Position numbers and translations under genes: made by a program. Below the pieces are notes generated by a model. The model was not told where the DNA came from. It saw only the letters and a list, made by a program, of their open reading frames with translations, and searched no databases. Positions 1 through 39,261 of a stretch of 39,261 bases of DNA are shown piece after piece. Source of the DNA: an uncultured Clostridia bacterium (GTDB taxonomy: Bacteria; Bacillota; Clostridia; Christensenellales; CAG-138); contig CAMPAN010000008.1 of the NCBI GenBank assembly GCA_946631895.1, positions 1-39,261 of the forward strand, read 5' to 3'. Positions within the stretch are counted from its first letter, which is position 1. The number at the start of each line of letters is the position of its first letter.

Positions 1-1260
1 GCATGGGTCGTTGAAAACATGTATTTCAACGTCTTCATCTATCACATGTTCAAAGCATCGCCCGAACAGATCGCGCTGATGGTACAGGCAAGCGCCATCG
101 CCGCAACGCTGACGACGCTGTTCATCGGCGCGCTTTCCGACCGGCTCGGCAAACGCAAGGCGTTCATCACCATCGGCTATATCCTTTGGGGCGTTTCGAT
201 CCTGTGCTTCGCCTTTTTACGCGTCGACTGGATCCGCGCGCTGCTGCCCTCAGGGACGCAGGATGAGGCAGAGATCGCCGCAAAGGCCGCTTCGATCGGC
301 GTGACGCTCGTGATCGTGTTCGACTGCATCATGACCTTCTTCGGCTCGACCGCCAACGATGCCTGCTTCAATGCGTGGCTCACGGACAGCACGGATGAAA
401 CGAACCGCGGCAAGGCCGAAGGCCTGAACGCCATGATGCCGCTCGTCGCGATCCTCGTTGTGTTCGGCGGTACGATGTGGGCCAAACACGAAAACGCGCA
501 GCATTGGACTGTGATCTATCTGATCCTCGGCGGGATTGTGATCGTTGCCGGTATCCTCGGCTTTTTCCTGATCGACGAAAGCGCGAAGCCCGAAAAGCAG
601 ACCGAAGGCTATTTCGCCACGCTGTTTTACGGATTCCGGCCGCGCGTGATCCGCAACAACGCGAATCTGTATCTTTCTCTGCTCGGCTTCACGATTTTCG
701 GCATTTCGATCCAGGTCTTCATGCCGTATCTGATCCTCTACTATACCGTCACGCTCGGGCTCGACAACTACGTCCTGATCATGGCGCCGGCGATCCTGTT
801 GGCGGCCGTCGCGACCGCATTCTACGGGCGGCTCTATGACCGGATCGGCTACGGAAAATCGTTGATCCCGGCGCTGTGCGTGCTGCTGCTTGGCTATACG
901 ATCCTGTTCCTGTTCAAAAGCACGGCGCTTGTGTTTATCGGCTCGCTTCTGATGATGTGCGGATATCTTTGCGGCATGGCCGTTTTCGGCGCACGCATTC
1001 GCGACTGCACGCCCATGGGCATGGCGGGGCGCTTCCAGGGTCTCCGCATCATCGGCCAGGTGCTGATTCCCGGCGTGATTGGGCCGGAGATCGGCAAGCT
1101 CGTTCTGCGGAACGCGGAGGTATATATCAACGAGGACAAAACGCAATCGTTTATTCCGAACGCGAACATCTTTTTATGGGCGGGGATCGTGCTGTTGCCG
1201 ATTGCGATCGTGATCCTTTGCGAGCGGCTCCGCGCCCGAAAGGAAGCGCAGCATGCTTAA
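1..1260 (+). CDS. MFS transporter, glycoside/sugar type (5' end truncated by the window)
   Basis: ORF 19..1260; frame stays open upstream to base 1 (AWVVEN-MYFN). Multi-TM protein with MFS loop motif GALSDRLGKRKAF; overlaps the start of a GH2 gene. Confidence 0.8.
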   Translation, partial: AWVVENMYFNVFIYHMFKASPEQIALMVQASAIAATLTTLFIGALSDRLGKRKAFITIGYILWGVSILCFAFLRVDWIRALLPSGTQDEAEIAAKAASIGVTLVIVFDCIMTFFGSTANDACFNAWLTDSTDETNRGKAEGLNAMMPLVAILVVFGGTMWAKHENAQHWTVIYLILGGIVIVAGILGFFLIDESAKPEKQTEGYFATLFYGFRPRVIRNNANLYLSLLGFTIFGISIQVFMPYLILYYTVTLGLDNYVLIMAPAILLAAVATAFYGRLYDRIGYGKSLIPALCVLLLGYTILFLFKSTALVFIGSLLMMCGYLCGMAVFGARIRDCTPMGMAGRFQGLRIIGQVLIPGVIGPEIGKLVLRNAEVYINEDKTQSFIPNANIFLWAGIVLLPIAIVILCERLRARKEAQHA

Positions 1261-2899
1261 CGCCTATCCGCGTCCGCAGATGCGGCGCCTTAGCTTTATA
1301 AACCTCAACGGGACGTGGGATTTCGCCGTTACCGACGGCGGACTTCCTGCGTCCTTTTCCGAAACGATCAACGTCCCCTATCCGCCGGAATCTCCGCTTT
1401 CGGGAATCGGACGCCGGATCGGTTCAGGGGAAACAATGCGATACAGACGGTTGTTCGACTGCCCGAAACATGAGAAACAGGAGCGCGTGATCCTTCATTT
1501 CGGCGCAGTCGATCAGATTGCAGAAGTTTTTCTGAACGGCACGCTTCTCGGACGGCACGCAGGCGGATATCTTCCGTTTTCGTTTGATATTTCAGATTTT
1601 CTGTCAGAGAAAAACGAGCTGATTGTAAACGCGACCGATACGATCGACCATGCGTATCCGTGGGGAAAGCAAAAAGCGAAAAACGGAGGTATGTGGTACA
1701 CGCCGTTTTCCGGAATCTGGCAAACGGTCTGGATGGAAGTCGTTCCGTCTGATTACGTAACCGGTTTGAAGATCGTACCGATGCTTGAATCCGTAACCGT
1801 TTCCGTGGAAACCAATCATCCGTTTTCCAACGCTTCTCTTGAAATCATAACGCCTGGTGGTCCGATCCGCGTTGAAATGCCGGAACCGACCGTTACGGTA
1901 CGGATTGACGATCCGCTTCTGTGGACGCCTGAAACGCCGTATTTATACCGTTATGTCTTACGGTACGGCAATGACACGATACAATCTTATTTTGCCTTGA
2001 GAACGGTCTCAGAGGGTGAAATCAACGGAGTCCCCCGTCTCCTTCTGAATGGCAAGCCGTATTTCTTCCACGGACTGTTGGATCAGGGCTACTGGCCGGA
2101 TGGATTATGTCTGCCTCCTGACGATACAGGATATGAACGAGATATCCTGACGGCAAAGGAGAACGGCTTCAATATGCTCCGGAAGCATATCCGGATTGAA
2201 CCGCTGCCGTTTTACGAGGCGTGCGATCGCCTCGGCATGTTGGTCCTGCAGGATTTTGTCAACAACGGAGACTATCGGTTCTGTCATGATACCGTACTGC
2301 CGACGATCGGATTCAAACGACTTTGTGATCGCATGACCAACAGAGACGAACGCACGAGACGGATCTTTACGGAGACGGCAAAGGAAACAATCCGGCATCT
2401 GTTCAATACGCCGTGTATCGCCGGATGGACAGTCTTTAACGAGGGCTGGGGGCAATTCTGTGCAGATGAACAGTATCGTGTGCTGAAGCCGCTTGATCCG
2501 ACACGGTTCTTTGACACAACCTCCGGATGGTTTCGCAGAAAAGAAAGCGATGTGCAGAGCGAGCATGTGTATTTCAGACAATTCAAGCCGAAATTCGGCA
2601 GGAAGCCCTGTCTGCTTTCCGAATTCGGCGGATACGTTTGTACGGATGATTCCGGAAAGAAATACGGATACCGGTTCTTTCGGGATCTGCAAACGTATCG
2701 GAAAGCGCTTTCGGATCTGTATACAAATCAGATCCTCCCTGCTATTCCGAAAGGACTTTGCGGTGCAGTTTATACGCAGCTGAGCGACGTCGAAGCGGAG
2801 AAAAACGGTATCATGAGCTATGATCGGACGACGGTAAAAACCGATCCGGTGCGTATGCGGGAGATCGCAGTTCTGCTGTCGGATGAAATCCGGAAATAA
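1253..2899 (+). CDS. Glycoside hydrolase family 2 protein (beta-galactosidase/beta-glucuronidase-like)
   Basis: GH2 N-terminal motifs (LNGTWDF; AEVFLNGTLLGRHAGGYLPFSFDIS), acid/base region GWTVFNEGWGQF, nucleophile region LLSEFGGY. Start overlaps the MFS stop. Confidence 0.9.
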   Translation: MLNAYPRPQMRRLSFINLNGTWDFAVTDGGLPASFSETINVPYPPESPLSGIGRRIGSGETMRYRRLFDCPKHEKQERVILHFGAVDQIAEVFLNGTLLGRHAGGYLPFSFDISDFLSEKNELIVNATDTIDHAYPWGKQKAKNGGMWYTPFSGIWQTVWMEVVPSDYVTGLKIVPMLESVTVSVETNHPFSNASLEIITPGGPIRVEMPEPTVTVRIDDPLLWTPETPYLYRYVLRYGNDTIQSYFALRTVSEGEINGVPRLLLNGKPYFFHGLLDQGYWPDGLCLPPDDTGYERDILTAKENGFNMLRKHIRIEPLPFYEACDRLGMLVLQDFVNNGDYRFCHDTVLPTIGFKRLCDRMTNRDERTRRIFTETAKETIRHLFNTPCIAGWTVFNEGWGQFCADEQYRVLKPLDPTRFFDTTSGWFRRKESDVQSEHVYFRQFKPKFGRKPCLLSEFGGYVCTDDSGKKYGYRFFRDLQTYRKALSDLYTNQILPAIPKGLCGAVYTQLSDVEAEKNGIMSYDRTTVKTDPVRMREIAVLLSDEIRK

Positions 2900-2907
2900 G
2901 AAACGAA

Positions 2908-2938
2908 AAAGGATCGCACGTAAATCATGCGATCCTTT
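2908..2938. terminator. Bidirectional intrinsic terminator between GH2 gene and HU gene
   Basis: aaaggatcgca-cgtaaatca-tgcgatccttt perfect stem between two convergent genes with A/T tracts on both sides. Confidence 0.8.
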
Positions 2939-2956
2939 ATGATTATGAAAAGCGAA

Positions 2957-3229
2957 TTAGTTGAGAGCGTCCTTCAGAGCCTTGCCGGGCTTGAAAGCTG
3001 CAGCCTTGGTTGCTGCGATTTCGATCTCGGAACCGGTTGCCGGATTGTGGCCCTTGCGTGCCGGACGATTCTTTGCTTCAAATGCACCGAAACCGACGAC
3101 GGAAACCTTTTCATCCGCCTTGAGAGCTTCAACGATGGTATTGAAAACTGCGTTGACGGCCTTTTCTGCATCCTTCTTGGACAGCTCGCTCTTCTCTGCA
3201 ACTGCCGCGATAAGTTCAGTCTTGTTCAT
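2957..3229 (-). CDS. hup: HU family DNA-binding protein
   Basis: [29 protein letters not shown]...[25 protein letters not shown]; start at 3229 behind a GGAGGAAT Shine-Dalgarno (ORF track start 3289 is too long). Confidence 0.96.
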
Positions 3230-3289
3230 GATTATTCCTCCATAAATGATTTTTAAAAGTAATGTGTGCCCTTTTGACGAGCATTGCAT

Positions 3290-3318
3290 ATTGTACCAAG
3301 CAAAAACGCGTTCGTCAA
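3290..3318 (-). promoter_or_regulatory. Sigma-A-type promoter for the HU gene
   Basis: Minus strand TTGACG-N17-TACAAT (-35 at 3313-3318, -10 at 3290-3295) in the gap between mazG and hup. Confidence 0.7.
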
Positions 3319-3345
3319 GTCCTAAAATGCATTTTTCAAAGATAT

Positions 3346-4755
3346 TCAGGCATTTTTTGCTCTTTCCCAGTACTGATCCTGTATATAAAGCGACAGTTTT
3401 GAAAGATCAAGTCCGTCGGCTCTTGCAAGCTGCTCCATTTTGCCGAAACGCTCGATGAATTTATCGGTAGCATCGTGCAGCAGCTGTTCGGGATCGAGAC
3501 CCAAAAGACGGATCACATTGACTGCGGCAAAGAGAACGTCGCCGGCTTCTTCGGAAAGATTGCCGTTTCCGTGCATCGCTTCTTTCATTTCTTCCAGTTC
3601 TTCATAGACCTTCGGGAGCGCTTCTTCCGCACTGCTCCAGTCAAAGCCCACTTTGGACGCGCGCTTCTGGACTTTCGCGCTTCGCATCAGCGCCGGAAAG
3701 CGCTTCGGAACAGCACACAGAACTTCCTTTTGCGTCTTCTGATTTTTCTCTTTCTGTTTCAGCTCGTCCCAGCGTTTTAAAACATCTGCGCTGCTTTCCG
3801 CCTTTTCGGAGCCGAAGACGTGCGGATGACGGTAGACCATCTTTTTTACGATGCCGTCGGCAACGTCATTTTCATTAAACCGTCCCTGTTCGTCCGCGAT
3901 GACCGAATGAAACACAACGTCCATCAGAACGTCTCCGAGCTCTTCAACGATGTGGGCATCGTTCTGCTCGTCGATCGCGTCGTTCAGCTCATAGCACTCT
4001 TCAATGAGATCGCCTTTCAGACTTTCATGTGTCTGTTCCCGGTCCCAGGGACAGCCGCCCGGCGCGCGGAGACGATGCATGACGGAAACAAGATCGTAAT
4101 AACCGTATCGCGTACGGTCTTCAAACGACGCGGGTTTTACATACAACACCGATCCGGCAAACAGCGTGCGTCTGCGATCGAGCTCCGAAAGCGGAAACGT
4201 CCGGTATGAATAATGACCGTCCTCCTGCATCGTGGCAAGCGTGACCGGCCATTCGTCCGGATAGATCTCAGACAGAACGAGTTTCACCTCGCCGGCAATA
4301 ATAGGGTTGTCCAGTTCCTGAATACAAAGCGGAACACCCGGATCAATCCGCTTCGGCAACGTTCGCGCCGTAAAGGTCTGAACGTCCTGAAGCTCCGGAA
4401 AGGCTGCCTTTGCATAGGAAATACCCGGAAGCACCTGTACGCGGAAACCGTTCTTTTTTGCGGCGTTTTCGATCGCCGGAAGCTGCGCAAAGCATCCGTC
4501 TCCCATAACGGCGTACACACAGTCGCCGCCGGAAACGAGACGCTGTGCAACAGCATTGTTCAATGCATCGAAGTCTTCGGCGGTCTCATACAGATCATCC
4601 ATGGAAACGTAATGCAGCCCGGCGTCCTTTACCGGCTTTGCTGACGGGTGTTCCGAGGTTTGCAGATAGAGCGTATCTGCATGCAAAACAGCTTTCCATG
4701 CTTCCATCGTCAATGCTTGCGGAGTGGAAAGCGGTGCGATCGTAACGGTTTTCAT
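3346..4755 (-). CDS. mazG: Nucleoside triphosphate pyrophosphohydrolase MazG with N-terminal tetrapyrrole-methylase-like domain (YabN type)
   Basis: [30 protein letters not shown] and [17 protein letters not shown] (MazG helices), second MazG-like repeat [13 protein letters not shown]-terminal SAM-methylase-like region with GDGCF. Confidence 0.92.
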
Positions 4756-4756
4756 A

Positions 4757-6385
4757 TTATCTCCTTGCAAAGCGGGCGAGCTTCCTGCCGCCCGGAATAT
4801 AGGTCAGTTCTTCTTTTGTAAACATACCGAAGAGCAGCATCAGGAACATGTATACTGCAAATGCAGCGATGATCGCTAGGATCGTTGCCAGACGTGACAT
4901 CCAGTTTCCCTGAAAAATACCGATCCCGGAAAGCAGCTTCTGAACACCCCATGCCGCTGCGCCCATCAACGCAGATGCAATCGCCGGTTTCAGGAACGTA
5001 TCGAGTACGTTGAGCTTCGCTTTTGTGACTTTCAGGAGAGCAACGGTATCAAGGATTCCGGCAACGCCGAAACATGCAAGATTCGAAAAAACGGCGCCGA
5101 GAATGTTGATTTCCTTCATCGGAATAAAGATAAAATTAACGGCGACTTTTGTGACGCCTCCGATCAGAAGGAACCACATCGGCAAACGATGCTTGCCTGC
5201 GCCCTGCAATGCCCCGGTGGCGGTCTGTACAAGCGAAATAAACACAACGGTATATGCGGCAACATTCATCAGACGAACTGCAATAGTGAACGCCTCAGGC
5301 GTCACACGCGAATACAGCAGCTTAATGATCGGACCGGCAAGCACGGACAATCCCACCGCACAGGGAAGACCGATCGCCATCGAAATTTTCAGGCTCAAAA
5401 GGGAAAGCTTCTGCATGCCTTCGCGATCGTCACGTGCACGCGCCGCTGAAATCGCGGGAACGATTGACATGGCGATGCCGACGGTCAGCGTTGCCGGGAG
5501 ATTGATGATCGAACGGACATATGTACAGAGCGACGTATAGTTCAGCCTTGCATATTCCTCGGAAAATCCTATGCTTTCCAGAAGGCGTTTGATCATTGCG
5601 GAATCTAAAAGGTTCGCAATCGGCAGAATCGAAGCACCGAGGGTGATCGGGATCGCAATCGCAAGCATCGGTGTGATCACGCGCTCATGCGGATTCGGAT
5701 CCTGAATGAGCGCCGGATATTGACCGCGTGTATGCCGATAAAAGATCATCATAACACCGAGTGCGAGAATTTCGGAGATCGTCACACCGAACAGTAATCC
5801 TGCAGCACCCGCAGCATAAGCGAATTCCGTGCCCGCGTATTTATGGAACAGAATACGCGCTATCAACAGACCGAAGATAAACTTAAAGACCTGTTCCGCA
5901 AACTGTGAAATGCTCGTTCCAGTCATGCGCTGCAAGCCCTGCAGATATCCGCGATAGGCACAGATCAGCGAAACAAACAGAAGCGCCGGTGCAAGTGCCA
6001 TCATGGAATACTTCGTGCCTTCCCCGCCGCCCAGAACCGTCGAGCCGATCCATTCTGCACCGAAGAACATCAGCGCCGACGTGATTGCGCCGATCAACAG
6101 CAGCAAAAGGAGCGAGCGGCGGAATACGCGTCTTGCGCCGTCGTGATTACCGATTGCCGCACGTTCCGCGACCATGCGCGAGATCGCCGTCGGAATGCCC
6201 GAGCTGGAGATGATCAGCAGCCAGGAATAGGTCGGATAGACGAGTTCATAATAGAACATGCCTTCCTCTCCGACGATACGGACGGCAAATATACGGAAAA
6301 AAACGCCGATCAGCTTACAGATCAATCCTGCTGCGGCAAGAATGGCGGCGCCTTTGACAAATGAGGTTTTCTTCGTGGATTCCAT
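4757..6385 (-). CDS. Polysaccharide/lipid flippase, MOP superfamily (SpoVB / MurJ-like)
   Basis: ~14 TM protein, KGAAILAAAGLICKLIGVFFRI...GEEGMFYYELVYPTYSWLLIISSSGIPTAISRMVAE; immediately upstream of mazG, as in yabM-yabN of Bacillus. Confidence 0.85.
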   Translation of the reverse strand: MESTKKTSFVKGAAILAAAGLICKLIGVFFRIFAVRIVGEEGMFYYELVYPTYSWLLIISSSGIPTAISRMVAERAAIGNHDGARRVFRRSLLLLLLIGAITSALMFFGAEWIGSTVLGGGEGTKYSMMALAPALLFVSLICAYRGYLQGLQRMTGTSISQFAEQVFKFIFGLLIARILFHKYAGTEFAYAAGAAGLLFGVTISEILALGVMMIFYRHTRGQYPALIQDPNPHERVITPMLAIAIPITLGASILPIANLLDSAMIKRLLESIGFSEEYARLNYTSLCTYVRSIINLPATLTVGIAMSIVPAISAARARDDREGMQKLSLLSLKISMAIGLPCAVGLSVLAGPIIKLLYSRVTPEAFTIAVRLMNVAAYTVVFISLVQTATGALQGAGKHRLPMWFLLIGGVTKVAVNFIFIPMKEINILGAVFSNLACFGVAGILDTVALLKVTKAKLNVLDTFLKPAIASALMGAAAWGVQKLLSGIGIFQGNWMSRLATILAIIAAFAVYMFLMLLFGMFTKEELTYIPGGRKLARFARR

Positions 6386-6423
6386 GCGCTCAGTATAGCA
6401 GATAATACACTGTTTTTCAAGTA

Positions 6424-7698
6424 TCAACCGAGCAGCGCGTTTGTGAAGATTCCTTCGTTTTCCGCATACAGCGACATAAGATCGTCAATCGGCAGAGGGT
6501 TTTCTCCCCTGCCTGCTTCGATCGTAAACGCTTCAATGCCGAACGCATCGATCGCCCAGTCCTTATATCCCGCAAAGCTGCTGTTATACGGTACGTTTCC
6601 GACAGTATAGCCGGAAACTGCGGCAAACCGTTCGGCAAGCGCTTTTGATCCGTACGGAGCACGTCCCTGATATGAATAATAGATCTCGCTGCCCTGTGTG
6701 TGATACGCGAGTACACGGTCAAAACGTTCCTGTCTTGTCAACTCCGCCATAGCACGGTTTTCCGGTGTTTCGAGCGGCACGGTTCCCGTATAATCCCGCG
6801 GTCCCGGTCGCGTAAAACCCTGTGCAAACTTGATCGCACGCGCATTCTCCCATCCTGTCGGATAACCGAGATTGAGATCTATGCCCCGTATATTCGCTTT
6901 CCATCCGTCCGGAAAAGGAATCGCCGGATAAAACGCAGACAGCGCCTTTGCGCTTTCGTAATAGCTGTCGCCATCCGTAAACGCGCCGTTTACAAGATCG
7001 ACTCCGTCGGGATTGACCAGCGGTATGAGCGTCAGCGTCGATGATTCGTACAGTTTCTGTGCCGAAACGTTTCCGATCGTACCGCTTTCGGAGAGTGCTT
7101 TCGCATAGCGTTCAAGAAACAGCAGCACAAGCGGCGTCGTGATCCACTCGTTTGCGTGATGCGCAGCATTGACGCCTATGCGTAAAGGTCCCGCGCCGAT
7201 GCGTATCGCTTCGATTCTCCTTCCGATAACGCTTCTGCCGATCGGATATTTCACAAGAAACGGATAGCGAAGCGTCAAGCCTTCCAGTACACAGGCGGTT
7301 AGGAAAGAAGAATACGGCAAGTCCGTGAATACAATATCAAAGTTCAACGGAACGATGATCTGCTCTCCTTCCGAAAACGTCGCTGCAGGATTCGCGATAC
7401 GAATCGACTGGACGGACGTACGAAATCGTTCTGCGATCGAATCGACTGTTTCACCGGTTCGCACGGTTATAAAAGTCGAACCGCACAGGTACTGCCAGAG
7501 CGCTGCTCGCGTCAGATGACCGACAATCCCATCCGCGCGCAGACCAAACCGGTCCTGAAACCGGATAAGCGCACGTTCCGTTCTTCTGCCGAAAATACCG
7601 TCGACGTTCCCAGCGTCCTCTCCCGCGCGCAAAAGCGCGGTCTGCAAATACTTTACGAATATTCCCTTGTCTCCGAATCGCAGCGTCTGCATATCCAT
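6424..7698 (-). CDS. Peptidoglycan-binding domain + LysM + M14 zinc carboxypeptidase (gamma-D-glutamyl-diamino acid endopeptidase-like)
   Basis: LRFGDKGIFVKYLQTALLRAGEDAGNVDGIFGRRTERALIRFQ (PG_binding_1), TVRTGETVDSIAERFRTSVQSIRIANP (LysM), M14 zinc motif NAAHHANEW and catalytic-Glu region AFTIEAGRGENP. Start 7698 chosen because the longer ORF runs through the upstream terminator. Confidence 0.85.
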   Translation of the reverse strand: MDMQTLRFGDKGIFVKYLQTALLRAGEDAGNVDGIFGRRTERALIRFQDRFGLRADGIVGHLTRAALWQYLCGSTFITVRTGETVDSIAERFRTSVQSIRIANPAATFSEGEQIIVPLNFDIVFTDLPYSSFLTACVLEGLTLRYPFLVKYPIGRSVIGRRIEAIRIGAGPLRIGVNAAHHANEWITTPLVLLFLERYAKALSESGTIGNVSAQKLYESSTLTLIPLVNPDGVDLVNGAFTDGDSYYESAKALSAFYPAIPFPDGWKANIRGIDLNLGYPTGWENARAIKFAQGFTRPGPRDYTGTVPLETPENRAMAELTRQERFDRVLAYHTQGSEIYYSYQGRAPYGSKALAERFAAVSGYTVGNVPYNSSFAGYKDWAIDAFGIEAFTIEAGRGENPLPIDDLMSLYAENEGIFTNALLG

Positions 7699-7743
7699 CC
7701 CCTCCGTTTTTGCCATTCTATGCGGATGTTCGGCAAATGAGAC

Positions 7744-7775
7744 GCAAAAAAGCCCGCTCATATGCGAGCGGGCTT
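7744..7775 (-). terminator. Intrinsic terminator downstream of uracil permease
   Basis: AAGCCCGCTC-GCATAT-GAGCGGGCTT followed by a T-run on the minus strand. Confidence 0.85.
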
Positions 7776-7788
7776 GGTTCAATGCGAC

Positions 7789-9282
7789 TTATTTCTGTTC
7801 CTTTTTCTTCTTCATGCCGCCGAGGATCAGGTTCGTAAGGATGCCGAGGATCAGCGCGCATGCGACCGTGGTAAGATTGACCTTGCCGAAGCTTACGGTC
7901 AGTCCGCCGACACCTGCGATCAGGATAACGGAAACCACGAACAGATTGCGGTTGTCGTTCAGGTCGACTTTCTGAATCATCTTGAGACCGGAGACTGCGA
8001 TGAATCCGTACAGCGCCATGCAGACGCCGCCCATGACGCAGCTCGGGATTGAAGCGAGGAACGCGGCAAACGGTCCGATGAAGCTGATCAGGATCGCAAG
8101 GATCGAGGTGCAGAGGATCGTAACGACGGAAGCGTTGCCGGAGATCGCGACGCAGCCGATGGACTCGCCGTAGGTGGTGTTCGGGCAGCCGCCGAAGATC
8201 GCACCTGCAAAGGAGCCGATACCGTCGCCGAGAAGCGTGCGGTGCAGACCCGGGTTTTCGGTCAGGTCGACGCCGACAATCGAGGATAGATTCTTATGGT
8301 CCGCGATGTGCTCCGCAAAGACAACGAACGCAACCGGTACGTATGCGACAAGGATCGTTACGAAGTATGCGGCGTTCATTTCACCGAAGCCCTTGATCGC
8401 AGTGAGAAACGTGAATTCCGGATACCACTGCATCGTCTTGAATCCGGAGAAGTTGATGATCTGCAGCGCAGTGTTGCCGGTTGCATTGCCGATCAGCGTG
8501 AACACCGCAGCAACTGCATAGCCCGCCAGAATGCCCATGATGAACGGAATCATCTTCAGCATCTTCTTGCCGTAAACTGAGCAGAGCATGGTAACCGCAA
8601 GCGTGATGAGACCGACGACGAGGCAGAGATACTTGTTTGCAGCCTGTACGTTGTTGATGCTGACGGTTTCGACGACCGCGTGGGTTTCATCCACATCGGC
8701 AATGATGTTTTTACGTACGCCGTTTTCTTCATCGACGAAGTTCACAAACTGTGCGCGATCTTCTTCGGTGGCGACTTCTTCGACCGTCACTTCGACGGAC
8801 TCAACGGGAATACTAACATTGCCCTTGGTGAGGTCTCCAATCGCGTTGCCCGCGAGCGAAAGACCGATGATCGCAACGATCGGTCCGATGACGATCGCCG
8901 GCATCAGCTTGTTTATCCACTTAACGCCCGCGATCTTGACTGCGATCGCAATGACTACATAGACGAGACCGGCAAACAGTGCACCGATGATCAGACCGAG
9001 ATAGCCGAGCTGCATGGAAACGCTGCCGGCGAATGCAGCAGCCATGGATCCGAGGAATGCGAAAGAGCTTCCGAGGAAGACCGGGCTTCTGAACTTCGTG
9101 AAGAGCAGATAAACAAACGTGCCGACACCTGCGCCGAACAGCGCCGCAGTGGTGCTCATGCCGTGACCGACGATCGCCGGGACCGCGATGGTCGCCGCCA
9201 TGATCGCAAGCAGCTGCTGCAAAGCGAAAAGCAGCGTCTGACCGAACTTGGGTTTGTCCTTAATGTTGTAGACCAGATTCAT
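7789..9282 (-). CDS. uraA: Uracil/uracil-xanthine permease, NCS2 family
   Basis: TLLFALQQLLAIMAATIAVPAIVG..., GGCPNTTYGESIGCVAISGNASV signature; directly downstream of pyrR. Confidence 0.92.
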   Translation of the reverse strand: MNLVYNIKDKPKFGQTLLFALQQLLAIMAATIAVPAIVGHGMSTTAALFGAGVGTFVYLLFTKFRSPVFLGSSFAFLGSMAAAFAGSVSMQLGYLGLIIGALFAGLVYVVIAIAVKIAGVKWINKLMPAIVIGPIVAIIGLSLAGNAIGDLTKGNVSIPVESVEVTVEEVATEEDRAQFVNFVDEENGVRKNIIADVDETHAVVETVSINNVQAANKYLCLVVGLITLAVTMLCSVYGKKMLKMIPFIMGILAGYAVAAVFTLIGNATGNTALQIINFSGFKTMQWYPEFTFLTAIKGFGEMNAAYFVTILVAYVPVAFVVFAEHIADHKNLSSIVGVDLTENPGLHRTLLGDGIGSFAGAIFGGCPNTTYGESIGCVAISGNASVVTILCTSILAILISFIGPFAAFLASIPSCVMGGVCMALYGFIAVSGLKMIQKVDLNDNRNLFVVSVILIAGVGGLTVSFGKVNLTTVACALILGILTNLILGGMKKKKEQK

Positions 9283-9350
9283 AATGTACCTCCCTGTGTC
9301 CTTTTATTATGATGTGTCTATTGAGAAGCTGCTTTGCAGCTTATCTCCGT

Positions 9351-9890
9351 TTATGCATCGCGCCGGAACAGCGCAATTTCATTTCTGCCGTCGATCTCGT
9401 TCACGCGTACACTGATAAATTCGTCTCTGGCGGTAGGAACGTTCTTTCCGACGTAGTTTGCTGCGATCGGGAGCTCGCGGTGTCCTCTGTCGACGATCAC
9501 GCACAGCCGGATCGCGGCGGGTCTGCCAAGCCGGATAATCGCTTCCATTGCGGCGCGAGCGGTTCTGCCGGTATAGATGACGTCGTCGACAAGGATCACG
9601 GTTTTTCCGTTCACATCGAACGGAATACTGGTGCCGTGCACCTGCGGCGTCGGAAACAGTTCCTTGAGATCGTCGCGATACAGCGTGATATCCAAAGCGC
9701 CCAACTCCACGCGGATGTCCGAAAATCGTTCGATATTGGCTTTGATGCGGTTTGCAAGCGGGACGCCTCTGCGGCGAATGCCGACAAGATACAGCTCATT
9801 GATGCCTTCATTTTTTTCGATGATCTCGTGGGAAAGCCGCATCAACATACGATCCATCGTCTTTTCATCGACCAAGATGTGCTCGTTCAT
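9351..9890 (-). CDS. pyrR: Bifunctional pyr operon transcriptional regulator / uracil phosphoribosyltransferase PyrR
   Basis: MNEHILVDEKTMDRMLMRLSHEIIEKNEGI...LVGIRRRGVPLANRI...VILVDDVIYTGRTARAAMEAI (PRPP motif). Start at 9890 behind GGAGGAC; the ORF-track extension to 10121 covers the leader. Confidence 0.95.
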   Translation of the reverse strand: MNEHILVDEKTMDRMLMRLSHEIIEKNEGINELYLVGIRRRGVPLANRIKANIERFSDIRVELGALDITLYRDDLKELFPTPQVHGTSIPFDVNGKTVILVDDVIYTGRTARAAMEAIIRLGRPAAIRLCVIVDRGHRELPIAANYVGKNVPTARDEFISVRVNEIDGRNEIALFRRDA

Positions 9891-9903
9891 ACCGTCCTCC
9901 CAT

Positions 9904-9980
9904 GAAAAAATCCTGCCGGACGAGCGGCAGGACGGAATACGCCTGATATATGCGTTATCAACCTTGCCGGCATCTCGTAC
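9904..9980 (-). promoter_or_regulatory. PyrR-type transcription attenuator (terminator plus competing antiterminator) in the pyrR leader
   Basis: Minus strand terminator GTCCTGCCG-CTCGTC-CGGCAGGATTTTTT (about 9904-9933). The upstream segment ACGAGATGCCGGCAAGG (9962-9978) can pair with CCTGCCGCTCGT of the terminator 5' arm and loop, and resembles the Bacillus pyr anti-antiterminator core GAGAGGCUUGCAAGG. Confidence 0.75.
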
Positions 9981-10008
9981 CGAATTAAAGGAATCATTGA
10001 TTTGCTGT

Positions 10009-10037
10009 ATCATACCACAGCATATTGGATTTGTAAA
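10009..10037 (-). promoter_or_regulatory. Promoter for pyrR-uraA
   Basis: Minus strand TTTACA-N17-TATGAT (-35 at 10032-10037, -10 at 10009-10014). Confidence 0.7.
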
Positions 10038-10102
10038 GTAAAATTTTGGTGATATATTGTAGTTCCGATGAATTGCTCCTCTGATTTTGTTTTGCGAAAC
10101 AC

Positions 10103-10131
10103 TTGTGAAAACGTTCTTCATATGGTAAAAT
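10103..10131 (+). promoter_or_regulatory. Promoter for the DUF4364-pcrA-ligA transcription unit
   Basis: TTGTGA-N17-TAAAAT, 22 bp upstream of the DUF4364 start and divergent from the pyrR promoter. Confidence 0.65.
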
Positions 10132-10153
10132 ATGATATCTTTGGAGGTATGGA

Positions 10154-10684
10154 ATGCCCTATTTTACACATGGTGAAACAAAAAACAAACTGATCCTGCT
10201 GTATATTGCAGAACATGCATGCGCCGTTCCGACGCGGGAACAGCTCTACCGCACGGCGATTCTGAATTCACAAATGGAGTACTTCTCGTTTGAAGAAGCA
10301 CTAGGTGAACTTTTGGAAGACAGACTTCTGACCGAAGTGCCGAAGCCATTCGGTGACTGTCTCGGCGTGACGGATCTCGGACGTGAAGCGCTTTCCATGT
10401 TTGGGAAAAGCGTACCGCAGGACGAACGCAGAAAGATAGACGCTTATCTTGAAACACATCGCAGAGAATTTCTCCACGAAACGCAGATATCGTCGCATAT
10501 TGAGAAAAGCGAATCGGGTGTGATCCTCCATCTTCTTCTAACAGAAGCTGACCGCGTGATGCTCTCCATTGCGCTTGCGGTTGCCAGCGAAGAACAGGCA
10601 CTTGAAATGCGAAGCCACTGGGAATCCGGCAGTGAATCGATCTATAACTATATCTGGGATTCGCTGTCCAAAGAATCGTATTGA
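10154..10684 (+). CDS. DUF4364 family protein
   Basis: MPYFTHGETKNKLILLYIAEHACAVPTREQLYRTAILNSQMEYFSFEEALGELLEDRLL; size and N-terminal pattern of this clostridial wHTH-like family. Confidence 0.75.
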   Translation: MPYFTHGETKNKLILLYIAEHACAVPTREQLYRTAILNSQMEYFSFEEALGELLEDRLLTEVPKPFGDCLGVTDLGREALSMFGKSVPQDERRKIDAYLETHRREFLHETQISSHIEKSESGVILHLLLTEADRVMLSIALAVASEEQALEMRSHWESGSESIYNYIWDSLSKESY

Positions 10685-10691
10685 GGACTGT

Positions 10692-12908
10692 ATGGACTTA
10701 TCGAAACTGAACCCGCCGCAAAGAGAAGCGGTGATGACGACGGAAGGCCCGTTGCTGATCCTTGCCGGAGCCGGCAGCGGCAAAACACGCGTTCTGACAC
10801 ATCGGATTGCATATCTGATCGAAGAAAAAGGCGTGTCGCCCTACCGTATTCTTGCATTGACATTTACGAATAAAGCCGCAAAGGAAATGCGTGAACGCGT
10901 CGATTCGCTTGTCGAAACAGACGCCCGCGCCATCTGGGTCGCGACGTTTCACGGATTTTGTGCGCGGATTCTTTCCATGGAGATCGACCGGCTCGGCTAC
11001 GGTAAAGCATTCGTAATCTATGACGAACAGGATCAGCAGTCTCTGATCGGACACATCATAAAGGACATGAACCTTAACGACAAGGTCTTCAGTAAAAGAA
11101 TGCTTGCCGGTATTTTTTCGAATGCAAAAAACCATTCCCTGTCGCCGCTTGCTTTTTTGCGCGAAACCGGTCAGCCGATACAGATTCTGGAAGCGTTCAA
11201 ACTCTATGAAAAGCGTCTGAAGGACGCAAATGCGCTCGACTTCGACGATCTGCTGCTCTGCACGATCCGGCTGTTTGAAGAAAACGCTGACGTTCTGGAA
11301 AAATATCGCGAACGGTTCCGGTATATTCTGGTTGACGAGTATCAGGACACGAACCTTGCGCAGTATCATATCGTGAATCTGCTTGCACAAAAGCACAGGA
11401 ATCTCTGCGTTGTGGGCGATGACGATCAAAGCATCTATGCCTGGCGCGGCGCAGATATCCGGAACATTCTCGAATTTGAAAAGGATTTCGAGGGATGCAA
11501 AGTCATTCGCCTCGAACAGAATTACCGCTCGACCGAAAAGATCCTTGCAGCGGCAAACGCGGTTATTCACAACAACAAAGGACGCAAAGAGAAAAAGCTC
11601 TGGACCGCCGAAAAAGGCGGTGACCCGATCGACGTGCATGAGGCGACGGATGAGCGCGACGAAGCGTACTATATCTGCTCGCGCATTGCAAGCGGCGCAA
11701 GATCGGGTTCCCGCTACGACGATTTTGCAATTCTCTATCGGACGCATGCGCAAAGCCGTATACTGGAAATGATGCTGAAAAGCTTCCTGATTCCCTACCG
11801 TGTGTACGGCGGCGTATCGTTCTTTTCGCGCGCCGAAGTCAAGGACATTCTGGCGTATCTGCGTCTTATCCTGAATTCAGCCGATGATGAAGCGTTTCTC
11901 CGCGCAGTCAATACGCCTTCGCGCGGGATCGGCGCGCAAAGCATCACCGTACTGTCCGAAAGCGCACACCGTCGCGGCATCCCGCTGATGAGCGCAGTGA
12001 TTGATCCGGACGATATACCGGCGCGAACCGCCGCAAAGATTTCACCTTTTCTTACGCTTTATAGAAAGCTATATGAATTGCTCGATACGATGCCGCTTGC
12101 CGATTTTACCAGAGAACTTCTGGAACGCATCGGCTATGATGCGTATCTCAGGGACGACAAAAAGGAAAACTACGAAGCACGAGCCGAAATTGTAGAAGAG
12201 CTTCTGGGCTATATCGAGGAGTTTGAAAACAATTATACGACAAACGACGGAAATGTGCTGCAGGCGTTTTTGACAAATGTCGCACTGTTTTCACAGGCAG
12301 ATAACGTAGATGAGACAAATGGCTGTGTGAACCTGATGACACTGCATGCGGCAAAAGGTCTGGAATTCCCGAATGTATTCCTGTGCGGCATGGAAGAGGG
12401 ACTCTTCCCCTCCGGTCAATCCGGGTACGACGACGATAAGCTCGAGGAGGAGCGCCGCCTGTGCTACGTGGGCGTTACACGAGCAAAGAAACGGTTGTTT
12501 CTGTCCTATGCAAAAGAACGGACGCTTTACGGACGAACGGAGCCGGCAATACCGTCACGCTTTCTGACCGAAATGGGTGACACGATCGCAATGACGAACG
12601 CGCGTCCCGAACGAAAGCCGCTCTCCGAGCGCCGTTGGGAGAGCAATTCCTACTCTTTTACCGCACCGGTTCGCAAGACAGTGCAGGAGCCTGCAAAGAT
12701 CATCACGGGAACAAAACCGGAACCGACGAGACCGGCGCAGGTATTCACAGGGAAAACCGGCGATCGCGTACGTCACAAGGTATTCGGAGACGGTATTATC
12801 CTCGGATCGGAGGGAACCGGCGCATCAATGATTGTTCAGATTCGCTTTGACAACGGAGCTGTCAAGAAACTTGCAGCGGGATTTGCTCCGCTGACGATAT
12901 TGGAGTGA
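10692..12908 (+). CDS. pcrA: UvrD/PcrA-type ATP-dependent DNA helicase
   Basis: MDLSKLNPPQREAVMTTEGPLLILAGAGSGKTRVLTHRIAYL, DEYQDTN, GDDDQSIYAWRGAD, LMTLHAAKGLEF; C-terminal Tudor-like GDRVRHKVFGDG. Start corrected to 10692. Confidence 0.96.
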   Translation: MDLSKLNPPQREAVMTTEGPLLILAGAGSGKTRVLTHRIAYLIEEKGVSPYRILALTFTNKAAKEMRERVDSLVETDARAIWVATFHGFCARILSMEIDRLGYGKAFVIYDEQDQQSLIGHIIKDMNLNDKVFSKRMLAGIFSNAKNHSLSPLAFLRETGQPIQILEAFKLYEKRLKDANALDFDDLLLCTIRLFEENADVLEKYRERFRYILVDEYQDTNLAQYHIVNLLAQKHRNLCVVGDDDQSIYAWRGADIRNILEFEKDFEGCKVIRLEQNYRSTEKILAAANAVIHNNKGRKEKKLWTAEKGGDPIDVHEATDERDEAYYICSRIASGARSGSRYDDFAILYRTHAQSRILEMMLKSFLIPYRVYGGVSFFSRAEVKDILAYLRLILNSADDEAFLRAVNTPSRGIGAQSITVLSESAHRRGIPLMSAVIDPDDIPARTAAKISPFLTLYRKLYELLDTMPLADFTRELLERIGYDAYLRDDKKENYEARAEIVEELLGYIEEFENNYTTNDGNVLQAFLTNVALFSQADNVDETNGCVNLMTLHAAKGLEFPNVFLCGMEEGLFPSGQSGYDDDKLEEERRLCYVGVTRAKKRLFLSYAKERTLYGRTEPAIPSRFLTEMGDTIAMTNARPERKPLSERRWESNSYSFTAPVRKTVQEPAKIITGTKPEPTRPAQVFTGKTGDRVRHKVFGDGIILGSEGTGASMIVQIRFDNGAVKKLAAGFAPLTILE

Positions 12909-12911
12909 ACT

Positions 12912-14864
12912 ATGGATCGACAGAAAGAATTGGTATCTCTGCTGAACCGCTATGCGGCGGCCTATTATGAGCAGGACGCACCGCTTGTATCCGACGCGGA
13001 ATATGACAAGCTGTATGATGAACTCCAGAAACTGGAAGCGGAAAGCGGCGTTGTACTGCCGGACAGTCCGACCCTGCGCGTAGGCGGCGCGCCGCTGAAG
13101 ACGTTTGAACAGCATACGCACCTCAGACGGCTCTGGAGCCTCGATAAAGTCCGTACACGCGAAGGTCTGACAGACTTTATCCGAAAAGTTACCGCCGCTT
13201 CCCCAGAACCGCCGCTGTTTGCGCTCGAATACAAATTCGACGGGCTGACCGTCAATCTGACCTATGAAAACGGCGTACTGACGCAGGGAGCAACCCGCGG
13301 AAACGGCGTTATCGGCGAAGCGATCCTCCCTCAGCTTCGTACGATACGGACTATTCCGTTGACGATACCGTTCAAGGGACGCATGGAAGTACAGGGCGAA
13401 TGCATTATGCGGCTCAGCGTTCTGGAAGCATACAACCGCACGGCTTCGGAACCGCTGAAAAATGCGCGTAACGCTGCTGCAGGCGCTTTGCGCAACCTGG
13501 ACCCTGCCGTGACCGCAGCGAGAAAACTCGACGTATTCTGTTATAATGTCGGTTATATAGAGGGCAAAGAACTGCGCGATCAAAAGGAAATGCTCGATTT
13601 TCTCAAAGAAAACGGCTTCCCCGTCTGTCCGTTTGTGCGATGGCTCAGAACGACGGAAGAGATCATGAACGAGATTGATCTTGCCGAGCAGCGCAGAGAT
13701 ACGCTTGATTTTCTGATCGACGGCATGGTTGTCAAGGTGACTGACTTTTCGCTTCGTGAAAAGCTCGGCGCGACCGAGAAATTCCCGCGATGGGCAATGG
13801 CGTACAAGTTCGCAGCGGAGGAACTGACAGCCACCGTGGAAGATGTGACCTGGGAAGTCGGAAGAACCGGCAAGCTGACGCCGCTTGCGCATATCGAACC
13901 GGTCGAGTTTTCCGGCGTCACAGTCCGGAAAGCGACCCTGAACAATTGGGACGACGTGCAGAGAAAACACGTCGGTATCGGTTCCCGCGTATTTATTCGC
14001 AGAAGCAACGATGTGATTCCCGAAATTCTCGGAGCGGTTCCGGGTGACGTCCCGGAACGTCCGGTCGAAAAGCCGACAGTTTGTCCGCAATGCGGCGCTC
14101 ACGTCGAAATGCGCGGCGCACATCTCTTTTGCACCAATTCACTTTCCTGCCGCCCGCAGATCGCCGCACGTCTTTCACACTATGCTTCACGCGACGCAAT
14201 GGATATTGATACGTTTGCCGGGAAAACCGCTGAACAGCTGATCGACGCATTCGGCATCAGCACAATTCCGGAGCTGTATGCGCTGTCGCATGAACAGCTT
14301 TCCGCACTCGATCGGTTCGGCGCAAAAAAAGCGCAGAATCTTTTGGATGCGCTGGAAGCGAGCAAGCATCGTCCGCTTGCAGCGTTCCTCTATGCGCTCG
14401 GGATCCCGAATGTCGGCGTCAAAACCGCAAAGGATCTTGCCCGTCATTTCGGAACATTGGAAGCGGTCAGAAAAGCAGACAAGGAAGCGCTTGCCGCCAT
14501 CGACGACGTCGGCGAGATCGTTGCGGACGGAATCGTTCTGTTCTTTACCGACACGCGAATTGCGGATCAGATCGACAGGCTTCTGGAACTCGGCGTACAT
14601 CCCGAAGAAGCGGCAAAAACGAACGACGGTCCCCTGCCTCTTTCCGGTATGACCGTTGTCATTACGGGAACGCTCGCAGGACTGTCACGCCGAGACGCGG
14701 AATCACTGGTAGAAGAAAACGGCGGAAAAGCGGCAGGCAGCGTTTCGAAAAACACGTCGTTTGTCGTCGTCGGCGAGAATGCCGGGAGCAAGGCGGATAA
14801 AGCGCAGAAGCTCGGCATTCCCATGATAAATGAAGAAGAATTTTTAAAACGGATCGGAAAATGA
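12912..14864 (+). CDS. ligA: NAD-dependent DNA ligase LigA
   Basis: YYEQDAPLVSDAEYDKLYDEL, adenylation motif EYKFDG, TRGNGVIGEA, HIEPVEFSGVTVRKATLNN, Zn finger CPQCG...CTNSLSC, HhH, BRCT. Confidence 0.96.
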   Translation: MDRQKELVSLLNRYAAAYYEQDAPLVSDAEYDKLYDELQKLEAESGVVLPDSPTLRVGGAPLKTFEQHTHLRRLWSLDKVRTREGLTDFIRKVTAASPEPPLFALEYKFDGLTVNLTYENGVLTQGATRGNGVIGEAILPQLRTIRTIPLTIPFKGRMEVQGECIMRLSVLEAYNRTASEPLKNARNAAAGALRNLDPAVTAARKLDVFCYNVGYIEGKELRDQKEMLDFLKENGFPVCPFVRWLRTTEEIMNEIDLAEQRRDTLDFLIDGMVVKVTDFSLREKLGATEKFPRWAMAYKFAAEELTATVEDVTWEVGRTGKLTPLAHIEPVEFSGVTVRKATLNNWDDVQRKHVGIGSRVFIRRSNDVIPEILGAVPGDVPERPVEKPTVCPQCGAHVEMRGAHLFCTNSLSCRPQIAARLSHYASRDAMDIDTFAGKTAEQLIDAFGISTIPELYALSHEQLSALDRFGAKKAQNLLDALEASKHRPLAAFLYALGIPNVGVKTAKDLARHFGTLEAVRKADKEALAAIDDVGEIVADGIVLFFTDTRIADQIDRLLELGVHPEEAAKTNDGPLPLSGMTVVITGTLAGLSRRDAESLVEENGGKAAGSVSKNTSFVVVGENAGSKADKAQKLGIPMINEEEFLKRIGK

Positions 14865-15832
14865 AACTCGGAAAGTTAGACAACGATACTCTTGACAGGC
14901 TGATCCTGAGCCGGTTCAAAAAAACGCGTCCGGAATCGTTCGGCGCGCCGCATATCGGAATGGACTGCGCGACGCTTGATTTTTGCGGCGATCTGATCGT
15001 CACAAGCTGTGATCCGATTACATCGGCTGACGCCCGGCATATCGGTTCGTTGTCCGTGCATGTCAACTGCAACGACGCTGCTGCCGGAGGCGCGGAACCC
15101 GTTGCGCTTCTTGTGACGCTGCTTCTGCCGCCCGATGTAACGGAAGATACGGTTTCAATGATTACCGAAGATCTGCAGCGAGCCGCAGAATATGCGGGCG
15201 TGGATATCGTCGGCGGACATACCGAGGTGACCGACGCCGTAACGCGCGTAACCACCTGCACGACCGTGATCGCAAGAACGCCGAGATTCAGGATGCTTTG
15301 CGGCGCAAGACCCGGGGACGATATCGTGATGACCAAATGGGCGGGATTGGAAGGTACGATACTGATTGCGTATGATCACGCCGATCTTCTGCGAAACGTA
15401 TCCGAAGAACACATTGCAAAAGCAAAAACACTCGCAAAGTACCTTTCGGTCGTCCCGGAAAGCCGTATTGCGATGCAGAACGGTGCGCATGCAATGCACG
15501 ACATTACCGAGGGAGGCGTACTCGGCGCGGTATGGGAGCTTGCGGCACAGACGCATTGCGGTGCGGTCGTCGATCGCAGAACGATCCCGGTATTGCCGGA
15601 AACAACAGCCGTTGCCGAAGCGACCGGTCTCGATCCGTATCGTCTGATGTCAAGCGGATCGCTTCTCATCGCATGCGAGAACGGAAACGAAATGCTTGCC
15701 GCGCTTCGGGATTCCGGAATTGCTGCGGCAAAAATCGGTAAAATCAGCGAACAGGGTTTTTGCTTCACGGACGGAACGCCGCTTGATCCGCCGGGTGCAG
15801 ACGAGCTCTATCGGCTGATGGAAACAAAATGA
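14861..15832 (+). CDS. AIR synthase-related (PurM/HypE-fold) protein
   Basis: MDCATLDFCGDLIVTSCDPIT...GSLSVHVNCNDAAAGGAEPVALLVTLLLP, DIVGGHTEVTDAV, DIVMTKWAGLEGT, HDITEGGVLGAVWELA; ATGA overlap with ligA. Confidence 0.85.
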   Translation: MKLGKLDNDTLDRLILSRFKKTRPESFGAPHIGMDCATLDFCGDLIVTSCDPITSADARHIGSLSVHVNCNDAAAGGAEPVALLVTLLLPPDVTEDTVSMITEDLQRAAEYAGVDIVGGHTEVTDAVTRVTTCTTVIARTPRFRMLCGARPGDDIVMTKWAGLEGTILIAYDHADLLRNVSEEHIAKAKTLAKYLSVVPESRIAMQNGAHAMHDITEGGVLGAVWELAAQTHCGAVVDRRTIPVLPETTAVAEATGLDPYRLMSSGSLLIACENGNEMLAALRDSGIAAAKIGKISEQGFCFTDGTPLDPPGADELYRLMETK

Positions 15833-15852
15833 TCGAAATTCTCGATCTGTAC

Positions 15853-15882
15853 TTGTGTTTTTGAGCTGTCCTATGATATAAT
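15853..15882 (+). promoter_or_regulatory. Promoter for the yicC-remA-gmk-rpoZ unit
   Basis: TTGTGT-N18-TATAAT upstream of yicC. Confidence 0.55.
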
Positions 15883-15898
15883 ATTATTTTGTGGGGGT

Positions 15899-16780
15899 AT
15901 GGATATGAAAAGCATGACAGGATACGGAAAGGGCACGGCGTCCCTCGACGGACGTGAAATGACGGTCGAGTTGAAAAGTGTGAATCACCGCTTTCTCGAC
16001 GTCTCGATGCGTCTGCCGCGTACGCTTTCCTGCGTTGAAGATGTACTCCGCACGACGATCGCCGGAAGGCTTGTCCGCGGACATATCGACGTTTTCGTCA
16101 ATTACCGCAATACACGTGACGATGCAAAGACCGTCCGTGTTGATGAAACGCTCCTGAATGCCTATGTAACCGCCGCAAAAGCCGCCAACAGCTCTCTGAT
16201 GCTGAAGGACGATCTGACGCTGTCGAACGTCCTCCGCCTTCCCGACGTTACGGAGATCGTTCCTGCCGATGAAGATGCAGACGCGCTGATCGCCTTAGCC
16301 AAGGAAGCGACCGTGCTTGCGCTTGACGGATTGATCGGGATGCGCATTGCGGAAGGCGAGCGACTGAAAGCTGCGCTGTTATCGGGCGTCAACGCCATGG
16401 ATGCATACCGTGAAGAGATCCTTGCCCGTGCACCGTTCGTTGCGGAGGAATATCGTCAAAAGCTGAACGACCGCATTGAAGCTGTGCTGAACGACACCGA
16501 GATCGACCGCGCAAGGCTCGCAACGGAAGTTGCGCTGTTTGCGGATCGCTGCTGTATTGATGAAGAACTTGTCCGGCTGAAGAGCCATATTGCACAGTTC
16601 CGCGAGTATCTCGAATCGCAGGAACCTGTCGGCAGAAATATGGATTTTATTGTGCAGGAAATGAACCGTGAATGCAATACGATCGGGAGCAAGGCTAACG
16701 ACGGCGCGCTGACCAAATCGGTTCTTGCCTGCAAGGCGGAAATCGAAAAGCTCAGAGAGCAGATTCAGAACGTGGAGTGA
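15899..16780 (+). CDS. YicC/YloC family endoribonuclease
   Basis: [39 protein letters not shown]...[29 protein letters not shown]-type C-terminus; start may be 15905. Confidence 0.93.
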
Positions 16781-16784
16781 CGGT

Positions 16785-17048
16785 ATGACGGATAATTCTG
16801 CATTGGTATCGGTCGGATTCGGAAACATTGTTTCCGGCGCACGCATTATTGCCGTTATCACGCCGGATTCCGCCCCGGTAAAGCGTCTCATACAGGATGC
16901 GCGCGAACGGCGTATCCTCATCGACGCAAGCTGCGGCAGAAAAACACGCGCCGTTCTTGTCATGGACAGCGGTCACGTAGTTTTGTCCGCGCTGCAATCG
17001 GAAACCATCGCGCGAAGGCTGAACGCCGAATGGAGCGCGGAAGGATAA
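16785..17048 (+). CDS. RemA/DUF370 family (extracellular matrix regulator-like) protein
   Basis: [73 protein letters not shown]; position between yicC and gmk. Confidence 0.92.
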
Positions 17049-17061
17049 GGAGAATCATCAA

Positions 17062-17688
17062 ATGGCAAGAAAGAAAAAAGGTCTGCTGGTCGTCGTTTCC
17101 GGTCCCGCCGGCGTCGGCAAAGGAACGGTCGATTCGGCTTTGATGGCAAAGCATCCCGAGATAAAGATGTCGGTCTCGGTGACGACACGCGCGCCGCGTC
17201 CCGGAGAAGTCGAAGGCGTGCACTACTTCTACCGCACCAAGGAAGAGTTCGACAGAATGATCGAAGAGGACGCGTTTCTGGAATACATGCACGTATTCGG
17301 AATGAACTACTACGGCACGCCGAAATCCTTCGTCGAAAGCGAACGGGAAAAGGGCAACCACGTAATTCTGGAAATTGACGTGCAGGGCGCTATGAAAGTG
17401 AAAGCCGCGTGCCCGGACGCCGTTCTCGTGTTTATCGCTCCCCCGTCCCTGAAGATCCTGAAAGAACGTCTTGTCGGACGCGGAACGGAAACACAGGAGT
17501 CGATTGATATCCGTACGAAAACAGCGCTTGACGAGCTTAATATGCTGCCGCATTACGACTATATGGTCATCAACGATGTCGTGGATGAAGCGGTCGGAGA
17601 AATGGAATCCATTCTCACCGCAGAACTCTGCCGCACCGTAAGAAATAAAGAATTGATCTCAAAATTAACAGGAGGCGAAACGATATGA
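17062..17688 (+). CDS. gmk: Guanylate kinase
   Basis: GLLVVVSGPAGVGKGTV, SVSVTTRAPRPGEVEGVHYFYRTKEEF, YYGTPKSFVE, DVQGAMKVK. Confidence 0.96.
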   Translation: MARKKKGLLVVVSGPAGVGKGTVDSALMAKHPEIKMSVSVTTRAPRPGEVEGVHYFYRTKEEFDRMIEEDAFLEYMHVFGMNYYGTPKSFVESEREKGNHVILEIDVQGAMKVKAACPDAVLVFIAPPSLKILKERLVGRGTETQESIDIRTKTALDELNMLPHYDYMVINDVVDEAVGEMESILTAELCRTVRNKELISKLTGGETI

Positions 17689-17879
17689 TGAACTATCCTT
17701 CTCTGAACGAACTGGTGGAAAAAGCAGGCTGCCGCTACATGCTGGTAACTGCCGTAGCCAATCGTGCGAGACAGCTGCAGGATCATCCGGAAAAGCTCGG
17801 CAACAACAAGCCTGTTTCGATGGCGGTCGACGAACTGTATCACGATAAACTGATTCTGAACGCACCGAAAGAAAACTGA
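17685..17879 (+). CDS. rpoZ: DNA-directed RNA polymerase subunit omega
   Basis: YPSLNELVEKAGCRYMLVTAVANRARQLQ...KPVSMAVDELYHDKL; ATGA overlap with gmk. Confidence 0.93.
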   Translation: MMNYPSLNELVEKAGCRYMLVTAVANRARQLQDHPEKLGNNKPVSMAVDELYHDKLILNAPKEN

Positions 17880-17892
17880 ACGGTTTCTTTCC

Positions 17893-17923
17893 GCCCGTTG
17901 CGTTCCCGCACGGGCGTTTTTTA
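17893..17923 (+). terminator. Intrinsic terminator after rpoZ
   Basis: cgcccgttgcg-ttcc-cgcacgggcg-tttttt (one bulge). Confidence 0.75.
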
Positions 17924-17935
17924 TAGGAGCGCATC

Positions 17936-20173
17936 ATGTTTGCAGAAGTGATCGTAGATATCGCGCATACCGCCGTGGATCGAAGATTCACCTATCGCAT
18001 TCCCGAGGAGCTTCCCATCGCCGTCGGACACCATGTTCTGGTTCCGTTCGGTATGGGCAATCACGCGAAGGAAGGCTTTGTTGTTGCGCTCAAAGAGACA
18101 ACCGATTATCCGGAAACGAAAGAGATCGTCAAAATCATCGAACGTTATCCAGTACTGCTGCCCGAACAGATCGCGCTTGCGGAATGGATGAAAAAGTCCT
18201 ACCATTGTCTGTTCGTTGACGCTCTGAGAATCATGATTCCGGCGCAGATGCGCGGCATGCGGATCAAAGAGAAAAAGGTCCGTACCGTTGCGCTTGCCGA
18301 GAATATTGATCCGGATGCTGTTATCGAAAGCCTTGAACGAGCACCTGTACAAAAGCGCGTATTCGAGCTTGCGGCAAGGATCGGCGCAGAAGTCTCCGTT
18401 TCCGATCTCAACGTATTTTATCCGGGCTGTACCTCCGCTGTCGAAGCGCTGATTCGCAAAGGAATTCTGATCGAGCAATCCGAGACCGTTTTCAGGCGCC
18501 CGTCAAAACTGAAAATCCATACGCCGGAATACACGCTGACAGACGCGCAATCGCATGCCGCAGACAGGATCCGCGCCGCGTCGGAACGGGGAAACGGAGA
18601 CGTTTTGCTGTTGCACGGCGTAACCGGAAGCGGCAAAACGGAAGTATATCTGAAAGCAATCGAAGACTGTCTGTCAATCGGCAGACAGGCGATCGTGCTG
18701 GTTCCGGAAATCTCGCTGACGCCGCAAACGGTCGGCAGATTCACCGACCGGTTCGGCGATCGAATTGCGGTCCTGCACAGCCGGCTTTCCGCGGGAGAGC
18801 GCTTTGATGAATGGCGCAGAATCCGTCTCGGAATTGCCGATATCGTGATCGGCGCAAGGAGCGCGATCTTTGCGCCGCTGGAACGGCTCGGACTGGTCAT
18901 CATCGACGAAGAGCACGAGGCGAGCTATCAAAGCGAATCGCAGCCGCGCTATCTTGCGACCGAGATTGCCGCGAAGCGGGTAAAAACCGTCGGCGGCGTG
19001 CTGGTGCTCGGAAGCGCAACGCCTTCGCTGATGAGCTATACGCGCGCGTTATCCGGCAAATATGAGCTTCTTGAACTTCCGGATCGTGTCGCCGGAAGAC
19101 CGCTGCCGACCGTTGAAATCGTAAACATGCGCGACGAGCTGCTGATGGGCAACAACAGCATCTTTTCCGACAAGCTCACAGAACGACTTTCCGAATGTCT
19201 TGCTTCGGATCAGCAGGCTATGCTCTTCATCAATCGCCGCGGATATGCTACGTTTGTCAGCTGCCGCAGCTGCGGTTACGTCCTGAAATGCGACAACTGC
19301 GACATTTCCATGACGTATCACAAAACCGAAGCACGCACGCGCTGCCATTATTGCGGCGCAGTGAAGTCGCTTCCGAAGGAGTGTCCGAACTGCAAGAAAG
19401 CGTTCATCAAGCAATTCGGGATCGGAACCGAGCAGGTCGAAGAAGCGGTCCACCGTCTGTTCCCCGCCGTCAAAACGCTTCGCATGGACACCGACACCAT
19501 GCGCGACAAAGGCAGCTATGAGAAACTCCTGTCCGCATTCCATCGGCGCGAAGCGCAGGTTCTGATCGGAACGCAGATGATCGCCAAGGGACATGATTTT
19601 CCGAACGTCACGCTTGTCGGCGTCGTTGCTGCCGACACGACGCTGAATCTGCCGGACTATCGTGCGCCGGAGCGAACGTTTCAGCTGCTGACGCAGGTTG
19701 CGGGACGTGCCGGAAGAGACCATCTGCCGGGACACGTCGTGCTTCAAACCTATGAGCCGAATCATCCGATCATCCGGTTTGCGAAGGATCAGGATTACAA
19801 GAGCTTTTACCACTATGAGATCATGGAGCGGAAAAAGCTCCTCTATCCCCCGTTCTCTCTGTTCGTGCGGATCGTTTTTGCCGACCGTGACGAGCGTACA
19901 GCGGAACATGCATGCCTTGATTATGCCAAGCGGTTGGAAATCGAAATCAGGAGCATTCTCGGAGAAGAAGGCAAACAGGATCTTTTGCTGCTTGTCGCCG
20001 CGGAAGCGCCGGTTGCTCGGATATCCGGATTCAGCCGCTATCAGATTCTGATCAAGCTGCTGCGAACGAAGCGACTCAAAAATGCAATCGGAGCGATTAC
20101 AGCGTTTCACGATCTGCATCGCGACGTTTGTTCGGAAGTACAGCTTGAGATCAATCCTCAGGAGATGTTTTAA
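17936..20173 (+). CDS. priA: Primosomal replication restart helicase PriA
   Basis: LLHGVTGSGKTEVYLKAI, DEEHEASYQSE, zinc motifs CRSCGYVLKCDNCDISMTYHKTEARTRCHYCGAVKSLPKECPNC, GTQMIAKGHDFPNVTLVGV. Confidence 0.96.
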   Translation: MFAEVIVDIAHTAVDRRFTYRIPEELPIAVGHHVLVPFGMGNHAKEGFVVALKETTDYPETKEIVKIIERYPVLLPEQIALAEWMKKSYHCLFVDALRIMIPAQMRGMRIKEKKVRTVALAENIDPDAVIESLERAPVQKRVFELAARIGAEVSVSDLNVFYPGCTSAVEALIRKGILIEQSETVFRRPSKLKIHTPEYTLTDAQSHAADRIRAASERGNGDVLLLHGVTGSGKTEVYLKAIEDCLSIGRQAIVLVPEISLTPQTVGRFTDRFGDRIAVLHSRLSAGERFDEWRRIRLGIADIVIGARSAIFAPLERLGLVIIDEEHEASYQSESQPRYLATEIAAKRVKTVGGVLVLGSATPSLMSYTRALSGKYELLELPDRVAGRPLPTVEIVNMRDELLMGNNSIFSDKLTERLSECLASDQQAMLFINRRGYATFVSCRSCGYVLKCDNCDISMTYHKTEARTRCHYCGAVKSLPKECPNCKKAFIKQFGIGTEQVEEAVHRLFPAVKTLRMDTDTMRDKGSYEKLLSAFHRREAQVLIGTQMIAKGHDFPNVTLVGVVAADTTLNLPDYRAPERTFQLLTQVAGRAGRDHLPGHVVLQTYEPNHPIIRFAKDQDYKSFYHYEIMERKKLLYPPFSLFVRIVFADRDERTAEHACLDYAKRLEIEIRSILGEEGKQDLLLLVAAEAPVARISGFSRYQILIKLLRTKRLKNAIGAITAFHDLHRDVCSEVQLEINPQEMF

Positions 20174-21987
20174 TGAAAAAAGATCGATATAAACCTCTGT
20201 TTTTACCTGCGCTGAAGGGAGCAAGCGGTCATTTTCTGATTGCCGCGGTCGAAGTCGTATTCGGCATCGTTTCCCTTTACTGCGCATCCATTGTTACAAG
20301 CTACACACTTGACTGGGTTCTGCTCGGAAAAGATCCTTCGATTCCGGAACCATTGTTCAATTGGCTCAAATCTCTCGGACCGATTGCAAGGAACTACTGG
20401 CTTTGCGGCACGTTCTTCTTCCTGTTTACCGTACTGGAGGGTCTGTTCATCTTTCTTCGCAGAAAGAATATTGCCAAAGGTGCGGAACACATGGCGAAAA
20501 CGATGCGCGACAAACTGTATCGCAAACTGAACGCGGTTCCGTACGATTATCACAAGCATGTTTCGACGGGCGATCTCGTGCAGCGGTGCACCTCCGACGT
20601 CGATACCGTACGCCAGTTTGTGACGAATCAGCTGATGGAAATCGTCCGGATCGTCGTCATGTTCGGTATCGCGGCGGCATTGATGTTTGCAATCCGTTGG
20701 GAAATGGCGCTGATCTCTATGGCGGTTATGCCGATACTGACCGTTTCCAGTTTCCTCTATTTCCGGTATGTCCGCAAGTACTTCACCGATTCTGACGAGG
20801 CGGAAGGCGCGCTTTCGACCGCCGTGCAGGAAAACCTCACCGGCGTACGCGTAGTGCGCGCATTCGGTCAGCAGCGTGCGGAATATGATAAATTCACAAA
20901 GCTGAATCGTGATTACAGCAATAAGGTCGTCCGTCTTGTGCACTTGCTCGGCTTTTACTGGGGCACTTCGGACGCGATCGGATACATTCAGATCGCGCTG
21001 TCCCTTGTGTTCGGTATCTTCTTCTACGTGAAGACAAGAGCAAACGCCGATCCGTTTTCACTCGGCGATATCTATCTCTTTTTGTCGCTGACGAGCCGTC
21101 TCACGTGGCCGGTCCGTCAGCTCGGCAGAGTGCTTGCGGATATGGGCAAAGCAACGGTGTCGCTCGACCGTCTCAATGAGATTATGAACGCCGAAGATGA
21201 AACCGAACCGGGTAAAGCAATTTCCGATTGTGATCTGAACGGCGATATTGCGTTCTCGCATGTCAGTTTCGGATACGATACGCCGAATGACGTTCTGGAC
21301 GACATCAGTTTCACGGCGAAAGCCGGTCAGACGGTCGGCATCCTCGGAAGCACCGGAAGCGGCAAGAGCTCAATGGTACAGCTTCTGCAGCGTCTCTATA
21401 CCGTCACCGACGGTGAGATTACCATCAACAGAACGCCGATCAACGATATTGACCATGCAGCGCTTCGAAAGAACATCGCGATCGTTTTACAGGAACCGTT
21501 CCTGTATTCACGTTCGATCCGCGAAAACATTATGCTGACTGCGCCAGAAGCAACCGAAGCGGAGCTGTTCGAGGCGGCGCGGGAAGCTGCCGTCCATGAC
21601 GTGATCGAGAAATTTGCAGACGGGTACGACACGGTTGTAGGCGAGCGCGGCGTCACGCTTTCCGGCGGTCAGCAGCAGCGCGTTGCGATTGCACGCGCAT
21701 TGATGCAGAAAGCGCCGATCATGATCTTTGACGATTCCATGAGCGCTGTCGACACTGAAACCGACGCAAAAATCCGTGAAGCATTGCGCAGACATCACGG
21801 CAGCGGGATCCTGTTTATCATTTCGCACCGTATTACGACGCTGTGCGAGGCGGATCAGATTCTTGTGCTTGATCACGGAAAACTGGTACAAAACGGAACC
21901 CACGACGAGCTGATCCGTGAAGAGGGTCTGTACCGGCGGATCGCAATGATTCAGGACTTCCGGATGAAAGGAGGTGAACAGGCATGA
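20173..21987 (+). CDS. Heterodimeric ABC exporter, half-transporter A (degenerate Walker B)
   Basis: 6-TM type I exporter fold; Walker A GSTGSGKSS, signature LSGGQQQR, Walker B IMIFDDSMSAVDTETD (Asp in place of catalytic Glu), H-loop ISHR. TAATG overlap with priA. Confidence 0.93.
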   Translation: MKKDRYKPLFLPALKGASGHFLIAAVEVVFGIVSLYCASIVTSYTLDWVLLGKDPSIPEPLFNWLKSLGPIARNYWLCGTFFFLFTVLEGLFIFLRRKNIAKGAEHMAKTMRDKLYRKLNAVPYDYHKHVSTGDLVQRCTSDVDTVRQFVTNQLMEIVRIVVMFGIAAALMFAIRWEMALISMAVMPILTVSSFLYFRYVRKYFTDSDEAEGALSTAVQENLTGVRVVRAFGQQRAEYDKFTKLNRDYSNKVVRLVHLLGFYWGTSDAIGYIQIALSLVFGIFFYVKTRANADPFSLGDIYLFLSLTSRLTWPVRQLGRVLADMGKATVSLDRLNEIMNAEDETEPGKAISDCDLNGDIAFSHVSFGYDTPNDVLDDISFTAKAGQTVGILGSTGSGKSSMVQLLQRLYTVTDGEITINRTPINDIDHAALRKNIAIVLQEPFLYSRSIRENIMLTAPEATEAELFEAAREAAVHDVIEKFADGYDTVVGERGVTLSGGQQQRVAIARALMQKAPIMIFDDSMSAVDTETDAKIREALRRHHGSGILFIISHRITTLCEADQILVLDHGKLVQNGTHDELIREEGLYRRIAMIQDFRMKGGEQA

Positions 21988-23849
21988 GTTACGACAATGA
22001 AGCGGAATTCAATCAGGAAGAAAAAGTCGACGTCAAGCTGTGGAAACGGCTGTTCGGCTATGCAATGCGGAACCGTGCTTTGTTTGTCCGTATCCTCGTA
22101 ACGATGTTGATCGTTGCGATCATTGATGCGGTTTACCCCATCCTCACCCGGTTTGCGATCGACCGTTTTGTGCGTCCGGGAGGCGATCCCGATATGCACG
22201 GCATCTGGCTGTTCTTTGCAATCTACGTTGCGCTTGTCATCCTGCAGGGGTTCGGTACCACAAGGTTTATCGGTCGTTCCGGTGAGATGGAAATGGCGAT
22301 CTCTTATGCGATCCGGCAGGAAGCGTATCTGAAACTGCAGACGCTGTCGTTCTCGTTTTACGACAAGACATCTGCGGGTTATCTGATGGCTCGCATGGTC
22401 AGCGACGTCGCTCGCTTGTCCGACATGATCGCATGGAGCATCACGGACTTCCTTTGGTGCGGATTCTACATCCTGTTTTCGTTCGGCGCGATGTTCTGGT
22501 TCAACTGGAAGCTGGCACTGATCGTGATGGCGGTCATTCCCCCGCTTGCAGTCGTCAGCCTGTATATCCAGAAAAAGATCCTTCGTTATCAGCGCATCGC
22601 GAGAAAACACAACTCCCGCATCACAAGCGCGTTCAACGAAGGCATCATGGGCGCGATGACGACCAAAACCCTGGTTCGTGAAGAACAGAACGCAGCGGAA
22701 TTTGAGTCGATCACGGCGGATATGCGAAAAGCAAGCGTCAAGGCGTCCGTTTTGTCCGCAACCTTCTTTCCGCTCGTCGTATCGCTCGGCGCGGTCGGAA
22801 CAGCGCTTGCACTGGTATTCGGCGGCGCAGGCGTCAAGGCAACGCTCGGCGGAACGGAAACGTTTCTCGGCGTCATCACAGCCGGTACGCTCGTATCGTT
22901 TATCAATTATGCGTCGAGCCTGTTCGATCCGATCCAGCAGCTTGCAGGCATCTTTGCCGATATGCAGAGCGCACAGGCGAGCGCGGAACGTGTCCTTTCC
23001 CTGCTTGATACCGAATCCGACGTAAAGGATTCCAAAGAAGCGGAAGAAAAATACGGCACTTCTATGGATCCGAAACGCGAGAACTGGGAACCGATCGAAG
23101 GAGATATCGTTTTCGATCATGTGGATTTCTATTACAAGGAATCCGAACCGCTTCTGAGGGACTTCAATCTGCATATTCACGCCGGTGAAACGATCGCGCT
23201 TGTCGGTGAAACCGGTGCCGGAAAGAGTACGATCGTAAACCTCATATGCCGCTTCTACGAGCCGAAAAACGGCCGTATTCTGGTAGACGGTAAGGATTAT
23301 CGTGAACGGTCGCAGCTGTGGCTGCAATCGTCTCTCGGTTACGTTCTTCAGCAGCCGCATCTGTTTTCGGGTACGATCCGAGACAACATTCGTTTCGGAC
23401 GTCCCGATGCGGACGAAGAAAGCGTCAGACGCGCTGCGGCTATGGTTCACGCAGATTCTTTCATCGAACGGCAGCAGAAAGGATATGATACCGAAGTCGG
23501 CGAAGGCGGCGTGCGTCTTTCCACCGGTCAGAAGCAGCTGATCTCCTTTGCACGCGTAATTCTCGCAAATCCACAGATCTTCGTGCTGGACGAAGCGACG
23601 AGTTCTATCGACACGGAAACCGAACAGTTGATCCAGAGCGCAATCACCGAGGTGTTGAAAGATCGTACCAGCATCGTTGTGGCACACCGGCTCAGTACGA
23701 TCCGAAACGCAGATCGCATCCTGGTCATTCGCGACGGAGCGATTGTCGAGGAAGGCAATCACGAAACATTGCTGCAGAAAGGCGGCTACTATCACGACCT
23801 CTACATGCATCAGTATGAAGATGATGCAATGCAGGAAGCATTGAAATAA
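21984..23849 (+). CDS. Heterodimeric ABC exporter, half-transporter B (canonical Walker B, LSTGQ signature)
   Basis: Walker A GETGAGKSTI, signature LSTGQKQL, Walker B IFVLDEATSSIDTETE, H-loop VAHR; ATGA overlap with half-transporter A. Confidence 0.93.
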   Translation: MSYDNEAEFNQEEKVDVKLWKRLFGYAMRNRALFVRILVTMLIVAIIDAVYPILTRFAIDRFVRPGGDPDMHGIWLFFAIYVALVILQGFGTTRFIGRSGEMEMAISYAIRQEAYLKLQTLSFSFYDKTSAGYLMARMVSDVARLSDMIAWSITDFLWCGFYILFSFGAMFWFNWKLALIVMAVIPPLAVVSLYIQKKILRYQRIARKHNSRITSAFNEGIMGAMTTKTLVREEQNAAEFESITADMRKASVKASVLSATFFPLVVSLGAVGTALALVFGGAGVKATLGGTETFLGVITAGTLVSFINYASSLFDPIQQLAGIFADMQSAQASAERVLSLLDTESDVKDSKEAEEKYGTSMDPKRENWEPIEGDIVFDHVDFYYKESEPLLRDFNLHIHAGETIALVGETGAGKSTIVNLICRFYEPKNGRILVDGKDYRERSQLWLQSSLGYVLQQPHLFSGTIRDNIRFGRPDADEESVRRAAAMVHADSFIERQQKGYDTEVGEGGVRLSTGQKQLISFARVILANPQIFVLDEATSSIDTETEQLIQSAITEVLKDRTSIVVAHRLSTIRNADRILVIRDGAIVEEGNHETLLQKGGYYHDLYMHQYEDDAMQEALK

Positions 23850-23861
23850 CACAAAACGAAG

Positions 23862-23895
23862 AACCCGATCGGGAATATCCCGACCGGGTTCTTTT
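23862..23895. terminator. Bidirectional terminator between the ABC exporter operon and the convergent XRE gene
   Basis: gaacccgatcggga-atat-cccgaccgggttc with tttttc on the plus side and an A-rich flank for the minus side. Confidence 0.85.
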
Positions 23896-23904
23896 TCTAT
23901 TGAC

Positions 23905-24978
23905 TTACAGATACTTGACCTGTACGGCGCCGAAGTTGACGTCAGCGCGGATGATGATCGTCTGCGTCGCGTTCGGATCCGGGTCGCCGGTCACACTGAA
24001 CGCCGCGAACGAGGTATCGGACGACTTCACCATACTGACGCTGCGCGGCAGCAGGATCGTGATGTTGCCGAAGCTCGCGTCGACCTTCAAAAGACAGTTC
24101 TGCGCAAACGTGACGACATTCGTAAGATCGACGGTATAATCGCCGAAGCTCGAATCGATGTCCCCGCCGACAAGCAGGTCGCGGTCATAGACGATCGTGC
24201 TGTTTCCGAAATGCATATCCGCTTTCAGATAGTCGTTGTCGTCCGTATATTCCATTTTCGAGTGACGGCTCTTCTCGGTGTAAACGCCGTTCCGATCCGC
24301 ACAGCAGCGCTTGCGGCGGAAGAACGATTTGTTGAGAATGACGGAGACCAGCCATGCGATCGCAAAGATGAGCAGGATCACATACCACGCGATCTCAGGC
24401 AGTTTGCAGACCTGATACCCGATCAGGATGCGGCGAACGAATTCATAGCTTCCCAAGACCATCATCGCAACACCCATCGTGATGCTCGAACGAACGCTGA
24501 TCAGGCCGAAGGTGAATACAAGCAGCGGCCATACGTAGTTCCATCCGTTCAGAATGATGTCCGGATACTTTTCAATCGGCGAGTACGGGAACATGCCCGC
24601 CCAGCTGTGCAGCAGGAAAAACAGACAAACGAGGATCGCACCGATGCAGAAAGCGATAGTCGACCATTGACCGTTGTGTTTGTTCCATTCCCAGCTGAAG
24701 CTCCCTTTGCCCTGCTTTTCATCTTTCGGAACCTCATCCTTATCCAATATAATAACGTGCGGTTCGACCGGCTTGACGCCGAGCAGTTCGTCCACCGATA
24801 CGTCGAACAGATCCGCGAGCAGCGGCAGAAGCGTGATGTCCGGGCAGCTGATGTCGTTTTCCCATTTACTGACCGCCTGCGCGGAGACGCCGACCTTTTC
24901 GGCAAGCTGTTCCTGTGTGAGTCCTTTTTCTTTTCTTAATGCGGCAATCCGTTTGCCTAGCGTTTCTTTTTGTTCCAT
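23905..24978 (-). CDS. Membrane-anchored XRE/HTH_3 regulator with multi-TM region and C-terminal toastrack/LiaF-like repeat domain
   Basis: HTH: LGKRIAALRKEKGLTQEQLAEKVGVSAQAVSKWENDISCPDITLLPLLADLFDVSVDELLG. Hydrophobic segments STIAFCIGAILVCLFFLL, VWPLLVFTFGLISV, IAWYVILLIFAIAWLVSVIL. C-terminal repeats DMHFGNSTIVY, DSSFGDYTVDL, DASFGNITILL, DVNFGAVQVKY. Confidence 0.88.
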   Translation of the reverse strand: MEQKETLGKRIAALRKEKGLTQEQLAEKVGVSAQAVSKWENDISCPDITLLPLLADLFDVSVDELLGVKPVEPHVIILDKDEVPKDEKQGKGSFSWEWNKHNGQWSTIAFCIGAILVCLFFLLHSWAGMFPYSPIEKYPDIILNGWNYVWPLLVFTFGLISVRSSITMGVAMMVLGSYEFVRRILIGYQVCKLPEIAWYVILLIFAIAWLVSVILNKSFFRRKRCCADRNGVYTEKSRHSKMEYTDDNDYLKADMHFGNSTIVYDRDLLVGGDIDSSFGDYTVDLTNVVTFAQNCLLKVDASFGNITILLPRSVSMVKSSDTSFAAFSVTGDPDPNATQTIIIRADVNFGAVQVKYL

Positions 24979-25033
24979 GTTTGTTTTCCTCCTTGTTTCG
25001 ATGACCGAATCATATCAACTTTATCCCCAAATT

Positions 25034-25061
25034 ACCATACACCTGTGGTTGAATTTGTCAA
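25034..25061 (-). promoter_or_regulatory. Candidate promoter of the membrane XRE regulator
   Basis: Minus strand TTGACA-N16-TATGGT (-35 at 25056-25061, -10 at 25034-25039), about 55 bp upstream of the ATG at 24978; the spacer contains one GGTTGA/TCAACC site. Confidence 0.6.
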
Positions 25062-25153
25062 ATCTCAACTACCATATCGGTTGAATCGTGAAAAACAACT
25101 CTCTATAACCGGTTGAGACGTTCGTTTTTTCTCTCTACTTACGGTTGAAATGT
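25047..25153. repeat. Four GGTTGA(A/G) motifs at exact 32 bp period (candidate operator array)
   Basis: Motif starts 25047, 25079, 25111, 25143: GGTTGAATTTGT, GGTTGAATCGTG, GGTTGAGACGTT, GGTTGAAATGTC; flanks are mostly not conserved. Confidence 0.8.
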
Positions 25154-25182
25154 CTGTTTTCATGGATATTTTACTGAATTTG

Positions 25183-25211
25183 TTTACAAAGGTCAATAAA
25201 AAATGTATAAT
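25183..25211 (+). promoter_or_regulatory. Promoter for def-fmt-rsmB...
   Basis: TTTACA-N17-TATAAT, 24 bp upstream of the def start at 25236. Confidence 0.75.
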
Positions 25212-25235
25212 AAATATTTGAAATGGAGGATGCTT

Positions 25236-25697
25236 ATGGCTTTACGAATCATACGCAAAAATGAAGATCCTGCGCTGTACAAACCGTGCAAGGAAGTTAA
25301 AAAGTTCGACGCCCGTCTTTCCGAGCTGATCGACGATATGATCGAAACGATGAACGACGCGGACGGCGTCGGTCTGGCCGCGCCGCAGGTGGGCGTCCTT
25401 CGCCGCGTTTGCGTGATCGACATCGGAGAAGGTCCCGTGGAACTGGTCAATCCCGTGATACTGGATTCTTCCGGCGAACAGGGCGGCATGGAAGGCTGCC
25501 TGTCCTTCCCCGGGGAAAGCGGATATGTCGTGCGTCCGAATTGGGTGAAACTCGAAGCATATGATCGGAATGGCGATCTTTACGAATACGAAGGCGAAGG
25601 TCTGTTTGCACGTGCTGTGTTTCACGAAACCGACCATCTGGACGGAAAAGTCTATAAGCGCCTTGTAACGGAACCGCCTGCAGATTTTAAGGAGTAA
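25236..25697 (+). CDS. def: Peptide deformylase
   Basis: GVGLAAPQVG, EGCLSFPG, HETDHLDG motifs; start at 25236 behind GGAGG at 25225 (the ORF-track start 25203 lies inside the promoter). Confidence 0.96.
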   Translation: MALRIIRKNEDPALYKPCKEVKKFDARLSELIDDMIETMNDADGVGLAAPQVGVLRRVCVIDIGEGPVELVNPVILDSSGEQGGMEGCLSFPGESGYVVRPNWVKLEAYDRNGDLYEYEGEGLFARAVFHETDHLDGKVYKRLVTEPPADFKE

Positions 25698-25700
25698 TCA

Positions 25701-26621
25701 ATGCGAATTGCGTTTTTGGGCACACCTGAATTTGCTTTGCCGAGTCTCGAGGCTCTGATGCGTCGGGGAGATACGCTTGCCGTATTTACGCAGCCCGACC
25801 GTCCCGTCGGACGCAAAGCGATCCTGACGCCTCCACCGGTGAAGGTGTTTGCCGCGCAGAACGAGATTCCCATATATCAGTTTGAAAAGATCCGTTCTGC
25901 AGAAGGGCTGGAAGCGCTTGAAGCATTTGCCCCCGATCTGATGGTGACCGCTGCATTCGGACAGCTGCTGTCCGTCAGAAATCTTGCCGTTCCGCCGCTC
26001 GGAACGATTAACGTTCACGGCTCGCTGCTGCCGAAATACCGCGGCGCATCTCCGATCCAAAGCGCGATCATTGCCGGTGAAACGGAAACAGGCGTCACGA
26101 CGATGATGACGGATAAGGGCATGGATACCGGCGATATGCTGCTGAAAGCGACAACGCCGATCGATCCGGATGAGACCTATGAACAGCTTTCCGATCGTCT
26201 TGCCGTTCTCGGTGCAAAACTGCTGCTCGAAACGCTGGACCGCCTTGAAGCGGGTACGCTTGTCAGAATCCCGCAAAACCAGGACGATGCAACCGTCTGC
26301 CACATGCTTACGAAAGAGGACGGACATATCAATGCGTGTCGTCCGGCCAAAGCCGTTCACGATCTTGTCCGCGGAACAAATCCCTGGCCCTGCGCATACG
26401 GACTGGTTGACGGTCAGCCGTTGAAGATCTTTACCACCAGACGTACGGACGAGATCTTTCCCGATGCACCGGGAACGCTTCGAGAATCCAACGGCAGGCT
26501 TTTCCTTTGCTGCGCCGACGAAGCGCTCGAGATCATATCTTTGCAGGCAAGCGGGAAGAAACGCATGGACGCATCGACTTTCCTTCACGGATGCTCGATC
26601 GACAAAAAGCAATTATGCTGA
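25701..26621 (+). CDS. fmt: Methionyl-tRNA formyltransferase
   Basis: MRIAFLGTPEFALPSLEAL, NVHGSLLPKYRGASPIQSAIIAGETETGVTTMMTDKGMDTGDML. Confidence 0.96.
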   Translation: MRIAFLGTPEFALPSLEALMRRGDTLAVFTQPDRPVGRKAILTPPPVKVFAAQNEIPIYQFEKIRSAEGLEALEAFAPDLMVTAAFGQLLSVRNLAVPPLGTINVHGSLLPKYRGASPIQSAIIAGETETGVTTMMTDKGMDTGDMLLKATTPIDPDETYEQLSDRLAVLGAKLLLETLDRLEAGTLVRIPQNQDDATVCHMLTKEDGHINACRPAKAVHDLVRGTNPWPCAYGLVDGQPLKIFTTRRTDEIFPDAPGTLRESNGRLFLCCADEALEIISLQASGKKRMDASTFLHGCSIDKKQLC

Positions 26622-27859
26622 ACGTTCGCCGCGCCGCACTGGAAACGCTCGTCCGGATTCTCGAAGACGAGGCATATACGAATCTTGCACTGAAAGAAGC
26701 GTCTTCGTCCGTTGATGCGAAAGGGATCCCTTTTCTGTATGCAATCGTCAATGAAACGATCAAGCAGGAATCGTATGTGGATTTCATTCTGTCGCGTTAC
26801 TGCAAACGGCAAAAGCGTTTCGTTCGTAATCTTTTGCGTATGGCGGCGACCGAACTGCTGTTCCTGAAAACACCGCCGCATGCGGTTGTCGACGAATCCG
26901 TGCGTCTCTGTCGATCCATCGGCAAAAGAGAAAGCTGCGGACTTGTCAATGCGGTTCTTCGAAAGATCGACTGCGAAAGAACCGCGCTCCCTCCCCTGCC
27001 CGCGGATCCGGTCGAACGTCTTTCGATCCGATACGGCGTTCCTGCTTTTCTGGTCAATGAATGGATCGCCGAATACGGAGAGTCGGAGACCGAAGCGCTG
27101 CTTGATCATAAGCCGATCGGAACCGTAGTTCGCGCGCAGTACCCGTACACGACACAGGCACTTATGGAAGCGCTGCCGGTATCTGCGGTACCGTGCAAAC
27201 TTGATCCGAACGGATTGATGCTGACAGAAGGATTCGATATAGCGCATCATCCTCTGTTTCGAGAAGGCAGATTTGCCGTACAGGGCGAAGGCGCCATGCT
27301 CATTTGCCGCTCGTTGGGCGATGTGCATCGCAAAAAGATTCTGGATGCCTGTGCGGCTCCCGGCGGCAAGTCCGCATATCTTGCATCTCTTTCGAAGAAT
27401 ACTGCAGAGATAGAGGCTTGGGAACTGCATCCGCATCGTGTCGAGCTGATGAAAGCATCATTCGCTCGTCTCGGAATTTCCGTTGAAACCGAATGCCGCG
27501 ATGCGTCGGTGTACGACCCGGAGTATAAAGACAGATTCGACGCCGTTCTTTTGGATGTTCCGTGCAGCGGGTTCGGACTTCTTTCCGAAAAGCCCGATGT
27601 ACGCCTGCATAAGGATGAAGCAGCCGTAAACGCGCTAACGGTTATCCAGTCGGCGATCCTCGAAACGTGTTCGCACTATGTACGCACGAACGGATTGCTG
27701 GTCTACGCGACGTGTACGATCGTCAAGCGCGAAAACGGCGAATGCGTCAGAGCTTTTTTGAGGACACATCCCGCGTTTGCGCTGGAGGAAGAGCGCCAGC
27801 TTCTCCCCTCCCGCGACGGAACGGACGGATTTTACTACGCAAGAATGAGAAGGAGCTGA
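26591..27859 (+). CDS. rsmB: 16S rRNA (cytosine-967-C5)-methyltransferase RsmB
   Basis: NusB-like N-terminus, FAVQGEGAMLICRSL, DACAAPGGKSAYLA, LLDVPCSGFGLL, YATCTI; start 26591 or 26615, overlapping fmt. Confidence 0.94.
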   Translation: MLDRQKAIMLNVRRAALETLVRILEDEAYTNLALKEASSSVDAKGIPFLYAIVNETIKQESYVDFILSRYCKRQKRFVRNLLRMAATELLFLKTPPHAVVDESVRLCRSIGKRESCGLVNAVLRKIDCERTALPPLPADPVERLSIRYGVPAFLVNEWIAEYGESETEALLDHKPIGTVVRAQYPYTTQALMEALPVSAVPCKLDPNGLMLTEGFDIAHHPLFREGRFAVQGEGAMLICRSLGDVHRKKILDACAAPGGKSAYLASLSKNTAEIEAWELHPHRVELMKASFARLGISVETECRDASVYDPEYKDRFDAVLLDVPCSGFGLLSEKPDVRLHKDEAAVNALTVIQSAILETCSHYVRTNGLLVYATCTIVKRENGECVRAFLRTHPAFALEEERQLLPSRDGTDGFYYARMRRS

Positions 27860-27863
27860 TCCG

Positions 27864-28907
27864 ATGTACTGGATGGACATGACCGATTCCGAAATTGCCG
27901 AGGCTGTCGGTTCTTTCGGCGTTCCGAAATTCCGGATCGGTCAGGTACAGGAATGGCTTCATAAGGGCGTTCGCCCGAAGGAAATGTCAAATCTTCCGAA
28001 GGCATTGCGCGAACAAATGGAAACGATTCCGTTCGGCGGTGCACGGATCTACGATAAGCGGGTTTCTCCGAAAGACGGAACGGTCAAGTATCTTTTTGAG
28101 CTGGAAGACGGAAATCTGGTTGAAGGCGTGCTGATGCGATATTCCTACGGCAATACGGTGTGTCTGTCCACGCAAGTCGGCTGCAATATGGGCTGCAGGT
28201 TCTGCGCAAGCACACTCGAGGGCTGTGTGCGTTCTCTTCGCCCCGGTGAAATGCTTTCATTTATTGCAGAGATCGAGCGTGATGAACCGCCGCGGGAGGG
28301 CAAGCCGCGAACCGTAACGAATATCGTATTGATGGGAAGCGGCGAGCCGCTGGACAATTACGACAACGTAGTGACGTTTCTGCGACGCGTGACAAGCGAA
28401 CAGGGACCGAATATCAGCGCACGCAACATTTCCCTTTCGACCTGCGGCATCGTTCCGAAAATCTATCGGCTGATCGAGGATGCGCCGCACGTAACGCTGT
28501 CAATTTCACTGCATGCGCACAGCAACGAAGTCCGCAGCGAACTGATGCCTGTCAACAAGGTCTATCCGATCGAGCAGGTTCTGGAGGCGGCGAAAGCCTA
28601 TGCCGAAAAGACCGGTCGTCGTGTGGTTTTTGAATACGCTCTGATCGGCGGAAAGAACGATTCGGAATCCGATGCAAAAGCGCTTGCGGAAAGGCTTCGC
28701 GGAATGCTCTGCCATGTCAATCTGATTCCGCTCAATCCGGTGAAAGAACGCGGATTGGACGGCGTCACAAGATCGTATGCGCACCGGTATAAAGAATGGC
28801 TCGAAGCAATGCATATTTCCGCAACGGTTCGACGTGAAATGGGCGCAGATATCGAAGGCGCATGCGGTCAATTAAGAAGGAGGGTTCTCAATGAAATTCG
28901 CGGGTAG
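27864..28907 (+). CDS. rlmN: Dual-specificity 23S rRNA/tRNA adenine methyltransferase RlmN (radical SAM)
   Basis: CNMGCRFCAST radical SAM motif, NIVLMGSGEPLDNYDNV, LSISLHAHSNEVRSELMPVN, INLIPLNPV-like LIPLNPVKE. Confidence 0.96.
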   Translation: MYWMDMTDSEIAEAVGSFGVPKFRIGQVQEWLHKGVRPKEMSNLPKALREQMETIPFGGARIYDKRVSPKDGTVKYLFELEDGNLVEGVLMRYSYGNTVCLSTQVGCNMGCRFCASTLEGCVRSLRPGEMLSFIAEIERDEPPREGKPRTVTNIVLMGSGEPLDNYDNVVTFLRRVTSEQGPNISARNISLSTCGIVPKIYRLIEDAPHVTLSISLHAHSNEVRSELMPVNKVYPIEQVLEAAKAYAEKTGRRVVFEYALIGGKNDSESDAKALAERLRGMLCHVNLIPLNPVKERGLDGVTRSYAHRYKEWLEAMHISATVRREMGADIEGACGQLRRRVLNEIRG

Positions 28908-29613
28908 AACGGAAACCGGTCTTCGTTCGCAGAACGAGGACAATTATATGCTTATGCATACCGAAGCCCTGTATGTCGTCGCGGTATCGGACGGCATGGG
29001 CGGTCATTTGGCCGGTGAGATTGCAAGCAGCCTGTCGATCGAAACGCTCAGAAAGACGCTGCAACAGCAGCACCCAAGCCGTGAAGCAGCACTCTCCTCC
29101 GCGTTTGCCGAAGCAAATCGCGCTGTACGGCAAAAAGCATCTTCTTCGGAAGAAATGTACGGCATGGGCTGCACATTAGTCGCTGCGGTTATGGATGAAC
29201 GGGAATTCACGGCTGCCAATGTAGGTGATTCGCGTCTGTATCATTTTGACGGCGAAACGATTCGTCAGATCACGCACGATCACTCGTTTGTCGCCGAACT
29301 TGTCCGCCGCAACATCATTACGCCGGAGGAAGCAAAAACACATCCCCGGCGCAATCTGATCACGCGTGCGATCGGATCGGAGGACAGACTTTCGGCAGAT
29401 ATATTTACCTGCGAATGGAAGCCCGGAGATATTCTGCTCCTCTGTTCCGATGGACTCTGCGGCGTGATGAACGGCGAAGAAATGGCTTCTTTTCTGCAGA
29501 ACTGCGACGACCTTGACATGGCTTGCGTCAAGCTGATCGATCGCGCACTTGCGTTGGGAAGTCGGGACAACATCACGGTAGTCCTGGCAATGAATGACGG
29601 AGGTATTGCATGA
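28891..29613 (+). CDS. PP2C-family Ser/Thr protein phosphatase (Stp/PrpC type)
   Basis: GLRSQNEDNYML, VSDGMGGHLAGEIAS, ANVGDSRLYHFDG, LCSDGLCGVM, SRDNITVVL. Confidence 0.95.
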   Translation: MKFAGRTETGLRSQNEDNYMLMHTEALYVVAVSDGMGGHLAGEIASSLSIETLRKTLQQQHPSREAALSSAFAEANRAVRQKASSSEEMYGMGCTLVAAVMDEREFTAANVGDSRLYHFDGETIRQITHDHSFVAELVRRNIITPEEAKTHPRRNLITRAIGSEDRLSADIFTCEWKPGDILLLCSDGLCGVMNGEEMASFLQNCDDLDMACVKLIDRALALGSRDNITVVLAMNDGGIA

Positions 29614-31439
29614 TCGGCACAATCCTCGATCATAAATACCGTATCACGGAACTCATCGGAAGCGGCGGTATGGCGCATGTATATAAGGCGATCAACATGG
29701 GCAATCGCCGTATCGTTGCCGTAAAAATGCTCAAAGAAGAGTTCAAGGACGATGCGGAATTCCTTCGTCGCTTTACGAGGGAAGCAAATGCGGTTCTTGC
29801 CCTGTCGCACGAGAACATCGTGCGCGCATACGGCGCAGGAACGCATAACGGGCTCCCCTATCTTGTTATGGAGTATATCGAAGGACATACCCTGAAAGAC
29901 CTGATCGAAAAGAACGGCGCTTTGCCGGTTCGCACGGCAATCGGCATCACCTGTCAGATCCTGGATGCATTGTCAGCCGCACATTCGCACGGAATCATTC
30001 ATCGTGATGTGAAGCCGCAGAACGTCATCGTTACCGACAAAGGACGTGTAAAACTAGCGGACTTCGGTATCGCGCGCGAAGCCAAAGCATCGACGGTTAC
30101 GTTTTCCGGTCAGAAAGTACTCGGTTCCGTCCATTACATCTCGCCGGAGCAGGCGAAAGGAAACATCGCAACCGAACAGAGCGATCTCTATTCCGTCGGC
30201 GTATGCCTCTATGAAATGCTGACCGGCACCGTTCCGTTTGAAGCGGATTCCACGGTAAGCGTTGCACTGATGCATCTGCAGGAAAAACCGGTGCCTCCGA
30301 TCGAACTTGTACCGGAGCTCCCGAAATCGCTCAACGATATTGTTTTGAAGGATCTTGAAAAGGATCCGGAAAACCGGTACCATACAGCGCGTGAAATGCG
30401 CTCGGACCTGGTGCGTTCTCTTTCGGATCCGAACGGCACGTTTGTGAACGATCCGGTTGACAAATCGCAAAAGGATAAGCATCGTCCTTCGACGTATATT
30501 CTTATCGCCATGTGCGTCTTTTTGCCCATCATGTTGATAGGCATCTTTGTGCTGATCTATGCAACATCCTGCAAATCCGGGCAGTCGATCGATCCGGAAG
30601 CCGAAACGACGGAACATCTGCCGGAAATCGAAGCGAGCACCGCAGCGGACGATACGCCTGCACCGACGGAAGACGCCACTGCCAAAGGAACGGTGCCGGA
30701 TCTGATCGGGTACACGCTTGACGACGCGCTGCACTGTCTGTATATCGACTGCGGATTCAGCAATCTGATCGTTGAGTTTACAGATCAGGCGCAGGTCGAT
30801 ACGCCGAACAACACCGTTGTATCGATCTATGTGTCTGACGGCGAACAGGTTACGCTGTTTGAACAGGCTGTTGAAACAACGGAACCGATAGCAATGGATA
30901 TTCCGACGCCCGTTCCTTCGGAAGAAACGCCAGCGCTTGTTCCGGAACCTACGTCCACACTCGCTCCGACCGACGATACGGAAACGATCGTTGCAGAAGT
31001 CACGGCAGTTCCGGAAGAGGAAACTGTTTCGGTTGCAACGCCCGCTCCGACGGTGTATTCCGTTGAAGATTCCGATATAACAACGCCTCAGGAATCTCCG
31101 ATCGCATCTCAAAACGCGGACGCCCTGTTTACGATCAATACACCGGTCCGGCTGAGAATCTATCGCAAATCGCTCGGTTCCTATAAAGCAGCCGTATCGT
31201 TTGCGCTGTCCCTCGAAGACGATCTCCCCGAGAACCTTGTAGAGATCGGATATGAAACCGCAAACTTTGAGGACATACCGTACCGTGTGATTCTGCATTC
31301 GCAGAAGTATCAGAAACAGGCGACTTCCATCACCGAGACAGCAACGGTGCACGGATACGAACAGGTCACAAGACTTCTGTATCTGTATGTCAACAATATG
31401 GTTCGTTCCGCACCGCAATCCATTACATTTGTCAAATGA
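29610..31439 (+). CDS. prkC: Membrane Ser/Thr protein kinase, PrkC-like, with atypical extracellular region
   Basis: Kinase: GSGGMAHVYKA, IIHRDVKPQNVIV, KLADFGIA; TM YILIAMCVFLPIMLIGIFVLIYA; one PASTA-like unit GTVPDLIGYTLDDALHCL, Pro/Thr/Glu-rich linker, about 105 aa C-terminal domain. ATGA overlap with the phosphatase. Confidence 0.93.
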   Translation: MIGTILDHKYRITELIGSGGMAHVYKAINMGNRRIVAVKMLKEEFKDDAEFLRRFTREANAVLALSHENIVRAYGAGTHNGLPYLVMEYIEGHTLKDLIEKNGALPVRTAIGITCQILDALSAAHSHGIIHRDVKPQNVIVTDKGRVKLADFGIAREAKASTVTFSGQKVLGSVHYISPEQAKGNIATEQSDLYSVGVCLYEMLTGTVPFEADSTVSVALMHLQEKPVPPIELVPELPKSLNDIVLKDLEKDPENRYHTAREMRSDLVRSLSDPNGTFVNDPVDKSQKDKHRPSTYILIAMCVFLPIMLIGIFVLIYATSCKSGQSIDPEAETTEHLPEIEASTAADDTPAPTEDATAKGTVPDLIGYTLDDALHCLYIDCGFSNLIVEFTDQAQVDTPNNTVVSIYVSDGEQVTLFEQAVETTEPIAMDIPTPVPSEETPALVPEPTSTLAPTDDTETIVAEVTAVPEEETVSVATPAPTVYSVEDSDITTPQESPIASQNADALFTINTPVRLRIYRKSLGSYKAAVSFALSLEDDLPENLVEIGYETANFEDIPYRVILHSQKYQKQATSITETATVHGYEQVTRLLYLYVNNMVRSAPQSITFVK

Positions 31440-32311
31440 AAGAACAGGGATTGTTGATGAAAGGCGTCGGCAGCTTCTACGAAGTGCTGACGGAAAGCGG
31501 CAGACTTGCAACCTGCAAAGCGCGCGGATCGTTTCGCCGTGAAGGCATGGTTCCTACGGTCGGTGACCGTGTCGTGATCGACATCAAAGAGCAGGGCTAT
31601 GCACAGCTGGATGAAATTCTTCCGCGGAAGAATCTGCTTGTAAGACCTCCGGTTGCGAACGTCGATCAGCTTCTGATCGTCATTTCGGCATCCGTTCCAG
31701 AACCGGATTGGCTGCTGTTGGATCGGTTGATTATCGCGGCAAAACGGATCGGAATCGAACCCGTTCCCGTATTGAATAAAATCGATACGTCAAACGACGA
31801 AATACAAAAGGTCTTTACGGAAGACTATCACGCGTTCCGGATTCTCACGGTCAGCGCGAAAACCGGAGAGGGTCTTGCCGGATTGAAACAATGTCTCAGC
31901 GGCAAAATCACTTGCTTTGCCGGACAATCTGCCGTCGGAAAATCTTCCTTGCTCAATGCGCTGATCCCGGAACTGCATCTGGAAACCGGAGAGCTCTCGA
32001 GAAAGACCGAACGCGGCAGACATACGACACGGCACGCAGAACTCTGGCCGTTTGAAAACGGTATGGTGCTGGACACGCCGGGTTTTTCCATGTTTGAAAC
32101 GGACTGTCTCGAGCAGGATGCGCTCAATGCGTGTTATCCGGAATTTCAAAACGCCGGACCGTGCCGCTTCCCCGGATGCATGCACATAACAGAACCGGAT
32201 TGCGGTGTAAAGCCGCTGCTCGAAACCGGCGGTATTACAAAAGCCCGATATGAACGATACTGTCAAATTGCACTGGAATACAAAACAAGGAGGAAACATC
32301 GGTATGATTAA
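31436..32311 (+). CDS. rsgA: Ribosome small subunit-dependent GTPase RsgA
   Basis: Circularly permuted GTPase: VLNKIDTS (G4) before FAGQSAVGKSSLLNAL (G1) and DTPGFS (G3); zinc motif CYPEFQNAGPCRFPGCMHITEPDC. Confidence 0.95.
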   Translation: MKEQGLLMKGVGSFYEVLTESGRLATCKARGSFRREGMVPTVGDRVVIDIKEQGYAQLDEILPRKNLLVRPPVANVDQLLIVISASVPEPDWLLLDRLIIAAKRIGIEPVPVLNKIDTSNDEIQKVFTEDYHAFRILTVSAKTGEGLAGLKQCLSGKITCFAGQSAVGKSSLLNALIPELHLETGELSRKTERGRHTTRHAELWPFENGMVLDTPGFSMFETDCLEQDALNACYPEFQNAGPCRFPGCMHITEPDCGVKPLLETGGITKARYERYCQIALEYKTRRKHRYD

Positions 32312-32951
32312 GGTCGCTCCGTCAATCCTGTCCGCCAACTTCGCTGCCATGGGCGAAGCCGTACAAAAGTTGAAAAGCCAGGGCGCGGATTGGGTACACT
32401 TCGACGTCATGGACGGGAATTTCGTTCCTAACATCACTTTCGGACCGGATATGTGCAAAGCCATTCGTCCGTTGACCGACCTTCCGATCGACGTACATCT
32501 GATGGTAGAACATCCGAGTGACTGGATCGTCCCCTTTCAGAAGGCGGGCGCCGATATTCTGACCATTCACGTGGAATCTTCCGAGCGTCATCTGCACCGC
32601 GCTTTGCAGGCGATCCATGCAGCAGGCATGAAAGCGGGCGTTGTATTGAATCCCGCTACATCAATCCATGCATGTACGCATGTGCTCCCGGAATGCGATC
32701 TTGTTCTGCTGATGAGCGTTAATCCGGGTTTCGGCGGACAATCATTTATCCCGGAAACACTCCGTAAAATACGGGAACTGCGTTCCGAAATCAACTCGCG
32801 CGGTTTATCGACGCTGATCGAAATCGACGGCGGCGTGAATCCGGAAACCGCTGCGCTGTGCCGCGATGCAGGCGCGGATATTCTGGTTGCAGGAAGCGCG
32901 GTCTTTAAAGCGCTTGATCCTGCCGAAGCGATCAAAGCGATTCGCGGATAA
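32304..32951 (+). CDS. rpe: Ribulose-phosphate 3-epimerase
   Basis: IKVAPSILSANFAAMG, WVHFDVMDGNFVPNITFGP, DVHLMVEHP, LMSVNPGFGGQSFIP, EIDGGVN; start corrected to 32304. Confidence 0.96.
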   Translation: MIKVAPSILSANFAAMGEAVQKLKSQGADWVHFDVMDGNFVPNITFGPDMCKAIRPLTDLPIDVHLMVEHPSDWIVPFQKAGADILTIHVESSERHLHRALQAIHAAGMKAGVVLNPATSIHACTHVLPECDLVLLMSVNPGFGGQSFIPETLRKIRELRSEINSRGLSTLIEIDGGVNPETAALCRDAGADILVAGSAVFKALDPAEAIKAIRG

Positions 32952-32959
32952 CGATACTT

Positions 32960-32989
32960 GCGGCGCTCCTTCCCGGGGCGTCGCTTTTT
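32960..32989 (+). terminator. Intrinsic terminator after rpe
   Basis: gcggcgctcc-ttcc-cggggcgtcgc-ttttt (stem includes G-U pairs). Confidence 0.6.
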
Positions 32990-33018
32990 ATGACTGCAGA
33001 TTCACATGCATCCTTTTC

Positions 33019-33047
33019 TTTACTTTCGTTTGGAAAAGTGTTATTCT
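33019..33047 (+). promoter_or_regulatory. Promoter for the yqeC-yqeB-xdhC-selD cluster
   Basis: TTTACT-N17-TATTCT upstream of the start at 33074. Confidence 0.45.
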
Positions 33048-33073
33048 TAACAAAGAATAGCGAGGATGGCGAC

Positions 33074-33745
33074 ATGCAGGGTATTGCTGATTTTTTTAAA
33101 ATCAAAAAAGGAATCACTGCGCTGATCGGCGGCGGCGGCAAAACGTCGACGATGTATGCGCTTGCGGAAGAATTACGCGGGAAAGGTTCCGTTATCGTCT
33201 GCACATCGACGCGAATTCTTCGCCCGTCGCAATTCCCGTTTCTCCCCCGTCTCTCTGCTGTACTTGAAACAGGTCAGGCGGTATCAACAGGAACGATCGA
33301 CGGACAGAAGCTGTCGATGCCCGATCAGCCATTTTCTGAACTGATGCAGTATGCGGACTATGTCCTTGTGGAAGCGGACGGTTCGCGGCAGCTTCCTTTG
33401 AAAGCACACGCATCACACGAGCCGGTGATTCCGGACGAGGCGAATACCGTCCTTGTTGTGATCGGTATCGACGGACTCGGCAAGCCGATCAAAGATGTTG
33501 CGCATCGTCCCGGGTTGTATGCCGAGCTTTGTCATGCGTCGGTTGACGATCCCGTAACCGAAGAAATGATATATACCGTATTGTCCGGCTATCCGCGCTG
33601 CGACGGAATTGTTATCAACAAAGCGGATAATCCTGAGCTGATTTCAAAATCGGAATCGCTTGCAAAGCGGTTTTCCGTACCGGTTGCAATTACCGCGTGG
33701 CAAACGGAACATCCCATCAAAGCATTTCGGAGGATAACCATATGA
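33074..33745 (+). CDS. yqeC: Selenium cofactor biosynthesis protein YqeC
   Basis: ITALIGGGGKTSTMYALAEEL, VLVEADGSRQLPLKAHASHEPVIP, VVIGIDGLGKPI; start at 33074 after GAGGAT. Confidence 0.88.
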   Translation: MQGIADFFKIKKGITALIGGGGKTSTMYALAEELRGKGSVIVCTSTRILRPSQFPFLPRLSAVLETGQAVSTGTIDGQKLSMPDQPFSELMQYADYVLVEADGSRQLPLKAHASHEPVIPDEANTVLVVIGIDGLGKPIKDVAHRPGLYAELCHASVDDPVTEEMIYTVLSGYPRCDGIVINKADNPELISKSESLAKRFSVPVAITAWQTEHPIKAFRRITI

Positions 33746-34536
33746 TCGTAATCAAGGGCGCAGGAGATCTTGCAAGCGGTGTCGCCGTACGGCTCGCGCA
33801 TTGCAGATTTTCGATCGTGATGACTGACCTTCCCCATCCGACTTCGATCCGTCGAACGGTTTGCTTCTCGGAGGCGATACTGCGAGGTGCGTTTACGGTT
33901 GAGGACGTCACCGCAGAATATGCAAAAACAATCGACGAGATCCAAGCGATCCATCAACGCGGTCATATCGCAGTACTCGCCGATTCGAAAGCGGATTGTA
34001 TCAGATCACTGCATCCGGATGTCGTTGTCGATGCGATCCTTGCAAAACGCAATCTCGGCACTGCCGTTTCCGACGCTCCGGTTGTGATTGCTTTGGGACC
34101 CGGATTTACTGCTGGAATCGATTGTCATGCGGTCATCGAAACGATGCGGGGACACGATCTCGGGCGCGTGATTCTGAGCGGTGCAGCTGAACCGAACACC
34201 GGTATACCCGGCAGCATCAGCGGCTTCACGACCGAACGCGTGCTGAGAGCCCCGAAAGACGGGGTATTTACGGAGATCTGTTCTATCGGCGACGTCATTG
34301 AAAAGGGAAAAGCGGTTGCAGAAGTTGACGGAGAACCGGTTTTCGCTGCGATCTCCGGCGTCATTCGCGGGCTTCTGCCGACCGGTACCCCGGTATATGC
34401 AGGCATGAAAAGCGGCGATATTGATCCGAGACCTGTCATAGAGCATTGCTATACCGTTTCCGATAAAGCGCGAGCCATCGGCGGAGGCGTGCTGGAAGCA
34501 ATTCTGATGCTGCAAAGGAGGAACGCTGATGTATAA
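33742..34536 (+). CDS. yqeB: Selenium-dependent molybdenum cofactor biosynthesis protein YqeB (EF2563 family)
   Basis: MIVIKGAGDLASGVAVRLAHC, VIALGPGFTAGIDCHAVIETMRGHDLGRVI, SDKARAIGGGVLEAIL; ATGA overlap with yqeC. Confidence 0.9.
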   Translation: MIVIKGAGDLASGVAVRLAHCRFSIVMTDLPHPTSIRRTVCFSEAILRGAFTVEDVTAEYAKTIDEIQAIHQRGHIAVLADSKADCIRSLHPDVVVDAILAKRNLGTAVSDAPVVIALGPGFTAGIDCHAVIETMRGHDLGRVILSGAAEPNTGIPGSISGFTTERVLRAPKDGVFTEICSIGDVIEKGKAVAEVDGEPVFAAISGVIRGLLPTGTPVYAGMKSGDIDPRPVIEHCYTVSDKARAIGGGVLEAILMLQRRNADV

Positions 34537-35521
34537 ACACATCGTTGACGCGATAAGAAGCGGTCGATCCCCCTATCTTTTTACAGGGATAGAAGGCGAT
34601 AAAGCCGGAAAGACGGCAGTGCTCGACGGCAGTACCGTTTACGGCGACACGTCGATCGTCAAACTGCCCCAAACAGGCGAATCGCTTCCCGTCGTAAAAG
34701 GCGGCATACTTGTCGAAAGAATCACAACGCCTCCGCATCTGATCCTTTGCGGCGCCGGACATGTTTCCGTGTTTACTGCAAGAATCGCAAAGATGGTCGG
34801 ATTCAAGGTGACCGTCATCGACGAGCGTTCCGATTTTGCGAATCGCGATCGCTTTCCGGACGCCGACGAGATTGTCAATCAGCCGTTTGATCGGGCGCTT
34901 CTGAATATACGGGAACCGAACGCTTATTATGTGATCGTTACGAGAGGACACAGGGATGACAATCTTTGCCTCCGTACGATTCTGAACAAACCGTATACCT
35001 ATTGCGGGATGATCGGCAGCCGTTCCAAAATCAAAGTCGTGTTTGATAACCTGATCGCGGACGGATATCGCAGAGAACAGCTCGAAACAGTTCACTCCCC
35101 CATCGGTCTTTCGATCGGCGCGAATACACCGGAAGAGATCGCTGTTTGTATTGTCGGTGAAATGATTCAGGTCAAAAACAGCGCAAACTGCGGCAGCGAA
35201 TGGGATACAGCTTTATGCGGCGCGATCAAACAGATCCGTGAGCCGTATGCCATGGTCACATTGATTGAAAAACACGGCAGCGCGCCTCGCTCTGCAGGAG
35301 CACGTATGATCGTCAAAAGCGACGGGACAATCATTTCCTCTGTCGGAGGCGGATACGGTGAATATGAGGCTTCTGTGCGCGCTGTGGACATGCTGCAAAA
35401 CGGTCCAGATGTAATGCGGTATACCTGTAAAATGAATAACCGGGAAGCTGCCAATGCGGGAATGGTCTGCGGCGGTACGATCGATATTCTGATTCAAATC
35501 GCGGAGGCATCGAATGCGTGA
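34529..35521 (+). CDS. XdhC/CoxI family molybdenum hydroxylase accessory protein
   Basis: PHLILCGAGHVSVFTARIAKMVGFKVTVIDER (XdhC Rossmann), GMIGSRSKIKVVFDNLIADG, and a C-terminal GSAPRSAGARMIVKSDGTIISSVGGGYGEYEA XdhC_CoxI motif. Confidence 0.88.
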   Translation: MYKHIVDAIRSGRSPYLFTGIEGDKAGKTAVLDGSTVYGDTSIVKLPQTGESLPVVKGGILVERITTPPHLILCGAGHVSVFTARIAKMVGFKVTVIDERSDFANRDRFPDADEIVNQPFDRALLNIREPNAYYVIVTRGHRDDNLCLRTILNKPYTYCGMIGSRSKIKVVFDNLIADGYRREQLETVHSPIGLSIGANTPEEIAVCIVGEMIQVKNSANCGSEWDTALCGAIKQIREPYAMVTLIEKHGSAPRSAGARMIVKSDGTIISSVGGGYGEYEASVRAVDMLQNGPDVMRYTCKMNNREAANAGMVCGGTIDILIQIAEASNA

Positions 35522-36548
35522 AGATATTAAATTGACAAAACTTGCAAATTGTGCCGGATGCGGCGCAAAAGTCGGCGCGGGTGTTCTTGCAAAGATCCTG
35601 TCGGATCTGCCGACCGCAGCGGATGAGAATCTTCTGGTCGGATTCGATAAGAGCGACGACGCGGCAGTTTACCGGATCAAAGACGACCTTGCGATCGTTC
35701 AGACGCTGGACTTCTTCCCTCCCATTGCGGACGAACCGTTTCTCTTCGGACAGATTGCTGCGGCGAATGCGCTTTCCGACATCTATGCGATGGGCGGAGA
35801 ACCGAAGCTCGCGCTGAATATTATGTGCATTCCGAAGAATATGCCAAAGGAAGCGGTACATGAGATCTTACGCGGCGGATATGAGAAATGCGCCGAAGCT
35901 GGCGCGATCATATGCGGCGGACACAGCATCTATGATGAAGAGCCGAAGTACGGATTGTCTGTAACCGGATTTGTGCACCCGGATCGCATGTGGAAGAATC
36001 ACGGTGCGAAGCCCGGCGACGTTCTGTTTCTGACAAAACCGCTCGGCATCGGCGTATTGACGGCGGCGCAGCGCGGCGATCTGTTGGAACCGGAAACGCA
36101 TGACCTGATGATCCGTCTGATGACGACGCTGAACAAAAACGCAAGGGATGTGCTTGTGAACTATGATGTACATGCCTGTACGGATGTAACCGGCTTTTCC
36201 TTCCTTGGGCATCTCTATGAAATGTGCAGCGGATCCGATGTGTCTGCCGAAATAGACGTCCATGCAGTCTCCGTCATACCGGAGGCACTGGAATTTGCAA
36301 AGCTCGGGATTCTGCCAGAGGGAATGTATCGAAACCGTACCTATGCGGAACAGGCAGTCGATGTAGGCGAAACAGAGCTTGCGGTCTGCGATCTGCTATT
36401 CGATCCTCAGACGTCAGGCGGTTTGCTCTCGGCGGTGCCTGCGTCAGAAGCAGATGCCACGTTTGCAGCGCTGAAAGGCGTCGTCCCCTGCGCACAGCGT
36501 GTCGGCGTGATCACAGAAAAGAAAGACAAAGCGATTTATCTGAAATAA
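35514..36548 (+). CDS. selD: Selenide, water dikinase (selenophosphate synthetase), Cys form
   Basis: LTKLANCAGCGAKVGAGVLAKIL active-site loop, GFDKSDDAAVYRI, ANALSDIYAMGGEPKLALNI, GGHSIYDEEPKYGLSVTGFVHP. Confidence 0.95.
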   Translation: MREDIKLTKLANCAGCGAKVGAGVLAKILSDLPTAADENLLVGFDKSDDAAVYRIKDDLAIVQTLDFFPPIADEPFLFGQIAAANALSDIYAMGGEPKLALNIMCIPKNMPKEAVHEILRGGYEKCAEAGAIICGGHSIYDEEPKYGLSVTGFVHPDRMWKNHGAKPGDVLFLTKPLGIGVLTAAQRGDLLEPETHDLMIRLMTTLNKNARDVLVNYDVHACTDVTGFSFLGHLYEMCSGSDVSAEIDVHAVSVIPEALEFAKLGILPEGMYRNRTYAEQAVDVGETELAVCDLLFDPQTSGGLLSAVPASEADATFAALKGVVPCAQRVGVITEKKDKAIYLK

Positions 36549-36565
36549 TCGGATTTTTACATAAG

Positions 36566-36600
36566 AAAGAAAGGAACGGCGTTTTGCCGTTCCTTTCTTT
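36566..36600. terminator. Bidirectional terminator between selD and the subtilase gene
   Basis: Perfect 15 bp stem aaagaaaggaacggc-gtttt-gccgttcctttcttt between convergent genes. Confidence 0.8.
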
Positions 36601-36612
36601 ATTGTTTCATGA

Positions 36613-39261
36613 TTATTCCGCCGGAGCAAATTCGATCCAATCCATCGTGTAGTCCTGCAGCGGACGAAGCTGGACGGTACCCATATCCATGACCGGTACG
36701 AAGATACCATAGTCAACGATGTCACCGACCTTAACGTCTTCACCGGCACAGGTCGCAACGATGTCGATCGCCGCCTGACCGTCCGTAACGCTTATCGTTC
36801 TTGTGCCGTCGCCGATCTCGGTAACACCGATCACTTCAAGCGATTCAAGCCAGAAGGTTCCTCCGACAAACATCGCCGGATTATCGGTGATATCCTTGAG
36901 CGTCGTGGAGTATCCGACTGCCATCGGGAGTACCACGTAGTTGAACAGATAGTCGCCAATATCATACTCCCAAGCATCGTTAAGAAGCAGCTCATAAGTG
37001 ATCTCTGCATTATCAAGTCTCGGCAGACCGTAGTAGTTGTCGAGTTCGCCTGCAAAGACGAATGCGTCACCGATATGAACGTTCTCAACAAGCGACTTGT
37101 CCGCAAGGTTGACTGCGATACCGGTCGGCTGACCTTCCCGCGGGTCGAGGGATACTGCATAGATCGTATCCTTATAGACTTCGGAGACGAACGCCTGCAC
37201 CGGAACAACCTCGCCGAGCATATCCTTATCGTTGAGGATCTTATCAACCGCAAACTCAACCGAGCCGTAATCGTATCCGCCGACTTCCACTGCGCCGGTC
37301 TTCAGATTCAGCACGTAGCTCTGTACGTTGGTTGCATAGTCAATCGCCTCGAGTTCAATGTACTTGACGTCTTCAGGAACCGTAGACAGATCAAATACCA
37401 TCTCGGACGTTCCTGCAAGGCCTACGCCATAGCCGAGGTTTGCACCATCGAGCGCGGAATCATAGTAGAACGCTTCTGCGAAGCACATACCGGAACCGTT
37501 ATCCGCAAAGTTGACGGTAAGGGTCTTTGCTTCTTCATCAACAGCAACGTTCGTGACTACCGGAGATTCCGTATCGACAAGAAGCTGGAACTGATACTCA
37601 GTATTCAGCGCAGCATTCGGATAGTCGATCATTGTCTCATAGGTGACCAGGCAGATCGTGCCGTTCGGAACATAACCGCCGTAGTACTCAGATTCTTCGT
37701 TGGTAACGATACCATCCCACGCGAAGCTGCCGCGCGGACCCCAGACTTGATTGTCTTTATCGAAGTATGCTTTGCCGAGATATTCGGTATCGTCAACATA
37801 GTAGACTTCGCCGGTCATAGCATCGGTGACCGTCATGATCAGATGACGTGCGTTACGGAGCTGGATCGGTTCGGAATAGAACTCGTCTACCAGGAACTGC
37901 GTACCGTCGGTGTTCTCATTGGAAATCGCGTTGTGCAGCGGATTGTCAAACGTGTTCAGAAGATCTTCCCATGCAAGCGCCTGGATCTCTGCATCGCCGA
38001 TGATCGTTGCCGCCGGGTTCGTGGCAAAGTAGGTGTATACACTGCCGGAAGCGCTATTCAAGCCGTAAGTCATGTGCGGCTTAATGTTGACTTCCATCGG
38101 AGCAAACATGTCGGTCGGCAGATATCCTGCTGCAGCATACTGCGGATAATACACATTCTCCGCCGCGAAATACATCAGGTAATCCTGACTGTTCGTCCAG
38201 ACTCTGTCAAGAACCGGACCCTGCGTCCAATCGCCGTAGAAGCCGTTGAAGGTCAGATGGATGATCGGGGCTTCCACTTCTTCGGGAAGTACCAGCGCAG
38301 GCAGCGTTTCGAGACCGACAACAGCGCGCAGAATGAACGCTGCATCAGATGCCGTTACCTGACCGTCCTGATTGACGTCTGCCAGGAATGCTGCTTCTTC
38401 GCTGAGCTCGGTAAGACCGACGACCGCACGGAGAATCTCCGCAGCGTCTGCAGCAGTCACTTTGCCGTCCAGGTTGGCGTCGCCATAGACACCTTTGTTG
38501 ACGGGAGCAACGATTCCCGAATTGTCTTCCGACGGGATAAATTCAATATAGCCTTCAACAAAGTTGCCGTTTTCAAACTTGCTGTCGAATTGTGCTTTCA
38601 CATCATCTGAAAGCGTGATGGTGATCTTACCGTCAAAATAACCGTTTGCAGGAACGACAGCTTCCAGATCTCCCTCTACCGTAATGCCGGATCCGGAGAA
38701 GAGATAATCGGAAGTCAGCGAGTTATATCCCTCCTCCGTTACTTTATCATACAAGCCGATCGCTTCGGCGCTGTAAGTCTGCTCGGTATCCGTCAGATTG
38801 ATCAATGTGTAGCGGATCTTGTATACACCGGTCTTCTCCGGATCATCAAAGAGATTGACAATCGGCTCGACCAAGTACACAGGCGTAGAAATGGCATCAT
38901 GAATGTTAAGGATACCTGCGCCGGACTTTCTAGGAGAATAGAGATAATTGTTGGCGTCGAGCGGAACCGTTGCGGTCGATTCCATGATATCTTCCGCGAG
39001 TTCTGCGCGCTGCGCTTTGGACAGTGCGGGATATGTATCCTTCAGATACTGTGCAAGAAGCAGCAAGGATCCGCAGGCGTTCGGAGAAGCCATGGAGGTG
39101 CCGCTGTATACTTCGTAAGCATCGGACGCGCCTGCAACAGAAGAATAAATCATACCGCCGGGAGCGGAGATCGTCGGCTTAAGCTCCAGAGAAGGCGTGG
39201 TGCCCCAGCTTGAGAAGTCACTCATCAGCCATGCATTCGGGTTGTCAACTTCCATCTGTTC
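36613..39261 (-). CDS. Subtilisin-like (S8) serine protease C-terminal portion with internal type I dockerin-like repeats (5' truncated by the window)
   Basis: Catalytic Ser motif YSGTSMASPNACGS; Fn3-like region; dockerin duplicate DANLDGKVTAADAAEILRAVVGL / DVNQDGQVTASDAAFILRAVVGL; frame open to the window edge. Confidence 0.88.
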   Translation of the reverse strand, partial: EQMEVDNPNAWLMSDFSSWGTTPSLELKPTISAPGGMIYSSVAGASDAYEVYSGTSMASPNACGSLLLLAQYLKDTYPALSKAQRAELAEDIMESTATVPLDANNYLYSPRKSGAGILNIHDAISTPVYLVEPIVNLFDDPEKTGVYKIRYTLINLTDTEQTYSAEAIGLYDKVTEEGYNSLTSDYLFSGSGITVEGDLEAVVPANGYFDGKITITLSDDVKAQFDSKFENGNFVEGYIEFIPSEDNSGIVAPVNKGVYGDANLDGKVTAADAAEILRAVVGLTELSEEAAFLADVNQDGQVTASDAAFILRAVVGLETLPALVLPEEVEAPIIHLTFNGFYGDWTQGPVLDRVWTNSQDYLMYFAAENVYYPQYAAAGYLPTDMFAPMEVNIKPHMTYGLNSASGSVYTYFATNPAATIIGDAEIQALAWEDLLNTFDNPLHNAISNENTDGTQFLVDEFYSEPIQLRNARHLIMTVTDAMTGEVYYVDDTEYLGKAYFDKDNQVWGPRGSFAWDGIVTNEESEYYGGYVPNGTICLVTYETMIDYPNAALNTEYQFQLLVDTESPVVTNVAVDEEAKTLTVNFADNGSGMCFAEAFYYDSALDGANLGYGVGLAGTSEMVFDLSTVPEDVKYIELEAIDYATNVQSYVLNLKTGAVEVGGYDYGSVEFAVDKILNDKDMLGEVVPVQAFVSEVYKDTIYAVSLDPREGQPTGIAVNLADKSLVENVHIGDAFVFAGELDNYYGLPRLDNAEITYELLLNDAWEYDIGDYLFNYVVLPMAVGYSTTLKDITDNPAMFVGGTFWLESLEVIGVTEIGDGTRTISVTDGQAAIDIVATCAGEDVKVGDIVDYGIFVPVMDMGTVQLRPLQDYTMDWIEFAPAE

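Follow-up and report, generated by a model that had tools for sequence, protein, structure and literature searches.

The regulator gene and the box array

The window, by which we mean the whole stretch of 39,261 nucleotides analysed here, is contig C8 of an incomplete genome of an uncultured Clostridia bacterium (1.73 Mb, 63% complete). A 258-bp intergenic region within it lies between def, encoding peptide deformylase, and a divergent gene encoding an XRE-type regulator with predicted membrane helices, and contains four GGTTGA boxes (Table 1). On re-reading the sequence we confirm both the four start positions given by the initial annotation and the exact 32-bp steps between them. This run is the only case in the 39-kb window of any 6-mer occurring in at least four equally spaced copies, and in 3000 dinucleotide-shuffled versions of the intergenic region we saw neither four GGTTGA nor a run of four copies. 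GGTTGA is not over-represented across the window (16 found vs 17 expected), so the signal resides in the phase and not in the number of boxes. Comparison of orthologues places the start of def after a GGAGG sequence and not at the longer ORF start at 25203.

Table 1. Features of the intergenic region and its flanking genes, in window coordinates
Feature	Position	Strand	Description
XRE regulator gene	23905–24978	−	XRE-HTH, four predicted membrane helices and LiaF-like toastrack, 357 aa; Pfam, AlphaFold2 model
Extended −10, XRE promoter	25009–25017	−	TGA-TATGAT, −10 hexamer at 25014–25009; conserved in orthologues
Weak −35-like hexamer, XRE promoter	25032–25037	−	TGGTAA; T[G/T]G conserved; assigned from the 17-nt distance to the −10
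Promoter-proximal dyad, XRE gene	25038–25052	−	TCAACC-ACA-GGTGTA, genus form TCAACC-GAC-GGTCGA; match to TCAACC-N3-GGT-N26-TANNNT at 25009–25052
Box 1	25047–25052	+	GGTTGA; right half of the promoter-proximal dyad; in register in 16 same-genus regions
Box 2	25079–25084	+	GGTTGA; in register in 16 same-genus regions
Second block before box 3	25099–25110	+	CTCTCTATAACC; genus consensus CTCTCYACNNNC; from conservation over 87 sites
Box 3	25111–25116	+	GGTTGA; in register in 16 same-genus regions
Second block before box 4	25131–25142	+	CTCTCTACTTAC; from conservation over 87 sites
Box 4	25143–25148	+	GGTTGA; in register in 16 same-genus regions
def promoter	25183–25211	+	TTTACA-N17-TATAAT; read from sequence, conserved in genus
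def	25236–25697	+	peptide deformylase; Pfam Pep_deformylase, 3.5e-43

The regulator begins with an HTH domain (Pfam HTH_3, 9.8e-19) and ends with a match to Pfam LiaF-like_C (1.4e-6) that, at 28.7 bits against a cut-off of 29, is borderline by the curated score. In the AlphaFold2 model (mean pLDDT 71) four long helices at residues 104–126, 146–161, 166–187 and 198–222 lie between the HTH and a C-terminal beta-strand domain with pLDDT values of 74–89. Since the number of membrane helices is even, both ends of the protein would be cytoplasmic, in line with a published prediction in which Toastrack is intracellular and acts via fused or associated HTH domains (PMC11237479). Around the recognition helix, 23 orthologues belonging to seven genera all carry the identical sequence QAVSKWEND. 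A fold search of the regulator returned a convincing match for the HTH only, with SinR and ImmR as the closest solved folds (E 8.4e-4 and 1.8e-4).

Conservation of boxes, dyads and spacing

We compared the region with 61 relatives, 23 of them from the same genus, all represented by incomplete MAGs. The pattern GGTTGA-N26-GGTTGA is present in 19 of the 23 same-genus genomes, mostly as two to three successive pairs and mostly adjoining the orthologue of the XRE gene, whereas outside the genus there are four single matches, and the reversed control pattern gave two matches among all 61 relatives. The initial annotation had asked whether box and phase persist in related genomes while the spacers drift, and they do: in 16 same-genus regions aligned in register, pairwise identity is 98% in the boxes and 42% in the mid-spacers, and mean information falls from 1.86 bits per box position to 1.21 in the 12 nt before boxes 2–4 and 0.62 in the mid-spacer.

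Position-wise conservation over 87 sites gives the consensus C(−12)-T-C-T-(C/A)-(C/T)-A-C-n-n-n-C-GGTTGA-(A/G)-T-(C/T)-G. It contains a second conserved block, CTCT(C/A)(C/T)AC (CTCTCYAC), located 5–12 nt ahead of the next box, which had been overlooked and which is poorly kept ahead of box 2 in the genome of the window. The earlier statement that the intervening bases are largely unconserved therefore holds for the mid-spacers but not for this block, while the GT..GTTTT described as common to copies 3 and 4 dissolves into a mild T-rich preference over the same 87 sites.

Read as a dyad, which had likewise escaped notice, the left block gives TCYACN-NNC-GGTTGA, an imperfect form of TCAACC-N3-GGTTGA. 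The perfect dyad is found in 9 of the 61 relatives. Four other genera have it some 90–145 bp ahead of the XRE orthologue; another three copies adjoin XRE paralogues, including an XRE-TPR gene. With up to one mismatch allowed, the upstream regions of 29 orthologues from outside the genus contain 23 dyads, where shuffled sequence would yield 0.017. In the genus itself the dyad at box 1 is near-perfect. Sites with dyad symmetry that lie close to an XRE promoter and recur with the orthologues are what characterizes an XRE-family operator. Inside the array units, however, no single axis stands out (1.42 for axis −2, 1.57 for axis +4), and the left halves of boxes 2–4 are degenerate, keeping one to four of the six dyad positions in the window; both points weaken the reading as operators. 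We favor axis −2 because of the perfect dyads in other genera.

The distances between sites vary in a restricted manner. In a sub-clade of the genus (G002, G005, G019 and G021; G018 by eye) one step is 22 bp instead of 32 bp, and the intervals between neighbouring dyads of other genera are mostly 20, 22, 24, 32, 42 or 52 bp. Genus g13 has a single dyad, starting 69–70 nt before the −10, which is the second slot of the array in the window (38 + 32). Phase coherence at 10.5 bp is R = 0.66, and of 20,000 spacing sets drawn at random 44 scored as high, although this statistic is only indicative as the lineages are not fully independent. These distances are indicative of spacing that shifts between lineages by about whole helical turns (20–24, 32, 42, 52), and together with the drifting spacers they support the earlier proposal that the boxes lie on one face of the DNA. 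Evolution has in this sense performed a helical-phase experiment, in which boxes are kept, spacers drift and distances appear to jump by about one turn. One genome placed in genus g9 (G073) carries 32-bp arrays and a regulator 60% identical to that of the window, possibly through transfer or contamination of that genome.

A promoter layout common to regulator and exporter genes

Read along the XRE gene's strand, each of the 16 orthologous regions has the proximal box TCAACC-N3-GGTYGA, then exactly 23 nt, then a TANNNT −10. All 16 also have T[G/T]G at the −35 position, usually with TG one base before the −10, and the −10 lies 29–31 nt from the start codon. If the −10 is placed at −12 to −7, the centre of the proximal dyad falls by arithmetic at about −43 of the inferred start. 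The initial annotation had assigned the XRE gene a different promoter on the minus strand, TTGACA-N16-TATGGT, with box 1 in its spacer. As the −10 of that promoter is not conserved in the orthologues and TGA-TATGAT is, we place box 1 directly against the −35 position of the conserved promoter. In several genomes (e.g. L004, L005, L006, L012, L016 and L018) an extra GGTTGN half-box is located exactly 19 bp before box 1, within the −35/−10 spacer of the XRE promoter, where it might be a site of negative feedback.

The composite pattern TCAACC-N3-GGT-N26-TANNNT has 30 matches in the 23 genus genomes, compared with three for the reversed pattern, and all 30 stand before genes of five classes: the XRE-toastrack gene (13 matches, two of them cut by contig ends and recognised by place), ABC exporter B (nine, including G000:C23 from the window's own genome), ABC exporter A (three), an MFS exporter (two) and a small XRE membrane protein (three, one identified from a partial frame). 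When the gap was left free over 21 values, 18 of 25 matches fell on the single gap. By eye, ABC exporter A is preceded by the same layout at G000:C84, from the window's own genome, as well as in G073. The promoters of ABC exporter A and of the MFS exporter have further boxes 32 and 64 bp upstream in several genomes; those of ABC exporter B have box 1 only, which weakens the interpretation of the array as an operator. At G000:C84 the upstream boxes of the exporter A promoter (L062, 166–243) overlap the 3′-end of a paralogous XRE gene (196–1314, minus strand), and the operator array of this exporter thus seems to lie partly inside coding sequence.

In the window itself, no composite operator-promoter was found before two ABC exporter half-transporter genes (ABC_membrane + ABC_tran; 20173–23849, plus strand). 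These genes share a few bases with one another and with priA, and they run convergently towards the regulator gene. Among 388 genomes of the class, the perfect dyad with the 23-nt rule gave three matches, about the level of chance. In one of a distant family (L300, from G387) the dyad-N23 pattern precedes an XRE gene whose recognition helix reads VQAVSKWE, a hint that operator and helix type go together. The suggestion that the toastrack regulator controls exporters is based on the composite promoter it has in common with two ABC exporters, which falls short of proof. As the motif is common to several XRE paralogues, the exporter promoters may belong to another regulator, and a share of them may belong to the paralogous XRE proteins. 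We point out that dyad-N23-TANNNT amounts to a fixed and testable promoter rule, which predicts exporter genes under such control in a lineage of uncultured Clostridia.

Proposed function and comparison with known systems

We suggest, with a probability of roughly 0.68, that the array consists of operators of the adjacent membrane-anchored XRE regulator, which would bind them as phased dimers to activate its own gene and to control exporters. Autoregulation, proposed in the initial annotation, gains support as the likely role, as the toastrack-regulator gene is accompanied by boxes or dyads in each of 10 genera, including cases without def alongside. An HTH dimer would bind each unit, a 15-bp imperfect dyad with TCAACC-N3-GGTTGA as its perfect form. 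The dimer at box 1, directly upstream of the weak −35, could aid binding of RNA polymerase in the manner of lambda cI at PRM, and boxes 2–4, each about three helical turns further upstream on the same face, would load extra dimers cooperatively, for which phased upstream boxes are well suited. Being tethered by four predicted membrane helices, the regulator could respond to an envelope or drug signal by clustering on the phased sites, and might then activate its own gene and the exporter genes with the same promoter layout. The proximal dyad is centred at about −43, adjoins a weak −35 and keeps a constant distance to the −10, which is where a class II activator such as lambda cI at PRM sits; it is for these features that we favor activation.

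The position at −43 is also compatible with repression, and the main rival explanation keeps the same operators and regulator but lets phased dimers close the regulator and exporter promoters until a membrane signal releases them. Most of the well-known relatives of HTH_3 by fold are repressors (ImmR, SinR, P22 c2), and box 1 adjoins the −35. We nevertheless consider repression rather unlikely, since the dyad lies upstream of the −35 and −10 and not on them, and since a weak −35 and a dyad-to-(−10) distance that is base-exact in four promoter types suit contact with polymerase better than occlusion. It is also doubtful, at a similar level, that the array is bound by one or more of a set of XRE paralogues, similar in their recognition helices, to which the motif would belong, and not mainly by the adjacent protein. 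The perfect dyads next to XRE-TPR and other XRE genes, the distant VQAVSKWE gene and the small XRE proteins that follow the same promoter rule would all fit this explanation, but it is the toastrack regulator that the arrays accompany in 10 genera, and in same-genus genomes they lie mostly beside it.

The boxes could instead serve the divergent def promoter, or both genes, given that box 4 is located about 35 bp upstream of the def −35. The initial annotation had raised an effect on def, which is possible, but we found no positive support for it: def has a near-consensus promoter of its own, the boxes remain beside three orthologues (G020, G028 and G033) where the neighbour is not def, the same boxes also occur before exporter genes, and the exact spacing is held relative to the −10 of the XRE gene. 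The array is thus probably not for def, and a role at its promoter appears highly improbable. Chance, a tandem-repeat relic, a CRISPR-like repeat or a plasmid-type iteron might be considered because the bare GGTTGA-N26 triplet is found in at least 118 unrelated public stretches, from GTDB genomes, and in at least 14 from viral contigs. Among the matches listed, however, the second block is present solely in the same-genus record L135, and the bare three-copy pattern therefore does not detect the system. A decaying tandem repeat would show the opposite of a short box held amid drifting spacers, and the shuffles and the arrays in same-genus genomes argue against chance; conservation refutes this whole group of explanations. 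A CRISPR array has long identical repeats and unrelated spacers, and here we find 6–8 fixed bp with a degenerate block at positions conserved across species. A transcribed RNA feature is ruled out as well, the array being situated between two outward-facing promoters.

Returning to operators of the adjacent regulator, the nearest functional analogue is BcrR, the bacitracin sensor of bcrAB in Enterococcus faecalis, a transmembrane DNA-binding protein of the one-component type, which induces the gene of an ABC transporter and for which it is stated to be an open question how a membrane-fixed regulator reaches DNA and activates transcription (PMC3968067). The likeness, an HTH and membrane helices in one chain and exporter control (predicted here), is one of function, and we do not claim membership of the BcrR family. 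BcrR is encoded beside its own transporter, whereas the system in the window combines a multi-box phased array with several exporter families and with a C-terminus that is LiaF-like. BcrR is not known to carry a toastrack. With LiaF/Toastrack of the PSP-Lia envelope stress systems the regulator has in common membrane helices followed by a LiaF-like toastrack, which here has the borderline curated score; it differs in the fusion of the DNA-binding domain into one chain, so that no LiaRS two-component step would be needed, and in a putative regulon of exporters and XRE genes. Lambda cI at OR/PRM is also an XRE-type HTH dimer that binds several operators cooperatively, three sites about 23–24 bp apart, and activates its own promoter from about −42. 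The system described here would resemble it in HTH type, in its several operators and in a self-activating proximal site, but has four sites at 32 bp (22 in other lineages), a membrane protein and predicted control of other genes. SinR and ImmR have the HTH fold but are soluble repressors with other operators.

A literature search found no paper describing this operator. We give about even odds to the wider proposal of an undescribed one-protein membrane stress system, in which an XRE-HTH fused to a LiaF-like four-helix toastrack sensor would act on face-phased arrays whose spacing evolves only in about whole turns, with a proximal site at a fixed activator position, and would control itself and several exporter families. 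At L202 (G030; 341–1378, minus strand) a perfect TCAACC-N3-GGTTGA dyad lies upstream of the gene for an XRE protein whose long C-terminus of glycine-rich repeats (GDV/GG) is toastrack- or bactofilin-like.
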